The notes beneath the pieces were generated by a model. That model did no database searches and was not told the origin of the DNA. It saw only the letters and a program-made list of their open reading frames with translations. This document shows, one piece after another, positions 1 through 64,000 of a stretch of 64,000 nt of DNA. The number at the start of each line of letters is the position of its first letter. Positions within the stretch are counted from its first letter, which is position 1. The DNA is from Planococcus maritimus (GTDB lineage Bacteria; Bacillota; Bacilli; Bacillales_A; Planococcaceae). The translations under genes were made by a program, and so were the position numbers. The stretch covers positions 1,022,501 through 1,086,500 of the forward strand of contig NZ_CP016538.2 of the NCBI RefSeq assembly GCF_001687625.2. Reading direction: 5' to 3'.

Positions 1-2396
<2,396 letters not shown>

Positions 2397-2476
2397 ATAA
2401 CTGAAATGCGTTTCCATAATCCAATGTCGATTTATCCAGTTTTGAAAGAATAAGATAATATTTTTCAAAAAAATGC

Positions 2477-2504
2477 TTGAAATAATCGGTATTATTGATA
2501 TAAT
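2477..2504 (+). promoter_or_regulatory. Sigma-A-type promoter in the 23S-5S spacer
   Basis: TTGAAA (2477-2482), a 16-bp spacer and TATAAT (2499-2504) lie between the 23S and 5S genes, preceded by an A/T-rich tract (TTTTTCAAAAAAAT) that could act as an UP element. The predicted start is about 20 nt upstream of 5S. It could transcribe 5S and the tRNA cluster independently of the upstream rRNA genes. Seen in sequence; activity is inferred. Confidence 0.6.
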
Positions 2505-2530
2505 AAATCTTGTCTTTCAAATTAATACAG

Positions 2531-2646
<116 letters not shown>

Positions 2647-2656
2647 TGGATATTAT

Positions 2657-2731
2657 TCCGAAGTAGCTCAGTGGTAGAGCACCGCACTGTTAATGCGATG
2701 GTCGTAGGTTCGAGTCCTACCTTCGGAGCCA
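2657..2731 (+). tRNA. tRNA-Asn (GTT)
   Basis: Full cloverleaf with acceptor TCCGAAG/CTTCGGA, anticodon GTT and encoded CCA. First of the trnD-like cluster. Confidence 0.97.
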
Positions 2732-2736
2732 ATTTT

Positions 2737-2826
2737 GGAGAGCTGTCCGAGTGGCCGAAGGAGCATGATTGGAAATCATGTAGGCGGGCAACCGTCTCAA
2801 GGGTTCGAATCCCTTGCTCTCCGCCA
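2737..2826 (+). tRNA. tRNA-Ser (GGA)
   Basis: Class II tRNA with a long variable arm, anticodon GGA, acceptor GGAGAGC/GCTCTCC and encoded CCA. It starts 5 nt after tRNA-Asn. Confidence 0.96.
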
Positions 2827-2848
2827 GTATCTTAAGCTCAAAATTAAA

Positions 2849-2923
2849 GGCCCCTTGGTCAAGCGGTTAAGACACCGCCCTTTCACGGCGGTAACACGGG
2901 TTCGAATCCCGTAGGGGTCACCA
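2849..2923 (+). tRNA. tRNA-Glu (TTC)
   Basis: Cloverleaf with anticodon TTC in CTTTCAC, T-arm GGTTCGAATCC and encoded CCA. Confidence 0.96.
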
Positions 2924-2935
2924 TTTCATTTTCAC

Positions 2936-3011
2936 GGAGGATTAGCTCAGCTGGGAGAGCATCTGCCTTACAAGCAGAGGGTCGGCGGTTCGATCCCGTC
3001 ATCCTCCACCA
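2936..3011 (+). tRNA. tRNA-Val (TAC)
   Basis: Acceptor GGAGGAT/ATCCTCC, anticodon TAC, encoded CCA. Confidence 0.96.
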
Positions 3012-3051
3012 TTTCTTTCAAATTTACAAAGAGAAAGTGAAATATCATTAT

Positions 3052-3129
<78 letters not shown>

Positions 3130-3131
3130 AT

Positions 3132-3207
3132 GGTCCCGTGGTGTAGCGGTTAACATGCCTGCCTGTCACGCAGGAGATCGCCGGTTCGATCCCGGTCGGG
3201 ACCGCCA
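3132..3207 (+). tRNA. tRNA-Asp (GTC)
   Basis: Acceptor GGTCCCG/CGGGACC, anticodon GTC, encoded CCA. Only 3 nt separate it from tRNA-fMet. Confidence 0.96.
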
Positions 3208-3223
3208 TTTTTATTATTAATAT

Positions 3224-3299
3224 GGGTCAGTAGCTCAGTCGGTAGAGCATTAGATTGAAGCTCTAAGTGTCGGCGGTTCGATTCCGTCCTGACCCACCA
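3224..3299 (+). tRNA. tRNA-Phe (GAA)
   Basis: Acceptor GGGTCAG/CTGACCC, anticodon GAA, encoded CCA. Confidence 0.96.
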
Positions 3300-3314
3300 T
3301 ATTTTTATCTCCAT

Positions 3315-3390
<76 letters not shown>

Positions 3391-3393
3391 TTA

Positions 3394-3477
3394 GGTGGGG
3401 TAGCGAAGTGGCTAAACGCGGCGGACTGTAAATCCGCTCCTTCGGGTTCGGCAGTTCGAATCTGCCCCCCACCACCA
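3394..3477 (+). tRNA. tRNA-Tyr (GTA)
   Basis: Class II bacterial tyrosine tRNA with a long variable arm, anticodon GTA, acceptor GGTGGGG/CCCCACC and encoded CCA. Confidence 0.96.
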
Positions 3478-3483
3478 GTTTTT

Positions 3484-3557
3484 AGGGGCATAGTTTAACG
3501 GTAGAACAGAGGTCTCCAAAACCTCCGATGTGGGTTCGATTCCTACTGCCCCTGCCA
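3484..3557 (+). tRNA. tRNA-Trp (CCA)
   Basis: Acceptor AGGGGCA/TGCCCCT, anticodon CCA in CTCCAAA, encoded 3' CCA. Confidence 0.96.
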
Positions 3558-3576
3558 TTTTTTAAAATTATATGTT

Positions 3577-3653
3577 GGCGGTCGTGGCGAAGTGGTTAAC
3601 GCACCGGATTGTGATTCCGGCACTCGGGGGTTCAATTCCCCTCGTCCGCCCCA
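3577..3653 (+). tRNA. tRNA-His (GTG), copy 1
   Basis: Anticodon GTG, acceptor with the extra 5' G typical of tRNA-His, encoded CCA. The same sequence recurs as a second copy 41 nt downstream. Confidence 0.96.
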
Positions 3654-3694
3654 TGATTTTCTTGAAAATTTTATTTCATACATAATAATAACGT

Positions 3695-3771
3695 GGCGGT
3701 CGTGGCGAAGTGGTTAACGCACCGGATTGTGATTCCGGCACTCGGGGGTTCAATTCCCCTCGTCCGCCCCA
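3695..3771 (+). tRNA. tRNA-His (GTG), copy 2
   Basis: Identical over its length to the copy at 3577-3653. The spacers differ, so only the tRNA body is shared. B. subtilis trnD has a single His gene at this point, so this looks like a local tandem duplication. Confidence 0.95.
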
Positions 3772-3778
3772 GTATTAT

Positions 3779-3850
3779 TGGGGTATAGCCAAGCGGTAAG
3801 GCAACGGGTTTTGATCCCGTCATGCCCTGGTTCGAATCCAGGTACCCCAG
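3779..3850 (+). tRNA. tRNA-Gln (TTG)
   Basis: Acceptor TGGGGTA/TACCCCA with discriminator G, anticodon TTG. The 3' CCA is not encoded (GCTTT follows), so the transcript needs CCA addition. Confidence 0.94.
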
Positions 3851-3855
3851 CTTTT

Positions 3856-3930
3856 GCGGAAGTAGTTCAGTGGTAGAACGCCACCTTGCCAAGGTGGAGG
3901 TCGCGGGTTCGACCCCCGTCTTCCGCTCCA
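3856..3930 (+). tRNA. tRNA-Gly (GCC)
   Basis: Acceptor GCGGAAG/CTTCCGC, anticodon GCC, encoded CCA. It starts within 6 nt of the tRNA-Gln end. Confidence 0.96.
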
Positions 3931-3937
3931 TTATTTA

Positions 3938-4011
3938 GGCGGCATAGCCAAGCGGTAAGGCATGGGTCTGCAACACCCTTACCACCGGTTCGAGTCCGGT
4001 TGCCGCCTCCA
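3938..4011 (+). tRNA. tRNA-Cys (GCA)
   Basis: Acceptor GGCGGCA/TGCCGCC, anticodon GCA, encoded CCA. Confidence 0.96.
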
Positions 4012-4020
4012 AACTATTTT

Positions 4021-4104
4021 GCCGGCGTGGCGGAATTGGCAGACGCGCGGGACTCAAAATCCCGTTCCTTCACGGGAGTGTCGGTTCGACCCCGACCGCC
4101 GGTA
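4021..4104 (+). tRNA. tRNA-Leu (CAA), copy 1
   Basis: Class II tRNA with acceptor GCCGGCG/CGCCGGT, anticodon CAA (loop CTCAAAA) and a long variable arm. CCA is not encoded (TCA follows). It is followed by a small hairpin (about 4111-4132) and a terminator. An identical body occurs at 4323-4406. Confidence 0.94.
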
Positions 4105-4137
4105 TCATGATCATCACTCTGCCAAGTGATGAAAGCT

Positions 4138-4174
4138 AAAACCCTCGACTTCAATAGTCGAGGGTTTTTCTTTT
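4138..4174 (+). terminator. Intrinsic terminator of the rRNA-tRNA operon
   Basis: Perfect stem ACCCTCGACT / AGTCGAGGGT followed by TTTTTCTTTT. Ends the tRNA array after tRNA-Leu copy 1. Confidence 0.9.
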
Positions 4175-4246
4175 GAGCAATTAATGAAGAAAACAACCAG
4201 TGTGTATTAAAGGTAAGAAGTTTTTCAAAAAAATAACGTATACCCC

Positions 4247-4275
4247 TTGCAAAATAAACGATTTACTAATATAAT
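4247..4275 (+). promoter_or_regulatory. Promoter of the second tRNA-Leu gene
   Basis: TTGCAA (4247-4252), 17-bp spacer, TATAAT (4270-4275), preceded by an A-rich TTTTTCAAAAAAAT tract like the one before the 23S-5S spacer promoter. The predicted start is about 40 nt before the tRNA. Confidence 0.75.
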
Positions 4276-4322
4276 AATAAATGTTCCTGAAAGCAATATG
4301 AAATGCTTTGGGAGTTAATTTT

Positions 4323-4406
4323 GCCGGCGTGGCGGAATTGGCAGACGCGCGGGACTCAAAATCCCGTTCCTTCACGGGAGTGTCGGTTCGACCCCGACCG
4401 CCGGTA
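4323..4406 (+). tRNA. tRNA-Leu (CAA), copy 2
   Basis: Same 84-nt body as the copy at 4021-4104, again without encoded CCA. It is a stand-alone unit with its own promoter (4247-4275) and terminator (4437-4466). Its 3' trailer forms the same loop-closing hairpin as copy 1 but with compensating base changes. Confidence 0.94.
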
Positions 4407-4436
4407 TCATAATTATTGCTCTGCCAAGCAATGAAC

Positions 4437-4466
4437 AAAGTCCTGACATTTGTCAGGGCTTTTTTA
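4437..4466 (+). terminator. Intrinsic terminator after tRNA-Leu copy 2
   Basis: Stem CCTGACA / TGTCAGG followed by GCTTTTTTATTT. Confidence 0.85.
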
Positions 4467-4469
4467 TTT

Positions 4470-5250
4470 GCATTGTCGCTAGCTTTTTTAGTAAAGCTTA
4501 TTAATAGTAGAAGAGTTGCCGTCTTTTAGGAGAGGGGATATTTCTCTATATTCATGTATCAGAATTGGCTGAAGAACTTTTTTCAGGGCTGAGTGCTGGT
4601 AAAGCGCTGAGCTTGAAGTTTCCTTATCCGCGTTCCATTGAAAGACAGCTACTAATAGAAGTTGTCTTTTGGGTGTTCTAGAACATTTAAAGGCAGCAAA
4701 GTTGTTTTAAATTGAATACGGTAAGGCACGTGCAAACTATTCAAAATGATTAATTGTAATTTTTTTCAAATAGTCTTATGGTGTGTTAATATATGTGTGA
4801 TTAATATCCCTAGCGATTCCAGTTGAATGGATCTTGTATTCATATAGATCCTATTTGATTTCTGCAATAGGTATGAGCTGGTTTTATGGGAACGTAAGGG
4901 TCTTGCTCTTATGAAGCTATTCAAGACGATTTAAGAAGATAGACTTCAGGAAATGATGAAGAGCCAGCCCGTCATTTAAAACGCGTTAAATGCCTTCTGG
5001 TACCTGATTAAACGGCAGTAGATTGCGAGCTAGAGGTATTAAGGCGAGAAGCTCTGTAATGAACGGCTTCAGAGAATATTAAACTGAACCGTAAGTCTTT
5101 TTTAATAAAGTGACTTGTATCGTTTTGAAAAATTGGTTTAGTTCAGTTTTCGACTGCACTAGATTAGTGAATGTGATATTAAGTAAGCGTAGATGTGCTG
5201 ATAGGGTTGAAAAATACAATGATCTTTAAAAATGAACTGAGTTGTTAATG
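4470..5250. other. Intergenic stretch, probable decayed coding sequence
   Basis: No intact gene is visible in about 780 bases. On the plus strand 4511-4680 is open for some 56 codons without a usable start. After a one-base shift, protein-like sequence continues to about 4749 broken by one stop. Near 4960-5105 another plus-strand frame reads DEEPARHLKRVKCLLVPD and continues through three stops (one at about 5008, then two adjacent ones at about 5059). This is what a long-inactivated gene looks like, but the family cannot be named and chance is not excluded. No RNA family or strong promoter was recognised. Confidence 0.3.
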
Positions 5251-5261
5251 GAGGAGAAGTT

Positions 5262-6311
5262 ATGCGGAAGATACATAGTGAAGTCGTCGAATTTAGAGGC
5301 AGCCATTATGATTATGGAGTGATGCAGGGCAGTGCGCTCAAAGAGTCAATTACGCTGCAGAACCGCAGGGGTCAATGGAAGAGCAAGAGGCCGCGTTTTG
5401 CCATCGATCCATTAGAAGCTCAAGCTGCATTTAATGAATATGCTCCTAACTTGTGGGAGGAGTTGAAAGGCCTTGAGGACAGCCTCAAGTTGCCGACTGA
5501 AGAAGTGCTTCGTGATTTCGGCGGTTACCGAATCGACGCTCCACCATCGGGCTGCTCGATTGTCAGCGGTGAAGATTTTCTGGTGCGCAATTATGACTTT
5601 CATCCGCAGACGTATGAAGGCAGGTTCTGCTTATTTCAGCCTGATAAGGGAAATGCTATTATTGGGCCGAGTCAGCGCATCCTGGGCCGCATGGATGGTA
5701 TGAACGAGCATGGTCTTGTAATGGGTTATAACTTTATGCACCGAAAAAATCCGGGTGATGGCTTTGTCTGTTACATGATCGGGCGCATCATTCTAGAGAG
5801 CTGCTCGACTGTCGATGAAGCTGTCGCTTTAGTCAAAGATATTCCGCACCGTGGATCGTTCAGCTACGTCGTGACAGATAAGAGCGGCGCGACAAAAGTT
5901 ATTGAAGCGACACCGCGTAAAGTAGTGGTGCGCGATGCTTCGGCCTGTACGAATCATTTTGAAATTCAGCAACAAGAAAATCGCAATTATTTGAAAGACT
6001 CCTATGAACGATTATCGGTCATTGAGCGAAATGCGGGAGAAGTGGCGGAAGCCTATCGTGCCTACCGGCTATTTAATGACACTGGTCGAGGATTGTTTTC
6101 GGATCTCTACAAGAGTTGGGCTGGAACCATCCATACATCTGTCTATTTACCAAATGAGGGGGAAGTGTGGTTCGCCTTGGGTGGTGACCAGGAGCCTGAA
6201 GTGTTCCATTTTGAGAAATGGCTTGCCGGCAATCCTGTCCGTACTAAATCCATTCATGGACAAATCGATACCGGCATCGGGTTTGCCCATACCGATGCTT
6301 TGTTCAAATGA
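5262..6311 (+). CDS. C45-family (acyltransferase-type) Ntn-hydrolase, paralogue 1
   Basis: A 349-residue cytosolic protein of the C45/choloylglycine-hydrolase-like group of N-terminal-nucleophile hydrolases, related to acyl-CoA:6-aminopenicillanate acyltransferase. Such enzymes cleave or form linear amide bonds; the substrate here is unknown. The expected processing site is Gly97-Cys98 in SGCSIVSGEDFLVRNYDF, with Cys98 becoming the nucleophile after self-cleavage. Other typical blocks are GRMDGMNEHGLVMGYNF and the TNHF segment late in the protein. No signal peptide is seen. The start follows GGAGGAGAAGTT. It converges on a clear paralogue at 6337-7407 that has Cys98 at the same residue, so the two arose by duplication. 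The family call is good; the reaction is not known. Confidence 0.85.
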   Translation: MRKIHSEVVEFRGSHYDYGVMQGSALKESITLQNRRGQWKSKRPRFAIDPLEAQAAFNEYAPNLWEELKGLEDSLKLPTEEVLRDFGGYRIDAPPSGCSIVSGEDFLVRNYDFHPQTYEGRFCLFQPDKGNAIIGPSQRILGRMDGMNEHGLVMGYNFMHRKNPGDGFVCYMIGRIILESCSTVDEAVALVKDIPHRGSFSYVVTDKSGATKVIEATPRKVVVRDASACTNHFEIQQQENRNYLKDSYERLSVIERNAGEVAEAYRAYRLFNDTGRGLFSDLYKSWAGTIHTSVYLPNEGEVWFALGGDQEPEVFHFEKWLAGNPVRTKSIHGQIDTGIGFAHTDALFK

Positions 6312-6312
6312 A

Positions 6313-6350
6313 AAACGGCTAGAGCACTCGCATGCTCTAGCCATTTTTTT
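6313..6350. terminator. Bidirectional intrinsic terminator between convergent paralogues
   Basis: Stem GGCTAGAGCA (6317-6326) / TGCTCTAGCC (6333-6342), with ATTTTTTT on the plus side and GTTTTT on the minus side. The stop codon of the minus-strand gene (6337-6339) is inside the stem. Confidence 0.85.
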
Positions 6351-7407
6351 GCTGTAATGAAGACAGGTCGTCAAGATATGGAAACGGAAAATGGGTATCG
6401 ATTTTCCCGTTAATGCGTTTTGCTAGCAAGCGTTCGCCTTGAAGCCATTTTTGAAAATCGAACATGAGCGGCAAACGATCAGGACCGATGGCAAAGCCGA
6501 CTTCTAGGCTGTTTGGGAAATAGGAAGCAGTATGCAAGGTGCCGGATGCGGTGCTGTATTTAGTAGAAAATACGCCTTGGTCCGAGTCGTTCAATAACCG
6601 AAATGCCGAATACGCATCGTTTGAAGTAGTAGTGTGAGTAAGCAGCGCATCTTCACGGCGTTTGGAATCGTCGATCTGGTAGCGGTTTTCTTCTGATAAT
6701 ACTTCAAAATGGTTTGTTGATACGGCTGCTTCCCGGACGATGACATTGCGCGGAGAAGTTTCAGCTACGACCGAACGCCCGCTCTTATCAAGCAATACAT
6801 AGCTAAACGAGCGACGGTGGGGCAGCTCTTTCAATAAATCGACGGCTTCTTCGATGGTTGCGCAATGTTCAAGGATCAAGCGGCCGATCATATTGCAGAT
6901 AAATCCGTCTGCGGAGTTGCGGCGGTTGATGAAATTATAGCCCATGGCGAGCCCTTTCTCGTTAAGTCCATCCGTCCGCCCGGTAATTTGCATGGACGGC
7001 CCGATGGATGCATAGCCCCCGTCAGTTGGTTCATATAAGGCGAACCTGCCTTCGTAGCCTTGTGGAGAACTATCGTAATTTCTGACTAGAAAATCGGAGC
7101 GGCTCAGGATCGAACAGCCACTTCGTGTATATTCGATATAATAGCCGCCGAATTCACGCAAGGCGTCGTAAAACGGCCATTTCAACGCATCGGCCAAGCC
7201 TTCGATTTCTTCCCAGATGCGCGGAGCAAAACGTTCGAGCATGTCGATGGCTTTGGTTTCATCTACCAACAGCTGCTTGCTGTTCTGGCCGCGCTGTATT
7301 TTTCGGTTCGGCAATAGCAGTGAATCTCTTAATAATTCTCCTTGATGGTAGCCGAAATCATAATGGCTGCCACGGAATTGAATAACGTCGCTATGGACTT
7401 TCTTCAT
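6337..7407 (-). CDS. C45-family (acyltransferase-type) Ntn-hydrolase, paralogue 2
   Basis: A 356-residue paralogue of the protein at 5262-6311, colinear with it through nearly the whole length (for example VIQFRGSHYDFG, GCSILSRSDFLVRNYD, GRTDGLNEKGLAMGYNF). Gly97-Cys98 is the predicted autocatalytic cleavage site and nucleophile. It is probably a cytosolic amide hydrolase or acyltransferase of unknown substrate. The ATG has a good GAGGGA ribosome binding site. Its last codons and stop overlap the shared terminator hairpin. The divergence between the two copies suggests an old duplication and perhaps different substrates (inference). Confidence 0.85.
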   Translation of the reverse strand: MKKVHSDVIQFRGSHYDFGYHQGELLRDSLLLPNRKIQRGQNSKQLLVDETKAIDMLERFAPRIWEEIEGLADALKWPFYDALREFGGYYIEYTRSGCSILSRSDFLVRNYDSSPQGYEGRFALYEPTDGGYASIGPSMQITGRTDGLNEKGLAMGYNFINRRNSADGFICNMIGRLILEHCATIEEAVDLLKELPHRRSFSYVLLDKSGRSVVAETSPRNVIVREAAVSTNHFEVLSEENRYQIDDSKRREDALLTHTTTSNDAYSAFRLLNDSDQGVFSTKYSTASGTLHTASYFPNSLEVGFAIGPDRLPLMFDFQKWLQGERLLAKRINGKIDTHFPFPYLDDLSSLQQKNG

Positions 7408-7461
7408 GTCTCATCCCTCTTTTTTTATCTCAGTATCAAAAGAATACTAGAGTTTTCAGGA

Positions 7462-7500
7462 GAATAAAAAGAATCTGCCTGAAGCAGATGCTTCAGGCAG
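7462..7500 (-). terminator. Intrinsic terminator after the B3/B4 domain gene
   Basis: Stem CTGCCTGAAGC / GCTTCAGGCAG followed, on the minus strand, by ATTCTTTTTATT. Confidence 0.85.
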
Positions 7501-8163
7501 TTAAAGGACAAATAGTTGTGCTTCGCCGCCATTAATGCCAGTAAACATATTGCCGGCAGCAGTCAAAAGCTGGATGGCATTGTCACGGTTCATCGATGGA
7601 CGGAGGTAAAATACATGTATGGCATCTGTTGTGTGAGGTGTCACAGCAGTCCGCTTAGAATCGACGTAAGGGCTGCCGAATGCGCCTTTTGCGTCGCGTG
7701 TGACGATGATTTTATCGAGTGTATTGTCGCGGTTATTCAAGCCTTCGTATCGGTCCTCTATGGTTCCGATCCCAATTTCGACGTCACCCTCGATCTGTGA
7801 GGCGTCATATAGGCCAAGTGGGATTTCGTATTGAAGCGACAAAAAGCTGTTCATGTCGATGGCTGAATTGACGGGGTCTAAATAGTTTTGCTTGCGCACC
7901 CTGCGGTACAAGGCTTCTGCAGACGGACGGTAGCGGCTCGGGTCGCCTCCAAGCGCTTTCCAGGCAAGTCTCCATTCAAGAAGACCAGGAAAATCAGTCA
8001 ATTCCTTGTCATCCATGTCAAAGAATAATTGCTCTTGGAAGAGTTGGAGACGGCCTTTTAACATTTGAGGTGAATCCGAAACGGTGATATTGTTATAATG
8101 AATAATGCCGATTTTGAAATCAGGCAGGATCTCTGTCATTTCAGGGTTTACGTGGAAGTCCAC
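7501..8163 (-). CDS. B3/B4 tRNA-binding domain protein (COG3382 type)
   Basis: About 220 residues resembling the free-standing B3/B4 domain, the editing/structural module of the phenylalanyl-tRNA synthetase beta chain. Diagnostic stretches are LEWRLAWKALGGDPSRYRPS, NSAIDMNSFLSLQYEIPLGLYD, and GSPYVDSKRTAVT. No synthetase catalytic domain is present. Members are thought to bind tRNA or amino acids, possibly clearing mischarged tRNA, but the role is unproven. The GTG start at 8163 is preferred because GGAAAGGA precedes it by 8 nt; ATGs at 8172 and 8196 have poor spacing. It is divergent from queG, a tRNA-modification gene. Confidence 0.75.
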   Translation of the reverse strand: MDFHVNPEMTEILPDFKIGIIHYNNITVSDSPQMLKGRLQLFQEQLFFDMDDKELTDFPGLLEWRLAWKALGGDPSRYRPSAEALYRRVRKQNYLDPVNSAIDMNSFLSLQYEIPLGLYDASQIEGDVEIGIGTIEDRYEGLNNRDNTLDKIIVTRDAKGAFGSPYVDSKRTAVTPHTTDAIHVFYLRPSMNRDNAIQLLTAAGNMFTGINGGEAQLFVL

Positions 8164-8228
8164 AGCGACCATCCTTTCCGTGAATAATAGAATCATCTTA
8201 CCATAAATTGGGGCAAGGAGTTATCAAC

Positions 8229-9374
8229 ATGAACTTGGATCAATTCCAACAACAACTAGTAGCGTATGCCGCGGAAATCGGAATTGACAAAATCGGCTTT
8301 GCTTCAGCCGAACCTTTTTTTAATTTAAAGCACCGGTTGATCCGTCAACAGCAATTGAATTTTCAGTCGGGTTTTGAGGAATCGGATGTGGAAAAACGGA
8401 CGCGACCGGAATTGTTGATGGAAGAACCGGTTAGCATCATTGCGATTGCGATTGCCTATCCATCTAAAATGGAAGGGGCGACACCAGGCGTCAAAGGGGC
8501 AAGGCGCGGGATTTTCTCGCGTTCTTCCTGGGGCAAAGATTATCATGCGGCACTGCGCGACCGTTTGGCGTTGCTCGAATCGTTCATCGCCGCGCATTAT
8601 CCGGAAGCGCGCATGAAATCGATGGTCGATACCGGCGAATTGTCTGACCGTGCTGTAGCAGAGCGTGCAGGTATCGGATGGAGTGCGAAAAACACCAATA
8701 TCATCACACCGGAGTTTGGGTCGTATGTTTATTTGGGCGAGATGATTACCAATATTCCATTTGCCTACGATGAACCGATGGAAGACCAATGCGGCGATTG
8801 CCGCTTGTGCATCGATACATGCCCGACCGGCGCGATTGTCGAGGGCGGTCAGCTCAATGCCCAGCGCTGCATTTCGTTTTTGACACAGACGAAAGGCTTT
8901 CTGCCAGATGAGTTCCGGTCGAAAATCGGCAACCGGATTTACGGCTGCGACACGTGTCAGACGGTTTGTCCGAAAAATAAGCGCAAAGCCAATCGCATCC
9001 ATCCGGAATTCGATCCGGACCCGGACATTGCCAAACCCTTACTTGAGCCGCTGCTGACGATTTCCAATAGGGAATTCAAAGAGAAATTCGGCCATGTGTC
9101 AGGTTCGTGGCGGGGCAAAAAACCAATCCAGCGCAATGCTATTTTGGCGCTTGCCCATTTCAAGGAACAATCGGCCGTGCCGACATTGATCGACTTGATG
9201 AAGGCAGATCCGCGACCGGTCATTCGGGGGACGGCGGCTTGGGCACTCGGCCGCATCGGAGTAGATGAGGGCAGACAAGCGTTAGAACACGCACGACAGC
9301 AAGAGATAGATGAAGAGGTGCTGGCGGAAATTGAAAAAGGCCTGACATTCTTTTCTGCAGAAACGAAAGGATAA
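8229..9374 (+). CDS. queG: Epoxyqueuosine reductase QueG
   Basis: Cytosolic cobalamin- and iron-sulfur-dependent enzyme that reduces epoxyqueuosine to queuosine in the wobble position of tRNAs with GUN anticodons. It has an N-terminal DUF1730-like domain, then two ferredoxin-type clusters: CGDCRLCIDTCP near residue 190 and CDTCQTVCP near residue 240. The C-terminal third carries HEAT-like repeats (VPTLIDLMKADPRPVIRGTA) used for tRNA binding in the longer family members. The ATG at 8229 follows CAAGGAG; an upstream GTG-type extension lacks a site. The next gene is trmL, 10 nt downstream, giving a tRNA-modification pair. Confidence 0.95.
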   Translation: MNLDQFQQQLVAYAAEIGIDKIGFASAEPFFNLKHRLIRQQQLNFQSGFEESDVEKRTRPELLMEEPVSIIAIAIAYPSKMEGATPGVKGARRGIFSRSSWGKDYHAALRDRLALLESFIAAHYPEARMKSMVDTGELSDRAVAERAGIGWSAKNTNIITPEFGSYVYLGEMITNIPFAYDEPMEDQCGDCRLCIDTCPTGAIVEGGQLNAQRCISFLTQTKGFLPDEFRSKIGNRIYGCDTCQTVCPKNKRKANRIHPEFDPDPDIAKPLLEPLLTISNREFKEKFGHVSGSWRGKKPIQRNAILALAHFKEQSAVPTLIDLMKADPRPVIRGTAAWALGRIGVDEGRQALEHARQQEIDEEVLAEIEKGLTFFSAETKG

Positions 9375-9384
9375 GTGAAGAAAT

Positions 9385-9858
9385 TTGGGAATACACATTG
9401 TGTTATATCAGCCATTAATTCCGGCGAATACCGGGAACATTGCACGCTCTTGTGCGGGAACGGGCGTCAGCCTTCATTTGATCAAGCCGCTCGGGTTTTC
9501 AACAGATGACAAAATGCTCAAACGGGCGGGGCTCGATTATTGGGAGCATGTCGATATTCATTATCACGATGGCCTCGATGAGTTGTTTGCAGCCTACCCT
9601 GAAGGAAAATACCATTACATTACGAAATTTGGGACTAAAACGTATAGCACGTTTGATTTCTCCGATACGGAAGAGGATTACTTCTTCGTCTTCGGGCAGG
9701 AGACGAAAGGCTTGCCGAGAGAATTGATTGATGCCAATTTAGAGCGTTGTTTGCGCATTCCGATGAATGAGCATATCCGTTCGCTCAATTTGTCGAACAC
9801 GGCAGCGATCTTAATGTATGAAGCGTTGCGGCAACAGGATTTCCCGAATCTGAAATAA
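9385..9858 (+). CDS. trmL: tRNA (cytidine/uridine-34-2'-O)-methyltransferase TrmL
   Basis: A 157-residue SPOUT methyltransferase (CspR in B. subtilis) that methylates the 2'-O of the wobble base of tRNA-Leu species, including the CAA anticodon found twice in this window. The trefoil-knot signature is visible: PANTGNIARSCAGTGVSLHL at the N-terminus, FGQETKGLP in the middle, and MNEHIRSLNLSNTAAILMYE at the C-terminus. Length matches the family. The start is TTG at 9385, chosen by homology to the N-terminus. Co-transcribed with queG; a terminator follows. Confidence 0.95.
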   Translation: MGIHIVLYQPLIPANTGNIARSCAGTGVSLHLIKPLGFSTDDKMLKRAGLDYWEHVDIHYHDGLDELFAAYPEGKYHYITKFGTKTYSTFDFSDTEEDYFFVFGQETKGLPRELIDANLERCLRIPMNEHIRSLNLSNTAAILMYEALRQQDFPNLK

Positions 9859-9866
9859 ACGACAAA

Positions 9867-9894
9867 AAAGGACAGCGCGTGGGCGCTGTCCTTT
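9867..9894 (+). terminator. Intrinsic terminator after trmL
   Basis: Stem AAAGGACAGCGC / GCGCTGTCCTTT with a TTTT run. The minus-strand side also has a T-rich tail, so it may serve the 32-residue gene at 9906-10004 too. Confidence 0.8.
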
Positions 9895-9905
9895 TGCATT
9901 ACAGA

Positions 9906-10004
9906 TTATTGTCTTTTGTCTGTGCCTGGTTTGTCATCGTATCCAGCAGTGAAGATAGCTACCAAAAACGATACACAAATCCCCAAGATTAAGATCAAGT
10001 TCAT
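9906..10004 (-). CDS. Small single-pass membrane protein (32 aa)
   Basis: ATG preceded by a near-perfect ribosome binding site (AAGGAGGTCGTCATTC). The 32-residue product begins MNLILILGICVSFLVAIF, a single membrane helix of about 20 residues, then a charged tail ending KPGTDKRQ. No family recognised. The strong Shine-Dalgarno and the clean hydrophobic-then-charged pattern are the evidence that it is real. It lies alone between convergent trmL and a divergent membrane gene. The tail would probably face the cytoplasm only if the N-terminus is outside; topology is not determinable from sequence. Confidence 0.6.
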   Translation of the reverse strand: MNLILILGICVSFLVAIFTAGYDDKPGTDKRQ

Positions 10005-10179
10005 GAATGACGACCTCCTTGAAATTTGCATCTGTGTTTAGTATAGCGTACGGCAGGGAAAAATGAAATATAGAACCCGCTCGAAAATATGGACATTTTC
10101 CGTCCATCCGACAAACTTGAAACTTTTTTGGATGTGATGCGTATATAGGGGTAGGAAGAAAAGGAAGGGATGAACTGAT

Positions 10180-10488
10180 ATGAAAATGAAGACATCCGTT
10201 GCATTGCTTTGGATTACAGGTCTTGCGGAGGCATTTCTGGCCATTCCGTTCATCGGGGGCGGATTTGTGATTTCCGCAGGCTATGCACCACTCGGCATCA
10301 TGTTCGTGTTGCATGCGATTACGTTGTTCTTTTGCTTTAAAGAATATTCGCCGAAGTTCGGCTCGATTCTGGGGATCATCACGAGTGCACTCGCTTGGAT
10401 TCCAGTAGTCGGCTGGGCTCTGCACTTATTGACAGCGATCGTGCTATTGCTGTCAGCGGCTATGTCCGGACGTTCAGCTAGAGCATAA
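10180..10488 (+). CDS. Small multi-pass membrane protein, unknown function
   Basis: A 102-residue protein with three or four membrane segments (about residues 6-30, 36-50, 58-75, 78-95), small glycine-rich turns and a short basic end (GRSARA). The start has GGAAGGGATGAAC upstream. No catalytic motif or named family is recognised; it resembles short hydrophobic proteins common in Planococcaceae. It is monocistronic, with a terminator directly after it. A weak TTGAAA element lies at 10117-10122, but no convincing -10 fits it. Confidence 0.7.
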   Translation: MKMKTSVALLWITGLAEAFLAIPFIGGGFVISAGYAPLGIMFVLHAITLFFCFKEYSPKFGSILGIITSALAWIPVVGWALHLLTAIVLLLSAAMSGRSARA

Positions 10489-10493
10489 CAGCA

Positions 10494-10519
10494 AAAGCAC
10501 CGAGAAATCGGTGCTTTTT
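10494..10519 (+). terminator. Intrinsic terminator
   Basis: Stem AAAAGCACCGA / TCGGTGCTTTT with a T-run, after the small membrane protein gene. Confidence 0.85.
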
Positions 10520-10545
10520 GTGTGGGCAATTTTATCAAGCTATGC

Positions 10546-10582
10546 AAAAATCCTCCGCACAGAAGTGTACGGAGGATTTTTT
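10546..10582 (-). terminator. Intrinsic terminator of the purine permease gene
   Basis: AAAAATCCTCCG / CGGAGGATTTTT palindrome. On the minus strand it directly follows, and slightly overlaps, the stop codon at 10581-10583. Usable in both directions. Confidence 0.8.
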
Positions 10583-11882
10583 AATGCGGTGCGATAAGGA
10601 TTTGGATCGTGAACAGCACAGCGAAAATATACAGGATCGGGTGAACCGATTTCCATTTACCCTTAAAGATTTTCATCAGTGGGTAAGAGATGAATCCAAG
10701 TGCGATACCGGTTGCGATGCTTGATGTGAGCGGCATCGCAAGAACAATCAGGAACGCTGGGAACGCTTCGTCGAATTGATCCCAATCGATTTCTTTGACG
10801 GCACCGATCATCAGGCTGCCGACGATGATGAGCGCGGGAGCGGTGATCGCGGCGACGCCTGACAGGGAACCGACGAGCGGCCCGAAAAAGGCGGCTGCGA
10901 TGAACAGAATCGCGACGGTCAAAGTGGTAAGCCCTGTGCGTCCGCCTGCAGCGACACCTGCAGAAGATTCAACATACGCACTGGTCGGGCTTGTGCCGAC
11001 CATGGCGCCTGCACTGGCTGCGACCGAATCGGCGAGAAGCGCTTGGCGCACGCGCGGCATTTTATTGTCTTTCATGAGCCCTGCTTGTTTTGCCACACCG
11101 ATCATTGTTCCCGTTGTGTCGAAAAGGGTAACGAGCAGGAATGAGAAGACGACGCCGTACAGCCCAAATTCGGCAACCAATAGGAAGGCTTCGATTGGAT
11201 TCCAGACGATGATGCCTTCTGGAAGCGACGGCAATTTCATGAATCCTTCCGTAAAGCTCAATTGCCCGGTGAAAAAGGCGATGATGCCGGTTGCGATCAT
11301 GCCGAAGAAAATTCCGCCATGAATATTCAAGGACATGAAGATGAGCGTGATGGCGAGCCCTGCGAGTGTCAATGCGACAGGAGGCGAGGTCAAATCACCA
11401 AGACCGACGAGATTGGCTTCATTGGCGACGATAAAGCCGCTGAGGCGCATGCCGATAAAAGCGATGAACAAGCCGATGCCTGCCGTGATGGCGTGTTTCA
11501 GGTTTTCCGGAATAGCCTCGATCAAGATTTTGCGCATCGACGTCAAAGACAAGGCAACAAACAGCAAGCCGGAAACGAAGACCGCGGCAAAGGCGGTCGT
11601 ATAATCAATGGCACCGCCAGAAGCGAGCACCATAGAGGTGAAATATGCGTTAAGTCCCATGCCGGGTGCGATGGCAATTGGGTAATTGGCGAGTAGTGCC
11701 ATCCACAATGTGCCGATAACCGAGGCAATGATGGTGGCGAGAAATACTTGGTCGAACGGAACACCGGCAGCTCCGAGAATTACCGGGTTGACGATAACGA
11801 TATAAGCCATCGTCAGGAACGTCGTCATCCCGGCAGTAATCTCGGTTCTGACATCAGTTCCGTGTTCTTTTAACTGAAACAT
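10581..11882 (-). CDS. pbuG: AzgA-type guanine/hypoxanthine permease (NCS2 family)
   Basis: A 433-residue polytopic membrane transporter of the AzgA branch of the NCS2 family, importing guanine/hypoxanthine or adenine by proton symport. Family blocks: TEITAGMTTFLTMAYIVIVN at the start, APGMGLNAYF in the first repeat, FDTTGTMIGVA and GTSPTSAYVESSAGVAAGGR in the second. About 13 membrane segments, normal length. The ATG at 11882 follows AGGGAGGA; the frame extends upstream without a site. PbuG versus the PbuO paralogue cannot be separated by eye. A pair of PurR-like boxes lies just upstream; no guanine riboswitch is seen in the short leader. Confidence 0.88.
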   Translation of the reverse strand: MFQLKEHGTDVRTEITAGMTTFLTMAYIVIVNPVILGAAGVPFDQVFLATIIASVIGTLWMALLANYPIAIAPGMGLNAYFTSMVLASGGAIDYTTAFAAVFVSGLLFVALSLTSMRKILIEAIPENLKHAITAGIGLFIAFIGMRLSGFIVANEANLVGLGDLTSPPVALTLAGLAITLIFMSLNIHGGIFFGMIATGIIAFFTGQLSFTEGFMKLPSLPEGIIVWNPIEAFLLVAEFGLYGVVFSFLLVTLFDTTGTMIGVAKQAGLMKDNKMPRVRQALLADSVAASAGAMVGTSPTSAYVESSAGVAAGGRTGLTTLTVAILFIAAAFFGPLVGSLSGVAAITAPALIIVGSLMIGAVKEIDWDQFDEAFPAFLIVLAMPLTSSIATGIALGFISYPLMKIFKGKWKSVHPILYIFAVLFTIQILIAPH

Positions 11883-11900
11883 GGAAAATCCTCCCTCTAA

Positions 11901-11942
11901 ACACGAACGTTTTAAAACAACATGTTTAATAATATTCGTTTT
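11901..11942 (-). promoter_or_regulatory. Putative PurR operator (two inverted PurBoxes)
   Basis: Read on the minus strand, AAAACGAATATT and, 18 nt later, the inverted copy AACGTTCGTGTTT resemble the B. subtilis PurBox AWWWCCGAACWWT (about 11 and 10 of 13 matches). The arrangement as an inverted pair upstream of a purine permease fits PurR repression by low PRPP. Inference from motif and context. Confidence 0.45.
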
Positions 11943-11984
11943 TAATAATGGGTGCAAGTGTTTTTTTAATCTGGTAGCGATTAG

Positions 11985-12013
11985 TCGAAATTCCTTGCCA
12001 CTATTTGTACAAT
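11985..12013 (+). promoter_or_regulatory. Probable promoter of the aldo-keto reductase gene
   Basis: TCGAAA (11985-11990), 17-bp spacer, TACAAT (12008-12013), about 25 nt before the chosen start codon. Confidence 0.45.
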
Positions 12014-12038
12014 GAATAAGAATAGGAGGAGGATTTTG

Positions 12039-12869
12039 ATGGATTTGACGATTGGCTCGACGAAGACTTTACATAATGGAGTGGAAATGCCGCGTTTTGG
12101 CCTTGGGGTCTACAAGATGACCGATAAGGAAGCCGCAGTCGAAGCGATGGTAAAAGCCATTCATACAGGTTATAAAGCGATTGATACAGCTACGGTCTAC
12201 GACAACGAAGCGGAAGTCGGGGAAGCGGTACGGGCTGGCGGCGTGCCACGCGAAGAATTGTTCATCACATCGAAAGTGTGGAACACCGATCAAGGGTATG
12301 ATCAGACTTTGCGTGCGTTTGAAGCTTCCCTGAAACGCCTGGATATGGACTATTTGGATCTGTATTTGACGCATTGGGCGATTCCTGAAACATTTGAGGA
12401 AACTTACCGGGCGATTGAGCGGCTGTACGATGAAAAATTGATCCGCGCGGCTGGCGTCTCGAATCACCAGCAGCATCATCTGGAGAAAATTCTGGCCAAG
12501 GCCAATACGAAGCCGATGGTCAACCAAATCGAATTGCACCCTCAATTGACACAAGAGCCGCTGAGAGAATTTTGCGCAGCCGAGGACATTGCGGTTACGT
12601 CTTGGTCGCCGCTTGCGAGGGGCCGCCTGCTCGATGATCCAGTGCTGTCGGAAATCGGCGAAACGCACGGTAAGTCGATCGCGCAGACGATTATCCGCTG
12701 GCATCTCCAGAATGACTTGATCGTCATTCCGAAGTCGGTGACACCGTCGCGCATCGTTGAAAATGCTGACGTGTTCGATTTTGAATTAAGCCAAGAAGAA
12801 ATGAAACAGATTTCAGCGCTGAACCAGGAATGGCGCAGCGGAACCCATCCGGACGAAATCAAGCTCTAA
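12039..12869 (+). CDS. Aldo/keto reductase (YvgN/YtbE-like)
   Basis: A 276-residue NADPH-dependent TIM-barrel reductase of small aldehydes and ketones, close in pattern to B. subtilis YvgN (glyoxal reductase). The catalytic tetrad is visible: Asp49, Tyr54 (in IDTATVYDNE), Lys79 (TSKVWN) and His112 (LTHW). The nucleotide-binding end IPKSVTPSRIVENADVFDFE is intact. Start at ATG 12039 after AGGAGGAGG; an upstream in-frame ATG would place the ribosome binding site inside the gene. Monocistronic, with a shared terminator downstream. Confidence 0.93.
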   Translation: MDLTIGSTKTLHNGVEMPRFGLGVYKMTDKEAAVEAMVKAIHTGYKAIDTATVYDNEAEVGEAVRAGGVPREELFITSKVWNTDQGYDQTLRAFEASLKRLDMDYLDLYLTHWAIPETFEETYRAIERLYDEKLIRAAGVSNHQQHHLEKILAKANTKPMVNQIELHPQLTQEPLREFCAAEDIAVTSWSPLARGRLLDDPVLSEIGETHGKSIAQTIIRWHLQNDLIVIPKSVTPSRIVENADVFDFELSQEEMKQISALNQEWRSGTHPDEIKL

Positions 12870-12874
12870 TAAAA

Positions 12875-12906
12875 AAAGGCCAGCGAATGGGTTCGCTGGC
12901 CTTTTT
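12875..12906. terminator. Bidirectional terminator between convergent genes
   Basis: Stem AAAGGCCAGCGAA / TTCGCTGGCCTTT, with A- and T-runs on opposite sides; serves the reductase and the pseudouridine synthase. Confidence 0.88.
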
Positions 12907-12907
12907 A

Positions 12908-13750
12908 TTATTGTTTGGCTTCGAGTTCGATTGATTGTCCGGTAAACGGGTGTTTAAAAGCGACGCGGAAGGCGTGCAAGAAGTATTCCCCGTTGTCAGT
13001 CGGCGGGCCTCCGTATACTTCGTCTCCGATGATCGGATGCTTGACGTGCGACAGGTGGGCACGGATCTGGTGTGTACGCCCAGTCTCCAAAGTTAGATGA
13101 AGCAGGGAGCGGCCATCTGCCCGGTTAATGACCTGGTAATGCGTCACAGCACTTTGCCCGTTTGGCGAAACGCGGCGGCGCGTGGCGTGGTGGCGGTCTC
13201 GGCCGAGCGGGAAGTCGAGCGTCCCGGACTGTCCGCGGACGAGGCCTTTAACAAGCGCTTCGTATTCACGCTGCACAAGTTTTTGTTCAACCATGCGGTC
13301 CATGACGTTTTTGGCGACCGGGTGTTTAGCCAATAGCAATAAACCGGAAGTGCCTTGGTCAAGGCGGTGGATGTGTTCAATATATGAACTGCCAGATTGT
13401 TGGACGTAAGCGATCAAGCCGTTGATGAACGTATCGTCTTGAGAGTTATCGTTCGGATGCGTGGCGAGCCCTTTTGGTTTATTGGCAATGATGAAATGCT
13501 CGTCTTCAAATAAAATTTCCGGTTCGATTGACGGGTTCGGCCGGTACGGCGACTCAGCTTGTGGAATCGTAACGATCAGTTTCGTCCCTTTATCAAGCGG
13601 TTCTTGCCAGCGGGGTTCTGTGCCGTCTTCAAGACGGACACCTTTAGCCATGCGCAGTTCGTGCACCGTCTTTTTGCCGAGGCCCCATTCGTTTTTTAAT
13701 AAGTCCGTAACGGTCATGCCTTGTTCTGGGATTTGGTAAGTCCAATTCAT
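12908..13750 (-). CDS. RluA/RluD-family pseudouridine synthase (YjbO-like)
   Basis: A 280-residue RNA pseudouridine synthase. The catalytic motif HRLDQGTSG has Asp131 as the nucleophile-type residue; ETGRTHQIRAHL and PIIGDEVYGG follow as in the RluA family. An S4-like N-terminal segment precedes it (GLGKKTVHELRMAKGV). It isomerises uridines in rRNA or tRNA, but the exact site cannot be told. The ATG follows GGAGGAC. Upstream lies the terminator of the thiol-oxidase operon, whose T-run abuts this ribosome binding site, so some read-through expression is possible. Confidence 0.9.
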   Translation of the reverse strand: MNWTYQIPEQGMTVTDLLKNEWGLGKKTVHELRMAKGVRLEDGTEPRWQEPLDKGTKLIVTIPQAESPYRPNPSIEPEILFEDEHFIIANKPKGLATHPNDNSQDDTFINGLIAYVQQSGSSYIEHIHRLDQGTSGLLLLAKHPVAKNVMDRMVEQKLVQREYEALVKGLVRGQSGTLDFPLGRDRHHATRRRVSPNGQSAVTHYQVINRADGRSLLHLTLETGRTHQIRAHLSHVKHPIIGDEVYGGPPTDNGEYFLHAFRVAFKHPFTGQSIELEAKQ

Positions 13751-13765
13751 TGTTTAGTCCTCCAT

Positions 13766-13804
13766 AAAAACGGGATCATGCGCGCGGCACATGATCCCGT
13801 TTTA
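13766..13804 (-). terminator. Intrinsic terminator after the thioredoxin-like gene
   Basis: Stem AAAACGGGATCATG / CATGATCCCGTTTT followed by TTATGG on the minus strand. Confidence 0.85.
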
Positions 13805-13806
13805 GT

Positions 13807-14277
13807 TTATTTTTTCACGACTTCCTGGAAAAATTGTTCGATGTTCTCTTTCGGCTGTGCGCCAGTCCAGCGGGCGACTTCCTTGCCGTCTTCATAATGA
13901 ACAAGTGTCGGGGTTGCTTCTATTGCATAATCCGACCAGCCTTGTTCATATTCGAGCAAGTTGTACTGCAGCACATCGACTTCCATATCTTCTGCTACAG
14001 GCATCAAGATGGGCGTTGTCTGTTGGCAGAACTGGCAAGTTGGGCTAAAGAAATAGACAGTTGTCGGCTCGCCGTTTTGGATTTGTTCGTTGACATCTTC
14101 AGGCAACGCGATGTTCTGGTAGTTTTCATCGTCGAGTTGATCGATGGTGGATGGTTCCAAATCATCTGTGCCGTAAGGGTTGTTTGCCAGTTTCTCATCT
14201 TGCGATTGATTGGTCAAAAAGACAATCAAGGCGAAAATGGCAAGCACGACGCCGGCGATAATCAGCAATTTTTTCAT
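13807..14277 (-). CDS. Membrane-anchored thioredoxin-family thiol oxidoreductase
   Basis: A 156-residue protein with an N-terminal membrane anchor (residues 3-22) and a thioredoxin fold displayed outside the membrane. The redox motif is Cys81-Gln-Phe-Cys84 in FFSPTCQFCQQTTP, and the cis-proline loop is ATPTLV. It likely exchanges disulfides with secreted substrates and is re-oxidised by the BdbC/DsbB protein encoded one base upstream. Its function would match BdbA or BdbD of B. subtilis; size favours the BdbA type, so no symbol is given. Second gene of a two-gene operon ending in a strong terminator. Confidence 0.85.
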   Translation of the reverse strand: MKKLLIIAGVVLAIFALIVFLTNQSQDEKLANNPYGTDDLEPSTIDQLDDENYQNIALPEDVNEQIQNGEPTTVYFFSPTCQFCQQTTPILMPVAEDMEVDVLQYNLLEYEQGWSDYAIEATPTLVHYEDGKEVARWTGAQPKENIEQFFQEVVKK

Positions 14278-14278
14278 T

Positions 14279-14704
14279 TTATTGTTCCTCCTTCAATGAT
14301 TTCCACAGATAAACACTCGTTCCAGCAATCAAAGCGAAGGCGATGAGTGCGAGAAACGGGATGGTGATAAATCCGAGGTAATTAATATATTCCCCTGTGC
14401 ACGGCACTTGTCCGCATGAGGGTGCCGAATCCGACAAGAACCGGAGTTTTTGAATGCCGTAATGATACAGCGAAACCGACCCTCCGATAACGGATAGCAC
14501 GAGCGAAGTCATAGCGATGCGCGGGTTTTTCTGCACATAGGCCACGCCAAGCACAAAGACGAGAGGATACATGAAGATACGCTGCACCCAGCACAGTTCA
14601 CACGGGACGTACCCGCGCACTTGGGAGAAATACAGCGAGCCCAGCGTCGCAACGAGCGACACTGCCCACATGAATAGCAAACTGTTTTCTTGACGCTTCG
14701 TCAT
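14279..14704 (-). CDS. bdbC: Disulfide oxidoreductase BdbC (DsbB family)
   Basis: A 141-residue four-helix membrane protein that passes electrons from extracytoplasmic thiol oxidases to quinone. Two cysteine pairs characteristic of DsbB/BdbC are present: Cys35-Glu-Leu-Cys38 in the first loop (VPCELCWVQRIFMYP) and Cys97/Cys102 in the second (SCGQVPCTGEYI). Start at ATG 14704 behind GAGGGA; seven upstream in-frame codons are rejected because they contain that site. The partner thioredoxin gene begins 1 nt after its stop. Confidence 0.92.
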   Translation of the reverse strand: MTKRQENSLLFMWAVSLVATLGSLYFSQVRGYVPCELCWVQRIFMYPLVFVLGVAYVQKNPRIAMTSLVLSVIGGSVSLYHYGIQKLRFLSDSAPSCGQVPCTGEYINYLGFITIPFLALIAFALIAGTSVYLWKSLKEEQ

Positions 14705-14835
14705 TTTTGTCCCTCTTTTCCACAAAGCTTTCCTTTTGAAGTATAATTCTTAACATCATACAAGTAAAATAATATCAACAACTCGGCGTATGGGCTATAA
14801 TGAACTTTGACACTTTTGTGAAGGAGCGCGGTAAC

Positions 14836-16380
14836 GTGGCAGAACAATTCGATTTATCCCATTTTGAAAAAAGCATGATCATCCGCGAGATGAGCTATGC
14901 TGATATACCTGCCATTCTGGAAATGCAGCAGCTTTGCTTTCCGGGCATGGAACCTTGGAAAGAAGAGCAGCTGAGAAGCCATTTAGGCGTTTTCGCACAA
15001 GGACAGATGGTTGCAGAACTCGACGGCAAAGTCATCGGCTCCTGCTCGAGCCTTTTGATCAACTTTGATGAATACGATGATCGTCATACATGGGACGATG
15101 TCACTGATGGCGGTTATATCACCAACCATAACCAAGACGGCTATAATATGTACGGCATTGAAGTGATGGTGCATCCTGAATACCGCCGCATGCAAGTCGG
15201 GCAGCGTTTGTACGAAGCGCGCAAAGAACTCGCGCGTGAACTGAACTTGAAGTCGATCATCATCGGCGGGCGCATCCCGAACTACCATAAACACGCAGAC
15301 GAAATGTCGCCGCGTGAATACGTTGATTCGGTATCGCGCCATAAAATCTATGATCCCGTTTTGACGTTCCAATTGATGAACGGTTTCCAGCTCATGCGCA
15401 TCAACCCGGGCTATTTGCAGGACGATAAAGCCTCAGGCAAATACGCAACGCTTATGGAATGGAACAATGTCGATTACAAACCGATCTCGAAGCGCCATTT
15501 CAAAACGAGCTTGCCGGTACGCATCTGTGTCGTGCAATACTTGATGCGCGCCATCAATTCATTCGACGACTTGGCGAACCAAGTCGAGTACTTTGTCGAC
15601 GTGGCGTCTGATGCCCATTCAGATTTCGTCGTGTTCCCGGAAATTTTCACGACGCAATTGATGTCGTTTTTGAATGAACCATCGCCAAGCCAAGCGGTCC
15701 GCAAATTGACGGAATTCACGCCGCAGTATATCGAACTGTTCACGGATCTCGCTGTCCGCTACAATGTCAACATCATCGGCGGGTCGCATTTCGTCAAAGA
15801 AGAAAACGACGAAATTTACAACATCGCGTATTTGTTCCGCCGGGATGGCTCGATCGATAAGCAGTACAAAATCCACATTACGCCGAACGAACGCAAGTGG
15901 TGGGGCATTTCTGCAGGCGACTCCGTGCGCGTATTCGATACGGATTGCGGCAAGATCGCCATTCAAATCTGCTACGATATCGAGTTCCCTGAACTGGCCC
16001 GCATTGCGACGGACATGGGCGCGAACATCATCTTCTCGCCATTTTGTACAGAAGACCGCCAAGGCTATTTGCGCGTCCGTTATTGCGCACAAGCACGCGC
16101 AGTCGAGAATCAAATTTATACGGTCATTTCCGGAACGGTCGGCAACTTGCCGCAGACGGAAAACATGGACATTCAGTATGCCCAGTCTGGTATCTTCGCG
16201 CCAAGCGATTTTGAATTCGCCCGTGATGGTATCGTCGGGGAGACCAATCCGAACCTGGAGATGGTTTTGATTGGGGATGTCGACCTTGAAATTCTTAGAC
16301 GCCAGCGCCAAGACGGCACGGTCAAGCAATTAAAAGATCGCCGCCATGATGTATACCGTGTGGAATACAAACAAGATTAA
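14836..16380 (+). CDS. yhcX: YhcX-like GNAT acetyltransferase / carbon-nitrogen hydrolase fusion
   Basis: A 514-residue two-domain enzyme. Residues about 15-185 form a GNAT fold (MYGIEVMVHPEYRRMQVGQRLYEARK holds the acetyl-CoA loop). Residues about 215-480 form a nitrilase-superfamily domain with the Glu-Lys-Cys triad in FPEIF, QYKIHITP and IQICYDIEFPE. B. subtilis YhcX has the same architecture and length; its role is unclear, perhaps amide or nitrile breakdown coupled to acetylation. The GTG at 14836 follows AAGGAG by 9 nt. A TATAAT at 14796-14801 overlaps the more distal ATG, which argues against that start. Monocistronic. Confidence 0.9.
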   Translation: MAEQFDLSHFEKSMIIREMSYADIPAILEMQQLCFPGMEPWKEEQLRSHLGVFAQGQMVAELDGKVIGSCSSLLINFDEYDDRHTWDDVTDGGYITNHNQDGYNMYGIEVMVHPEYRRMQVGQRLYEARKELARELNLKSIIIGGRIPNYHKHADEMSPREYVDSVSRHKIYDPVLTFQLMNGFQLMRINPGYLQDDKASGKYATLMEWNNVDYKPISKRHFKTSLPVRICVVQYLMRAINSFDDLANQVEYFVDVASDAHSDFVVFPEIFTTQLMSFLNEPSPSQAVRKLTEFTPQYIELFTDLAVRYNVNIIGGSHFVKEENDEIYNIAYLFRRDGSIDKQYKIHITPNERKWWGISAGDSVRVFDTDCGKIAIQICYDIEFPELARIATDMGANIIFSPFCTEDRQGYLRVRYCAQARAVENQIYTVISGTVGNLPQTENMDIQYAQSGIFAPSDFEFARDGIVGETNPNLEMVLIGDVDLEILRRQRQDGTVKQLKDRRHDVYRVEYKQD

Positions 16381-16383
16381 CGC

Positions 16384-16411
16384 CAGCCGCTCCGAATAGG
16401 GGCGGTTTTTT
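16384..16411 (+). terminator. Intrinsic terminator after yhcX
   Basis: Stem GCCGCTCC / GGGGCGGT followed by TTTTTT. Confidence 0.8.
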
Positions 16412-16455
16412 TGTGGGAAATTTGGTAAACTGATAAGTAATTGGAGGGATGAACC

Positions 16456-18156
16456 ATGGAATGGAAACAGCGAATGCAAAAATGGCTCGGACACGAGGGG
16501 CTTGATGTCAACACGAAACAACAACTGCAAGTCTTATCGGAAGACGCGCAGCTGGCAGAAGATGCGTTTTATCAAGATTTGGTGTTTGGGACGGGAGGCA
16601 TGCGCGGAGAAATTGGGCCGGGCACGAACCGAATGAACGTCTATACCGTCAGAAAAGCATCAAAAGGCATTGCTGATTACATTGAAAGCTTTGGCGCTGA
16701 GGCAATGAACCGAGGCGTAGCGATCGCGTTCGATAGCCGCCGCATGTCACCGGAATTTGCAGAAGAATCGGCGCGCACATTCGCAGCAGCGGGCATTCGT
16801 GCGTATGTCTACGAAGCGCCGCGGACCACACCTCAATTATCGTTTACGGTACGTGAGCTGAATGCATTCATGGGCATCGTCATCACCGCAAGCCACAACC
16901 CGCCTGAGTACAACGGGTATAAAGTATACGGCGAAGACGGCGCGCAATTGGATTTAGAGGCAGCGGACCAAGTCATTGGCTTTGTCAGCCGTGTCGAAGA
17001 TGAGTTGGCCATCAATAACGAAACCTACGATTCTTCCTTATTAGAAGTGCTCGGTGAAACGCTCGACCGTGCTTATCTCGATCAGGTTTTGACTGTGCAG
17101 GAAGCGAATGTTGAGCCGATCAGCGCGATTTTCACACCGCTCCATGGGGCATCAGGGACGACCGTTCGCCGAATATTCGATGAAGCGGGCTATAGCGGAA
17201 TCAGCTATGTAGAGGAGCAGATGGCACCAGATGGTGAATTCCCGACAGTGGCATCGCCGAATCCGGAAGAGTCATCGGCATTCGACCTTGCTCGCCAATA
17301 CGGCGAACAACAAACCGCTGATCTGTTGATTGCCATCGACCCTGATGGCGACCGAGTGGGAGCAGCAGTTTGGACCGGCACGCAGTATGAACTATTAACC
17401 GGCAACCAAACCGGCGGTATTTTGCTGGAGTATTTATTGCATCAGAAAAAAGCCAAAGGGGAATTGCCAGCAGACGGGCGCATCTTCAAGACCATCGTGA
17501 CTTCCGGATTTGGTGAAGCGGTTGCTAGAAGTTATGGTGTTGAGAGTGAAGATGTGTTGACGGGCTTTAAATTTATCGGCGAGAAATTGCGCGAAAACGA
17601 CGAAAACCATGCCTTTACGTTCTTGTTTGGGTATGAGGAAAGCTACGGCTATTTGATTCGTGATTTTGCCCGCGATAAAGATGCAGTGCAAGCAACATTG
17701 CTATTGGTTGAAGCAGCTGCATACTATAAGAAGCAAGGCAAAAACCTCTACGGCGTATTGACCGAGTTGTATGAGCGCCACGGTTTTTACCGCGAATCGC
17801 TCGTTTCGGTGACGAAAAAAGGCATTGAAGGCGCGCGCGAAATTACCCAGCTGCTCAGTGGCTTACGGGAATTGCCGCCCGAGTCGATCGCGGGCATCAA
17901 GGTAGTGAAAATCGAAGACTACGACAGCCGGACACGGACATTGGTCGATATGGGGACAAGTGAAGCGATCATCTTGCCTCAGTCGAATGTCTTGAAGTAT
18001 TTCTTAGAAGACGGGTCGTGGGTTTGCGTTCGCCCAAGCGGCACTGAACCGAAAGTGAAATACTACCTCGGCGTCAAAGCGGACAGTCAGCAGGAAAGCG
18101 ACGAAAAACTGGAATTATTGAAAGAATCATTTCTCGACATCGTTGCGAACCGGTGA
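16456..18156 (+). CDS. pgcA: Phosphoglucomutase/phosphomannomutase (PgcA type)
   Basis: A 566-residue alpha-D-phosphohexomutase that interconverts glucose 6- and glucose 1-phosphate to feed UDP-glucose, teichoic-acid and glycolipid synthesis. The four domains are intact: the phosphoserine loop TASHNPPEYNGYK with Ser146, the metal loop DPDGDRVG, the sugar loop GYEESYGY, and the phosphate-binding loop RPSGTEPKVK near the C-terminus. Length equals B. subtilis PgcA. The ATG follows TTGGAGGGATGAACC. Terminators lie on both sides, so it is a single-gene unit. Confidence 0.95.
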   Translation: MEWKQRMQKWLGHEGLDVNTKQQLQVLSEDAQLAEDAFYQDLVFGTGGMRGEIGPGTNRMNVYTVRKASKGIADYIESFGAEAMNRGVAIAFDSRRMSPEFAEESARTFAAAGIRAYVYEAPRTTPQLSFTVRELNAFMGIVITASHNPPEYNGYKVYGEDGAQLDLEAADQVIGFVSRVEDELAINNETYDSSLLEVLGETLDRAYLDQVLTVQEANVEPISAIFTPLHGASGTTVRRIFDEAGYSGISYVEEQMAPDGEFPTVASPNPEESSAFDLARQYGEQQTADLLIAIDPDGDRVGAAVWTGTQYELLTGNQTGGILLEYLLHQKKAKGELPADGRIFKTIVTSGFGEAVARSYGVESEDVLTGFKFIGEKLRENDENHAFTFLFGYEESYGYLIRDFARDKDAVQATLLLVEAAAYYKKQGKNLYGVLTELYERHGFYRESLVSVTKKGIEGAREITQLLSGLRELPPESIAGIKVVKIEDYDSRTRTLVDMGTSEAIILPQSNVLKYFLEDGSWVCVRPSGTEPKVKYYLGVKADSQQESDEKLELLKESFLDIVANR

Positions 18157-18186
18157 AAAATGCTCCCCATAGAGGGAGCTTTTTCA
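18157..18186 (+). terminator. Intrinsic terminator after pgcA
   Basis: Stem GCTCCC / GGGAGC flanked by AAAAAT and TTTTTC. Confidence 0.75.
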
Positions 18187-18250
18187 TTCGAAAGAATGAG
18201 GCAAGCGTGCGGTTCTTACGGTTACAATAGCAACTAGGAGGGGTCAGCCC

Positions 18251-19360
18251 ATGGTGCCTGAGCAGCATTCGGATGTTGTGTTATTAAAGGAAATCGCAGA
18301 GTTGTTGAATGAAGAAACGAATATGGAACGCATGCTGAATGGTGCGATCAACAAACTGTTACAGAACTCCAATTTCGAGACGGCGTGGATCTTTTTCATT
18401 GACGAAAAAGGCAAGCACCGTCTGGTAGCACAAGCCAATTTACCAGATGCCCTTCAAGAGCGGGAATGCCGTCATTTGACGAAAGGCGGCTGCTGGTGCG
18501 TCAAACGCTACCATGACGGCGATTTGGAAAAGGCGTCGAATATCATCGCCTGTCAGCGCATTGAAAATGCTAAAGCGGCGCATGGCAAAATCGATAGCAT
18601 CACGCACCATGCGACCGTGCCGCTGCAGTCGGGCAAGGAAAAATTTGGTTTGCTCAATATCGCGGCAGCGGATACGGTGCGCTTTTCAAAAGATGAATTG
18701 GCTTTATTGGAATCGGTTGCGTTCCAGATCGGTTCCGCCATCAAGCGCATCGTCTTGACCAAACAAGAGCAAGAGCTGGCACTCGTTAAAGAGCGCAACC
18801 GGCTTGCGCGGGATCTGCACGATTCCGTCAATCAACTGCTGTTCTCGGTCACGTTGACGGCGAGGGGCGGCATTGAAATGGCGGAAGACGAAGCGCAAAA
18901 AAGCACATTTCGCGATATTAAGCATCTCAGCCAGGAAGCGCTCAATGAAATGAGGGCATTGATTTGGCAGCTGCGGCCAAAAGGACTCGAGAGCGGTTTA
19001 ATCGACGCCATCAAAGCTTACGGGGAAATGCTCGGACTGTCGATGGAAGCAAAAGTGACGGGCGTCATTCAATTGCCGTCGCGCACAGAAGAAACTTTGT
19101 TCCGGATTGCCCAAGAGGCGCTGAATAATGTGCGCAAGCATGCGGGCATAAGCGCTGCCCAAATCTATGTAACGATAACTCCGACAGATGTCTTGTTGGT
19201 CATCAAAGATGAAGGGCTCGGCTTTTCTCCCGCATACGGCGAGATTCCATCGATTGGCATGCAAAGCATACGAGACCGCGCAAAAGCAGAAGGCGGGACG
19301 GTTGACTGGTCGAGCGAGATCAGCAAAGGAACGGAAATCCTGGTACGGATTCCGTATTAA
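18251..19360 (+). CDS. yhcY: GAF-domain sensor histidine kinase (YhcY / AirS-like)
   Basis: A 369-residue cytosolic sensor kinase of the NarL-partner (HisKA_3) type. The GAF domain (about residues 10-165) carries four cysteines, Cys73, Cys81, Cys83 and Cys101. Staphylococcus aureus AirS, formerly YhcS, uses four GAF cysteines to hold a [2Fe-2S] cluster for oxygen/redox sensing, so this is likely a redox sensor (inference). The phospho-acceptor is His190 in RDLHDSVNQLLF, and the ATPase blocks are EALNNVRKHA, DEGLGF and GMQSIRDRA. The start follows AGGAGGGG. It is cotranscribed with its response regulator 12 nt downstream. Confidence 0.9.
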   Translation: MVPEQHSDVVLLKEIAELLNEETNMERMLNGAINKLLQNSNFETAWIFFIDEKGKHRLVAQANLPDALQERECRHLTKGGCWCVKRYHDGDLEKASNIIACQRIENAKAAHGKIDSITHHATVPLQSGKEKFGLLNIAAADTVRFSKDELALLESVAFQIGSAIKRIVLTKQEQELALVKERNRLARDLHDSVNQLLFSVTLTARGGIEMAEDEAQKSTFRDIKHLSQEALNEMRALIWQLRPKGLESGLIDAIKAYGEMLGLSMEAKVTGVIQLPSRTEETLFRIAQEALNNVRKHAGISAAQIYVTITPTDVLLVIKDEGLGFSPAYGEIPSIGMQSIRDRAKAEGGTVDWSSEISKGTEILVRIPY

Positions 19361-19372
19361 AGGAGTGTCACG

Positions 19373-20008
19373 ATGAGAGTATTGATTGCGGATGATCACC
19401 ACGTAGTAAGAAGAGGGCTGCTGTTTTTCTTGAAAACGCAAAAAGACATTGAAGTGGTGGGGGAAGCGGCGAATGGCGTCGAGGCTGTCAAAATGGCAGG
19501 TGAGCTGCAGCCGGATATCGTCTTGATGGATCTCGTCATGCCGGAAATGGACGGCATCGAGGCTACTCGGAACATCAAAGCGTCTTATCCGGAAATCATC
19601 GTCTTGATGCTGACAAGCTTTTCAGACCGCGATCACATCCTGCCGGCAATTGAGGCAGGGGCAGCTGGTTATCAGCTAAAAGACATCGAACCGGATGAAC
19701 TCGTCGAATCGCTGCGCAGTTTGATGCGCGGGGAGAATACGCTGCATCCGAAAGCGTCCTCGGAACTGGCAAAAGCGCCGGAAGCCCCGCCGCCTCATGT
19801 GCTGCATCCGTTGACGCCAAGGGAAGCGGAAGTGCTTGCGGAGTTAACGAAGGGGAAAAGCAACCGGGAAGTGGCGTCTGCTTTGTTCGTGACGGAGAAG
19901 ACAGTGAAGACGCATATTTCCAATATCTTTATCAAACTCGAAGTCCAAGACCGGACGCAAGCAGCACTTTATGCAGTGAAGCACGGATTGACAGAATATG
20001 TTAACTGA
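19373..20008 (+). CDS. yhcZ: NarL/LuxR-family response regulator (YhcZ / AirR-like)
   Basis: A 211-residue DNA-binding response regulator. The receiver domain has the acidic pair Asp7-Asp8, phosphorylation site Asp53 (VLMDLVMPEMDG) and the conserved Lys in QLKDI. A proline-rich linker (APEAPPPH) leads to a LuxR-type helix-turn-helix (LTPREAEVLAELTKGKSNREVA, TEKTVKTHISNI). It is the partner of the GAF kinase immediately upstream and is translated from a GGAGTG site. Targets are unknown; in S. aureus AirR controls redox and cell-wall genes. Confidence 0.93.
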   Translation: MRVLIADDHHVVRRGLLFFLKTQKDIEVVGEAANGVEAVKMAGELQPDIVLMDLVMPEMDGIEATRNIKASYPEIIVLMLTSFSDRDHILPAIEAGAAGYQLKDIEPDELVESLRSLMRGENTLHPKASSELAKAPEAPPPHVLHPLTPREAEVLAELTKGKSNREVASALFVTEKTVKTHISNIFIKLEVQDRTQAALYAVKHGLTEYVN

Positions 20009-20015
20009 AGGAAAT

Positions 20016-20052
20016 AAAAAAGACTGCCGGATTTTCCATCCGGCAGTCTTTT
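20016..20052. terminator. Bidirectional terminator between yhcZ and rsgA
   Basis: Stem AAAAGACTGCCGG / CCGGCAGTCTTTT flanked by A- and T-runs. Confidence 0.88.
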
Positions 20053-21106
20053 ATCTCTTCTTGATGGGGCGGCTGCGGTATTCTTTCGTGCGCTGTTTCC
20101 ACACTGCCCGTTCTGCCTGTTGTTTGGCAGCGTCACTTTTTCGTTCGATATAGTCGAGTTCACGCAGTAATTTCAAATAGCTCGCATAGCGGTCTTCCGG
20201 CAATTCACCGGAAGCGAGTGCCGATTGAATGCGACAGCCGGGTTCTTGCTGGTGGCTGCAATCACGAAAACGGCATTCGTCGGCAAGGCTCGTGATATCT
20301 TGAAAGCTTGCCTCAAGCCCGTCAGCGGAATCGCCGAGCTGGAATTCACGCATGCCTGGTGTATCAATCAGTAAGCCGCCGCCTGGCAGCAACACCAGTT
20401 CGCGATGTGTCGTCGTATGGCGGCCTTTGCTGTCGTCTTCCCGGATCTCCTGCACGGCCATTTTATCGCTATGAGTCAAAGCATTGATCAGCGAAGATTT
20501 GCCGACCCCTGATGAGCCAAGCAACGCACCAGTTTTGCCATTCGTCAAATAGCGGTCAAAAGCTTCCATGCCCGCTCCGGTTACAGCCGACACGGCAAAC
20601 ACATCGACGCCCAAAGCGGTATCAGCAACTTCTTTTAAGTAAACCGAAGGGTCCTCGCATCGGTCGCTTTTTGTCAGCACGACGACCGGCATGGCACCTG
20701 AATCCCAGGCAGCGACCATATAGCGCTCCAGACGCCGGACATTGAAATCGTGATTGAGCGACATAACCAAGAATACATAGTCGAGATTGACGGCGATGGT
20801 CTGCATGTCGGACGTTTCCCCGGCCGCTTTTCGGGTGAATCGTGAACTTCTTGGCATGAGGTGATGGATAATGCCTTTGTCTTCTCCAGGCATTTGTTCG
20901 AGCGCCACCCAGTCACCAACACAAGGGAATTCATCGGGGTTATGGCTATGGCGGTAAGTTCCGGATAAAGTTGCCGGCCATTCACCGAAATCGGTTATAA
21001 CGCGGTAGCTGCTTTTGTGTTCGAGAATGATGCGACCCGGTATTTTCTGTTCAGGCAATGTTTGTGCGAATGATTCGTTCCATCCGTATTGGGTAATAAT
21101 TGACAA
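20051..21106 (-). CDS. rsgA: RsgA-type circularly permuted ribosome GTPase
   Basis: A 351-residue GTPase of the RsgA/YjeQ/CpgA family, acting in late 30S subunit maturation. Order: OB-fold N-terminus, then the permuted G domain with G4 TKSD (145-148) before G1 GSSGVGKS (197-204) and G3 DTPG (248-251), and a zinc knuckle Cys278, Cys283, His285, Cys291. The C-terminus is basic. It is about 50 residues longer than the usual Bacillales RsgA/CpgA and is not next to the rpe/thiN-type genes that flank the canonical copy, so it may be a second paralogue (inference). TTG start behind AGGAGG. A leader with a small ORF and two terminators precedes it. Confidence 0.9.
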   Translation of the reverse strand: MSIITQYGWNESFAQTLPEQKIPGRIILEHKSSYRVITDFGEWPATLSGTYRHSHNPDEFPCVGDWVALEQMPGEDKGIIHHLMPRSSRFTRKAAGETSDMQTIAVNLDYVFLVMSLNHDFNVRRLERYMVAAWDSGAMPVVVLTKSDRCEDPSVYLKEVADTALGVDVFAVSAVTGAGMEAFDRYLTNGKTGALLGSSGVGKSSLINALTHSDKMAVQEIREDDSKGRHTTTHRELVLLPGGGLLIDTPGMREFQLGDSADGLEASFQDITSLADECRFRDCSHQQEPGCRIQSALASGELPEDRYASYLKLLRELDYIERKSDAAKQQAERAVWKQRTKEYRSRPIKKR

Positions 21107-21134
21107 TGTAACTTCCTCCTATAAAAACGCATAA

Positions 21135-21171
21135 TAAAAAACCATGGCTGCAATAATGCTTGCCATGGTTT
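21135..21171 (-). terminator. Leader terminator 2 upstream of rsgA
   Basis: On the minus strand AAACCATGGC / GCCATGGTTT with a 13-nt loop, followed by TTTATTAT. It lies in the 5' leader, 28 nt before the rsgA start, so it must be bypassed for expression. Confidence 0.75.
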
Positions 21172-21183
21172 CCGCGCGTTAGG

Positions 21184-21209
21184 AAAAAAGCGTATCGTCA
21201 GCGATACAC
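21184..21209 (-). terminator. Leader terminator 1 upstream of rsgA, overlapping the leader ORF
   Basis: Minus-strand stem GTGTATCG / CGATACGC (one G-U pair), loop CTGA, then TTTTTT. The loop contains the TGA stop of the leader ORF, and its 5' arm encodes the last residues. Confidence 0.7.
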
Positions 21210-21272
21210 AGAGGGAGACACCATAGCAAACACTATTAAGTTACGGGTTGCACGAACTGAAATAGCCACCAT
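21198..21272 (-). CDS. Leader peptide ORF (24 aa) upstream of rsgA
   Basis: ATG at 21272 preceded by AGAGGTGAGG at good spacing, 24 codons, TGA at 21198-21200. The peptide begins MVAISVRATRN and ends SPSVYR. It is not a recognised family. Its position between a good promoter and two intrinsic terminators, ahead of a ribosome GTPase gene, matches the layout of ribosome-mediated attenuation leaders. Codons 16-18 contain GCTATGGT, able to pair with ACCATGGC in the 5' arm of terminator 2. The small-ORF call rests on the ribosome binding site and context only. Confidence 0.55.
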   Translation of the reverse strand: MVAISVRATRNLIVFAMVSPSVYR

Positions 21273-21303
21273 AATACCTCACCTCTTTCCATTAGTTACA
21301 CCC

Positions 21304-21332
21304 ATCATACCGGTAAATAAATGGCAGGTCAA
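21304..21332 (-). promoter_or_regulatory. Promoter of the rsgA leader transcript
   Basis: Minus strand TTGACC (21332-21327), 17-bp spacer, TATGAT (21309-21304). The predicted start is about 25 nt before the leader ORF. Confidence 0.7.
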
Positions 21333-21500
21333 CGTTTTTTTAGAGTATTACGACAATGAAGTGACAAGCGGGCGCTTTCCACCAGCAAGATCACATGGAC
21401 AGGCAGAGCTGATGGGCTGCGATGGCGCGTGGCCAGCGTTTGTACCAATTAGAATAAGGGAACAGGGTAATAGGCCATTATTTTATTAAGGGGGGAAGTC

Positions 21501-22811
21501 ATGAAAAAAATCTTCTATAATTGGCGGGAAAAGCTCTGGGTGACTCCTGCTATCTATAGCTTCCTTGCCATCTTATTATCCATCGCCTTTTTTTATGTGG
21601 ATTTATTGCTAGTCCAGCAATACCAAGAATTCATTCCGGATATTTTGTTGACGAATGTGCAATTGGCCCAGACGATCATGGGAGCGCTCGCAGGTGCGTT
21701 ATTAACGATGACAACCTTTACGTTCTCTACCATACTCGTCGTCTTGACGATGTATTCCTCTCAGTTCTCACCGCGAACCTTGAAAAATTTCGTCCATGAT
21801 CGGCTGACTTGGCGCGTATTGGGTGTGTTTTTAGGCGGGTTTATCTACAATACGCTGTCATTGATGTTCATGCGAGACGCGCTCTATACACATGATGTCA
21901 TCTCGACTTTCGTCGGCATTGTCATTGCGTTTTTCTGTCTGTCGACGTTCGCTTATTTTATTCACCATATTGCGACGAATGTGCAAGTCGAGAAGTTGAT
22001 TCAAGAGCTCGAGGAAGATGCTGAACGGATTATCGACAGTTATGGTGAAAAGCAGAAGCAAGAAATGGAAATTGAATCGGAATGGAATCCAGACGGTTTT
22101 GTCGAGACAATCACGGCTGAAAATGACGGCTATATTCAGTTTCTGTATTTCGACAAGCTGACAGACTATGCCGTAGAACACAATCTGGAAGTGGAAATTT
22201 TTCATGGCATCGGTTCCTATGTTCATGAACAGACGGCTTTATTCCGTGTTTATCAACGTGAGCAGGACGAAATTGACCTACACCGATTTATCACGATCGG
22301 CACCGAACGGACGACCGATCAAGACCTCGACTTTGCCATTCAAAAAATGGTAGAAGTTGCACTCAGAGCCATTTCGCCAGGTATCAATGACCCGAACACG
22401 GCGAATGGCATCATCATCCGTATCGGGCGGCTGTTAGGGAAGGTCAGCCATTTGGAGACAGGGGCCATTACCATCACAGACGATCAGCAAAAAGATCGCA
22501 TACGGTATCCCTTCTTTACTTTCGACCAGTTTCTGTATCTGACATTCCATCAACTTATTCATTATGGCAAGGAAGATGTTTCGGTAGTGGCGGCTATCTT
22601 CGAAGCATTGACAAATGCTGCGCAAATATCGGAAACGGCGCGCCATGAAGCCATTTGGGAAACGCAACTGCATGTTCTGGAACATTTAGAGGGCTCACCT
22701 TTTAAACGCTTGGATCGGCGTTTTATCCAAGGGAAAATGGACATACTGGCACAAGTGATGGACCGTCGTCCTGTTCTGCTAAGTGATTACCTGCTTGATC
22801 AGGAAGCATAA
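21501..22811 (+). CDS. DUF2254 membrane protein
   Basis: A 436-residue integral membrane protein of the DUF2254 family. Four membrane segments lie in the first 160 residues (about 13-33, 55-85, 104-122, 135-155), with the typical LTMTTFTFSTILVVLTMYSSQFSPR motif region, followed by a long soluble part. That part includes the conserved ALRAISPGINDPNTA segment near residue 290. Function unknown. The ATG follows AAGGGGGGAAG. The next gene is an MscS-type channel 45 nt downstream, so the two probably form a membrane-stress operon (inference). Confidence 0.88.
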   Translation: MKKIFYNWREKLWVTPAIYSFLAILLSIAFFYVDLLLVQQYQEFIPDILLTNVQLAQTIMGALAGALLTMTTFTFSTILVVLTMYSSQFSPRTLKNFVHDRLTWRVLGVFLGGFIYNTLSLMFMRDALYTHDVISTFVGIVIAFFCLSTFAYFIHHIATNVQVEKLIQELEEDAERIIDSYGEKQKQEMEIESEWNPDGFVETITAENDGYIQFLYFDKLTDYAVEHNLEVEIFHGIGSYVHEQTALFRVYQREQDEIDLHRFITIGTERTTDQDLDFAIQKMVEVALRAISPGINDPNTANGIIIRIGRLLGKVSHLETGAITITDDQQKDRIRYPFFTFDQFLYLTFHQLIHYGKEDVSVVAAIFEALTNAAQISETARHEAIWETQLHVLEHLEGSPFKRLDRRFIQGKMDILAQVMDRRPVLLSDYLLDQEA

Positions 22812-22855
22812 ACAGAACTTATGCCTTTTGAATGCTGCAGGAAAAGGAGGGAATT

Positions 22856-23914
22856 ATGAAAGATTGGCGATGGCTTGAAGGGATTGACGTTTTGAAGGAC
22901 TTGTCCGTAGCCGAATTTTTTCTGTTTTTTTTGTATTTAGTGTGTATAGTAATCGGGAAATGGCTAGCCCAATTTATTTTAAAACGAGTGATCAGCCATA
23001 AGGGCTACCAAGAGAGAGTTTATCCCATTGTTGAAGATGTATTGAATTGGTTGGCCTTTTACGCTGGCATTTTATTGTTCTTGTTCTATTTTTGGGAAGA
23101 AGAGTGGCTGAAGACGCCTTTTTATGAAACGGAAGGGGTAGACGTCTCTATTCTCCTAATTGTGGTCGCGATCATGATCGTTACTTTTTCTAGCCGTGTC
23201 GTCAAAGCATTCAATCGGTTTGTCATGCCTTATGTTTACGGGCAGTTCGATGTAGAGCTTGGCACGAGCTATACGATTAATCGGCTCATTTACTACACCG
23301 TCATGTTCTTAGCGATTGCCATCAGTTTTACACTTGTCGGCCTGGATCTGCGGGCGGTCGGCGTGGTCTTCAGTGTGCTCGGCATCGGTATCGGTTTTGG
23401 TGTCCGCAATATTGCCGCGAACTTTGTATCGGGCATTATCATTTTATTCGAACGGCCGATGGAAGTCGGCGAAATGGTCGAGATCGATAAAAAAATTGGG
23501 CGCATCACCAAAATCAAATTGCGTTCGACTGTCGTCGAAACGCTAAAAGACGGCACACTTGTCGTACCGAATCAGTATTTCATCGAGCAGATCGTTAAGA
23601 ACCGTTCGGGAGCGAAACTGTTCGCCCGTGTCGTCGTCAGCGTCGAGTACGGCTTCGATACGGAGCTGGTGGAGGAGTTGCTGGTGCAAGCGGCGGAACG
23701 CGGCATCCTAAAAGTCGACGGCGTGCCGGATGAAAAGCCTGACGCCCAGTTTATCGACTTCCACAATTCCTCGATGGATTTCCAAGTGGAAGCGCGTGTC
23801 TTGGATGTGGAAATGAAAGACCTATTGGAAAGCCGGATTCGCCACGCCATCGCTGCCTTATTTGTGGAACATGGCATCCGCCTCGCGTCATGGCCTGGCG
23901 AGCGAACTGAATAA
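22856..23914 (+). CDS. Small-conductance mechanosensitive channel (MscS family)
   Basis: A 352-residue MscS-like channel that would open under membrane tension to release solutes after osmotic downshock. Four membrane helices occur by residue about 190. The pore helix/beta-domain junction is recognisable (VFSVLGIGIGFGVRNIAANFVSG), then the beta domain FERPMEVGEMVEIDKKIGRI and VVPNQYFIEQIVKN. The C-terminal alpha-beta domain is intact. ATG 22856 is chosen because AAAGGAGGGAATT directly precedes it. Second gene after DUF2254; a strong terminator follows. Confidence 0.9.
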   Translation: MKDWRWLEGIDVLKDLSVAEFFLFFLYLVCIVIGKWLAQFILKRVISHKGYQERVYPIVEDVLNWLAFYAGILLFLFYFWEEEWLKTPFYETEGVDVSILLIVVAIMIVTFSSRVVKAFNRFVMPYVYGQFDVELGTSYTINRLIYYTVMFLAIAISFTLVGLDLRAVGVVFSVLGIGIGFGVRNIAANFVSGIIILFERPMEVGEMVEIDKKIGRITKIKLRSTVVETLKDGTLVVPNQYFIEQIVKNRSGAKLFARVVVSVEYGFDTELVEELLVQAAERGILKVDGVPDEKPDAQFIDFHNSSMDFQVEARVLDVEMKDLLESRIRHAIAALFVEHGIRLASWPGERTE

Positions 23915-23925
23915 AAGAACCGCAA

Positions 23926-23960
23926 AAAACGCCTGATCACAAAAAATCAGGCGTTTTTTC
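23926..23960. terminator. Bidirectional terminator
   Basis: Stem AAAAACGCCTGAT / ATCAGGCGTTTTT between the convergent MscS gene and the frameshifted membrane gene. Confidence 0.88.
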
Positions 23961-23964
23961 TGTA

Positions 23965-24527
23965 TCAAGGGGATTGGATTCGGGTGTATATCCCGCCAGC
24001 TGTTTCCACGCGACGGGCCAAGGAGCTGTGCATTTCAAAAATCCGTCCGCCAGAGAACTCGAGCACGCTGCCGTCGTGGAAATAATAAGCGACAGACTCA
24101 ATGGAACTGGCTCCATCTTGTTGGTGAAGGCGCTCTTCGACGCGTTCGAATTCATCCCATGTGTAAGTAGAGGAGACTAAAGACAAAGGAGGGTTGTACG
24201 TGAAGCGCTCGCTCGTCATGTAATAATAATCCCCGATCGATAAAGCGATCGCCACAAGCCCAATCGCTGCAACAGCGCATGACAACAGCCAAGACTTCAG
24301 CGGCTGCTCGATTATCGCTGCGATGAATAACGCAGCAGCCAGCAAGACCATGCCGCCCCGCCAAGCACGAGCGACCAGAAGGAAGTGCCGACGAGTTCCG
24401 CCTCCGGTGTAATGAAAGCGACTTTTGCAGGGTAAAACACGGCTGCTGGGACAAATACAGCAGATAGCAGCAGAATGATGCCAAGCGTAATCAAAACGAT
24501 TTTTTTCTGATCGTAAAAATCAACCAT
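23965..24527 (-). pseudogene. Membrane protein gene interrupted by a frameshift in a G-run
   Basis: Two overlapping frames encode what looks like one protein. The first (from ATG 24527, with GAGGAGGACGAAGAGG upstream) gives a membrane helix and begins a second, then runs out. The second frame completes that helix (MVLLAAALFIAAIIE), adds another, and ends in a soluble domain of about 75 residues (to 23965). The junction is the GGCGGGGCGGC run near 24352-24362, where adding one G restores a continuous LGGGGMVLLAAALF segment. Intact length would be about 187 residues. Family unknown. The ATG overlaps the stop of the upstream CDF gene, so it belongs to that operon. Alternatively two coupled ORFs. 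Confidence 0.6.
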
Positions 24528-25413
24528 CCTCTTCGTCCTCCTCAATCGAGTAATCCGGTTCTATATGTACGAGGACGACACAATTCGGTTTCACTTTTTG
24601 GATTTTCCGCTCAATCTCTTCGGTGATCCAATGACTTTCAATGACATTCAAATAAGGCGCGACGCTGACAGTCAAATCAATAAACATAACATTTCCATGT
24701 GTACGGCCTTTGAAATCACGCAAGTCCAATACGCCTGGCACACGACGAATGACAACTGAAAGCGATTCGACAGTTTCTTCGTCGAACGCATCAGTCAAGG
24801 TCAAAACCGATTCACGGAAAATGTCCAAAGCTGTTTTGATAATGATCAGTCCGACAAGAAAGGCCGTGATTGAATCGATCAGTGGCGCGCCGAAAATGGC
24901 CGCGATGATGCCGATTCCGGCTCCGATGCTGACAAGTGCATCGGAACGATTGTCGTAAGCAGCTGCCCTGACTGCAGCACTTTTGATTTCGTTGCTCAAC
25001 TTCAAATTATAGCGGTAGACGCCATACATGATGGCTGCCGACAAAAACGCGACGACAGCGGTCAGTGGAGACGGCGGGATGAGAGAGGGATTGAACACCG
25101 TTTTCACTGAATTTAACAGCACTTGCAGCCCGATGACCGCCATGATGAACGAAGCCAAGAGAGAAGCGATGGTTTCGGCCTTTAAATGGCCATAATGGTG
25201 ATTGTCGTCGGGTGGTTTTTGGGAAATTCGCAAGCCGATTAGCACAGCGACAGAAGCGACGATGTCAGTGACATTGTTTAGTCCGTCCGCTTTCAGCGCT
25301 TCGGATCCGCCCCAAAATCCGGCGCCGAGTTTGATGGCGCTTAAAAACAAATAAGCCCCGATGCTGAGCCAAGCGCCTTTTTCTCCTTTGCGAAGGTTAT
25401 CGTATAATTCCAT
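24520..25413 (-). CDS. Cation diffusion facilitator, manganese-exporter type (MneP/MntE-like)
   Basis: A 297-residue CDF transporter exporting a divalent metal from the cytosol in exchange for protons. Six membrane helices and a C-terminal cytosolic metal-binding domain. The transport site shows DGLNNVTD in helix 2 and YDNRSD in helix 5; the DGxxN variety is typical of the Gram-positive manganese exporters MneP/MneS/MntE. HHYGHLKAE follows helix 2 as in the family. ATG 25413 has the better spacing to GGAGGTG than the ATG two codons upstream. The next gene overlaps its stop. Confidence 0.88.
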   Translation of the reverse strand: MELYDNLRKGEKGAWLSIGAYLFLSAIKLGAGFWGGSEALKADGLNNVTDIVASVAVLIGLRISQKPPDDNHHYGHLKAETIASLLASFIMAVIGLQVLLNSVKTVFNPSLIPPSPLTAVVAFLSAAIMYGVYRYNLKLSNEIKSAAVRAAAYDNRSDALVSIGAGIGIIAAIFGAPLIDSITAFLVGLIIIKTALDIFRESVLTLTDAFDEETVESLSVVIRRVPGVLDLRDFKGRTHGNVMFIDLTVSVAPYLNVIESHWITEEIERKIQKVKPNCVVLVHIEPDYSIEEDEEDG

Positions 25414-25442
25414 TGCCATTCACCTCCAGATTGGATTGTGGG

Positions 25443-25474
25443 AAAACGGAAACGACCCTCCAAAAGAGGGCCGT
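25443..25474 (-). terminator. Probable terminator after the CNNM gene
   Basis: Minus strand stem ACGGCCCTC / GAGGGTCGT followed by TTCCGTTTT; the T-run is imperfect. Confidence 0.5.
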
Positions 25475-25487
25475 ATCGCATCAACTA

Positions 25488-26804
25488 TTATACAGGAAGA
25501 TCTTCATCAGGTGCTTTTTGAGCTTCTAAATAAAGAATATGGTGGCCATCGACTTCCCGGATGCGGAATTCGTAGCCTTGTTCAATGATTTTCTGGCCTT
25601 CGACTGCATCGAAATCCATATCCATAAACCAGCCGCCGATCGTATCGATGTCTTCTTCGTCGATATTGATTCCAAGGATGGCGTTTACGGTGTTGAGCAA
25701 TAGTTTGGCATTGAAAATATAATGGTTGTCGCCAAGCTTTTGGACATCGGGGGCTTCGTCGACGTCAAACTCATCCTGGATATCGCCGACGATTTCTTCG
25801 AGTATGTCTTCGATGGTGACAAGACCGGAAGTGCCGCCGTATTCATCACGCAAGATGGCCATGTGGATGCGCTCGCGTTGAATTTTCAATAACAACTCAT
25901 TGACAGGCACTGTTTCAATGACTTGAATCACCGGCTGAATAAAAGCGGAAACCGGCAGATTCCCAGTATCGGGATTTTTCACGTAAGCGCTCAGCAAGTG
26001 CTTCATGTTAACGACGCCAAGGACATGGTCTTTGTCGCCGTCCGTAATCGGGTAGCGGGTAAATTGCTCGATGCCTTCTAATGTAAACACTTCGCGTAAA
26101 CTCACATCGTGGGCGATAGTGCTCATCTCCATCCGCGGCACCATGATTTCTTTGGCGATGCGTTCATCGAATTCAAAGATGCGATTGACGTAATCGTATT
26201 CAGATGCATTGATCTCTCCGCTCTTCAAGCTTTCAGACAGCAACAATTTCAACTCTTCTTCAGTATGGCCCATTTCGCTGCGTGATAATTTTTGAATGCC
26301 GAACAATCCCGAAATCAGGCGGGCGATGGCACTGAAGAGAAAAATAAAAGGGAACAACAGCCAGTAGGTAGCAGCGAGCGGTGCGGCGAACATTAAAATA
26401 GCACGCTCCGGGTTGCGAATGGCAAAGGTCTTCGGAAACAGCTCGCCGAACACAACTAATAGCAAAGCCACAGCTAGAAATGCCGTCAAAAAGCTAATCC
26501 ATCCAGCGCTTGTTGAAGCACCGGGGAAGTTGGCGGCAACGGGCACGAACATTTCCTGTATAAGCGCATGGCCGAGCCAGCCAAGCCCAAGCACCGATAA
26601 AGCCATGCCGACTTGACAGGTAAACAGATAGGTATCGGCATGTGTGGCAATTTTTATGGCGGCTTGAGCTTGTTTTTTGTGTTCAGCAATCGTTTCATCG
26701 AGACGGGATTTGCGAACATTGACAATGGCGTATTCACAAGCGGAAAAGAAAGCGGCAGAACTGATCAAAGCGGCGATTGCCGCTATTCGTATGGGAATGT
26801 CCAA
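25488..26804 (-). CDS. CNNM/CorC-type transporter (hemolysin C family)
   Basis: A 438-residue membrane protein with an N-terminal CNNM (DUF21) domain of four helices (to about residue 195), a CBS pair (about 205-330; MVPRMEMSTIAHD, ILRDEYGGTSGLVTIEDILE) and a C-terminal CorC_HlyC domain (VDEAPD to the end). Such proteins export Mg2+ or Co2+ or couple Na+ and Mg2+ movement; the older hemolysin label is historical. The start is TTG at 26804, behind AAAGGAG. A 9-codon ORF with its own strong ribosome binding site ends exactly at that site. Confidence 0.9.
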   Translation of the reverse strand: MDIPIRIAAIAALISSAAFFSACEYAIVNVRKSRLDETIAEHKKQAQAAIKIATHADTYLFTCQVGMALSVLGLGWLGHALIQEMFVPVAANFPGASTSAGWISFLTAFLAVALLLVVFGELFPKTFAIRNPERAILMFAAPLAATYWLLFPFIFLFSAIARLISGLFGIQKLSRSEMGHTEEELKLLLSESLKSGEINASEYDYVNRIFEFDERIAKEIMVPRMEMSTIAHDVSLREVFTLEGIEQFTRYPITDGDKDHVLGVVNMKHLLSAYVKNPDTGNLPVSAFIQPVIQVIETVPVNELLLKIQRERIHMAILRDEYGGTSGLVTIEDILEEIVGDIQDEFDVDEAPDVQKLGDNHYIFNAKLLLNTVNAILGINIDEEDIDTIGGWFMDMDFDAVEGQKIIEQGYEFRIREVDGHHILYLEAQKAPDEDLPV

Positions 26805-26813
26805 ATGGCTCCT

Positions 26814-26843
26814 TTACGCCGTTCCACTTAGGGAAGGGCGCAA
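26814..26843 (-). CDS. Possible 9-codon leader ORF upstream of the CNNM gene
   Basis: AGGAGGTG, six bases, then TTG and nine sense codons (MRPSLSGTA) to a TAA that runs straight into the AAAGGAG site of the CNNM gene. A strong ribosome binding site this close upstream with no other gene to serve suggests a translated leader that controls access to the CNNM start. Seen in sequence; function is inference and chance is possible. Confidence 0.35.
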   Translation of the reverse strand: MRPSLSGTA

Positions 26844-27274
26844 AGTTTGCACCTCCTGAAAATGAAAGATGAAATAATCATGGCAATTCCGAATGACAAG
26901 GGCCTGTCGGACTCAAGGCTCGGTTCCGCGTTTTGAAAGCGCAGTTCCAGCTTTACATTAGTATATCATTAAAAAGATTAATTATTCAGTGAAAAAGAAA
27001 ATGGATATGAAGTGATCACAAGCGATAATCAACGAGCTGCTCGTGCATACTCGTGAAACGTGATATTTACATATTGCCTATGCACCGCTAAAAGAAAGTC
27101 CGGCTATTTTGTGAGGGAAGGTGGATGTCATTTTTCCGTTAGGATATCCTTAGCCCGCCCGGCTTCTCCATTGCGACTGGTACCTTCGGAATGGTAATCT
27201 AGTTGAAACAAGCTCTGGTAAAAAGCACCTTGATTGGGTGCTGGCTATGTTCTATAGAAATGGAGAGATGCGAT
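26844..27274. other. Divergent intergenic region between the CNNM gene and kynU
   Basis: About 430 bases without a convincing gene. On the minus strand TATACT (near 26962) is a possible -10 for the CNNM transcript. In kynU sense, AGCACC / GGGTGCT (27224-27242) forms a hairpin about 20 nt before the kynU ribosome binding site, and TGGTACC (27177-27183) resembles only the core of a T-box without the specifier stem or terminator. No M-box, Mn2+ riboswitch or kynA remnant could be made out. Confidence 0.4.
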
Positions 27275-28528
27275 TTGGATACGGCAATTCGGAAAGACCA
27301 ACAAGATCCACTGGCTAAATTCAAGGAACAATTTTTTGTAGAACCAGGAACGATTTATATGGATGGGAACTCACTCGGCCTGATGTCAAAACGAGCTGAA
27401 GCGAAGCTGGTGGAGCTGATGGAAAGCTGGAAACAGTTTGGAATTGAAGGCTGGACAGAAGGCGAGCATCCGTGGTTCACGCTTGCGGAATCGATGAGTG
27501 AACAAGCGGTGCCATTATTCGGCGCGAAAGCACATGAAGTCATGGTGACCGGATCGATCACGTCAAATATCCATCAGATGTTGTCGACGGTCTATGCACC
27601 AACAGATGAGCGTTTCGTCATTTTGGTCGACGAGCTGAATTTTCCGTCTGATATTTATGCCGTAGAAAGCCACCTGCGCCTCCGTGGACAAGATCCTGCA
27701 GTGGCAATGCGCAAAGTAAAAAGCCGCAATGGCTATACGCTCGAAATGGAAGATATCGTGGCGGAGCTACAAGACGATGTCGCCGTGTTGTTATTGCCAT
27801 CTGTCCTGTACCGAAGCGGGCAATTGCTGCCGCTCCGCGAAATCACCCAAGCGGCGCATCAAAAAGGCATTATCGCCGGATTCGACTTGGCCCACTCGGC
27901 GGGTGCGATGCCGCATGAGCTGCACGCGGACGGCGTGGATTTTGCTGTATGGTGTCATTATAAATACATGAATTCCGGCCCGGGCGGTACGGGAGGCTTG
28001 TATTTACACGAGCGTCATCACAATTTGAATCCTGGCATTGCCGGATGGTTCGGTTCGGACAAGGCCAAGCAATTCGATATGGACCATAGCTTCACGAAAG
28101 CGGAAGGTGCGGGTGCTTACCAAGTCGGCACGCCGAATATTTTCAGCATGGCGCCATTGATCGGCAGCTTGGAACTATTCGAGGAAGCAGGAATCGATCA
28201 AATCCGCAAGAAATCATTAGAATTGACGGCGATGCTGCGTGAAAGGCTTGCGGAGTTAGTTCCTTCTTTGATAGACGTCACGCCTCAAGCAGATGATGAC
28301 AGAGGCGGCCACATAGCGCTTGCACACAAAGAAGCGGCACGCATTTGCAAAGCTTTGAAAAAAGCAGGGATCGTTCCGGATTTCCGCGCGCCGGATATCA
28401 TCCGTCTGGCACCGGTCGCTTTTTACACGAGCTTTGAGGATGTGGAAAAAGTGGCGCTTGCCTTGCAGGAAATTATTGATCATGAACTTTATAAAGAATT
28501 CAGCAACGAACGAAATGTGGTGGCGTAA
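27275..28528 (+). CDS. kynU: Kynureninase
   Basis: A 417-residue PLP enzyme of the tryptophan-kynurenine pathway: cleaves L-kynurenine to anthranilate and alanine. Conserved segments: IYMDGNSLGLMSKRAE, EGWTEGEHPWF, the PLP Asp in GFDLAHSAGA, and the Schiff-base lysine Lys230 in WCHYKYMNSGPGG. Length matches bacterial KynU. The start is TTG 27275 behind GGAGAG, supported by alignment of the N-terminus; 24 upstream in-frame codons look non-coding. The kynB ATG follows its stop directly, so the two are one operon. Confidence 0.93.
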   Translation: MDTAIRKDQQDPLAKFKEQFFVEPGTIYMDGNSLGLMSKRAEAKLVELMESWKQFGIEGWTEGEHPWFTLAESMSEQAVPLFGAKAHEVMVTGSITSNIHQMLSTVYAPTDERFVILVDELNFPSDIYAVESHLRLRGQDPAVAMRKVKSRNGYTLEMEDIVAELQDDVAVLLLPSVLYRSGQLLPLREITQAAHQKGIIAGFDLAHSAGAMPHELHADGVDFAVWCHYKYMNSGPGGTGGLYLHERHHNLNPGIAGWFGSDKAKQFDMDHSFTKAEGAGAYQVGTPNIFSMAPLIGSLELFEEAGIDQIRKKSLELTAMLRERLAELVPSLIDVTPQADDDRGGHIALAHKEAARICKALKKAGIVPDFRAPDIIRLAPVAFYTSFEDVEKVALALQEIIDHELYKEFSNERNVVA

Positions 28529-29149
28529 ATGAAATCCATCATTGATATTTCCATGACGCTTGATGCCGCCACTCCGGAATGGCCAGGAGATACACCATTT
28601 GCTTATCGCTTATCGGTAACAAAAGAACAGAGCGGTTCGGTGAATATTGGGGAACTCCAATCGAGCACACATATCGGTACGCACATCGATGCGCCATTTC
28701 ATTACGATGAACAGGGCTTAAAAACCGACGAGCTGCCGCTCGATGTCTATTTGACGACAGCGCAGGTGATGGAGGTGACGGGGCATGAGCACGTGAAGCT
28801 GAGTGATTTGGATGAGCTTAGACAAGGCGTCAGCGCTGTGCTTTTAAAGACAGCCTCTTGGCAAAATCGCAGCAAATTCCCTGGCGCTTGGCCAACTTTT
28901 GACCCGGAAATCGCGGAATGGATGAAAGACCACAATATCCGACTGCTCGGCGTCGATGTGCCATCAGTAGATCCAGAGACGAGCAAAGAACTGCCGATGC
29001 ACCACGCCATGAATCGTAATGAGCGATTCATTTTGGAAGGCATCGTTTTAGATGGTGTCGCAGCTGGAGTTTACCAGTTGGCGGCATTGCCCCTGAAGAT
29101 CCGCGGCGGGGAAGGCAGCCCGGTTCGCGCAGTGCTTTATACAGAATAG
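28529..29149 (+). CDS. kynB: Kynurenine formamidase KynB
   Basis: A 206-residue cyclase-like metal-dependent hydrolase converting N-formylkynurenine to kynurenine plus formate. The metal motif HxxxHxDxxxH is His48, His52, Asp54, His58 (THIGTHIDAPFH); GVDVPSVDP and a late PMHHAMNR segment complete the active site. Bacterial KynB length. Translationally coupled to kynU (no gap). The pathway's first enzyme, tryptophan 2,3-dioxygenase (kynA), is absent here, unlike the kynABU arrangement of Bacillus cereus. Confidence 0.92.
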   Translation: MKSIIDISMTLDAATPEWPGDTPFAYRLSVTKEQSGSVNIGELQSSTHIGTHIDAPFHYDEQGLKTDELPLDVYLTTAQVMEVTGHEHVKLSDLDELRQGVSAVLLKTASWQNRSKFPGAWPTFDPEIAEWMKDHNIRLLGVDVPSVDPETSKELPMHHAMNRNERFILEGIVLDGVAAGVYQLAALPLKIRGGEGSPVRAVLYTE

Positions 29150-29187
29150 AAAAAGACGCCATTCAATTTGAATGGCGTCTTTTTTTA
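29149..29187. terminator. Terminator after kynB (also usable from the minus strand)
   Basis: Stem AAAAAGACGCCATTCAA / TTGAATGGCGTCTTTTT. Confidence 0.88.
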
Positions 29188-29196
29188 GTATCTTTT

Positions 29197-29634
29197 TCAT
29201 TGTGTAGGCTGTGACCTGAGAAGTGGTTCCATTTGTTTAATATTCATCGCGATGGCATCGCAGACTTCCTGGTATAAAGCCCATTTTTCGTCTTTGTCTG
29301 TGCTGCGGATTTCCGGATTCGGGATATCCCAACGGACCAGTTTTTGCATGGGCAGATCATCTGGGATATCAGCCTGCTCGAATTCTGCATCGTGCAAAGC
29401 GATAATTAAATCCGCTTGTTGGACTTCTTCTGCATTGTATAGACGTTGTTCGACTGGCGGAATTTCCATGATGATTTCTTTCAGCACTTCAATCGGAATG
29501 TCATTGAAAGATGGTTGATTCCATGCCGCACTTCTGATGTCCCAGTCCTGCAACATTAAACGGCTCGCCCAAATTTCAGCCATCAGCCCGCGATGTTGAT
29601 GTGATGATAGAAAATATACAGTATGTCTCGGCAT
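29197..29634 (-). CDS. Arsenate reductase/LMW-phosphatase-like protein lacking the catalytic cysteine
   Basis: A 145-residue protein with the fold pattern of thioredoxin-coupled ArsC and low-molecular-weight phosphatases. In that family the P-loop is CxxxxxCRSQMAE-like; here the equivalent N-terminal loop reads FLSSHQHRGLMAEIW, with serines where the nucleophile should be. The substrate-side motif WDIPNP is kept. The protein has one Cys near its C-terminus, not a redox pair. It is therefore unlikely to reduce arsenate and may bind phosphate-like ligands or be regulatory (inference). The ATG follows AAGGGATC. Monocistronic. Confidence 0.65.
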   Translation of the reverse strand: MPRHTVYFLSSHQHRGLMAEIWASRLMLQDWDIRSAAWNQPSFNDIPIEVLKEIIMEIPPVEQRLYNAEEVQQADLIIALHDAEFEQADIPDDLPMQKLVRWDIPNPEIRSTDKDEKWALYQEVCDAIAMNIKQMEPLLRSQPTQ

Positions 29635-29754
29635 GGCTGATCCCTTCTTCCTTTGTTATTTCCCAGCTGGTTCAATTAGTATTCTTTACCCATATAGGAA
29701 AGTAGGCAAACAGATAAATATATGATATTCATTTAATTATGTCAAAAATATGTC

Positions 29755-29790
29755 ATAAAAATAAACATCCCCCCTTAGAGAGGGGGATGT
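29755..29790 (-). terminator. Terminator after the universal stress protein gene
   Basis: Stem ACATCCCCC / GGGGGATGT followed on the minus strand by TTATTTTTAT. Confidence 0.75.
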
Positions 29791-29806
29791 CCGCGCTTAA
29801 GGAGGA

Positions 29807-30328
29807 TTATTTCACTACAAGAACGGTGCAATTTGAATCTTTGATCAGCTTACTGCTAATGGAACCGACGAAAAACTTCTGCAACCCGGATTTTCCGCTA
29901 TTGCCGACAATCAGTAAATCAATATTCTGTTCGTCGATAAATCCAGTAATTGTTTTGATGACCGGACCTTCAAGTGCCAGTACCGATGCTTCTGCATTTT
30001 TAGCGTCGAGCTGCTGCTGGATGGAGTTGTGCATATGCTTCGAGTATTCTGATGCACGGGCTGTGTCCACTTCTCGCGGTGGCCGGTAGCCATCGTCGCC
30101 AATTCCCTGCGGCATGAACTGTGCATAGGAACTGTCGACATTTGCAGAAGTGACCGGCGCGGAAGCATGTCCAACGTCCATATAGCCCGTGCGTTCTTGC
30201 GCTTCTTCGTTGACATAAAGTGCTGTCAATTTGGATTCTGGAAGAATTTTGGAAAGTTCTATGCCTTTTTCAAGTGCTAGCCGGCTGCCTTCCGATCCAT
30301 CGTATGCGATTGCAATGTTCTTATACAT
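29807..30328 (-). CDS. Universal stress protein (UspA family)
   Basis: A 173-residue single-domain Usp, a cytosolic nucleotide-binding stress protein. N-terminal IAIAYDGSEGSRLALEKGIEL and the C-terminal ATP-binding signature G-x2-G-x9-G-S (GNSGKSGLQKFFVGS) are intact, so it is of the ATP-binding subclass. An insertion rich in Ser, Ala and Gly lies between residues 50 and 80. ATG 30328 is chosen since GAGGCGG precedes it by 8 nt. Role probably in stationary-phase or oxidative survival; no partner genes adjoin. Confidence 0.92.
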   Translation of the reverse strand: MYKNIAIAYDGSEGSRLALEKGIELSKILPESKLTALYVNEEAQERTGYMDVGHASAPVTSANVDSSYAQFMPQGIGDDGYRPPREVDTARASEYSKHMHNSIQQQLDAKNAEASVLALEGPVIKTITGFIDEQNIDLLIVGNSGKSGLQKFFVGSISSKLIKDSNCTVLVVK

Positions 30329-30449
30329 TTCTTTCACCGCCTCAATTTGCTGTTATTCTCTTGTTCCCCCAAATATGAACATTGCAAACCTTTCAGTCAC
30401 AGGTGCGAACGCCAGTCAAGAGGTACGACTTTTGACTGAATTGGCCTTT

Positions 30450-30500
30450 TAGTTCAAAATAGCTTGACAATTCAAAAAAACGAGTGGTACTCTTGAACTA
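30450..30500 (+). promoter_or_regulatory. bmr promoter flanked by an inverted-repeat operator
   Basis: TTGACA (30464-30469) with a weak TACTCT (30488-30493) 18 bp downstream. The promoter is enclosed by TAGTTCAA (30450-30457) and its exact inverse TTGAACTA (30493-30500). This suggests a dimeric repressor or activator site of MarR/TetR style; the regulator is not in the window. Seen in sequence, role inferred. Confidence 0.5.
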
Positions 30501-30529
30501 ACAAATATATGGAAAAGGAGGTTTGGACA

Positions 30530-30601
30530 ATGAAAAAAATTCAAAAGGCGTTAAACACCAATTGCATAGCATTGCCAGGCTCTCCAACTATTTTTCATTG
30601 A
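30530..30601 (+). CDS. Leader peptide ORF 1 (23 aa) of the bmrCD operon (BmrB-like)
   Basis: ATG behind AAGGAGG, 23 codons, peptide beginning MKKIQKALNTN and ending SPTIFH. A terminator follows 60 nt later and bmrC lies 240 nt downstream. In B. subtilis the equivalent leader peptide BmrB couples bmrCD expression to ribosome stalling by translation-inhibiting antibiotics. The peptide itself is not recognisably related to BmrB; the analogy is positional. CAGGC in codons 20-21 can pair with GCCTG in the terminator 5' arm. Confidence 0.6.
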   Translation: MKKIQKALNTNCIALPGSPTIFH

Positions 30602-30660
30602 TATTTACTTCGTGACTAGAAATATTCGGGTTGGGTCTGTGCACCCAGTCCTATTTTCAA

Positions 30661-30696
30661 GAGCGCATGCCTGAAAACGGGTATGCGCTCTTTTTG
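30661..30696 (+). terminator. Leader terminator (attenuator) upstream of bmrCD
   Basis: Stem GAGCGCATGCCTG / CGGGTATGCGCTC, loop AAAA, then TTTTTGTGT. Must be bypassed to express the exporter. Confidence 0.85.
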
Positions 30697-30755
30697 TGTG
30701 GTTTAACCAGCTAGGCTGCTTAAATAAATAAGTAAAATCGAGGGAGAGAAGCATT

Positions 30756-30812
30756 ATGGGAAATTCTCATGTAAAAAAAGCACTAATCAAGGAATCGCTT
30801 GAAGGCGATTAG
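30756..30812 (+). CDS. Leader ORF 2 (18 aa) between terminator and bmrC
   Basis: ATG behind GAGGGAGAG, peptide MGNSHVKKALIKESLEGD, stop TAG 31 nt before bmrC. Its second half lies in a potential hairpin ACTAATC / GATTAGT. Could be a second regulatory peptide or allow translational coupling; no relative recognised. Confidence 0.4.
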   Translation: MGNSHVKKALIKESLEGD

Positions 30813-30843
30813 TCAAATTGAAAATGGAAAGAAGGCGTAACGA

Positions 30844-32583
30844 ATGTTTGATGTTTTATGGAAATTAAAATGGTTTTTTAAAGAAAATTGGCTGCGCTAC
30901 ACACTGGCAGTCGTGCTATTATTCGTAGCAAATATTCTCGAAATTGTGCCGCCGTGGCTCATCGGTGTGGCTATTGATGCCATCGCCCAGCAGGAACTGA
31001 CCGGTGAATTGCTGTGGCAGTATGTCATTGTGTTACTTGTCGCGATGGTGCTGGCGTATGTCATCAATTTCGTCTGGCAATATCAATTATTCGGAGGAGC
31101 TTATGTCATTGAGCGGCAATTGCGATCGAGCTTGATGGGACAATTTCTCAAGATGACTCCGACATTTTATGAAAAAAACCGGACGGGGGATTTGATGGCC
31201 CGTTCGACCAATGATTTAAAGGCGATTTCCGAGACGGCAGGATTCGGCATTTTAACGCTTGTCGATTCGACTTTATACATGGCAACGATCATCGTGGCAA
31301 TGGGTGTGCTGGTTTCTTGGGAGCTGACTTTCCTGGCAATCTTGCCACTGCCGGTGCTTGCGATTGTCGTTCAATTGCTCGGCAAAAAAATTCACGAGCG
31401 CTATACGTTAGCACAAGACGCGTTCGGTGATATGAACGATAGTGTCCTGGAATCGGTCGGAGGTGTCCGTGTCGTCAGAGCGTATGTACAGGAACGTTCG
31501 TCTGAAAAGGAATTTCAGGACATGACGCAAGATGTCTACGACAAAAACATGGCAGTCGAGCGCATCGATGCCTTGTTCGCGCCGGTTACGAAAGTGCTGA
31601 CAGGCATCAGTTATGTCATTGGCCTCGGCTATGGTGCATTTCTGGTTTCTGAAGGAACGATGACTTTGGGCGATTTGGTCGCCTTCAATGTTTATCTCGG
31701 CATGATCGTCTGGCCGATGTTTGCCATCGGGGAATTGATCAACATTCTGCAGCGCGGCAATGCATCAATTGACCGAGTCAATGAAACCTTGGAGTACGAG
31801 GAAGATGTCGTCGACCCGAAAACGACAAGAAACATGGGGCAACCGGAACGCATTGGATTCCGCGACTTCGGCTTTACGTATCCGCAATCGACAGCGATTA
31901 ATTTGCAAGGCATCAACTTGTCGATGAACAGCGGACAGACGCTCGGCATCGTCGGCAAGACCGGAAGCGGCAAGACGACTTTTGTTAAGCAACTGCTGAA
32001 GGAATACCCGACAGGAGAAGGCTCTTTGACGATGAACGGCATCGAAATCAATGAGTTGAGCAAAGCGCAACTTCGCGATTGGGTCGGCTATGTGCCTCAA
32101 GACCATGTGTTGTTTTCACGAACCATCTTAGAGAACATCTTGTTTGGCAAAGCAGATGCGACACAAGAGGAAGTTGCCGAAGCCATTAAGCTGTCTTATT
32201 TTGAAAAAGATTTGGCGATGCTGCCGAATGGCTTAGAAACGCTAGTCGGTGAAAAAGGTGTCGCATTATCAGGCGGCCAAAAGCAGCGCATTTCAATCGC
32301 GCGGGCAATCATCAAGAATCCGGAAATTCTTATTTTGGACGATTCCTTATCGGCAGTCGATGCCAAAACGGAAGCAAAAATTATCGAGAATATCCAACGC
32401 GAGCGTTCAGGCAAGACGACGATTATTACCACACACCGCTTGTCTGCTGTTAAACACGCTGATTGGATCGTTGTGCTCGATGATGGCCGCATTATCGAAG
32501 AAGGCACACATGAGAAGTTAATCGCAAAACAAGGCTGGTATCACGAGCAATTCCTCCGCCAGCAAATCGGGGAGGTGCAATAA
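30844..32583 (+). CDS. bmrC: Multidrug ABC exporter half-transporter BmrC
   Basis: A 579-residue ABC exporter subunit: six membrane helices (to about residue 320) and one nucleotide-binding domain. Walker A is GKTGSGKTT (about 370), signature LSGGQKQRIS, Walker B ILILDD. The catalytic Glu position after Walker B is Asp500 (DDSLSAVDAK), so its site is degenerate, as in BmrC of the heterodimeric B. subtilis BmrCD. It pairs with BmrD, whose ATG overlaps its stop (TAATG). Exports drugs across the membrane; expression probably depends on the upstream attenuator. The start follows AGAAGGCG. Confidence 0.93.
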   Translation: MFDVLWKLKWFFKENWLRYTLAVVLLFVANILEIVPPWLIGVAIDAIAQQELTGELLWQYVIVLLVAMVLAYVINFVWQYQLFGGAYVIERQLRSSLMGQFLKMTPTFYEKNRTGDLMARSTNDLKAISETAGFGILTLVDSTLYMATIIVAMGVLVSWELTFLAILPLPVLAIVVQLLGKKIHERYTLAQDAFGDMNDSVLESVGGVRVVRAYVQERSSEKEFQDMTQDVYDKNMAVERIDALFAPVTKVLTGISYVIGLGYGAFLVSEGTMTLGDLVAFNVYLGMIVWPMFAIGELINILQRGNASIDRVNETLEYEEDVVDPKTTRNMGQPERIGFRDFGFTYPQSTAINLQGINLSMNSGQTLGIVGKTGSGKTTFVKQLLKEYPTGEGSLTMNGIEINELSKAQLRDWVGYVPQDHVLFSRTILENILFGKADATQEEVAEAIKLSYFEKDLAMLPNGLETLVGEKGVALSGGQKQRISIARAIIKNPEILILDDSLSAVDAKTEAKIIENIQRERSGKTTIITTHRLSAVKHADWIVVLDDGRIIEEGTHEKLIAKQGWYHEQFLRQQIGEVQ

Positions 32584-34334
32584 TGGGAACAGGAAAACGA
32601 TTAACGAACTATGCATTGCAATTTAAGAGCGTTATCATCTGGGGCTTGGTGTTTCTGGCGATTGCGGTAGCCGCCGATCTAGCAGCGCCTTTGATCGCTA
32701 TGGAAATTATCGATGAACACATCTCAGGTGCTGGAGCCATTGAATTTGGCCCGATTGCACAGCTATTGGCCTTGTTCTTCGGCTTATCGATCGTTACGGC
32801 CGTGTTTCGCTACCTGCAGTATATTTTGCTGCAAAAAGGTGCGAACCGCGTCATCCGTAAAATGAGAACCGATGTTTTCGAACACGTCCAACGCTTGCCA
32901 ATCAGCTATTTCGATAATTTGCCGGCAGGAAAAGTGGTCGCGCGCATCACCAATGACACCGAAGCGATCCGCGAGTTGTTCGTCACGGTGCTTGCGCAAT
33001 TTGCGACGAGCTTCATGTATATGGCCGGTATCTATGCTGCTCTTTTCTATCTGGACTGGCGCATGGCGGCGATTGCCTTTGTCCTTGTGCCGCTATTGTA
33101 CGGCTGGATGCTCATTTACCGGAAATACGCATCGAACTTTAACCACATCGTCCGTGAAAAGGTCAGCGAGATGAATGCCATGATCAACGAATCGATTCAA
33201 GGCATGAGCATCATCCAGGCGTTTCGCCGCGAGAAACAGATGAAAGGCGAATTTGAGGAGCTGAACCAAAAGCATTTTAAGTTCCAGCAGAAATTATTGG
33301 TACTAGAAGCAGCCGCATCACATAATATGGTCGGCGTCTTGCGCTCGATAATCTTTGTCTTGTTCATCTGGTACTTCGGCGGGGCATCAATGACTGGCAA
33401 TACAGTGGTTACAGTCGGGGTGCTGTACGCATTTGTGGATTACATTATCCGTCTATTTAATCCGATCAGCGGCATCGTCAATCAATTCAGCCGTCTAGAA
33501 CAATCACTCGTGGCAGCGGAGCGCGTCTTTCGCTTGCTCGATCGTCCGGGTGAAGCGGTCAGCGACGAGCGGGTGGAACGCTACCAAGGCAATGTCCGTT
33601 TTGAACACGTCTGGTTTGCTTATAAAGATGATGAGTATGTGTTGAAGGATTTGTCTTTCGAAGCGAAACAAGGGGAGACGGTTGCGCTTGTCGGCCATAC
33701 GGGATCTGGGAAAAGTTCGATCATGAACTTGCTATTCCGTTTTTACGACGCAACGAAAGGGCAAATTTTAATCGACGGCGTCAACGTCAACGATCTGCCA
33801 AGGCAGGCAGTTCGTGAACATATGGGGATCGTGCTTCAAGATCCGTATTTGTTTACGGGAACAATCGAATCCAATATTACGCTTGGAGACGAACGTGTCA
33901 GCCGCGAAAAAGCAGAAGCGGCACTTGCAGCAGTCGGCGGGGAACGGGTCACGAAACATTTGCCAGCTGGCATCGATGAACCGGTCGTGGAAAAAGGCAG
34001 CACACTTTCTTCTGGCCAGCGCCAGCTTGTGTCCTTTGCCCGCGCCTTGGCATTCGATCCGGCGATTCTGATCCTGGACGAAGCGACATCGAACATCGAC
34101 ACTGAAACAGAAGAGATCATTCAGCATGCGATGGATGTCTTGAAAAAAGGGCGGACGACTTTCATCATCGCCCACCGCTTGTCGACCATTAAGAATGCGG
34201 ACCGCATCTTGGTGCTCGACCACGGAGAAATCGCGGAATCCGGCACGCATGATGAATTGATGGAACACGGCGGCATTTACCGCCAAATGTATCGCATCCA
34301 ATCAGGGATGGCCACTACCCAGAACATCGGGTAA
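32583..34334 (+). CDS. bmrD: Multidrug ABC exporter half-transporter BmrD
   Basis: A 583-residue partner of BmrC with six membrane helices and an ATPase domain. Walker A GHTGSGKSS, the signature diverges to LSSGQRQL, and Walker B ILILDEATSNID has the catalytic Glu500. Combining this Glu with the canonical LSGGQ of BmrC gives one active and one degenerate composite site, the known asymmetry of heterodimeric exporters. One-base overlap with bmrC ensures coupled translation. A short GC terminator follows; yheE lies beyond on the opposite strand as in B. subtilis. Confidence 0.93.
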   Translation: MGTGKRLTNYALQFKSVIIWGLVFLAIAVAADLAAPLIAMEIIDEHISGAGAIEFGPIAQLLALFFGLSIVTAVFRYLQYILLQKGANRVIRKMRTDVFEHVQRLPISYFDNLPAGKVVARITNDTEAIRELFVTVLAQFATSFMYMAGIYAALFYLDWRMAAIAFVLVPLLYGWMLIYRKYASNFNHIVREKVSEMNAMINESIQGMSIIQAFRREKQMKGEFEELNQKHFKFQQKLLVLEAAASHNMVGVLRSIIFVLFIWYFGGASMTGNTVVTVGVLYAFVDYIIRLFNPISGIVNQFSRLEQSLVAAERVFRLLDRPGEAVSDERVERYQGNVRFEHVWFAYKDDEYVLKDLSFEAKQGETVALVGHTGSGKSSIMNLLFRFYDATKGQILIDGVNVNDLPRQAVREHMGIVLQDPYLFTGTIESNITLGDERVSREKAEAALAAVGGERVTKHLPAGIDEPVVEKGSTLSSGQRQLVSFARALAFDPAILILDEATSNIDTETEEIIQHAMDVLKKGRTTFIIAHRLSTIKNADRILVLDHGEIAESGTHDELMEHGGIYRQMYRIQSGMATTQNIG

Positions 34335-34353
34335 GGGGCCGCCCTTTTTTTTG
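34333..34353 (+). terminator. Short terminator after bmrD
   Basis: AAGGG / CCCTT with a GCCG loop, then TTTTTT; the stem is only 5 bp but the T-run is long. Confidence 0.6.
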
Positions 34354-34424
34354 TTTGGATGGAGCAATTCGCTATGGTTGTGAAACCGGCGGCTCTATCT
34401 TTATAATATAGCTACAGCTCATGA

Positions 34425-34459
34425 CAAAAATAAAAAAGCGCCGGAACTTTGCCGGCGCT
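34425..34459 (-). terminator. Terminator after yheE
   Basis: Minus strand stem AAGCGCCGG / CCGGCGCTT followed by TTTTATTTTTG. Confidence 0.88.
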
Positions 34460-34663
34460 TCAATCGTACACGTGATAGAGCATTAGCTCATGGACCATTT
34501 TTTTGATGGCTTCTTCATCCTGTGGCGGTGCAGATTGCCAGACAATCGAGCCGTCCGGATGATACTCGCCGCGAATGCGTTCATTGCGGTAAAAGAATGA
34601 GATGTTCCAGCCGGGCAGCCGGCTGTCTTCGAACATCGGCTTGAATTTAAAATGCTGCAGCAT
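34460..34663 (-). CDS. yheE: YheE-family small protein (DUF5342)
   Basis: A 67-residue soluble protein (MLQHFKFKPMFEDSRLPGW...) matching YheE, which lies beside the bmr genes in B. subtilis as well. Function unknown. It is rich in aromatic and charged residues with no membrane segment. ATG 34663 follows AAGGGGGAT; a longer in-frame extension upstream overlaps the regulatory region and lacks a site. Monocistronic with its own terminator. Confidence 0.82.
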   Translation of the reverse strand: MLQHFKFKPMFEDSRLPGWNISFFYRNERIRGEYHPDGSIVWQSAPPQDEEAIKKMVHELMLYHVYD

Positions 34664-34740
34664 CAGAATCCCCCTTTGATCGTCTCTTCCCATTATAGGG
34701 GAAGCGGCGCAATAGACAAAGAAGAAATGAGTGACCTTAG

Positions 34741-35888
34741 TTGAATATTCTACTGACATTAACATTAATGGCCTTTATCGGCGCTTTGATCGGTGGCATG
34801 ACGAACCATTTGGCGATCAAAATGCTGTTTTGGCCTTACGAAGCGAAATATATCGGCAAGTTTAGGCTGCCGTTCACCCCGGGGCTGATCCCGAAGCGGA
34901 GAGATGAATTGTCGCGCCAGCTGGGCCGTACGGTTGTTGAACACTTGTTGACACCGGAAACCTTCAAAAAACGCTTTTTCAATGAAGCGATGCACAAGAA
35001 AACCGAAGCTTGGCTCAATCGTCAATTGGATCTGCACCTGTTTTCTTCAACGCGCACATTCAATGACTGGCTAGATCTCGCCAATCAACAAGGCGTGGAA
35101 CGCAAGCTTGAAGCACAGCTCGACGGCTTGGTCGATCGCAACCGGGAGGCAGTCGAAACTTATGTAGCTGGGAAATCCGTTCGTGAATTGCTGCCGGATG
35201 CCTGGAAGCCAGGAATTGAAGAAAAGATTTTCAGCGGCGTCAAATACGCCATTGACAGGGGTTCGGATTATTTTGAATCGCCTGCGGGGCGACAGACCGT
35301 TAAAAGCCTATTGGATGAATTTTTGGTGTCGCGCGGACGTTTCGGCACAGTGCTCCATAATTTATTCGGCGATTCGCAGTCCATCACGAACAAGACCCAA
35401 TCGGAAATCATCAAATTCCTCAACTCGCCAAAAACTTTCGAGCTGCTGGGCACATTGGCATTCCGCGAATGGGAAAAGCTACAGGACAAGCAGGCAGATG
35501 AACTCTTGAAGGAATTTGATGCAGAACCGGCAATTGCAGCCATCAAGCAATATGTCCGCGATCAAGCGGGCATTTCCGCGAGGTTAGACACATCACTTGC
35601 AGAGACATGGCCTCGGGGGTTAGAATGGACGAGTGTCAATATTACGCCTCTTGTTACGGACTTTGCGTTTGAAATGGGAGAGCAGAAGTTAGAAGAGACC
35701 ATATTGAAAATCGACATGGAAAATATGGTTAAACAGCAAGTCGATTCTCTGCCGCTCAGCCGATTGGAAGAATTGGTGCTCGGGATTTCACGGAGAGAAT
35801 TCAAGATGATCACGGTACTGGGCGCATTTCTGGGGGCTTTATCGGCATACTCCAGGGTTTGCTCGTCACGGTACTGAATTTAGGGTAG
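34741..35888 (+). pseudogene. yheB: yheB (DUF445 family membrane protein), 3' frameshift
   Basis: YheB-like DUF445 protein, about 382 residues if intact. The N-terminal membrane helix and IGGMTNHLAIKMLFWPYEAK / RLPFTPGLIPKRRDEL are typical. The frame as read ends SAYSRVCSSRY at 35877 and lacks the expected final membrane helix. Inserting one G in GGGGG (35832-35836) restores GGFIGILQGLLVTVLNLG and a stop at 35886-35888. So the gene has lost a base, or the base call is wrong. The start is TTG 34741, by homology; its ribosome binding site is weak. Next gene is yheA, as in B. subtilis. Function unknown, spore or membrane related in Bacillus. Confidence 0.8.
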
Positions 35889-35901
35889 AGGAGAGATTTA
35901 C

Positions 35902-36249
35902 ATGGCAGTAAACATTTATGACGACATCAACAAATTGGAATCATCGTTCCGCACAACAGAGGAATTTCAAAAACTTCAAGAAGCGGTTGCACAAGTAACA
36001 GCAGATAGCGAAGCGAACGAATTGTTCAAGAAATTCCGCGATCTACAAGTTACATTGCAGCAAAAACAACAGCAAGGCGAAGAGATCACAGAAGAAGAAA
36101 TGATGGGTGCTCAAGCGACAGCGCAAGCAGCTCAAGAAAACCCGAAAATCTTGTCTATGCTCGAAGCTGAAATGGCACTTAGCCAAATGATCGAAGAAGT
36201 AAATCGTGTTTTGATCAAGCCTGTACAAGAACTTTATGAAAGCATGTAA
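35902..36249 (+). CDS. yheA: YheA (YlbF/YmcA family, UPF0342)
   Basis: A 115-residue cytosolic, all-helical protein of the YlbF/YmcA family (MAVNIYDDINKLESSFRTTEEF, NELFKKFRDLQVTLQQKQQQGEEI). Relatives YlbF, YmcA and YaaT form a complex that tunes RNase Y and sporulation or biofilm control; YheA itself has no assigned function. Coiled coil around residues 45-80 is likely from the Gln/Glu-rich sequence. RBS AGAGGAGAG. It lies 13 nt after the frameshift-corrected yheB stop. Confidence 0.9.
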   Translation: MAVNIYDDINKLESSFRTTEEFQKLQEAVAQVTADSEANELFKKFRDLQVTLQQKQQQGEEITEEEMMGAQATAQAAQENPKILSMLEAEMALSQMIEEVNRVLIKPVQELYESM

Positions 36250-36272
36250 TTCCTAACAAAAAAGGATTTTCG

Positions 36273-36335
36273 AAAAAGACACCGAATACGTAAAGATGAA
36301 TGCTAATTCATTTTTACGAAGGGGTGTCTTTTTCT
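36273..36335 (+). terminator. Long hairpin covering the yhaR ribosome binding site
   Basis: AAAAAGACACC / GGTGTCTTTTT closes a second stem CGTAAA-ATGAAT / ATTCAT-TTTACG. The 3' arm contains the GGGGTG that should serve as the yhaR Shine-Dalgarno and ends 3 nt before the ATG. It may end yheA transcripts and, in read-through RNA, hide the yhaR start. Confidence 0.65.
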
Positions 36336-36336
36336 T

Positions 36337-37116
36337 ATGTATCAAACGATTATGTTGAAAAAAGATGGGCGTCTGGCTTATTTGGTGTTAAACCGTCCAG
36401 ATTCGATGAATGCGATGAACGCGAAAATGATGGGGGAACTCGCGGACTGTTTTGAAACTCTGAAGAACGACTCATCGATACAGGCGTTGATCATTTACGG
36501 AGCGGGGCGGGCGTTTTCTGCCGGAGGCGATATTAAAGAAATGGTCGACCCAAAAAATCCGATGAATATTGATGTGGTCATGAAAGACGTCAGTCGCTTA
36601 GCAAAAGCGCTGTATACGCTGCCGCAAGTCACCATTTCGGCTATTCACGGGGCATCGGCGGGGCTTGCTTTTAGCATGGCGCTTGCCTGTGACCACGTGG
36701 TGGCAGAAGAAAGTAGCAAGCTGGCGATGAATTTTATTGGCATTGGGCTAATCCCGGACGGAGGCGGTCATTTCTTCTTGAAAGAGCGCGTAGGGGTGCC
36801 GCGGGCGAAGCAATTGATCTGGGCAGGGCAAGTGTTAAAAGCGCATGATGCTCTCGCCAAAGGCTTGATCGAAGAAGTGACCGCTGAAGGCAGAGGCTTG
36901 GAGCAGGCGGAGAAATACGCTTATGAAGTGCTCGCCTCTCCGGTAGCGTCGATGCTGAAGTCCAAAGAAATCCTTCATGGCCTGAAGCTTGGGGAATTGG
37001 ATGAAGTGCTTGCTGGCGAAGCGTCAGGCCAATCGGCTATGCGCAAAACGGCTGACCATATCGAAGGCATTCAAGCGTTTGTCGAAAAGCGCAAGCCCGC
37101 TTTTAAAGGGGAATGA
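36337..37116 (+). CDS. yhaR: Enoyl-CoA hydratase/isomerase family protein (YhaR-like)
   Basis: A 259-residue crotonase-fold protein acting on acyl-CoA thioesters. The oxyanion-hole segments are AGRAFSAGGDIKEM and ISAIHGASAGLAFSMALACDHVVA; the catalytic-acid region reads GIGLIPDGGGHFFLKE, closer to the isomerase/PaaG-like group than to classical hydratases, so the exact reaction is open. Likely part of fatty-acid degradation; a degenerate FadR-like box lies within the upstream hairpin. Position next to yhzD and the yhaQP ABC genes matches B. subtilis. Confidence 0.85.
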   Translation: MYQTIMLKKDGRLAYLVLNRPDSMNAMNAKMMGELADCFETLKNDSSIQALIIYGAGRAFSAGGDIKEMVDPKNPMNIDVVMKDVSRLAKALYTLPQVTISAIHGASAGLAFSMALACDHVVAEESSKLAMNFIGIGLIPDGGGHFFLKERVGVPRAKQLIWAGQVLKAHDALAKGLIEEVTAEGRGLEQAEKYAYEVLASPVASMLKSKEILHGLKLGELDEVLAGEASGQSAMRKTADHIEGIQAFVEKRKPAFKGE

Positions 37117-37117
37117 A

Positions 37118-37149
37118 AAAGACTGGCGGGCTTCCGCCAGTCTTTTTTT
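37118..37149 (+). terminator. Terminator after yhaR
   Basis: Stem AAAGACTGGCGG / CCGCCAGTCTTT with a T-run. Confidence 0.88.
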
Positions 37150-37167
37150 GCTGAAAACGGGCATAAG

Positions 37168-37196
37168 AAAAACACGGCCGCGGCCGTGTTTTTTTA
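37168..37196 (-). terminator. Palindromic terminator at the end of yhzD
   Basis: AAACACGGCC / GGCCGTGTTT, flanked by AAA and TTTT in both directions; touches the yhzD stop at 37194-37196. Confidence 0.75.
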
Positions 37197-37379
37197 AGTA
37201 TGGAACAAAAGCAATTTGCCCGCTGGAGATGCAAGCCGGTGGGTTTTTTCAGTTAAGGATTTTTCTTCGAGCAATACCAGCCCTTTTTCTTTTGCTTCCT
37301 CATCTGTCTCGGCAGTGAAGGTTTCTTCCTCGATCAATTTGCCGGTTTTTTCATATGCAGTCAATTTATAAGTTCTCAT
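37194..37379 (-). CDS. yhzD: YhzD-like small protein
   Basis: A 61-residue cytosolic protein (MRTYKLTAYEKTGKLIEEETF...), predicted beta-strands followed by a helix. It matches the position and size of B. subtilis YhzD, which has no known function. ATG 37379 follows AAGGGGTG; the GTG three codons upstream would overlap that site. Convergent to yhaR, with a palindromic terminator between. Confidence 0.78.
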   Translation of the reverse strand: MRTYKLTAYEKTGKLIEEETFTAETDEEAKEKGLVLLEEKSLTEKTHRLASPAGKLLLFHT

Positions 37380-37503
37380 GTTCGGCACCCCTTTCTGAAC
37401 GGTTATTCAGTTTCAGTATAAAGGGTTTAGGCAGAAATGTCCTGTAGTTTTGAAACATTTCGGTTTGGCTGTCGTATAGTACTAAGGAAAGGGGACGTGA
37501 AAA

Positions 37504-38403
37504 ATGACTTTATCGATTAAAAACGCAACAAAACAATTCGGCGATTTCACTGCAGTCGATGATATTTCCCTCGATGTCGCTGAAGGGCAGATGCATGGCT
37601 TTCTCGGGGCGAACGGTGCGGGCAAGACGACGACTTTTCGTATGGCATTAGGTCTTCTTACACCGACACAAGGCGAGGTGCTGTGGCAAGGGCGCCGCAT
37701 CAGTTACGCGGACAGTCCGGATATCGGTTATTTGCCGGAAGAGCGCGGCTTGTATCCGAAGATGAAAGTGCAAGATCAGCTCGTTTATTTGGCACGGCTT
37801 CGCCGTATGGGCAAAAAGCAAGCGGAACAAGGCGCAACTGAATGGCTCGAGCGCTTTGAAGTGCCTCATTATGCCAATAAGAAAGTCGAAGAATTATCGA
37901 AAGGCAATCAGCAAAAAATCCAATTGATTGCATCTCTCCTACATAACCCGAAATTACTGATTCTGGACGAGCCGTTTTCCGGTTTGGATCCAGTCAATGT
38001 GGAAATGCTGAAAAAAGCGATCCTGGATTTTCAAAAGCAAGGGGCGACCATCGTGTTCTCCAGCCACCGCATGGACCATGTCGAGGAATTATGCGACGAC
38101 ATGAGCATCTTGGACAAAGGAAAGCTGATCGTCCACGGATCGATCCGAGAAGTGAAACGCACATTCGGCAAGCAAAACGTGCGCATCCATAGCGATTTCG
38201 ATATCACCGCGCTGAGCGCAGTGCCGGGTGTCGAGAAATTCACGGCACAGCGAGGCGGCGGCGTGTTCCGCGTTGCCGATGAAGCGGTCGGGCAACATCT
38301 TCTCGCCCGCGCTTTGGAGATCGGGCCGGTGCGCCAGTTCGCGCTAGAAGAGCCGAGCCTGGAAGAAATCTTCATCGAAAAGGTGGGGCGTGCCCATGTA
38401 TAG
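37504..38403 (+). CDS. yhaQ: ABC transporter ATPase (YhaQ)
   Basis: A 299-residue ATP-binding subunit of a NatA-like type ABC exporter. Walker A GANGAGKTT, signature LSKGNQQKIQ, Walker B LLILDEPFSGLDP and H-loop SSHRMDHVEEL are all intact; a C-terminal domain of about 75 residues (VRIHSDFDITALSAVPGVE) follows. The substrate is unknown; the NatAB relatives export sodium. Its stop overlaps the start of the permease yhaP. RBS AAAGGGGACG. Confidence 0.9.
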   Translation: MTLSIKNATKQFGDFTAVDDISLDVAEGQMHGFLGANGAGKTTTFRMALGLLTPTQGEVLWQGRRISYADSPDIGYLPEERGLYPKMKVQDQLVYLARLRRMGKKQAEQGATEWLERFEVPHYANKKVEELSKGNQQKIQLIASLLHNPKLLILDEPFSGLDPVNVEMLKKAILDFQKQGATIVFSSHRMDHVEELCDDMSILDKGKLIVHGSIREVKRTFGKQNVRIHSDFDITALSAVPGVEKFTAQRGGGVFRVADEAVGQHLLARALEIGPVRQFALEEPSLEEIFIEKVGRAHV

Positions 38404-39646
38404 TTTCTGGATCATTTTCAAACAGGCATTTAAAACGAAAGCGATGACGAAATCATTCATGATCACGACACTCGTCGTGGTCGCTTCCTTTTTCCTTTTG
38501 GCCAATTTGCCGTCGATCATCGAGTCGGTCAGCGGCGATGACGACTCGCAGCAAACGCTTCAAGTGTTAGACGGCACAGGACAGTCTACCGAAGCCTTGC
38601 AAGCGCAGCTCGACCAGCAAGATAGCGCCATTCAATTAGAAGCGAGCGAGCTTGATGAACAGCAGTTGAAGGCGGATGTGGAAGAAGGAAGCATCGATGC
38701 TTATCTTGTGCTGGAAGACGAAGGCCAACTTTCCGCTCGCTACGTAGCTGAATCCGCTACTGACTCAGCTGAAGCCGCAGAACTCGAAAATGCGCTTCAA
38801 AATTTGCAGACAGCGAGAGTTGCTGAGCAGTTAGAGCTCGAGGAAACCGAATTGGCCAGGTTGTTTGCGCCCGTTGCAATGGAGCGGGAAGCACTTGCCG
38901 AGTCGTCCAAATCGCAAGAGGAACTAAGCCAGGCTAGAGGCCTCGTCTATATTTTGATCATGGTCATTTACATCGCGGTCATTTATTACCCGAATATGAT
39001 TGCCATGGAAGTGGCGAACGAAAAATCCTCCCGCGTCATGGAAATTTTGATTTCGAGTGTATCGCCGGTCAAGCATATGTTTGCGAAGATTGTCGGCATC
39101 GGCTCGCTCGGCATTTTACAGATGATGGTATTTGCACTGGCTGGATATTTGGCGATCCAAAGTTCAGGCTCGGATTTGACTGAAGGCATATTTAGCGTCA
39201 TGGGCTTTTCCGAAGTGAAGTTTAGCACGTTCTTCTATGCCATCTTGTTCTTTTTGCTGGGCTATTTCCTCTATGCCGTGCTCGCAGCATTGCTCGGATC
39301 GCTCGTCAGCCGGACAGAAGATGTTCAGCAATTGATGCTGCCGATGATGATTTTGATCATTATCGCATCGTTTATCGCGTTCTCGGGGATTTCTATGCCG
39401 GAAGCGACTTATGTGACGGTCGCTTCCTATATCCCATTTTTCGCACCACTCGTCATGTTCTTGCGTGTCGGCTTGCTCGACATTCCGTTATGGGAGCCAT
39501 TATTGTCAATTGCGATTATGCTGCTGACTATCGGCCTACTCGGTTGGTTCGGCGCTCGTGTTTACCGCGGGGGCGTCTTGATGTATGGATCTTCGCAATC
39601 CTTAAAAGACATCCGCCGGGCAATCAAACTGGGCAACGAGAAATAA
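38396..39646 (+). CDS. yhaP: ABC transporter permease (YhaP, NatB-like)
   Basis: A 416-residue ABC2-type permease: one N-terminal membrane helix (about 18-38), a 130-residue extracytoplasmic domain rich in Gln, Glu and Ser, then five or six helices. The cytosolic loop NEKSSRVMEILISSVSPVKHMFAKIVG is the conserved coupling region. It pairs with YhaQ. ATG 38396 has AAGGTGGGG at proper spacing and overlaps yhaQ by 8 nt. Terminator follows. Confidence 0.9.
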   Translation: MYSFWIIFKQAFKTKAMTKSFMITTLVVVASFFLLANLPSIIESVSGDDDSQQTLQVLDGTGQSTEALQAQLDQQDSAIQLEASELDEQQLKADVEEGSIDAYLVLEDEGQLSARYVAESATDSAEAAELENALQNLQTARVAEQLELEETELARLFAPVAMEREALAESSKSQEELSQARGLVYILIMVIYIAVIYYPNMIAMEVANEKSSRVMEILISSVSPVKHMFAKIVGIGSLGILQMMVFALAGYLAIQSSGSDLTEGIFSVMGFSEVKFSTFFYAILFFLLGYFLYAVLAALLGSLVSRTEDVQQLMLPMMILIIIASFIAFSGISMPEATYVTVASYIPFFAPLVMFLRVGLLDIPLWEPLLSIAIMLLTIGLLGWFGARVYRGGVLMYGSSQSLKDIRRAIKLGNEK

Positions 39647-39648
39647 CG

Positions 39649-39689
39649 AAAAACTGCTTGTGGGAAGTTTCCGCAGGCAGTTTTTTTTC
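39649..39689 (+). terminator. Terminator after yhaP
   Basis: AAAACTGC-TGTGG / CCGCA-GCAGTTTT with one bulge per arm, then TTTT. Confidence 0.8.
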
Positions 39690-39744
39690 GTTTGTGAAAA
39701 TGGTAAGATAAGAACAAATATTCGCTTTCGAAAAGGGGATTACG

Positions 39745-40959
39745 ATGGCAAGCATTCGATTTATCCACAGCGCTGACCTGCATCTAGGCAGTCCGTTCAG
39801 CGGCATGAAAGGGCTCGGCGCCGAGCAATGGAAAAGGCTTCAAAACAGTACATTAGAAGCATTTGAACGACTGATTTCCTATGCGCTTGAAACGCGCCCG
39901 GATTTTCTATTGATCGTCGGAGACGTTTACGACGGGGAAGACCGCAATTTACGCGCGCAGCATAGGTTTCAGCAAGGCATGGAACAATTGCAAGAAGCGG
40001 GTATTCCGGTTTTTTTAAGTCACGGCAACCACGATCATTTAGGCGGTAACGCCGCGAGTTTCAAGCTGCCATCAAATGTCCATGTCTTTCGTGACAGCGT
40101 TGAAAATGTGGAATTGCCAGTAGGCAGCGCCATAGTGAATATTGCCGGATTTAGCTACGGTCGTCGCCATGTAACCGAACCGATGATCGATCACTATCCA
40201 CAGAAACAAGGAGGCGTCCTCCAAATCGGCATGCTTCACGGATCGGAAGAAAGCGATACAGAACACGCGGTATACGCCCCGTTTCGAAAAGAGCAATTGT
40301 TGGCCAAGAACTACGATTATTGGGCGCTCGGCCACATCCATAAGCGCCAACAGTTATCGATAGACCCTCCGATTGTTTACCCTGGAAACCTGCAAGGGCG
40401 TCATCGGAAAGAGTCAGGCCCAAAAGGCTTCTATGAGGTCTCGTTAAACGATGGCCATGCCGAATTGGAATTCATCCCGGTGGAAGCGGTACGTTTTGAG
40501 CGAATCGAACTTGATTGCAGCGGTATCGAGCATATGAATGAGTTGTTCAGTAATGCCAAACAACAGCTCGAGGCGCACGAATCGGGAGCGCTCGTCGCAG
40601 AATTGGAGCTGCATCATTTAAGCGAGTCGGCAATCCACATGCTTCGGGACATCTCATCTGTTGAACTTTTAAACGCTTTACGCGAAGCGCTTAGTGAATT
40701 GGATGACTTTGTCCATGTTTCAAGCGTACAGCTCGTTACGGATGGACTATCTGCGGAGACATCGCCTTTTGGCAAACAGCTCGCGAGCAGGTTGGCAAGC
40801 TGGGAGACGGATGACTGGAAGCAGGTATTGAAGGAGCTTTATAACCATCCAAGAAGCGGGCGTTTCCTGCCACAATTTGACGAAGGGCTGCAAGAGGAAT
40901 TGCAGGCAGAAGCACAATCGAAAATCCGTAAAATGATGGCATTGGAGGACCAGCGATGA
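39745..40959 (+). CDS. yhaO: DNA double-strand break repair nuclease subunit YhaO (SbcD/Mre11-like)
   Basis: A 404-residue metallophosphoesterase of the SbcD/Mre11 class. Metal-binding motifs: HSADLHLGSPF, VGDVYDGEDRN, SHGNHDHLGG, LHGSEE and ALGHIHKRQ (GHxH). The rest is a capping domain and a C-terminal region expected to bind the ATPase YhaN. Likely a dimeric nuclease working on DNA ends with YhaN. Stop and the yhaN start overlap (ATGA), so the complex is made from one transcript. Start behind AAAAGGGG. Confidence 0.92.
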   Translation: MASIRFIHSADLHLGSPFSGMKGLGAEQWKRLQNSTLEAFERLISYALETRPDFLLIVGDVYDGEDRNLRAQHRFQQGMEQLQEAGIPVFLSHGNHDHLGGNAASFKLPSNVHVFRDSVENVELPVGSAIVNIAGFSYGRRHVTEPMIDHYPQKQGGVLQIGMLHGSEESDTEHAVYAPFRKEQLLAKNYDYWALGHIHKRQQLSIDPPIVYPGNLQGRHRKESGPKGFYEVSLNDGHAELEFIPVEAVRFERIELDCSGIEHMNELFSNAKQQLEAHESGALVAELELHHLSESAIHMLRDISSVELLNALREALSELDDFVHVSSVQLVTDGLSAETSPFGKQLASRLASWETDDWKQVLKELYNHPRSGRFLPQFDEGLQEELQAEAQSKIRKMMALEDQR

Positions 40960-43787
40960 AAGTAGAAAAACTGATTATATACGGGTTTGGCCGACACGAA
41001 AACAGAACTATCGAATTGAACAAACCCATCGCTGTTTTTTACGGAATGAACGAAGCGGGAAAAACGACGATTCAGCAATTTATCCTGCAAATGCTGTTTG
41101 GATTTTCAGCACGCAGCCAGCCGCATAAACGCTATGAACCCAAAGCTGGCGGCAAATACGGAGGCCAACTGCATGTAAGCGATCCTGTCTACGGACAGGT
41201 TGTGATCGAACGGATAGCCGGCAAATCAGCAGGCGATGTAAGGGTTTGGTTTGAAGATGGACGCCGCGGGAGCGAGGTGGAGCTTGCTGAGTTATTAAGA
41301 GGATACGACAAAGCTTCTTACCAAGCGATTTTTTCTTTTTCCGTTCACGAATTGCAGAATCTGGATCAAATGACCGAACAAGAGCTAACGCGCACTCTTT
41401 TGTCATCCGGCACAGCCGGCGTCGATCATGCTGGGAAGATGGAAAGCCAGCTCGAGCGGGAAATGGCTGAGCTGTTCAAGAAGGCGGGGAAACTGCCATT
41501 AATTAATCGCTTGACTGAGGAAGTGCGAGAACTCGAAACAGCCTTGCGCGAATACAAACAGCGGGCGGAAACCTTTCGCCCTACGACCGAGCGGCTAGAA
41601 CTTATCAAGCAGCGTTTGGCTGAAGTGGACCATGCCGAGAGGAACGTTATCCAAGACATCAACGAAGCTGAGAAATGGCAGCAGTCAGCTCCATTGCTTT
41701 CAAAACAACAACAACTTGAACATGTACTGGAAAAGGGGCCGGTCGACTTTCCGGAATCTGGCATCCGGCAGTACGAGCGTCTGCTCGATCAGCACAATGA
41801 ATTGCTGGCCGAATCCGCCTTTTTGGAAAATGAAATAGGTCGCTTAGAGCCGGTAGGTGAACTGCCTGAAACCGGAGCTTTATCCGATTTGCTTAGTCGC
41901 GAAGCCGAGTGGCATCAAATTAATTCATTCCTGAATGCGAAACAAGAAGAGCGTCGCCGGTTGCAAGACGAAGTTGGGCGTTTGTTGAAACTATGTGGCA
42001 TGACACAAGAGCAGGCGCTACTAGCGGATGCCTCGCTTGAACAAGAAGAGCGGCTGAAAATGGTTTTGGAAAAGCTCCAAATCGCTGAACAGGAGCAAGC
42101 TTTCCAACAGCGCCGATTGTCTGAAGAGCGGGAGCGGCTGGCAGAAGCGGAATATGCTTTCAAGCAATATCTCGAAGCGGAACCGCCCGAACAAGAGCGG
42201 AAGCGCGCAGAACAATGGGCTGAGATCGAGCCACAGCTAGCGCTCTCCAAAGCACAGCAAAAACGGCAAATGGGAGCGGCTGCGAATAACCGGACGGCCC
42301 AGTTCCTGCTTGGGGCCATCGGAATTATTGGCCTGGCTCTCGCGGTGATTTCTCTAGATGCTTTCACCGGGCTGCTTTCTACCCTGGCGCTTGGCGCAGC
42401 ATTGTGGCTCTGGCTACGTGACAAAAAGTCGCCAAACGACACTACGGACGATCTGGTGGAGCGATACGGCGGTCAGGAAGCGGAATATGAAGCTTTGCTC
42501 ACGAAGCTAGCAGAATACGATAAAGGGCTGGATGAACGATTTGATGCGATTGAAGCGAGCAAGCAGAAAATTGCTTCATTGCCACAAAAAGATAGCCATA
42601 AGGAATTGCGGGAATACCGGGAATTGCTGGAATCGCTCGGTTTTCCGGCAGAAAGCTCACGCGCAACTATCCTGACACTTTTCGATAAATTACGTGATGT
42701 GCATGCAGCCACGGGGCGCCTTGAACGCCTATTTGAAGACATTGAAAAACTACAAGGCGATCAACAAGAGTGGCTGACTCAAGCTCAGCTTGCATGCGGC
42801 AAGGCTGTTTCAACAAGTACAGTCATCAGCCTGTTACGAGCGGAGTGGGAACGACGAAGCCATAAGCTCGGACATGCTGAAAAAACAATCGAAAAAACCG
42901 AGCTGCTAAAACAGCAAGCGCGAAAATGCGAAGAAAGTTTAGCCAAGATTTCCTCAGCGAAAAATGAGCTATTTGAACGGGCAGCGGTAGCGGATGAAGA
43001 TTCTTTTTACCGAGCAGCTGATTTGGCGCAACAGGTGCGCTCTGCTCAAGAGCAATTGGCCATGGTTCAATCGCAGCTAGTTGCTATCGGGAAAGTGAAC
43101 AAGCCAGAGGCGCTCGTTGAAGAAGAAAGCGCACAATCATTTCTTGACGATTCTCGGCATGAGCTTACTGAATTGCAGGAGGAACGACACTCTTTATGGG
43201 AAGAACAAGCAGAAAAGCTTCAGTTGACGAAGCATTTGTTGACAGATGAAGGCCATTCGATGAAACTTCAAGAGTTGGAAGTGAAAAAGGCGGAGTTTCA
43301 GGAAGCGGCTAAAGAATGGGCCGTCAACCGAGCGATTGTCGAAGTGTTCAAGCAAACGATGGATGAGTTAAAAGAAACAAAGCTGCCGGCAGTGCTCGAG
43401 CGTTCAGAAGCGTACTTTAGCCAATTAACTGGCGGTGAGTACATGCGCATATTGCTTAGCCAGGAAGGTCATTTTGAAGCGCTGCGGCGAGACGGCTTGC
43501 GTTTCCGCGTGATCGAGCTAAGCCAGGCAACAAAAGAGCAAGCCTATTTGGCGCTGCGGTTTGCGCTCGCCTCTTCTTTGAAAGAATCCCATCCGTTTCC
43601 AATCATCATGGATGACCCATTTGTCCATTTTGATCGCCTGAGAAGCCAGCAAGTGATAAAATTAGTGGAAGAGCTGCAGCGAGACCATCAGTTCATTTAT
43701 TTCACCTGTCACGAAACGATGCGGCATGCTTGGCCTGATGCCCAGCAAATCGACGTGGCGAATCCTGAAAGGAGCATCCAAGCATGA
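40956..43787 (+). CDS. yhaN: SMC/SbcC-like ATPase YhaN
   Basis: A 943-residue AAA ATPase of the SbcC/Rad50 type. The N-terminal half-ATPase has Walker [13 protein letters not shown]; the C-terminal half has the SxGTxxQ-equivalent region [20 protein letters not shown] and Walker [13 protein letters not shown]. Long coiled coils lie between (about 170-440 and 500-800), but the centre holds a hydrophobic hairpin (about 448-490) rather than a CxxC zinc hook, so the tip may insert in the membrane. Works with YhaO. Overlaps yhaM by 4 nt. Confidence 0.92.
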
Positions 43788-44722
43788 CAAAAGGAATTAC
43801 AACCCGTGCTGTCGGGGAGACAGTCGATGATTTTCTACTAATCAAGCAATCGGTCAAAGGCGTCACGACGACCGGCAATCCATTTATGTCACTCGTCCTG
43901 CAAGATAAGAGCGGGGACATCGAAGCAAAGTTATGGGACACGAAAGACGAACATGAACGGATGTATGCGGCAGAAACGATTGTCAAAGTCGGCGGAGAAA
44001 TCCATAATTATCGCGGCAAAAACCAATTGCGCATCAAAAGCATTCGCCCGGCGAAGCCGGAAGAAAACTTGACGATCGCTGAATTTTTGCCTTCAGCCGC
44101 TCAAAGTGCGGATGAATTGCACGAAGAAGTAACCAAGTTCTTATTCGAGATGGAAAATCCGCAAATCCAGCGCATCACACGCCATCTCCTCAAGAAATAC
44201 CAACAGCAATTCCTGACCTTCCCGGCCGCGACGCGCAATCACCATGATTATGTATCGGGCCTTGCGGATCATGTCGTGTCGATGCTCAAGCTCGGGAAAG
44301 CGATTTGCGAAGTGTACCCGAGCCTGGATAAGGATTTATTGTATTCGGGAATCATTCTTCACGATATCGGCAAAGTGTTTGAATTGTCTGGCCCGATCGC
44401 AACAACTTATACAATAGAAGGCAATTTACTTGGTCATATTTCCATCATGGTGACCGAGATCGCCAAAGCTGCTGAAGAACTCGGCATTGAAGGAGAAGAA
44501 GTGATGCTCCTTCAACATATCGTCTTATCGCATCACGGCAAAGAAGAGTGGGGCAGCCCGAAAAAGCCGATGGTGAAAGAGGCGGAAATCCTCCACTATA
44601 TCGACAATATCGACGCGAAAATGATGATGCTTGACCGCGTGCTTGGGAAAACAAAAGAAGGCGAGTTTTCAGAACGCGTCTTCGCGCTCGACAACCGCTC
44701 TTTCTACAAGCCGAAATTATAA
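43784..44722 (+). CDS. yhaM: 3'-5' exoribonuclease YhaM
   Basis: A 312-residue ribonuclease that trims RNA 3' ends, and can act on DNA. An OB-fold domain (about 15-95; [19 protein letters not shown]) binds nucleic acid, and an HD domain supplies the metals: [34 protein letters not shown] and the distal YIDNIDAKM. Same length as B. subtilis YhaM. Third gene of the yhaONM operon, linked by 4-bp overlaps. Strong terminator downstream. Confidence 0.95.
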
Positions 44723-44725
44723 GCA

Positions 44726-44763
44726 AAGAAAACCCCCGACAAAGATGTCGGGGGTTTTGTTTT
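44726..44763. terminator. Bidirectional terminator between yhaM and prsA
   Basis: AAACCCCCGACA / TGTCGGGGGTTT with T- and A-runs. Confidence 0.9.
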
Positions 44764-44765
44764 GC

Positions 44766-45692
44766 TTATTCAGCTGGAGTTTCTTCTGTTTCTTCAGTTG
44801 GTGCTCCTTCTTCTGGAGCCGGTTCTGTGTTGAGAATTTCATCAAGCGCGCCTTCGAGTTCTTCGTCTTTGATGTCAATATTTGCTTCTTCCATCAAAGC
44901 CGCGACTTTCGGAAGCAACGTGGATTGGTCTGCTTTAGCCATAGCGATTTCAGAACGCAAAGCGTCTTGCTGGTCTTCTAGCGGTTTTTGTCCTTCCACT
45001 TCACGAGTTTCGGTTACTTGGATAATGTGGAAGCCATGTTGTGATTGAACTGGCTCGCTGATTTCGTCGACTTCTAGGGAGTAGGCAGCGTCTTCGAATT
45101 CAGGCACCATCATGCCTGTGCCAAACCAGTCAAGCGAGCCACCGTTAGCAGCAGAACCCGGATCAGTGGAATGTTCTTCCGCTACTTCCGCAAAATCTGC
45201 ACCTTCGTCAAGTTCCGCTTTTAATTCATTAGCGGTTTCTTCATCCGCGACCAGGATATGGCGCGCATTCAGTTCCGTTCCTTGACGTTTGTATTGCTCT
45301 TCGATTTCCTCATCTGTTACTTCAACATCTTCCGTCAAAGCTTTTTCCTGAAGCAAGTTCAGGCGGATGACTTTTTTATAGCTTTCTTCTGTATGGTTGT
45401 TCTGAGTGAGAAATTCCTCGAAATTTTCACCCATCTCTTCTTTATTGCTCTCAAGTTCTGCCTCGACTTCTTCGTCAGACACCTCGTAATTTGCTCCCAA
45501 TACTTTTTCAATCATCAAGATTTGGATAGCTTGGTCGCCGACAGACGTTTTCATTTCTTGGTATAGCTCTTCTTTGGTTACGTCTCCGGCATCAGAAGTG
45601 ACGAGCACTTCGCTATCGGAACCGTTGTCGCTGCATGCGGAAAGGGCAAGAACCGCTGCCGCGATAGAAAGGGTAAAGGCTGATTTCTTCAT
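44766..45692 (-). CDS. prsA: PrsA foldase lipoprotein (parvulin-type)
   Basis: A 308-residue extracytoplasmic peptidyl-prolyl isomerase needed for folding of secreted proteins. The signal peptide ends in the lipobox LSAC, so Cys20 is lipidated. A SurA-like N-domain (to about 135) is followed by a parvulin domain ([12 protein letters not shown] to [10 protein letters not shown], about 138-235). The C-terminus is very acidic and Pro/Glu/Thr-rich ([18 protein letters not shown]), possibly disordered. The start follows a GGAGCG site. Convergent with yhaM as in B. subtilis. Confidence 0.95.
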
Positions 45693-45916
45693 TAATGTTC
45701 GCTCCTAACTTTCTTTCAATCTAAGTTGAATGTAATAGGTGTAGGCTGTTGATTTTCGCAAAGAAATGAGAGCCACAAACATATTGCAGCAGACGGTCTT
45801 TGCGTTTGTTTTCAATAGATGCCGTAGTTACTATATCATAAACGAATGAAAAAATAAAAAGTTCCAAAAAATTGCGAATTCGTTAGAAAGTGGGGCTGTT
45901 CTAAACGATGCCATAG

Positions 45917-45946
45917 AAAAAGCACTTGCTCGGGCAAGTGCTTACG
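45917..45946 (-). terminator. Terminator overlapping the stop of the 61-aa membrane gene
   Basis: AAGCACTTGC / GCAAGTGCTT followed by TTTCTATGG on the minus strand; the TAA stop (45942-45944) lies in the stem. Confidence 0.8.
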
Positions 45947-46127
45947 GAGTGAATTCCACACCAACGTATAAGGTGAGAAGTAAAATAAGAATTAGTATAT
46001 TAATCGTACGAAAAATCTTTTCGTGGTTTTCTTCAGGAATTTCCCGGGATGTGACAAGTGCTAACGTCATCCGGTTAATCTGGAACACGTAAAACACTGA
46101 AAAAATGACAACTAACGCGACTATCAT
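45942..46127 (-). CDS. Small two-helix membrane protein, unknown
   Basis: A 61-residue protein with two membrane helices (about 1-18 and 40-57) joined by a charged cytosolic loop (VTSREIPEENHEKIFR). GAGGGGAGGAAAC precedes the ATG. No relative can be named; it occupies the place of the small yhaL gene of B. subtilis but does not resemble that sequence as remembered. Monocistronic with own terminator. Confidence 0.65.
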   Translation of the reverse strand: MIVALVVIFSVFYVFQINRMTLALVTSREIPEENHEKIFRTINILILILLLTLYVGVEFTP

Positions 46128-46186
46128 GAGTTTCCTCCCCTCTGACCTTAACTTCCATTATAGCAAAATGGACAGAAAAAAGCAGG

Positions 46187-46732
46187 TCAGGCAATTGGCT
46201 GCGGCACCAAGATCTCGAATCCTGTATCCGTTTCTTCGATAAGGGCGTGCCGCGGCGAGCGCGCCAAATTACGGATATAGATTAAATCCGTTACGGATAA
46301 TGCGCTATGGTACGCAAGCAAAATGGCGAAATAATGGCTATAGGCCGGCCAAATGATGCTTAGCGCGACAATGGCCGTGTTAATGACCGCAAACGGTGCG
46401 ACAAGCGCGAGCATGAAACGTGATTTCCGGACCGGTTCTTTAATATATAAAGAAATCGTCGGGCACAGCTTCAATTGCTTGCGCATGCTGATCTTCAAAC
46501 ATTTGCGGCTTCCCAGTAAGGGCATCAGGTGCAAAAGTTTATGGATCGGGTAGATCGCCAGCATGCCGATCATGAACAACAGAAAGTTTTGGTCGGATAG
46601 CGGGTCTGCGTACATGATAGCCAGCAGCATGTAATAGCTGGTGAAAACTCCAGCGCCGATCAGCGCGGAGATGAAGAACAGGCGGTCAGAGCCGTATTGT
46701 TTTTTAACGTTGATTGTTTTCCAGCAATGCAT
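46187..46732 (-). CDS. DUF3267 membrane protein
   Basis: A 181-residue membrane protein of DUF3267 type, with four helices (about 20-40, 48-66, 105-130, 135-155). YPIHKLLHLMPLLG contains the His pair (HKLLH) that recalls site-2-protease-like metallopeptidase motifs (HExxH), but the glutamate is missing, so activity is doubtful. ATG 46732 follows GGGAGATAC. Function unknown. Lies between hpr and the yhaL position, where B. subtilis has a similarly sized yha gene. Confidence 0.75.
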   Translation of the reverse strand: MHCWKTINVKKQYGSDRLFFISALIGAGVFTSYYMLLAIMYADPLSDQNFLLFMIGMLAIYPIHKLLHLMPLLGSRKCLKISMRKQLKLCPTISLYIKEPVRKSRFMLALVAPFAVINTAIVALSIIWPAYSHYFAILLAYHSALSVTDLIYIRNLARSPRHALIEETDTGFEILVPQPIA

Positions 46733-46836
46733 ATGCGTATCTCCCATTGATGTATAGTGTTGATGAGCCGATACATACAATACAACGTTTCCTGGGGGAA
46801 TGCAAGCTTCTTCAGGGATATTTTTTTTGGAGTTTT

Positions 46837-47397
46837 TTAAGGGTTTTTGTTCTCCGTCAAAACATGGTTTTCTTCATTAAAGCGATTCTCAATGTTCTTG
46901 AAAGAGGCTTCGAAAATCTCCATGAAATCATCGCCGTAAATGTTTCGGATAATTGCCATGACATCCATGAATTCTGGGAATTTTCCGTACAGATTGCGAA
47001 GGGGAAGAGAGCCGTCCACGACTGAATGGGGCGTGTCATGATACCGTTCGATCATTTCTTGCATCAATTCTTCGCCTTTTTGGGTCAACTCTACATATGT
47101 ATTACGTTTGTCGGTATCGCGTTTTGAGAACGACAGCAATTCGCGTTCTTCGAGTTTTTTTGAAAAGTTGAAAGCTGTAGAAACGTGCATGACCCCGAAC
47201 TTAGCTACATCAGAGATGGAAGCTCCTTTCAAATGGTAGGAAATCCATAAAATGTGATGTTCATTAATATTCAGGTCATAAGGTTTTATCCACATCTGCC
47301 AATCTTTCTCGACCGCTTTCCATAATGCTTTTGATAATTGCCCAATTCTTTGACTGTATAGCATTGCTTCTTTCATTGTATATTCTTTATCATTCAC
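46837..47397 (-). CDS. hpr: MarR-family transition-state regulator Hpr (ScoC)
   Basis: A 186-residue winged-helix regulator. The central part ([64 protein letters not shown]) is nearly the B. subtilis ScoC/Hpr sequence, which represses extracellular proteases, transport genes and sporulation entry. The start is placed at GTG 47397, 28 nt after the predicted transcription start of a TATAAT promoter (47432-47437); the longer frame overlaps that promoter. Another option is ATG at 47376. Neighbours yhaH and trpP fit the B. subtilis order. Confidence 0.92.
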
Positions 47398-47431
47398 GCG
47401 AGCACCAACTTTCACCGGAAATATTTTCTTT

Positions 47432-47460
47432 ATTATAGCAATAAAGCAAAGTGAATTAAA
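47432..47460 (-). promoter_or_regulatory. Putative hpr promoter
   Basis: Minus strand TATAAT (47437-47432) with a weak TTTAAT 17 bp upstream (47460-47455). Confidence 0.45.
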
Positions 47461-47486
47461 GTGAGAATAGTAAAATAATTTAGTCA

Positions 47487-47517
47487 AAAAAAAACAACCT
47501 GACCAGTAGTGGTCAAG
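47487..47517 (-). terminator. Terminator overlapping the yhaH stop
   Basis: CTTGACCA / TGGTCAGG then TTGTTTTTTTT on the minus strand. The TGA stop of yhaH is inside the 5' arm. Confidence 0.8.
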
Positions 47518-47953
47518 CTGTCTCAGAATCATCTTTGTTTTTCGCTAGTTTTGGGTCGATTTTTGTCGGCCTGTCATTCTTTTTTTCTTCTTCATCTTTG
47601 TCTTTGCTGATGCTTGCTTGCAGCTGCTCGATGGAGTTTTGAATCGCTTTGATCTCGAGCTGCAAATGCTCTTTGGCTGGAGCTGTGTCTTCCTGCCACG
47701 ACTGGAGTGAGGCTTTCAAGCCATCCACCGCTTCTGGTACTTGAGTTTTCGATTCTTCTGTCAGGTGGTTGATGGAGTCTTTTAATTCATTAATGCGGGC
47801 TTTCAGCTCGTTCATCGACTCTTTCCATTCCGAGCCGCTTGATTTGATGGACGTTCGCAGTTCCTCACCGGATTTCGGAGCGGAGAGGATGGCTGTCACG
47901 GCACCGGCAATGAGACCGGCACCAAGGCCGGCAAAAAAATTCGAAACTTTCAT
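47513..47953 (-). CDS. yhaH: YtxH-domain protein (YhaH)
   Basis: A 146-residue stress-associated protein: a short N-terminal glycine-rich membrane segment ([28 protein letters not shown], the YtxH signature) followed by a long helical region (about 40-120, likely coiled coil) and a charged Lys/Asp tail. Function is unknown; relatives are general-stress or cell-envelope proteins. The start has AAAGGAGCG upstream. Located between hpr and trpP as in B. subtilis. Confidence 0.88.
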
Positions 47954-48036
47954 AAGTGTAAGCGCTCCTTTCGTATCTATCTTTCTTTTCCTTTATTTCA
48001 CTTAATTAAAACATGGAATGAATGGCTATTCAATAA

Positions 48037-48072
48037 AAAATGCCTTTCCCGGTAAATGGGAAAGGCATTTTA
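48037..48072 (-). terminator. Terminator after trpP
   Basis: AAAATGCCTTTCC / GGAAAGGCATTTT with T-run on the minus strand. Confidence 0.85.
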
Positions 48073-48076
48073 AGCA

Positions 48077-48610
48077 TTAGCGCGCGTTGGCGGGTGAAGC
48101 GCTTTGGAAGTTTGAGCGCTTCATGAGCCCAGTGACAATCGGGAACATGACCGCAAAGGCAACACCGTTCATGATCGTGGCCGGCACGACTACCGTTGCA
48201 AGCAGAAGCGTGAACGGAATATCGGCCCCCAGGATGAAGATCGCGGCCGACAGGAAAATGGTTCCTGACAACACCGTTCCGATTGCAGTGAGCGCAATGC
48301 CAACCGGCAACTTAGCTGCATGTTTTCTCAGTAACGACACAAACGCGAAAAAGACGAATGCGGTGATGAACTTATCAATGATGTTCGGGAAAAAGCCTCC
48401 CGGGAAACTTGAAAACAATCCCGAAATGATTCCGGTGGTAACAGCAAGCAAAAAGACGCTTTTTACATCGCGGAATAGCAAGATGCCGATAAACATCATC
48501 GTTAGCATAAAGTCGGGTTTCATCCCGCCGTTGATGCCTGGAATCACCACATACAAGGTTGCGCCGACACTGACAAGCAGCGCCATTAATACAAGATTTT
48601 TCGTTTTCAT
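48077..48610 (-). CDS. trpP: Tryptophan transporter TrpP
   Basis: A 177-residue membrane protein with five helices, homologous to B. subtilis TrpP (YhaG), an ECF-S-like tryptophan uptake protein. Typical segments: MKTKNLVLMALLVSVGATLYVVIPG, GGMKPDFMLTMMFI, FSSFPGGFFPNIIDKFITA. The ribosome binding region carries four GAG triplets at 2-nt spacing plus a TAG, matching TRAP binding, so tryptophan-bound TRAP would block its translation. With kynUB it implies tryptophan handling in this organism. Monocistronic. Confidence 0.92.
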   Translation of the reverse strand: MKTKNLVLMALLVSVGATLYVVIPGINGGMKPDFMLTMMFIGILLFRDVKSVFLLAVTTGIISGLFSSFPGGFFPNIIDKFITAFVFFAFVSLLRKHAAKLPVGIALTAIGTVLSGTIFLSAAIFILGADIPFTLLLATVVVPATIMNGVAFAVMFPIVTGLMKRSNFQSASPANAR

Positions 48611-48612
48611 TT

Positions 48613-48636
48613 CTCATCTCTCCTCAGCTCAAGCTA
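48613..48636 (-). promoter_or_regulatory. TRAP (MtrB) binding site over the trpP ribosome binding site
   Basis: Minus strand TAG-N3-GAG-N2-GAG-N2-GAG-N2-GAG, ending 2 nt before the ATG. The repeats include the Shine-Dalgarno GAGGAGAG. In B. subtilis TRAP regulates trpP by the same mode. Up to nine or more triplets would be ideal; only five are regularly spaced here (one more GAG lies upstream). Confidence 0.65.
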
Positions 48637-48713
48637 GTTTCTTTTTCCCGGACGTGCCCTCATGGCCGCCGGCGAAAAACGTAATTCGATCTTATCTTGT
48701 GCCGTGCAGAAAA

Positions 48714-49145
48714 TCAAGCCTCAGAGGTTAGTTTCACCTTGACCTGTTCGGCAAGCTCCTGGATTTTCTCGGTAGTGTATTCTTTTTCCTTGGTCATCCA
48801 CTTGGCGCCAAATCCATCGCTCGCATCGTAGCGCGGGATGAAGTGCAAGTGGAAGTGGAAGACGCTTTGCCCAGCTTTTGGACCGTTGTTGTTCAATAAA
48901 TTCATGCCTTCCGGTTCGAAGGTTTCCTTAAGGGCACTGGCGATTTTCGGCGCAACACTGAACAATTGGCCAGCTTCATCCGGCGTCATATCGTAAACAG
49001 ACGCACGGTGGGTTTTCGGGATTAGCAGCGTATGGCCTTTCGATAAAGGCATGATGTCCATAAAGGCATAGACGTGCTCGTCCTCATACACCTTGACGCT
49101 CGGGATATCTCCATTAATGATTTTACAAAAAATGCACTCGCTCAT
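48714..49145 (-). CDS. hit: HIT-family nucleotide hydrolase (Hit)
   Basis: A 143-residue histidine-triad protein that hydrolyses adenylated substrates such as AMP-lysine or dinucleotides. The zinc-site N-terminus CIFCKIINGDIPS and the triad FHFHLHFIP are intact. Cytosolic homodimer by family. ATG follows GGAAGGATGAG. Divergent from the ecs operon, as in B. subtilis. Confidence 0.95.
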   Translation of the reverse strand: MSECIFCKIINGDIPSVKVYEDEHVYAFMDIMPLSKGHTLLIPKTHRASVYDMTPDEAGQLFSVAPKIASALKETFEPEGMNLLNNNGPKAGQSVFHFHLHFIPRYDASDGFGAKWMTKEKEYTTEKIQELAEQVKVKLTSEA

Positions 49146-49292
49146 AAACTCATCCTTCCTGTAATGGGGTGGCCGTTCTAGTTTCAGTTTACCATATTCC
49201 TAGCGTGCCTCATCCTTAGCAGGGAACGAGTTGTTGAAAGAATTCGCCGCGCAGTTTTGATACAATAGAAAACGAAGAAAGAGGTGTTGACA

Positions 49293-50042
49293 GTGGCAAT
49301 ATTGGAAGTTGAAAATTTGACGGGTGGCTATACGAGAAAGCCCGTATTGCAAGATGTGAGTTTTTCGATTGAAAAAGGTGAATTGATTGGCTTGATCGGC
49401 TTGAACGGTGCAGGGAAGAGTACGACCATCAAACACATCATCGGCATTATGCAGCCGAAATCGGGTGCGATCCGACTCAATGGCCAGACCTTCTCGGAAG
49501 ATATCGATGCTTACCGTTCCGCTTTTTCCTATATCCCAGAAACGCCGGTACTATACGAGGAGTTGACCTTGCGCGAGCACTTAGAGCTGACGGCAATGGC
49601 TTATGGGTTAGAACAAGAAGTATTCGAACAACGCTCCGCAGCTCTATTGAAGGAATTTCGCATGGAAAAGCGACTGAAATGGTTTCCTTCCCATTTCTCG
49701 AAAGGGATGCGCCAAAAAGTCATGATCATGAGCGCGTTTCTCGTTGATCCGGACCTTTATATTATCGATGAACCGTTCGTTGGGCTGGACCCGCTTGGCA
49801 TCAAATCGCTTCTCGACCAAATGGAACAGCAAAAACGCAATGGGGCATCGGTTTTGATGTCTACACATATCTTGTCAACTGCAGAACGCTATTGCGACCG
49901 CATTATTTTGCTCCACAACGGGCGCGTACGGGCAATCGGTACGATGACTGAGCTGCGACAGGCTTTTGGCATGCCAGATGCCTCACTCGATGACCTATAT
50001 ATTGCGATGACCGAGGATGACGACAATGAAGAACCTGCGTGA
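49293..50042 (+). CDS. ecsA: ABC transporter ATPase EcsA
   Basis: A 249-residue ATPase of the Ecs ABC transporter, which in Bacillus affects intramembrane proteolysis (RasP), secretion and competence, and in related species exports a peptide. Walker A GLNGAGKST, signature FSKGMRQKVM, Walker B LYIIDEPFVGLDP, H-loop MSTHILS. GTG start at 49293, 6 nt after GAGGTG. Overlaps ecsB. Confidence 0.93.
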   Translation: MAILEVENLTGGYTRKPVLQDVSFSIEKGELIGLIGLNGAGKSTTIKHIIGIMQPKSGAIRLNGQTFSEDIDAYRSAFSYIPETPVLYEELTLREHLELTAMAYGLEQEVFEQRSAALLKEFRMEKRLKWFPSHFSKGMRQKVMIMSAFLVDPDLYIIDEPFVGLDPLGIKSLLDQMEQQKRNGASVLMSTHILSTAERYCDRIILLHNGRVRAIGTMTELRQAFGMPDASLDDLYIAMTEDDDNEEPA

Positions 50043-51243
50043 AGTGTGGGACAAGCGGCTCCGGCGTTATACGGCCGAAGTCCAGAACTATTTAAAATTC
50101 ATCGTCACAGGTCATATTGCAGTGGTCATGCTGTTCGCGATCGGAGCCGCCGGGTACGCCTATAGCGAATGGGTACAAGATGTGCCGCCGGAGTTTCCGG
50201 CAGCGCTGTTGATGGCGGTCTTGTTTGGTGCGCTTTTGTCTTATAGTCCACCCGTGACTTTATTAAAGCAGGCGGATGGGGTTTATCTATTGCCGCTTGA
50301 AAGCCACCTCGACAGCTATTTAAAGCCAGCGTTGCGTTGGACTTACGCCTCGCAACTGTATTTGCCTGTCGTGGTCTTCGTCGTCTCCTTGCCGCTCATC
50401 AACGCTTTATATGGCTTGCCTTCTTCTTATTTGATTGGCTTTCCGATTCTGTTGCTGCTGGTGAAATGGTGGAATGTCACGAGCGAGTTCTACTGGCGAA
50501 AAGCAAGCGAAGGCCATCGGGTTTGGCTTGAGCGTGCCGTGCGTTTTTTGTTTGTTGCCGGCTTTGTGTGGTCGTATATCGACGGTATGATTCTTATGGC
50601 AGCGGTGTTTTTGTTCGCCATGATTTTTTACGGCAAATGGCTTGAACGCCGCGCCTCAGGAAAAGCATTTCCTTACGGGCATTTTATCGAATTGGAAGAA
50701 AATCGCATGCTGCGTTTTTACCAATTCGCCAATTATTTCACCGATGTGCCGCATTTGAAAGGGAAAGTAAGAGAGCGCAGATGGCTCAATCCAGTTTACC
50801 GGTTGATTCAGAGCAAAGCTTCGAATGCCCATCTGTATTTGGTGAGCCGGACGTTCATCCGTTCTGACGAGTTGTTCTTTCTATGGCTGCGGTTAACGCT
50901 GATTATCCTCGTGGGAGCTTGGCTTATCCCGTTTCAAATTGCCATCACTTTGTTTGCAGGGGCTTTGGCCTTCGCTTCAACCATCCAGTTATGGCAAGGC
51001 TTGAACCAGTCCCAGCATTTCCGCATGGATCAATTATTCCCGCTGAGTACGCATAGCCGCGAAAAAGCGGTATGGAATTGGGTGCTTGCGGTTCAATTGA
51101 TTCAGGCAGTATCGGCATTGATCCTGCTGCTGGCACTCGGCCAGTTTGCGACAGCGCTAATTGTCACAGCCGTCTTAGCTATTGTTTCGGTTGTCACACT
51201 TGCAGGCGCCAGAAAAAAGTCAGCACAGCTTAACAACCGATAA
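50026..51243 (+). CDS. ecsB: ABC transporter membrane subunit EcsB
   Basis: A 405-residue polytopic membrane protein of the EcsB family, about ten helices, partner of EcsA. Typical features: a basic N-terminus (KRLRRYTAEVQNYLKFI), VYLLPLESHLDSYLKPALRWTY, and the cytosolic RFYQFANYFTDVPHLKGKVRERRWL region. ATG 50026 has GAGG 9 nt upstream; the ATG three codons before has no spacing. In B. subtilis ecsC follows; here it is missing and a repeat element comes next. Confidence 0.92.
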   Translation: MKNLREVWDKRLRRYTAEVQNYLKFIVTGHIAVVMLFAIGAAGYAYSEWVQDVPPEFPAALLMAVLFGALLSYSPPVTLLKQADGVYLLPLESHLDSYLKPALRWTYASQLYLPVVVFVVSLPLINALYGLPSSYLIGFPILLLLVKWWNVTSEFYWRKASEGHRVWLERAVRFLFVAGFVWSYIDGMILMAAVFLFAMIFYGKWLERRASGKAFPYGHFIELEENRMLRFYQFANYFTDVPHLKGKVRERRWLNPVYRLIQSKASNAHLYLVSRTFIRSDELFFLWLRLTLIILVGAWLIPFQIAITLFAGALAFASTIQLWQGLNQSQHFRMDQLFPLSTHSREKAVWNWVLAVQLIQAVSALILLLALGQFATALIVTAVLAIVSVVTLAGARKKSAQLNNR

Positions 51244-51251
51244 TAAATATA

Positions 51252-51574
51252 AAAAGGGGCTGTCCCAAAAGGTCATGAAAAGTGACTTTTAGGGGTAGTC
51301 CCTTTTCGTCTTCTAAAGAAAAGGCTGATTTCCATTTCGACGGACGCTTTCCGCGGGCACGGCCTTAGCCGCTTCCGTCGCTTCGCTCAGTCCAGGGTCT
51401 TCGGCTCGCGTCGCTCCTTCGCTTAGCTCAGTCACTGCTCCCGCTGGAGTCGCCGTCTCCATTCCCATCAGCCGGCTACTCTCAGGTGCCTCACCGATAA
51501 ATCAAAAACAGACAGAGAAAAAGAATTTTTTCTCTGTCTGTTTTATTTTAGGGACTTATGAGATAGCCCCTTTT
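51252..51574. repeat. MITE-like repeat element with terminal inverted repeats
   Basis: A 323-bp non-coding block. The ends are exact inverted repeats AAAAGGGGCT / AGCCCCTTTT and continue with similarity (GTCCCAAAAGGTC versus ATCTCATAAGTCC when inverted). The interior holds the GC-rich sequence beginning GACGGACGCTTTCCGCGGGC, which I recognise as a repeat widely dispersed in Bacillales genomes, and a palindrome AACAGACAGAGAAAAA / TTTTTCTCTGTCTGTT near 51507-51543. The outer ends recall IS1182-type termini (GGGCTGTCCCAAAA). No transposase, and no clear target-site duplication. The palindrome could terminate ecs transcription. Confidence 0.7.
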
Positions 51575-51584
51575 GTTTTATCAT

Positions 51585-52751
51585 TTATTCGTGGCAAGTG
51601 ACCGCAGCTTTGCCAAGCGTTTTCGCAGCGATTAGCATCGCTTCTTCTTTGAAATCAAATTTCGGATGGTGGTGGGGGTAAACTTCCCCGTCTGGCATGG
51701 CACCCGTGAAGAAGAACGTGCCCGGGATTTCTTCTAGATAATAGGCGAAATCCTCTCCGCCCATTTGCGGCGGGCAATTGAATACTTCCGTCACGCCTGG
51801 TACATCTACAGCGAGGTCTCTCAGAAATTCGGTTTCTTTTTCATGAGTGACGACCGGTGGATAGCCCCGGTGGAATTTGAAGTCGATGGCGCTATTGGTG
51901 GCAATCGCCGTTCCGTTGGCGACGCGTTCCATTTCCTGTTCCATAAGCGTACGCGTCTCTTCTGTGAACGACCGGACCGTGCCGTTGAGTTTGGATTGGT
52001 CGGCAATAATATTAAATGGATTCTCTGCGATAAACGAAGCAATCGTTAGGACTGCCGATTCAAGCGGATCGACGCGGCGAGCGACAAGTTGCTGCAGATT
52101 GGTCACTAGTTGTGCGCCTGTGACGACGGCATCAACAGTTTCGTGCGGCATCGCACCGTGACCGCCGCGCCCTTGCACGGTGATTTCAAAACGGTCTGCC
52201 GCTGCCATGATCGGCCCCGTGCGGTAATCGATGCGGCCAAATGGCGTCGTCGACCAAAGATGGGTGCCGAAAATGACGTCGACGCCTTCTAGCGCACCGT
52301 CTTCGATCATCGGTTTGGCGCCGCCTGGGGCTAGTTCTTCTGCATGCTGATGTATGAGTACGTACGTGCCGGGCAGTTCATCGCGCAAGCTGTGAAGGAT
52401 CTTGCCAAGCACTAGCAAAGTCGCCGTATGGCCGTCATGGCCGCAAGCGTGAACGACGTTCGGCACGGTCGATTTATAGCTCGTTTCTTTTTGATCCTGG
52501 ATGGGAAGAGCGTCAAAGTCAGCGCGTAAGGCGACGGTCTTGCCAGGCTTGCCTCCTCGGATGGTCGCGATGACGCCGTTGCCTCCGACGCCAAAACGGA
52601 TATCTACACCGAGGTCTTCGTAAAAGTCGCGGATGTATTTCGCCGTTTTGGTTTCTTGGAATGATGGTTCCGGGTTCATATGTAAGTGGCGGCGAATATC
52701 TACCATCTCCGGATAGGCTTTATCGAGTTCAGCAAATATTTTTTCAATCAT
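51585..52751 (-). CDS. yhaA: M20 family amidohydrolase (YhaA)
   Basis: A 388-residue metal-dependent amidohydrolase of the M20D group, removing N-acyl (acetyl) groups from amino acids or similar compounds. Metal ligands are in HACGHDGHTA, HQHAEELAPGGA and PQMGGEDFAYY; RRHLHMNPEPSFQE is the typical N-terminus and GRGGHGAMPHETVDAV the dimerisation lid. Same neighbour as in B. subtilis (ecs-yhaA). The start follows AAGGATATGAGCCC. Substrate not known. Confidence 0.92.
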   Translation of the reverse strand: MIEKIFAELDKAYPEMVDIRRHLHMNPEPSFQETKTAKYIRDFYEDLGVDIRFGVGGNGVIATIRGGKPGKTVALRADFDALPIQDQKETSYKSTVPNVVHACGHDGHTATLLVLGKILHSLRDELPGTYVLIHQHAEELAPGGAKPMIEDGALEGVDVIFGTHLWSTTPFGRIDYRTGPIMAAADRFEITVQGRGGHGAMPHETVDAVVTGAQLVTNLQQLVARRVDPLESAVLTIASFIAENPFNIIADQSKLNGTVRSFTEETRTLMEQEMERVANGTAIATNSAIDFKFHRGYPPVVTHEKETEFLRDLAVDVPGVTEVFNCPPQMGGEDFAYYLEEIPGTFFFTGAMPDGEVYPHHHPKFDFKEEAMLIAAKTLGKAAVTCHE

Positions 52752-52800
52752 GGGCTCATATCCTTCCTAATTTTCTGTATTTTCCCTAGTCTAACATAGC

Positions 52801-52832
52801 AAAAAACAGAACGGGACTTCTCCCGTTCTGTT
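52801..52832 (-). terminator. Terminator after the antiporter gene
   Basis: AACAGAACGGGA / TCCCGTTCTGTT, then TTTT on the minus strand. Confidence 0.85.
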
Positions 52833-53830
52833 CAGTAGGTGAAATTCAGATAAGATGCAACGAAGTATAATAGCACGACCAAAATGGATGGCACGCTATA
52901 TGCCCATGTAGAAGCGGTCTTCGGTCTATAAAGCGAGAACATGACGAGCACGCTCATGACGAGCACGGCGCTGGCAATGATGACATTGGCGCCTGATACG
53001 CCGCTGATGATCGACCCTTCCACATAGATCGGGTCTGACAAAGCTAAGATGACCATGTTGAAAATATTGCTTCCGAGAACAGCGCCGACCGCCATATTGA
53101 CATTGGACAGACGCAGTGCGACGAAAACCGAAATCGCTTCTGGCAGGGAAGTGGCAGCGGCTACTAGGAAACTGCCGACAAAACTCGAACCAATTCCTGT
53201 CACCACCGCAATTTCATCCCCAGTGATCGACAGGGCGGTCCCAGCTGCCATAATAATTACAGCGACGATTGCGAAACGGATGCCCGCGTGTTTTGGTGAT
53301 AAATGGGCACTCGGATTTTTCGGCGCCTCGGCATCGACTGGCTCATCGTCCATATCGATTGTATCCAAGTTCGGTAATTTATTGATGATCAGCATGCCCA
53401 CTATATAGCTTATGCCGATCGCCAAGGAGTCAAGGCCGATCCCGAGGAAGGTGACGTCTGTGCGGAGCCATAAGGCCAGCAACAACAGCACCGTCAAAAA
53501 GATGCCGAGTAAAGAAGAGTAGGTATGGTCTTTAGATGCCCGTTCGAGCATGCGTCTGCGGTTCAGCAGCAAATCAAAACCGGCCAATATAAATAGATTA
53601 AACAAATTCGAGCCGATCATATTGCCGACTGCGATATCGGCATTGCCGATCGCTGCCGCAGAAAAGCTGGTGGAAATTTCCGGGAGGCTGGTTGCTCCTG
53701 CAAGAAGCAGCGTGCCGACCATCATGCCGCCCATCGCCGATTTTTCACTGATGACATCGGCGTACTGGGACAGTTTGATGGCAGCTAACACAGTGACGGC
53801 TGCAGCCAGCAAAAAATAAATGAATACCAC
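52832..53830 (-). CDS. CaCA-family cation antiporter (sodium/calcium exchanger type)
   Basis: A 332-residue membrane antiporter with two inverted halves of five helices each. The alpha-repeats are diagnostic: GATSLPEISTSF...GNMIGSNLFN and AATSLPEAISVF...GAVLGSNIFN, each with the Glu that binds the cation. A short acidic cytosolic loop (NLDTIDMDDEPVDAEAP) separates them. It probably expels Ca2+ (or K+) against H+ or Na+. Typical length for bacterial YrbG-like exchangers. RBS CTAGGAGGAACC at the complement of 53830-53840. Confidence 0.9.
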   Translation of the reverse strand: MVFIYFLLAAAVTVLAAIKLSQYADVISEKSAMGGMMVGTLLLAGATSLPEISTSFSAAAIGNADIAVGNMIGSNLFNLFILAGFDLLLNRRRMLERASKDHTYSSLLGIFLTVLLLLALWLRTDVTFLGIGLDSLAIGISYIVGMLIINKLPNLDTIDMDDEPVDAEAPKNPSAHLSPKHAGIRFAIVAVIIMAAGTALSITGDEIAVVTGIGSSFVGSFLVAAATSLPEAISVFVALRLSNVNMAVGAVLGSNIFNMVILALSDPIYVEGSIISGVSGANVIIASAVLVMSVLVMFSLYRPKTASTWAYSVPSILVVLLYFVASYLNFTY

Positions 53831-53868
53831 TAGAGGTTCCTCCTAAGCAATTTTCTTCCGTATACACA

Positions 53869-53901
53869 TTAAACAGCCGGGCTGTGCCGGCTGTTTTTTA
53901 T
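53869..53901. terminator. Terminator after hmoB
   Basis: AACAGCCGG / CCGGCTGTT with T-run on one side; touches the hmoB stop on the minus strand. Confidence 0.75.
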
Positions 53902-54410
53902 TCGTCTTCAGGCTTTGCTTTGTACATGGTGACGTAAGACGAACCAGAGAAGATATTGGCACGAGGTGCTGTCGACTCTTCTTGTGGCTTCTCTGAATGC
54001 GCTTTGGCGAAAGCCTGTGATTCTTTCCATTTTTCATAGAATGCTGGCGATTCCCATTCAGTTAATACGACATAGGTGTCGGAATCGAGCGGCCGCAAAA
54101 CACGGAAAGCGACATAGCCGGGCTCGTTTTCGATTGCGCCGGCGCGGTTCTTGAATCGGTGCTCAAATACGGGTCGCCCTTCATCGGCAACGGGGATATT
54201 GTTCATGACGAAAAATCCTTTTTCACGGAATTCGCCAGTACCATCGACCACTTCGTAGCGCCGTGGCGTTTGGAAAGTGGATTTTCCATCGGTTTCGTGC
54301 AACAACAAGGTGGTGTTTTCGCCTTGCATCAAGACCATCGTTTCATCTGCGTGCTTGTCACGCATTTTTTTCATAAATTCGTAAGTTCCAGTCGTCATGT
54401 AAATATTCAT
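53898..54410 (-). CDS. hmoB: Heme-degrading monooxygenase HmoB-like
   Basis: A 170-residue protein: N-terminal part (about 1-65) peculiar to HmoB, then an ABM/IsdG-type ferredoxin fold (about 66-170) with VMNNIPVADEGRPVFEHRFKNRAG, GYVAFRVLRPLDSDTYVVLTEWES and the FxxWxxSxAF-like FYEKWKESQAFAKAH. Releases iron from heme. Divergent from hemE and hemH, so synthesis and turnover of heme are side by side, as in B. subtilis (yhgC). RBS AGGAGGCC. Confidence 0.88.
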   Translation of the reverse strand: MNIYMTTGTYEFMKKMRDKHADETMVLMQGENTTLLLHETDGKSTFQTPRRYEVVDGTGEFREKGFFVMNNIPVADEGRPVFEHRFKNRAGAIENEPGYVAFRVLRPLDSDTYVVLTEWESPAFYEKWKESQAFAKAHSEKPQEESTAPRANIFSGSSYVTMYKAKPEDE

Positions 54411-54524
54411 TAAAAGGCCTCCTAATAATCGGGTATAAGTTTCAAGTAACTACCCTACTTTTCCCTAAAAGCAAGCTCTTGAAACGGAAGGTGTCGAATC
54501 CGTGAAGGCATTCGGGTCTATTTT

Positions 54525-54581
54525 ATGACAATTGCGCTGGGATTCTATACAATAGGGGGCGGAGCGTCTATAGTATAGACG
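54525..54581 (+). promoter_or_regulatory. hemE promoter with a perfect palindromic operator
   Basis: ATGACA (54525-54530), 17-bp spacer, TACAAT (54548-54553). Immediately after the expected start comes CGTCTATAGTATAGACG (54565-54581), a perfect palindrome around one G. Position just downstream of the start suggests a repressor site; the half-site GTCTATA is GntR/YtrA-like, but no regulator is identified. Confidence 0.6.
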
Positions 54582-54630
54582 GATAATGAGGATACACTAT
54601 AGCCGCAAAGACTGAAGGGATGAGTAATTC

Positions 54631-55674
54631 ATGACTTTTAATGATACGTACCTGCGCGCAGCGCGAGGGGAAAAGACCGACCATGTACCAGTATGGTATA
54701 TGCGTCAGGCTGGGCGTTCCCAGCCGGAATACCGCAAGATCAAGGAAAAATATTCTTTAGAAGAAATTACACATCAGCCGGAATTGTGTGCCTATGTCAC
54801 AAAATTGCCAGTTGACCAGTACGATGTCGATGCAGCGATTTTGTATAAAGACATCGTGACACCGCTCCCAGCAATTGGCGTCGACGTTAAGATCAAAGGC
54901 GGTGTTGGGCCGGTCATCAGCAATCCGATCCGTACGAAAGCGGATATCGATCGACTCGGGGAGATCAATCCCGAACAGGATGTCGATTATGTCTTGAAAA
55001 CGATCAAATTGCTGACAGAAGAGCAATTGAATGTACCGCTCATCGGCTTTTCCGGTGCACCGTTTACTTTGGCAAGCTATATGATCGAAGGGGGCCCTTC
55101 GAAAAGTTATAACAAAACAAAAGCAATGATGGTCTCAGAACCAGAGATGTGGTTTGCATTGATGGACAAACTGGCAGATACGATCATTCCTTATGTGAAA
55201 GCACAAATTCATGCCGGAGCTAAAGCCATTCAGATTTTCGACTCATGGGTTGGTGCATTAAATGTTGAAGATTACCGCATCTTCATCAAGCCGGTCATGG
55301 ACCGCATCTTCAAGGAAATCGGCGAAGAAGGCGTACCGATGACGATTTTCGGTGTCGGCGCAAGCCATCTAGCAAATGAATGGCATGAGCTGCCGGTGGA
55401 TGTTGTCGGTTTGGATTGGCGTTTGCCGATCACAGAAGCGCGGGACCGTGGACTGACGAAAGCCTTGATGGGCAACTTCGATCCATCTTATTTGTTGGCG
55501 GATTGGTCTGTCATTGAAGAACGCACCAAAAAGATATTGGATATGGGCATGCAGGATGATGGCTATATTTTCAATCTTGGACACGGGGTCTTCCCGGAAG
55601 TACAGCCCGATACCTTGAAGCGTTTGACGGCATTTGTCCACGAATACAGCGCAGCATACAAAAAACAGAACTAA
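54631..55674 (+). CDS. hemE: Uroporphyrinogen decarboxylase HemE
   Basis: A 347-residue cytosolic enzyme converting uroporphyrinogen III to coproporphyrinogen III in heme synthesis. Signature motifs: [41 protein letters not shown] and [13 protein letters not shown]; the substrate-binding Asp in YKDIVTPL is present. Full length. First gene of a hemE-hemH operon behind the palindrome-controlled promoter. Start ATG after GAAGGGATGAG. Confidence 0.96.
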
Positions 55675-55698
55675 CAAATTTTTGACGAGGTGATTGTG

Positions 55699-56628
55699 AT
55701 GAAAAAGACTATGGGATTATTGGTGATGGCTTATGGAACGCCGTATTCGGAAGATGACATCGAGCGTTATTACACGCATATCCGCCGAGGCCGCAAACCG
55801 AGCGAAGAAGCCTTGCAGGATTTAAAAGACCGTTATAAAGCAATCGGCGGCATTTCCCCGTTAGCTAAAATTACGGAAGACCAGGCGAATGGTTTGTGCA
55901 AACGCCTGAACGAATTGCAGGACGATATCGAGTTTAAAATGTATCTTGGTTTGAAACATATCGAACCGTTCGTCGAAGATGGCGTAGAAGAAATGAAGAA
56001 AGACGGCATCGAAGAAGCGATTTCAATCGTGCTGGCGCCGCATTTCTCTACTTTCTCCGTGAAATCTTATAACGGCCGTGCGAAAGAAACCGCCGATAAG
56101 CTTGGCATTAAATTGACATCAGTGGAAAGCTGGTACACCGAGCCGAAATTCATCCAATTCTGGAGCGAAAAAGTGAGCGCAACATTTGCTGAAATGTCAG
56201 AACAAGAACGTGCAAAATCGTGCTTGATCGTTTCTGCGCACTCATTGCCAGAGAAAATTATCGCAAACGGCGACCCGTATCCAGACCAATTGAAAGAAAC
56301 AGCTGACTTGATCGCCCAAGCGGCAGGCGTTGAAAACTATGAAATCGGCTGGCAAAGCGCTGGGCAGACACCAGAACCTTGGATCGGGCCGGATGTTCAA
56401 GATTTGACGCGCGATTTGCATGAAGAAAAGGGCTATAATTCTTTCGTTTATACACCGGTCGGCTTCATTACGGACCATTTGGAAGTATTGTATGACAACG
56501 ACTACGAATGCAAAGTGGTTTGCGACGAAATTGGGGCCAATTACCACCGTCCGGAAATGCCGAACGTGGATCCATTGTTTATCGACGGAATGGCCAATGT
56601 CGTGTTGAATAAATTAAACGAAAACTAA
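55699..56628 (+). CDS. hemH: Ferrochelatase (coproporphyrin III type) HemH/CpfC
   Basis: A 309-residue monomeric ferrochelatase that inserts iron. In Gram-positives of this type the substrate is coproporphyrin III. Conserved: [35 protein letters not shown] (the metal-handling His), PYPDQLKE and [13 protein letters not shown] with the proton-relay acidic residues. ATG 55699 is preferred to the GTG three codons upstream, given GAGGTG spacing. hemY, next in B. subtilis, is absent: a terminator and an unrelated lipoprotein follow. Confidence 0.95.
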
Positions 56629-56663
56629 GTGTCCAATTAGTCTTTTAATGACACTGCACAAAT

Positions 56664-56702
56664 GAAACGCCGCTCAGCAGTTAACTGCGGCGGCGTTTTT
56701 TG
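56664..56702 (+). terminator. Terminator after hemH
   Basis: AACGCCGC / GCGGCGTT enclosing CAGTTAACTG, then TTTTTG. Confidence 0.85.
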
Positions 56703-56751
56703 AATAACGTGGAAGTAACCGGTGAGTGGTTCTTCGCAAGGAGGAAATGAT

Positions 56752-57204
56752 ATGAAAAAATGGATCGCTCTGCTGTTGGTGTTGCTATTGGCGGCTTGCG
56801 GTGAAGAGGATTCATCGGCTGGGACCGGCGAGATGCCGCAAGAAGTGACAGTCGAATTCAATACACCAGAAACCGTTGAGCCAGGACAATCGGTTCTCTT
56901 GTCTGCCACCGTTACACAAGGCGAAGAAGCCGTCGAAGATGCAGGTGAAGTGGTCTTTGAAGTATGGCAATCGGGTCATCGGGAAAACAGTGAAATGTTA
57001 GAAGGCGCCCATACAGAAGACGGGGTGTATGAACATGGCTGGACCGTCGATGAAGAAGGGCTGTATTTTATCCAAGCCCACACGACGGCTCGCCGTATGC
57101 ACGTCATGCCGAAAATGGAATTGACAGCCGGTAACCCGGATCCTGAATCAATTGTGCCTGATGACGGGGAAGATGGAGACGCCATGGAAAAAATGGGGCA
57201 TTGA
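56752..57204 (+). CDS. YtkA-like (FixH-type) lipoprotein
   Basis: A 150-residue secreted lipoprotein. The signal peptide MKKWIALLLVLLLAAC gives a lipobox with Cys16. A beta-sandwich domain follows (about 30-125; VEFNTPETVEPGQSVLLSATVTQ, WTVDEEGLYFIQAHTTARRMH), as in YtkA-like proteins. Two late His/Met-containing positions (RRMHVMPKME) might bind copper, but this is conjecture. The C-terminus is acidic (PDDGEDGDAMEKMGH). ATG 56752 behind AAGGAGGAA. Terminators lie on both sides. Confidence 0.82.
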   Translation: MKKWIALLLVLLLAACGEEDSSAGTGEMPQEVTVEFNTPETVEPGQSVLLSATVTQGEEAVEDAGEVVFEVWQSGHRENSEMLEGAHTEDGVYEHGWTVDEEGLYFIQAHTTARRMHVMPKMELTAGNPDPESIVPDDGEDGDAMEKMGH

Positions 57205-57254
57205 GGCTGGTGTCCATTTCTTTGTTGTATGTGTTGTACAACAGTTGACAGGCA

Positions 57255-57297
57255 TAAAAAAACGGCCGGGGAAATTCTCCGGCCGTTTCGTCTTGTT
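57255..57297. terminator. Bidirectional terminator between lipoprotein and yhfH
   Basis: AAACGGCCGG / CCGGCCGTTT, with AAAAA before and TTTCG after. Confidence 0.8.
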
Positions 57298-57423
57298 TTA
57301 AAGTTCGTTACAGGTCTGGCAGTGATTGCCGTAGCACTCATGCTGCTCTTCGATTTTCTCTCCGCAAGTGGCACATTGTTTCGGGGGCAAGTTCTTGAAG
57401 AATTCGACTACGTTCTCAATCAT
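57298..57423 (-). CDS. yhfH: YhfH-family zinc-knuckle miniprotein (41 aa)
   Basis: A short gene: ATG at 57423 behind AAGGAGCTGG, 41 codons, TAA at 57298-57300. The peptide starts MIENVVEFFKNLPPKQC and has Cys17-Ala-Thr-Cys20 and Cys31...Cys36-Gln-Thr-Cys39 with His29 and His35, a zinc-ribbon-like arrangement. Matches the YhfH family found next to lplJ in B. subtilis. Function unknown. Confidence 0.85.
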   Translation of the reverse strand: MIENVVEFFKNLPPKQCATCGEKIEEQHECYGNHCQTCNEL

Positions 57424-57564
57424 TTCTACCAGCTCCTTTTTGTTATAGTACTGTAAGTGATAAACACAGTGTATTATAACAGTTTCTATCCGTCAACCCT
57501 AAACCGTGATTATTTTGAAAATTTCCGTTAAAATAAAGAGAGTCAATTCAAAAGGAGAGAGATC

Positions 57565-58557
57565 ATGTATTTCGTAGACAATAAAGGCATTACCGATCCA
57601 CGTATCAACTTGGCCATAGAGGAATATTTATTGAAAACGATGGATGTCGATCAAAACCCATTTTTGCTGTTTTATATCAATGAACCGTCCATCATCATTG
57701 GGAAAAACCAAAATACGGCAGAGGAAATCAATACGGATTACGTCGATTCAAACGGCATCCACGTCGTACGCCGGCTGTCAGGCGGAGGCGCGGTCTATCA
57801 TGACCACGGCAATTTGAACTTCAGTTTCATCACTAAAGACGATGGCAATAGCTTCCGAGATTTCCGCAAGTTCACCGAGCCGGTCGTCAAAGCTTTGCAA
57901 GACATGGGCGTTAATGCCGAATTATCAGGGCGCAACGATTTGCTTGCTGAGGGGCGCAAGATTTCTGGCAACGCGCAGTTTGCGACAAGAGGCCGCATGT
58001 TTAGCCACGGTACGCTATTATTCGATACAAAAATGGACGAAGTCGTCTCAGCATTGAAAGTAAACAAAGAAAAAATCGAATCCAAAGGCATCAAATCGAT
58101 TCGCAGCCGTGTGGCGAATATTTCGGAATTTCTGGACCAGGAAATGTCGGTAGAGCAATTCCGTGAAGCTGTGCTGCATTCAATTTTTGCTGGTGAGGAA
58201 AATGTCCGATTCTGGGAACTCACTGAGGAAGATTGGGACAATATTCACGAATTGTCGAAAGAACGCTACGCCAATTGGGACTGGAATTACGGCAAATCTC
58301 CTAAATTCAACATCAAGCATTCCCATCGTTTCCCGGTTGGAGGAATCGATGTCCGTCTGCAAGTGGAAAAAGGGCTTGTGCAGGAAGCGCATATTTATGG
58401 CGATTTCTTCGGCGTCGGCGATGTCTCAGAAATTGAACAAGCAATTACGGGTGTGAAGTACGAACGCGCAACATTGGCTGAAGCGATTGAAGGCATCGAC
58501 ATCCCGAAATTGCTCGGCGGCATCACGACAGAAGATTTCCTGAAGTTGATTTATTAA
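57565..58557 (+). CDS. lplJ: Lipoate-protein ligase LplJ
   Basis: A 330-residue cytosolic ligase that activates free lipoate with ATP and attaches it to lipoyl domains (GcvH, then 2-oxoacid dehydrogenases). The lipoate-binding loop RRLSGGGAVYHDHGNLNFSF and the lysine motif KISGNAQF are intact, and the C-terminal accessory domain (from about 250) is present. Start after AAGGAGAGAG. Single gene with terminator. Confidence 0.95.
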   Translation: MYFVDNKGITDPRINLAIEEYLLKTMDVDQNPFLLFYINEPSIIIGKNQNTAEEINTDYVDSNGIHVVRRLSGGGAVYHDHGNLNFSFITKDDGNSFRDFRKFTEPVVKALQDMGVNAELSGRNDLLAEGRKISGNAQFATRGRMFSHGTLLFDTKMDEVVSALKVNKEKIESKGIKSIRSRVANISEFLDQEMSVEQFREAVLHSIFAGEENVRFWELTEEDWDNIHELSKERYANWDWNYGKSPKFNIKHSHRFPVGGIDVRLQVEKGLVQEAHIYGDFFGVGDVSEIEQAITGVKYERATLAEAIEGIDIPKLLGGITTEDFLKLIY

Positions 58558-58596
58558 GATTTTTTGTGGAGCCTGCTTTCGAGCAGGCTCTTTTGT
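58557..58596 (+). terminator. Terminator after lplJ
   Basis: GAGCCTGCTT / GAGCAGGCTC with TTTTGTT. Confidence 0.8.
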
Positions 58597-58628
58597 TAGA
58601 ATAGAAAGAAACGAAAGGGGGAGGGAAT

Positions 58629-59333
58629 ATGAGTGAACAGCGGATATTCATCGTAGAAGATGACACGAAAATCGCGTCGCTGTTATCGGATACTTTGCGC
58701 AAATATCATTATCATGTCGAAACCGCGAAAGACTTCGACCGCATCTTGGAGGAATTCGCTGCCTTCGACCCCCATTTAATTCTTCTGGATATCAATTTGC
58801 CTTCTTATGATGGTTATTACTGGTGCCGACAACTAAGGCAGCAGACCACTTGCCCGATCTTGTTTATTTCGGCACGTTCTGGCGAGATGGATCAAGTGTT
58901 TGCTTTGGAAAACGGCGGCGACGATTTCATTACGAAACCTTTCCATTACGAAATCGTCCTTGCCAAAATAAGAAGCCATTTAAGAAGGGCTTACGGGGAA
59001 TATGCACCGAAACAAGAAGAGCGTACCGTACGCGCAGGACGACTTATCTTATATATGGAGCGGCTTGAATTGCATTGCCGGGAAACGGAAATTCCGCTCC
59101 AGAAAAAAGAAAGTACGATTTTGGAATTATTAATGGCCGCTTACCCAAAAGTGGTCACTCGCGAGCAATTGCTCGAAGAATTATGGGATGACCAGGCCTT
59201 TGTCGATGAGAACACCTTGAATGTCAATATGGCCCGCGTGCGCAAAAAATTGACGGATTATGGCATCCAAAGCTTTGTTGAAACGGTCCGTGGCGCTGGT
59301 TATAGGCTGATTCTTGGCAGGGAGGAGCAATGA
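58629..59333 (+). CDS. bceR: BceR-type response regulator (OmpR family)
   Basis: A 234-residue OmpR/PhoB regulator: receiver with Asp54 (LILLDINLPSYDGYYWCRQLR, the PSYDGY variant typical of BceR-like proteins) and a winged helix (TREQLLEELWDDQAFVDENTLNVNMARVRKKL). Works with the kinase gene overlapping its stop. Expected to switch on the bceAB transporter genes when peptide antibiotics such as bacitracin bind lipid II-cycle intermediates. The four genes here overlap in one operon, so it likely regulates itself. RBS AAAGGGGGAGGG. Confidence 0.9.
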   Translation: MSEQRIFIVEDDTKIASLLSDTLRKYHYHVETAKDFDRILEEFAAFDPHLILLDINLPSYDGYYWCRQLRQQTTCPILFISARSGEMDQVFALENGGDDFITKPFHYEIVLAKIRSHLRRAYGEYAPKQEERTVRAGRLILYMERLELHCRETEIPLQKKESTILELLMAAYPKVVTREQLLEELWDDQAFVDENTLNVNMARVRKKLTDYGIQSFVETVRGAGYRLILGREEQ

Positions 59334-60340
59334 TGCTGCGTTTGTTTCTGCGTGAACATGCCGCATTTATCGTCTTTCAACTGCTGCTTGTCGGATTCAT
59401 TCTCATGCTCTACTGGCTAGATGGCTTCCGCAATACGGATACTGCCGTCTATTCATTCATCATCAGTTTATTGCTGCTCGCAAGCTTTCTCGGTGTGCGT
59501 TTTGCGATGCGCTACCGTTATTACGAACGTTTGCTCAGCGACCCACCGAATATGGAGCATGCCCTGCAGCGTGAAGGGCGCTCTGCTGAAACCGTTCAGA
59601 CAGAGTTGTATACGCAAAAGCTATACCGCCTGTACCAATACGAAGTTCAGTCGCTTTATGCAGGACAGGCACGCCACCTGCAGTTCATCAATCAATGGGT
59701 GCATCAGATGAAGACGCCGCTGTCGGTCATGCACTTATTATTGCAAGAGCCCGAAGAATTGGATAAGGCCAGCATCCGCGAAGAAGTGGACCGTTTGCGG
59801 GCAGGTCTCGATACGGTTTTGATGAACGCGCGTCTTGACACATTTGAACAGGATATGCAAATCGAACAAGCATCGCTGCGCGGCATGGTGTCAGAAATGG
59901 TGACAGAAAACAAGCGCTTGTTCATTTCGCGCCGCGTTTATCCTGATATTGACATCGACGAGCGCTTTCAAGTAGCGACTGACCGTAAATGGATGAAATT
60001 CATCATCGGGCAATTGCTGACAAATGCGGTGAAATATACATTTGAAGAAAACAAGAAGTTGTACATTCAGGCCAGTTGCTCGGAAGGCACCATTACGCTG
60101 TCGGTCCGTGATGAAGGCATCGGGATTCCGCCATCGGATTTGCCGCGAGTCACCAAAGCTTTTTTCACCGGGGAGAACGGGCGCCTGAGTGGCGAATCGA
60201 CGGGAATGGGGCTGTATTTGGCTCAGGAAGTGTGCAACCGGCTCGGCCATGAATTGGAAATTACTTCATCGAAAGGCCAAGGGACAACCGTCTCAATCGT
60301 CTTTCCTTATCAGGAACAGAATGTAGGGGGATCAACATGA
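59330..60340 (+). CDS. bceS: BceS-type intramembrane-sensing histidine kinase
   Basis: A 336-residue kinase with two membrane helices (about 12-30 and 42-58) and almost no outside loop, the mark of BceS-like kinases that sense through the BceAB transporter. Phospho-His125 is in FINQWVHQMKTPLSVMHLLLQ. ATP-binding boxes: QLLTNAVKYTFE, VRDEGIGIPPSDL, GMGLYLAQEV. Overlaps bceR by 4 nt and bceA by 4 nt. Confidence 0.9.
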   Translation: MMLRLFLREHAAFIVFQLLLVGFILMLYWLDGFRNTDTAVYSFIISLLLLASFLGVRFAMRYRYYERLLSDPPNMEHALQREGRSAETVQTELYTQKLYRLYQYEVQSLYAGQARHLQFINQWVHQMKTPLSVMHLLLQEPEELDKASIREEVDRLRAGLDTVLMNARLDTFEQDMQIEQASLRGMVSEMVTENKRLFISRRVYPDIDIDERFQVATDRKWMKFIIGQLLTNAVKYTFEENKKLYIQASCSEGTITLSVRDEGIGIPPSDLPRVTKAFFTGENGRLSGESTGMGLYLAQEVCNRLGHELEITSSKGQGTTVSIVFPYQEQNVGGST

Positions 60341-61110
60341 CAGTAGTGAAAATCGATGAAGTGACCAAAGTCTATGAAGGAAAAGTGACGCATCGCGCGC
60401 TGAACCAATTGAGCTTCGAAGTAGAAAAAGGAGAATTTCTTGCCGTGATGGGTCCTTCCGGAAGCGGCAAGACAACGCTTTTGAACTTGATTTCAACAAT
60501 CGATTCTTTGACTTCCGGCACGGTCCTCATCAATGGCATCAATCCGCATTCTTTGGATAAAGACGAGCTGCCCTTATTCCGGCGTCGCCAACTCGGCTTT
60601 GTGTTCCAGGATTTCAATTTGTTGCAAATGCTGACGGTGGAGGAGAATTTGGTGCTGCCATTGACACTCGACGGCATGCCGATCAAAGAAATGGAGAAGC
60701 GCGTCCAGGAATTGGCAGGCAGGCTCCATTTACAACCGTTTCTCCATAAGAAGCCAAATGAAATTTCCGGAGGGGAAGCGCAGCGTACGGCAATCGGCCG
60801 CGCCCTCATCCACCGCCCGACGCTCATTCTCGCAGATGAGCCGACTGGCAACCTCGATTCAAAAGCTTCTAAAGATGTGCTCGAGCTATTGAGCGGTTTG
60901 AGTCGCGAGGAAGGGACAACCATCATCATGGTGACGCACGACCCGATTGCTGCGAGTTATTGCGACCGTGTGCTGTTCATCAAAGACGGCGAATTCTTCA
61001 ACGAAATTTACGGAGATGACCGCCGACAAACTTTCTATCAAAAAATTCTCAACGTGTTATCTCTATTGGGAGGCTCCGTCAATGACCTTTCGCCAACTCG
61101 CCTTCCGTAA
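60337..61110 (+). CDS. bceA: BceA-type ABC transporter ATPase
   Basis: A 257-residue ATPase of the MacB/LolD-like group. Walker A GPSGSGKTT, Q-loop VFQDFNLL, signature ISGGEAQRTAIG, Walker B LILADEPTGNLD, H-loop VTHDPIAASY. Pairs with BceB; removes peptide antibiotics from their lipid targets and signals to BceS. Its C-terminus overlaps the bceB start by 29 nt. Confidence 0.92.
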   Translation: MTVVKIDEVTKVYEGKVTHRALNQLSFEVEKGEFLAVMGPSGSGKTTLLNLISTIDSLTSGTVLINGINPHSLDKDELPLFRRRQLGFVFQDFNLLQMLTVEENLVLPLTLDGMPIKEMEKRVQELAGRLHLQPFLHKKPNEISGGEAQRTAIGRALIHRPTLILADEPTGNLDSKASKDVLELLSGLSREEGTTIIMVTHDPIAASYCDRVLFIKDGEFFNEIYGDDRRQTFYQKILNVLSLLGGSVNDLSPTRLP

Positions 61111-63019
61111 CGTTTTCAGGAATTTGAGAAGCTATGCGGCCTTCTTATTGGCTAGCGTGTTTTCGGTTATGGTGTTTTTCATTTACTCGATGTTCATCTT
61201 TCATCCGTTATTCGAAGAAGAAGGATTCCGCGTATTAGCTGTTCGCGGCATGTTCATTGCAGAAATTGTGCTGTATATTTTTACGCTGTTTTTCCTGTTC
61301 TATTCGTTGAGCGCATTTTTACAGGCACGAACCAAAGAATTCGGGGTCTTAATGCACCTCGGGATGAGTAAGAAGCAGCTCAATAAGTTGGTGTTTTTCG
61401 AGACGATGATCCTTGGCGGCTTGTCGACCGCTGCCGGGATTGTCTTTGGCTTTGCGTTTACGAAATTCTTTTTCATGATCGGCCGCGAAATCATGCAATT
61501 GGAACAATTGCCGCTGTATTTCTCTTGGAAGCCGTTTGTGTTGACCATTGGCGCTTTCGCCAGTTTGTTCATCATCATTTCAATCATCAGTGTGTCTTTT
61601 ATCCGCACAAAACGTGTCGTCGATTTGTTGGTGGGCTTTTGGAAAACTGAAGAGGAAGCGGCGTATTCACCAGCTTTATCGGCATTCGGGCTCGTGTTGC
61701 TCGGAGTTGCCTATTTTCTCGCGGCGACTGTGTCTGATCGCACCGTCTACATCATGGTCTTTATCGTTCCTCCGCTTGCGACGATCGGCACGTATTTGTT
61801 TTTTACCCATTCGATTCATACTTTTCTTCAATTGTATAAAAAGCGCCGCAGTATTTATTGGCATAAAACACGTCTCGTATCGCTAGCGGAAGCGGCGGTT
61901 AAATTAAAAGACAGTGCGCAAATGTTCTTTATCGTGACCATCGTCTCGACCGTAGCCTTCCTGACAGTCGGCACGCTTGCTTCGTTTACGTCCTATACCG
62001 CAGAATTTCGCCAAAGCAACCCGCTTGGCTTAATCTATGTGTCATTCGAGGGCAATACACTCGAACAGCAGCAAGTAAATCAATTAAAGCGTGAGCTCGA
62101 ACAACAACAGCTGGCTTATACCTTGGTGCCTTTGGAAGTCAGGAGGCAGACGTCGAGCGCAAGCGGCAATGACGTCGACATCATGTCTTTGTCAGAGTTC
62201 AACCGCCTTGCAATGGCACTAGGCTATGAAGCGGCAGATCTCCAGGATGGGGAAGCGATGTTCGTGCCGTTTTCACAAGAATCGCTCCGGGAATTACAAA
62301 AAAGCTATGCAGAGACGGAATTGCTCGAAAGTGGGGTGGAGTTGAAGATTGACCGGACTTACCCGCAAGTGCTGTTCCCAGCCCATACTTTGAATGCCAA
62401 TACGATTATCCTGAACAACGAAGATTTCAGTGAAATTGATGAACCGTTAATGGGCTATCCGCAAGATGCATCAGATTTCCGCTATTATGCTTTCCATGTT
62501 CCAAAGTGGACGGAGACGGTATCGATCGGCGAAAATGTCCGCTTTCCGATTAGTGAAGCGATGGTCAGCGGCAATTTTGCCGGCATTAACTATTATTTTG
62601 AGAATCCGGGATACGAATACCGTTGGTTCAAATCATCTTTCGCGCTATTGTTATTCATCGGTTTAATGGTGGCGGCAGTGTTCTTGCTCGCGGCAGGGAG
62701 CTTTATTTACTTCAAATTGTATACAGGGCTCGACCGCGATCGCAGACAATATCAATTGATGGTGCGTCTTGGCATGACCGAACGCGAACTTGGCAAAATC
62801 GTCAACCGACAGCTTGTTCCGCTGTTTTTCTTGCCGTGGGCGCTTGCACTGATTCACAGTGCGTTTGCGTTTATCTCGCTTCAGGTTGTATGGGATGAGT
62901 TTGCGGAGCTGTCTATTTTATCGGAGATGGCAATCGTTCTCGGCGGTTTCACGCTTATGCAAATCCTTTATTTCTTCTTGATCCGTTGGCGTTATGTTGC
63001 TCATTTAAAAGCTTCTTGA
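61082..63019 (+). CDS. bceB: BceB-type ABC transporter permease
   Basis: A 645-residue permease with the BceB topology: about ten membrane helices and one large extracytoplasmic domain (about residues 315-510) between helices 7 and 8, where drug specificity is thought to reside. FtsX-like permease core regions: ARTKEFGVLMHLGMSKKQLNKLVFFE and RRQYQLMVRLGMTERELGKIVNRQ. ATG 61082 lies behind GGGAGG inside the end of bceA; a longer in-frame extension has no ribosome binding site. Last gene of the operon; which peptide it handles cannot be told. Confidence 0.92.
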   Translation: MTFRQLAFRNVFRNLRSYAAFLLASVFSVMVFFIYSMFIFHPLFEEEGFRVLAVRGMFIAEIVLYIFTLFFLFYSLSAFLQARTKEFGVLMHLGMSKKQLNKLVFFETMILGGLSTAAGIVFGFAFTKFFFMIGREIMQLEQLPLYFSWKPFVLTIGAFASLFIIISIISVSFIRTKRVVDLLVGFWKTEEEAAYSPALSAFGLVLLGVAYFLAATVSDRTVYIMVFIVPPLATIGTYLFFTHSIHTFLQLYKKRRSIYWHKTRLVSLAEAAVKLKDSAQMFFIVTIVSTVAFLTVGTLASFTSYTAEFRQSNPLGLIYVSFEGNTLEQQQVNQLKRELEQQQLAYTLVPLEVRRQTSSASGNDVDIMSLSEFNRLAMALGYEAADLQDGEAMFVPFSQESLRELQKSYAETELLESGVELKIDRTYPQVLFPAHTLNANTIILNNEDFSEIDEPLMGYPQDASDFRYYAFHVPKWTETVSIGENVRFPISEAMVSGNFAGINYYFENPGYEYRWFKSSFALLLFIGLMVAAVFLLAAGSFIYFKLYTGLDRDRRQYQLMVRLGMTERELGKIVNRQLVPLFFLPWALALIHSAFAFISLQVVWDEFAELSILSEMAIVLGGFTLMQILYFFLIRWRYVAHLKAS

Positions 63020-63021
63020 TC

Positions 63022-63055
63022 TTTAAAGCCGCCAGTGGAAAATCTGGCGGCTTTT
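63022..63055 (+). terminator. Terminator after bceB
   Basis: AAAGCCGCCAG / CTGGCGGCTTT followed by TTACTG. Confidence 0.85.
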
Positions 63056-63078
63056 TACTGGGGATTTTTGGTGGGCAG

Positions 63079-63139
63079 TTGTATTGTCTGAAGATTTATT
63101 TTATAATGAAAAAAGTAAATATGAATGAGTATTCATTCA
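63079..63139 (+). promoter_or_regulatory. lcfB promoter and FadR operator
   Basis: TTGTAT (63079-63084), 17-bp spacer, TATAAT (63102-63107). Just past the expected start is TGAATGAGTATTCATTCA (63122-63139), matching the B. subtilis FadR consensus TGAATGAMTANTCATTCA except at M. Predicts repression of lcfB by FadR, relieved by long-chain acyl-CoA. Confidence 0.8.
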
Positions 63140-63158
63140 ATAGAAAGAGGGATATTCA

Positions 63159-64000
63159 ATGAATTTGGGAGAACGTGTTCACGAAATTGCACAACAGGAA
63201 GCTGGCCGAATTGCTTATACGTTCATGGGCAAAGATACAAGTTACGGCGAATTTGACCAATCGGTATCGAAATTCGCCGGGGCCTTGCAGGAACTCGGCG
63301 TGGAAAAAGGGGACCACGTCGCATTTCTTTTAAGCAATACCCCGCATTTTCTCATTTCTTTATACGCCACTTTGCGTCTCGGGGCGACAGCTGTTCCGGT
63401 TAATCCAATCTATACTCCGGATGAAATCGCTTACATCATCAACAATAGTGATGCCAAAGTGGTCGTAGCGCTCGATGCCCTATTACCGCTAGTGGAAAAA
63501 GCGCATCAAGCCTTGCCAGCAGTGGAAACGTACGTTATTTGCGAGACCGACCCATCGACTGCCGAAAAAATGGCGCAATTGCCTGAAGCAGTCAAAGGAA
63601 AAGTCCGGTCATTTACACAGCTTCTGGCAACTTCCAATGCATTCAATAAAACCGCTGAAATTGTCGAGGATGATAATGCGGTCATTCTCTATACATCCGG
63701 GACAACCGGTAAACCGAAGGGCGCGATGCTAACCCATGGCAATCTTTACTCTAACGCGCGGGACGTCGCGGAGTATCTCCAAATCTCCCCGGATGACCGC
63801 GTCGTGGCGACGCTGCCGGTGTTTCACGTATTCGCCTTAACGGTCGTCGTTAATGCACCACTTATGCAGGGTGCCACTATCGTTCTTGTGCCACGCTTTA
63901 CGCCGCAAGAAGTATTCGCCGCGACAAAAGCATCCCAAGCGACGGTCTTTGCCGGAGTGCCGACGATGTTCAACTTTATGTACCAATTGCCGGATGTCGA
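63159..64000 (+). CDS. lcfB: Long-chain fatty-acid-CoA ligase LcfB, 3' end beyond window
   Basis: The first 280 codons of an acyl-CoA synthetase; the frame is open to the end of the window. It activates long-chain fatty acids for beta-oxidation using ATP. The AMP-binding P-loop ILYTSGTTGKPKGAML is present, as are VAFLLSNTPHF and LPVFHVFALTVVVN. ATG after AAAGAGGGAT. In B. subtilis lcfB (yhfL) lies shortly after lplJ (yhfJ); here the bce operon is inserted between them. Controlled by a FadR site upstream. Confidence 0.93.
   Translation, partial: MNLGERVHEIAQQEAGRIAYTFMGKDTSYGEFDQSVSKFAGALQELGVEKGDHVAFLLSNTPHFLISLYATLRLGATAVPVNPIYTPDEIAYIINNSDAKVVVALDALLPLVEKAHQALPAVETYVICETDPSTAEKMAQLPEAVKGKVRSFTQLLATSNAFNKTAEIVEDDNAVILYTSGTTGKPKGAMLTHGNLYSNARDVAEYLQISPDDRVVATLPVFHVFALTVVVNAPLMQGATIVLVPRFTPQEVFAATKASQATVFAGVPTMFNFMYQLPDV

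Follow-up and report, generated by a model that had tools for sequence, protein, structure and literature searches.

The window, that is, the whole 64,000-nucleotide stretch of Planococcus maritimus DNA analysed here, carries on its minus strand a gene for an RsgA-type GTPase, which we call rsgA2. The gene is preceded by a promoter, a short leader ORF and a series of hairpins, and the gene upstream of this unit lies on the opposite strand. The features are as follows.

21304..21332, minus strand: sigma-A type promoter, TTGACC-17-TATGAT (motif match and recurrence at homologues)
21287..21290, minus strand: 5' strand of P0 (GGAA), whose partner is 21185-21182; the helix closes a three-way junction that contains P1 and T1 (minimum free energy folds, 38 leaders)
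21261..21286, minus strand: 5' strand of P1, made up of the leader Shine-Dalgarno, the start codon and codons 2-4
21198..21272, minus strand: leader ORF, 24 codons and TGA, peptide MVAISVRATRNLIVFAMVSPSVYR
21210..21237, minus strand: 3' strand of P1, codons 12-21, a pairing that would sequester the antiterminator strand
21214..21238, minus strand: 5' strand of the antiterminator (AT), within the leader ORF (19+3 bp duplex; covariation, 38 species)
21190..21209, minus strand: hairpin T1, with the leader stop codon (TGA) in its loop and six T after it
21151..21173, minus strand: 3' strand of AT, made up of T2's upstream flank, its 5' arm and its loop
21136..21173, minus strand: intrinsic terminator T2 with a T6 tail
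21113..21120, minus strand: rsgA2 Shine-Dalgarno AGGAGGAA, its GGAGGAA core conserved
20051..21106, minus strand: rsgA2, RsgA paralog GTPase, 351 aa, TTG start at 21106

An earlier note on this DNA had proposed a ribosome-mediated attenuator here. The 24-codon leader ORF with a good ribosome binding site (21272-21198) that it described is present, as is its promoter TTGACC-17-TATGAT (21332-21304). Taken alone, the promoter match is at chance level, with 2 found and 2.0 expected; TTGACC together with a -10 box recurs 5' of most of the homologous Planococcus genes. An Rfam search of the window gave only rRNA and tRNA matches at the gathering threshold, and no riboswitch or T-box. Positions 1-4406 of the window hold the end of an rRNA operon, then a dense run of 17 tRNA genes. 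Between rsgA2 and the convergent response-regulator gene (19373-20008) lies a strong inverted repeat with a T tract (20010-20051) that may serve both strands.

The rsgA2 product matches PF03193, the RsgA_GTPase domain, with E=2.5e-53, and scores 174.1 bits with TIGR00157, for which the cut-off is 100. Solved RsgA structures match it as well, up to E=1.7e-40. RsgA acts on late 30S assembly, as a housekeeping checkpoint of that process. A housekeeping-type rsgA occurs elsewhere in the same genome (G000:C1:1991349-1991996), and its product is 38% identical to RsgA2. In a tree with 38 proteins of RsgA2 type and 21 of canonical type, the two groups fall on two sides of one branch with a support of 100/100. 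We therefore rejected rsgA2 as the orthologue of the housekeeping gene: its sequence places it in a separate clade of RsgA paralogs, RsgA2. The earlier suggestion that the output of the 30S-maturation GTPase is controlled at this locus must be dropped, because the target is the paralog and the housekeeping rsgA stands elsewhere.

The gene is present with a single open frame in 33 of the 35 other Planococcus genomes, is split in two in one and absent from one. At the E-value limits applied, it was found in 121 of 151 genomes of the family and in 135 of 300 of the class. In one Planococcus assembly, rsgA2 (G032:C1:1007813-1008861) and the canonical rsgA (G032:C1:2138541-2139303) are both split into two frames, which is more likely a sequencing error than gene loss. 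Besides the main copy, several genomes of the family have another gene of RsgA2 type that is more divergent (45-48% identity), for example at G081:C8:225245-226219, G130:C2:333681-334658 and G161:C44:1474-2439. On plasmid pMGMM7 of Lysinibacillus fusiformis (L233:2989-4511), rsgA2 directly adjoins the fosfomycin resistance gene fosM and has no visible leader ORF; we did not retain this single plasmid copy as a sign of mobile resistance.

All 38 distinct Planococcus leaders contain an ATG ORF led by a Shine-Dalgarno sequence, which is predicted to be translated. Its length is 20, 21, 22, 24 or 25 codons, every length difference being a multiple of 3, and the noncoding spacer after its stop varies by single bases, from 87 to 97. 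The peptides are of two subtypes, MVTISVRATRNLMMFA..SPSVYR and MAILFLNTQFQSIVSPSVYR. Synonymous changes account for 0.30-0.37 of codon differences, compared with 0.22-0.25 expected; since this excess is only mild, the ORF seems to be kept more than its peptide, and an arrest specific to the peptide is not strongly supported. No Planococcus leader contains the RLR-type macrolide arrest motif, while the leader of genus g28 does (TRLRGAF). Between genera, the peptides are unrelated or only distantly alike; the layout of leader ORF and terminator nonetheless recurs at 69 further loci of the family, with quite different peptides.

The ORF was also compared with dinucleotide shuffles of the same upstream regions, counting ATG ORFs of 12-35 codons led by a Shine-Dalgarno of at least 6 bases. 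Such an ORF was observed in 30 of 30 Planococcus regions (0.3% of shuffles), at 57 of 80 other loci of the family (0.6%) and at 27 of 58 loci from other families of Bacilli (0.9%), counts that are not independent, as the species are related; the shuffle controls ignore this kinship.

The 201-nt leader folds at -73.1 kcal/mol, with z = -7.1 relative to shuffles. Minimum free energy folds of the 38 leaders follow the same plan in nearly all cases: a junction closed by P0, P1, T1 and then T2. The antiterminator pairs UAAUAGUGUUUGCUAUGGU (21238-21220) with ACCAUGGCAAGCAUUAUUG (21169-21151) over 19 bp, including several G-U, to which UCC/GGA adds three more; the duplex of 19 bp plus 3 bp amounts to -28.9 kcal/mol. 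The 8-bp pairing GCTATGGT/ACCATGGC of the original proposal exists and overlaps T2, but it is the core of this longer duplex and not its full extent.

In the 38-leader alignment, AT is 82.6% paired, and 47.5% at most when one partner is slid. Changes on both sides are seen at 8 pairs of AT (70 such cells, 29 in shuffles), 3 pairs of T2, which is 97% paired (34 and 11.8), 4 pairs of P1 (26 and 10.5) and 1 pair of P0 (13 and 4.9); in these double-change counts it is the cells that exceed the shuffles, and the pairs do not. T1 is 99% paired in the 38 species and, being almost invariant, has no covariation. AT is mutually exclusive with T2, a conclusion supported by the covariation.

The two hairpins differ as terminators. 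With the d'Aubenton-Carafa score, T2 is above 0 in 37 of 38 leaders and T1 in only 3, namely in the window, where the score is weak (d = 5.3), and in its two nearest matches in this respect. The score agrees with the terminator placed before the rsgA start. T1 is conserved as a hairpin, and the TGA does lie in its loop, as described earlier, but on this score it was rejected as a conserved terminator. The stretch CUUCUUCC that follows it, first read as its U-tract, is interrupted in 35 of 38 leaders; its possible partner is the 5' end (P0). At the other loci of the family, an intrinsic terminator comes after the leader in 69 of 69.

Relatives of the window thus keep the leader ORF (38 of 38), the T1 and T2 hairpins and a covarying AT pairing. 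With the leader ORF conserved, and AT and T2 mutually exclusive and both carrying compensatory changes, a ribosome-mediated attenuator before an RsgA-type GTPase is strongly supported, and we regard its existence as highly probable.

To see how a ribosome would act on these structures, we computed folds of each leader through T2 in which the stretch covered by a ribosome was barred from pairing, moving this footprint codon by codon, as an equilibrium calculation with four footprint sizes. With no ribosome, T2 forms (0.91 over 38 species). With the P-site at codons 1-3, AT reaches 0.47-0.68 across the four footprint sizes (0.49-0.68 for codon 1 or 2), and it is lower at codon 4. A ribosome in the middle of the leader brings AT to 0.00-0.01, and T2 forms again. 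In silico, then, the position of the ribosome decides the structure of the leader. Until the 3' arm of T2 has been made, AT is the preferred structure with no ribosome present at all (0.72, in 30 of 38), so that the default state would depend on folding kinetics: P1 must form first, and hold.

The same calculation extends to the other genera. Without a ribosome, T2 forms at 65 of the 69 other loci of the family. Masking codon 1 lowers T2 by at least 0.3 at 29 of 65 other-genus loci, masking codons 8-10 at none of the 65; the effect is highest at codon 1 and gone by codon 8. When everything 5' of the terminator was shuffled in 47 other-genus loci, the codon-1 effect fell from 53% to 1%. That it depends on the native sequence across widely differing peptides is, within the limits of the model, the strongest evidence for a sensor in the start region. 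About half of the other loci of the family have no codon-1 effect in the model.

We propose the following mechanism. By default, the start region of the leader (Shine-Dalgarno, AUG and codons 2-4) would pair with codons 12-21 to form P1; P1 would sequester the AT strand, T2 would form and transcription would end before rsgA2. A ribosome moving through the middle of the leader would also mask the AT strand, with the same outcome. A ribosome trapped at the start codon or within the next few codons would instead cover the 5' strand of P1, and codons 12-18, set free, could pair with T2 along its 5' arm and loop over some 20 bp, so that T2 is blocked and rsgA2 is transcribed. The leader peptide would not need to be conserved, because the trigger is the start region. 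As a whole, we read the locus as a start-region-sensing, ribosome-mediated transcription attenuator controlling rsgA2, with a probability of about 0.7; that transcription really ends or reads through here, where ribosomes stall in cells, what induces the switch and what RsgA2 does are the inferred parts of this reading. Start-region sensing is, on the folding model, quite probably the conserved trigger.

The earlier note had placed the trigger elsewhere, at the end of the leader: a ribosome pausing over the last codons would block T1 and leave AT free. In a fuller form of this explanation, the pause could also fall at the stop, transcription would read through into rsgA2, and the arrest would depend on the C-terminal SVYR. 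In the window and in leader L003, a last-codon ribosome does give an AT of 0.62; within Planococcus, both the stop in the T1 loop and the peptide end SVYR (or a near variant) are conserved, and in the window T1 has a terminator score above 0. With six U behind it, the T1 of the window could end transcription early, which would make an early stall less effective and a late one more so. Over the 38 species, however, the mean AT with a last-codon ribosome is 0.03-0.09, the T1 score is positive in only 3 of 38, the C-terminus is unrelated in other genera, and masking the last codon has its effect at 3 of 65 loci. The last-codon pause thus frees AT in two leaders and hardly in the others (mean 0.09 at most), whereas codons 1-4 release T2 across the genus and at about half of the other loci of the family. 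Masked folding does not support a late stall as the conserved trigger, and we consider that explanation improbable, though it may apply in the window's own species.

Slightly less probable still is a feedback from the state of the ribosome, in which immature 30S or (p)ppGpp slows the start of elongation and turns rsgA2 on with no drug involved. RsgA is known to act on late 30S assembly, and a start-codon sensor would register a slow transit from initiation to elongation by an identical RNA logic; but the housekeeping rsgA is distinct from this gene and lies elsewhere, and related attenuators respond to drugs. Amino-acid attenuation of the trp/his type, where the ribosome on the leader stalls for want of one aminoacyl-tRNA, shares the architecture of a leader ORF with mutually exclusive terminator and antiterminator. 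It is very unlikely here: the leaders have no runs of one regulatory codon, the peptides differ between genera, and the sensing region is codons 1-4. That there is no regulation at all, with leader ORF and hairpins incidental or T2 serving only to end another transcript, is scarcely credible, for although the promoter match by itself is at chance level, AT, P1 and T2 have compensatory changes, the leader ORF is far above shuffles in three taxonomic sets, the structure-dependent codon-1 effect is lost on shuffling, and the upstream neighbour lies on the other strand.

Returning to the start-region sensor, what induces it naturally is most likely an inhibitor of translation, or a stress, by which ribosomes are trapped during initiation or very soon after, and we judge it fairly probable that the attenuator responds to a drug or to translation stress. 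Tetracycline, pleuromutilins and lincosamides cause such trapping and are the candidate inducers. RsgA2 itself would most likely be an inducible ribosome-directed stress factor. That its clade usually stands behind leader ORFs, like ABC-F and HflXr genes, suggests an action on stalled or drug-bound ribosomes, not in routine assembly. The locus offers a testable inducer class and a testable phenotype, and natural sensors of start-codon stalling with very different peptides would be useful to separate peptide-specific from position-specific sensing.

Leader ORFs also precede rsgA2 at many loci in other families of Bacilli, mostly without a terminator; we regard these leaders as a related but separate question. 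In Listeria monocytogenes NZ_LR134403.1 (L211:1112-1168), rsgA2 lies beside pnp behind an 18-codon leader ORF, MAIVKMENLIINTGVFYL, and a GCTCC/GGAGC hairpin, read by eye, can cover the rsgA2 Shine-Dalgarno. This is predicted to be a translational rather than a transcriptional version of the control. Ribosome masking of such Shine-Dalgarno occlusion platforms outside the family gave no clear pattern. In family f16 (L202-L204, L066), leaders end in ...QGGVSLP or ...RRAVVLHH; in some, there are CCTCC stretches that complement the Shine-Dalgarno of rsgA2 and the stop lies close before the start of that gene, and translational coupling to rsgA2 is possible.

More tentatively, and at somewhat less than even odds, the RsgA2 proteins may make up a class of inducible GTPases, so far unrecognised and widespread among Bacilli, that protect or rescue ribosomes. 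Their genes would be turned on through leader ORFs, the signal sensed being ribosomes that tetracycline-, pleuromutilin- or lincosamide-like inhibitors arrest at initiation. This control would have persisted through repeated turnover of the peptides and of the output platforms (a terminator in Planococcaceae; in other families mostly none, possibly Shine-Dalgarno occlusion).

No report joining RsgA with attenuation, leader peptides or Term-seq was found in the open-access papers searched, in agreement with the earlier note, whose author knew of no attenuator for an RsgA GTPase. The mechanism is of a known kind, since leader-ORF attenuators and start-codon sensing have precedents; to the extent of our checks, what is new is the gene family under control and how widely it is spread. 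Housekeeping RsgA/YloQ (CpgA) belongs to the same GTPase family and has the same RsgA_GTPase domain, but forms the separate clade (100/100) and has 38% identity in the same genome.

Of the two RsgA/EngC paralogs of Streptomyces coelicolor, one depends on WblC, the antibiotic-response regulator, and on tetracycline (PMC7157823). Control there is by a transcription factor (WblC/WhiB7), whereas an RNA switch is proposed for rsgA2. In E. coli, tetracycline and retapamulin act at the start codon of the toiL uORF before topAI (PMC12121999), and toiL, as in our model of the rsgA2 leader, senses through ribosomes held at that codon. It differs in controlling translation and Rho-dependent termination of a toxin-antitoxin operon, whereas the platform of rsgA2 is an intrinsic terminator.

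The attenuators of ARE-ABCF genes (vmlR, vgaL/lmo0919, msrD, tiaA, are5sc; PMC12421871) likewise combine a uORF with a terminator/antiterminator switch. In the ARE5 uORFs, LSAP drugs stall ribosomes at start codons and the uORF ribosome binding site overlaps antiterminators (PMC12421871), two traits that tiaA and are5sc share with the model for rsgA2. These attenuators control ATPases of known resistance function, whereas rsgA2 encodes an RsgA paralog without a phenotype in the papers found. In spirit, the nearest known system would be hflXr (lmo0762) of Listeria monocytogenes, an HflX paralog under an attenuator with a leader ORF in rli80, which responds to erythromycin and lincomycin (PMC6310831). 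Like rsgA2, it is a second copy of a ribosome-associated GTPase in a Gram-positive, with a leader ORF, alternative RNA structures and premature termination. The two differ in that hflXr encodes an HflX homologue behind a 14-aa RLR peptide, while RsgA2 is of RsgA type, most of its leaders are without RLR, and its sensing is predicted to lie in the start region.

Follow-up and report, generated by a model that had tools for sequence, protein, structure and literature searches.

BmrCD serves as a model among multidrug exporters, and attenuation by a leader peptide was reportedly described for such a pump first in its leader. The bmrCD locus of Planococcus maritimus, which lies in the 64,000-nucleotide stretch of DNA analysed here (the window), raises the question of what two small ORFs, ORF1 ahead of the terminators and ORF2 behind them, might contribute to control of the pump genes. 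The reading favoured here, with a probability of about 0.48, is that the leader may exert a two-step, ribosome-sensing control over bmrCD, in which ORF1 would govern transcription and ORF2 a later step. The features of the locus are listed in Table 1; an earlier sequence-only reading had reported two very short ORFs, a terminator and an inverted repeat, and all of them are in place.

Table 1. Features of the bmrCD leader and pump genes in the window (positions count from the first nucleotide of the window).
Feature	Position	Strand	Basis
Inverted repeat around promoter, 9-bp perfect arms TTAGTTCAA (30449-30457) and TTGAACTAA (30493-30501)	30449..30501	.	perfect arms; judged incidental
Promoter TTGACA-18-TACTCT with extended TG (-35, 30464-30469; 18-nt spacer; -10, 30488-30493)	30464..30493	+	sequence
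ORF1 MKKIQKALNTNCIALPGSPTIFH, 23 codons, ATG at 30530, SD AAGGAGG, stop TGA ending at 30601	30530..30601	+	sequence; place, length and SD conserved, peptide not
Putative antiterminator, 30576-30585 (ORF1 codons 16-19) with 30629-30639	30576..30639	+	MFE fold, 27 leaders
T1, hairpin with short U-tract	30628..30651	+	fold, 27-leader covariation; weak here but strong in several relatives
T2, intrinsic terminator (hairpin 30659-30692) with U-tract	30659..30697	+	sequence, fold, 27-leader covariation
ORF2 MGNSHVKKALIKESLEGD, 18 codons, stop TAG	30756..30812	+	sequence, cross-genome comparison
SD-like AAGGAA within ORF2, ahead of the stop	30789..30794	+	motif count against synonymous resampling
bmrC (yheI homologue), ABC exporter half, ATG at 30844	30844..32583	+	ORF list, protein comparison
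bmrD, ABC exporter half	32583..34334	+	ORF list, protein comparison

The identity of the pump genes, given as bmrCD by the sequence-only reading, is supported: residues 2-575 of the window's BmrC (574 aligned) match the B. subtilis YheI/BmrC of solved structures with an E value of 4e-245, a second ABC half gene adjoins, and both genes of the BmrC-BmrD heterodimer are thus present in the operon. The leader had no match in Rfam at the gathering level (the best sub-threshold hit, E 0.024, was unrelated), and the small ORFs had none above cut-off in Pfam and NCBIfam, where one weak Rrf2-like match fell far below it. Another ABC exporter match, the second, lies beyond the window (G000:C1:1005570-1007225); it contains one internal TAA, and the corresponding matches of close relatives likewise carry a TAA inside.

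The leader was compared across 254 regions upstream of bmrC. The window's own family contributes 133 (39 from its genus), other Bacilli 41, and named genomes retrieved with the BmrC of B. subtilis as the query 80; the family set beyond the genus draws on 94 of 114 rows, and the class set on 38 of 103 rows together with three weaker class matches. These regions are not independent, and at least five class-level regions duplicate genomes of the named set (the pairs L164/L234, L165/L232, L184/L241, L187/L243 and L191/L211 have identical small-ORF translations). An alignment (A2) of 27 leaders of the genus was used for the pairing tests of T1, T2 and the antiterminator.

This comparison supports an attenuator reading of the leader, in which an SD-bearing small ORF stands between the promoter and an intrinsic terminator. 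The 13-nt arms of T2 form 15 pairs counting G-U, followed by T5 (-25.2 kcal/mol), and 98.1% of its pair cells are kept in the 27 leaders with 24 two-sided changes, a result reached by 0 of 500 shuffles, which supports the terminated leader proposed earlier. T1 (-10.9 kcal/mol), which had been missed together with its alternative pairing to ORF1, shows pairing in 88% of its cells and 15 two-sided changes in the same leaders, again reached by 0 of 500 shuffles. At least one terminator lies upstream of ORF2 in 150 of the 157 leaders that have ORF2, and at least two in 85.

A putative antiterminator pairing between ORF1 and T1 has support from folding and from the retention of its pairs. It is the predicted MFE fold of the window leader when free of ribosomes, and 86.9% of its cells pair in the 27 genus leaders, against at most 53.6% in slid controls; its covariation in these leaders is not above that of shuffles, and it opposes T1 only, not T2. 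By eye, no structure that would open T2 was seen in the alignment, and T2 was present in every whole-leader fold made. T2 is strong and no structure preventing it was found, so relief of T1 alone would leave read-through unexplained. The ORF1 peptide is unconstrained, with a pN/pS of 0.98 in frame and 0.81 and 0.71 in the other frames, which fits a sensor of the position at which ribosomes slow and not a sequence-specific stalling peptide.

By analogy, ORF1 with T1 and T2 would work like the known bmrB attenuator of B. subtilis (Reilman 2014, PMC4191407), which has the same pump genes and the same succession of promoter, translated small ORF, terminator and bmrC. According to the portions of that paper available, 50S drugs induce B. 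subtilis bmrCD via the translated leader and the terminator, and blocking leader translation lowered expression. The same portions describe a single 53-codon GTG ORF enclosing the terminator, but the window has two ORFs outside the terminators, and ORF1 ends before T1. The sequence-only reading had set BmrB apart as a different and longer peptide, a distinction that the seven genomes compared from the B. subtilis group do not support (L208-L214, with B. inaquosorum, B. tequilensis and B. spizizenii among them; B. subtilis 168 is outside this set). An ATG ORF of 23-26 codons, similar to ORF1 and preceded at a favourable distance by GGAGG, is intact in all seven (for example, MPRNLRVYQTVSYWRGKPYVLFN in L208), whereas the 53-codon GTG frame, which agrees in length and start with bmrB as given in the available text of PMC4191407, is intact in two of the seven and has a poorer SD. 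The B. subtilis group itself shows the two-ORF layout, and the annotated 53-codon bmrB looks, from this comparison, like a misassigned reading frame. The start-site mutant described in the available text of PMC4191407 altered several starts and SDs simultaneously, so that in our reading it does not tell the ATG and GTG frames apart.

ORF2 distinguishes this leader further. A small ORF ending in [E/D]-[S/G/D]-[G/D], 15-44 nt upstream of bmrC, was found in 157 of the 254 regions (110 of 133 in the family, 14 of 41 in other Bacilli and 33 of 80 in named genomes) by a rule that is blind to the stop codon and asks for an SD-like motif, an end matching [ED][SGDTNPA][GDS] and a position of that end 8-62 nt before bmrC. 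Fourteen regions that the rule missed were found by eye, eight of the B. subtilis group with TGA and six with TAG, and were added by hand for the tree and the later bmrC SD test only. ORF2 is spread over the family codes f1, f14, f33, f37, f38, f41, f44, f51 and f57, but was absent from one subclade of the window's genus and from most Paenibacillus-type leaders examined. When 20 genomes of the genus were scanned for an ORF2-like pattern, 15 of 17 matches lay upstream of bmrC, and the other two represent a single out-of-frame site present in two genomes.

Within the genus, one group (L023, L024, L025, L029 and L032) has kept ORF1, T1 and T2 and lost ORF2, which makes it a natural contrast for the role of ORF2. 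In another genome (L018, G005), ORF1 and the terminators have seemingly been lost to repetitive sequence, and an ORF2 with UAG is kept. L112 and L113 have about 165 nt extra between ORF2 and bmrC.

The stop codon of ORF2 is strongly biased: TAG ends 148 of the 157, TAA five and TGA four, and all 110 in the family end in TAG. As controls, ORF1 of the same leaders (141 found of 157) ends in TGA 60 times, TAA 52 and TAG 29; the long ORFs of the window end in TAA 27 times, TGA 17 and TAG 6; and bmrC at the 80 named loci ends in TGA 45 times, TAA 20 and TAG 15. A Fisher p of 1e-42 for this bias ignores kinship, for which reason the count on a tree of BmrC is the fairer figure: the ORF2 stop changes three times over 92 rows and the ORF1 stop 18 times over 82 rows. 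ORF2 ends with UAG in species as varied as Peribacillus frigoritolerans (...GDPDSG*), Geobacillus icigianus (...AGEMESG*), Bacillus pumilus (...ENVESG*) and Neobacillus rhizophilus (...GDLESG*). The exceptions are the B. subtilis group, with UGA or UAA, and L185 and L235, with UAA; UAG is not essential, since the B. subtilis group ends ORF2 without it.

Comparison among genomes also indicates that ORF2 is under constraint as a peptide in this frame. Its last nine codons have a pN/pS of 0.285 in frame, and 1.44 and 1.18 when shifted, over 86 distinct sequences. In the family, codon -3 is GAN and codon -1 GRN without exception, and codon -2 is mostly RRY; the first and second positions of codon -3 and the first of codon -1 are fixed, whereas third positions are near random (1.97 bits of entropy at codon -1), as are most of the bases that follow the stop. 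The earlier expectation that both small ORFs would be conserved was thus realised in different ways, by the place, length and SD of ORF1 and by the peptide of ORF2. An SD-like motif lies at codons -8 to -4 in 92 of 109 family ORF2s, where synonymous resampling gives a mean of 24.9 and a maximum of 35, and in 36 of 47 non-family ones (mean 13.6, maximum 23). Both ORFs, the two terminators, the constraint on the ORF2 peptide, the UAG bias and the SD-like element all emerge from the comparison of genomes. A full-text literature search, whose coverage left out most subscription papers, turned up no account of a second ORF upstream of bmrC, and ORF2 has apparently been overlooked.

Where ORF2 is present, the SD of bmrC is weaker (family medians -5.55 kcal/mol, n=112, and -7.7 kcal/mol, n=21; p 9e-5), a difference that kinship could explain, as the tree offers only four to five independent pairs, too few to reach significance. 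Programmed frameshifting at the ORF2 stop was considered and rejected: the distances from stop to bmrC fall in all three frames and the bases after the stop are mostly near random, so that no fusion of ORF2 with bmrC is conserved.

The sequence-only reading had proposed a second layer of control by a DNA-binding protein at the inverted repeat around the promoter, of the MarR or TetR repressor type. The perfect 9-bp arms on both sides of the promoter invite this reading, but perfect copies of the TAGTTCAA/TTGAACTA pair occur in just 6 of 34 genus promoters, close to chance and in near relatives only (L002, L003, L006, L007, L010 and L046), and shuffling the 150-nt promoter region yields a comparable 9-bp pair in 39 of 1000 cases. 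The right arm lies within the conserved -10/start region and the left arm drifts among the 34 promoters. Genome-wide, no second TTAGTTCAA/TTGAACTAA site was found, and its neighbours are a UspA-like gene and bmrC, not a regulator; neither a conserved palindrome nor a nearby regulator or regulon was found for this promoter. A repressor is therefore highly improbable, the repeat is treated as incidental, and the second layer, if there is any, is more likely to be ORF2 than a DNA-binding protein.

The promoter of the window is absent from the output of a consensus promoter scan, in which its score is too weak; the presence of TTGACA in 34 of 34 aligned genus promoters is built into the way they were extracted. 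TTGACAATTCAAAA, at 30464-30477 from the -35 element into the spacer, is common to nearly all 34, and this conservation of the spacer hints at a factor or a special promoter feature.

In the favoured two-step reading, a ribosome in drug-free cells would traverse ORF1 and cover codons 16-19, T1 (and T2) would fold and transcription would end. With a 50S drug, ribosomes slowed early in ORF1 would leave codons 16-19 free to pair with the 5′ arm of T1, and T1 would not form; ORF1 would act as a position-dependent sensor without a specific peptide. RNA made by read-through would then expose ORF2 to translation, and its ribosomes would come upon a pause element resembling an SD, then a C-terminus of the acidic-small-Gly/Asp kind and UAG, the stop codon read by RF1 alone. 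Being transcribed only after read-through, ORF2 could act only on translation of the pump or on the fate of the RNA. Taken together, the fixed C-terminus, the RF1 stop, the SD-like element and the closeness of a weak start suggest that slow, peptide-dependent termination at ORF2 may set initiation at the weak bmrC site 15-44 nt on, by coupling or re-initiation. Drug sensing, slow termination at ORF2 and the coupling of ORF2 to bmrC are inferred. Against the two-step reading, the ribosome-free fold of the window leader is the antiterminator, yet blocking leader translation lowered expression in B. subtilis, as reported in the available part of PMC4191407. A bolder version, doubtful though plausible, is that ORF2 represents a new class of RF1-specific termination-control peptide, in which [E/D]-[S/G/D]-[G/D]-UAG and the SD-like pause element hold the ribosome at UAG and set translation of a multidrug pump, perhaps drug-dependently. 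ORF2 is shared by no fewer than nine families of Bacilli, and two genera of the window's family also have it ahead of another small gene set.

Other explanations must be weighed for the same observations. Only ORF1 and the terminators might regulate, with ORF2 a constitutive coupling uORF that supplies the weak bmrC start and senses nothing; the weaker bmrC SD in its presence, the lack of sequestration of that SD and the short gap between stop and start would all be expected, but plain coupling requires neither a fixed C-terminus nor UAG, and both are constrained, which makes this explanation rather unlikely. That the end of ORF2 is an RNA or DNA signal, such as a standby or pause site made of the SD-like motif and UAG, and not a peptide, is improbable: although the SD-like element exceeds synonymous expectation and UAG is invariant in the family, conservation tracks codon positions while third bases vary, and pN/pS rises above 1 in the other frames. 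Translational attenuation of the ermC type, in which a stalled ORF2 would release a bmrC SD held in a hairpin, accords with the location of ORF2 directly upstream of bmrC, but in 37 of the 110 family ORF2 leaders no hairpin sequestering the SD was found (unpaired probability 0.62, against 0.54 in shuffles) and the MFE equals that of shuffles (-16.3 in both), and it is very improbable.

The two-ORF leader can stand apart from bmrC, as nine of the genomes have a site of this kind. The pattern KESLxxx-UAG has matches in 58 of 200 family genomes, and in nine it accompanies ORF1 and terminators at a site with no bmrC behind it; a protein search gave 9 of 151, and the copies are found in two genera. 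This complete second leader (L168-L176, e.g. L169:163-936) precedes two uncharacterised small ORFs, one of 40 aa (...MVLATP) and one of about 54-64 aa (MFTINDIEYAKQRMADLEKEA...), the latter with its SD inside a TTCTCCTTAAGGAGAA palindrome. A small ORF behind the second leader is possibly a drug-inducible small protein.

For the published B. subtilis system, the comparison suggests that the leader ORF was placed in the wrong frame and that the reporters described did not include a second, peptide-constrained and mostly UAG-ending ORF beside bmrC; according to the available part of PMC4191407, the bmrB162-gfp fusion extends no further than bmrB. Among other leaders, that of vmlR in B. subtilis resembles the window in combining a uORF with transcription attenuation by a drug-stalled ribosome, but in the available text of PMC9226507 it has one regulatory uORF and none after the terminator, where the window has ORF2. 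Salmonella mgtQ (PMC8092293) is also a small ORF with a strong SD just before a transporter gene, and its acidic residues tune downstream translation; it works via alternative stem-loops, whereas none was seen at ORF2, and the accessible portion of that paper gives no link between the acidic residues and the stop codon.

If the proposal for ORF2 is true, it would be a rare case of evolution fixing the stop codon of a leader peptide. SpeFL is a leader peptide that blocks release at its own stop. MsrDL (UAA) and TnaC (RF2) likewise prevent their own release, each with a preference at the stop codon, according to the available part of PMC10314930. ORF2, which on sequence comparison combines the constrained C-terminal peptide and stop codon of termination-arrest leaders, shares these two traits with MsrDL, TnaC and, as generally described, SpeFL. 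All three, however, act on a terminator downstream of them, whereas ORF2 follows its terminators and prefers UAG.
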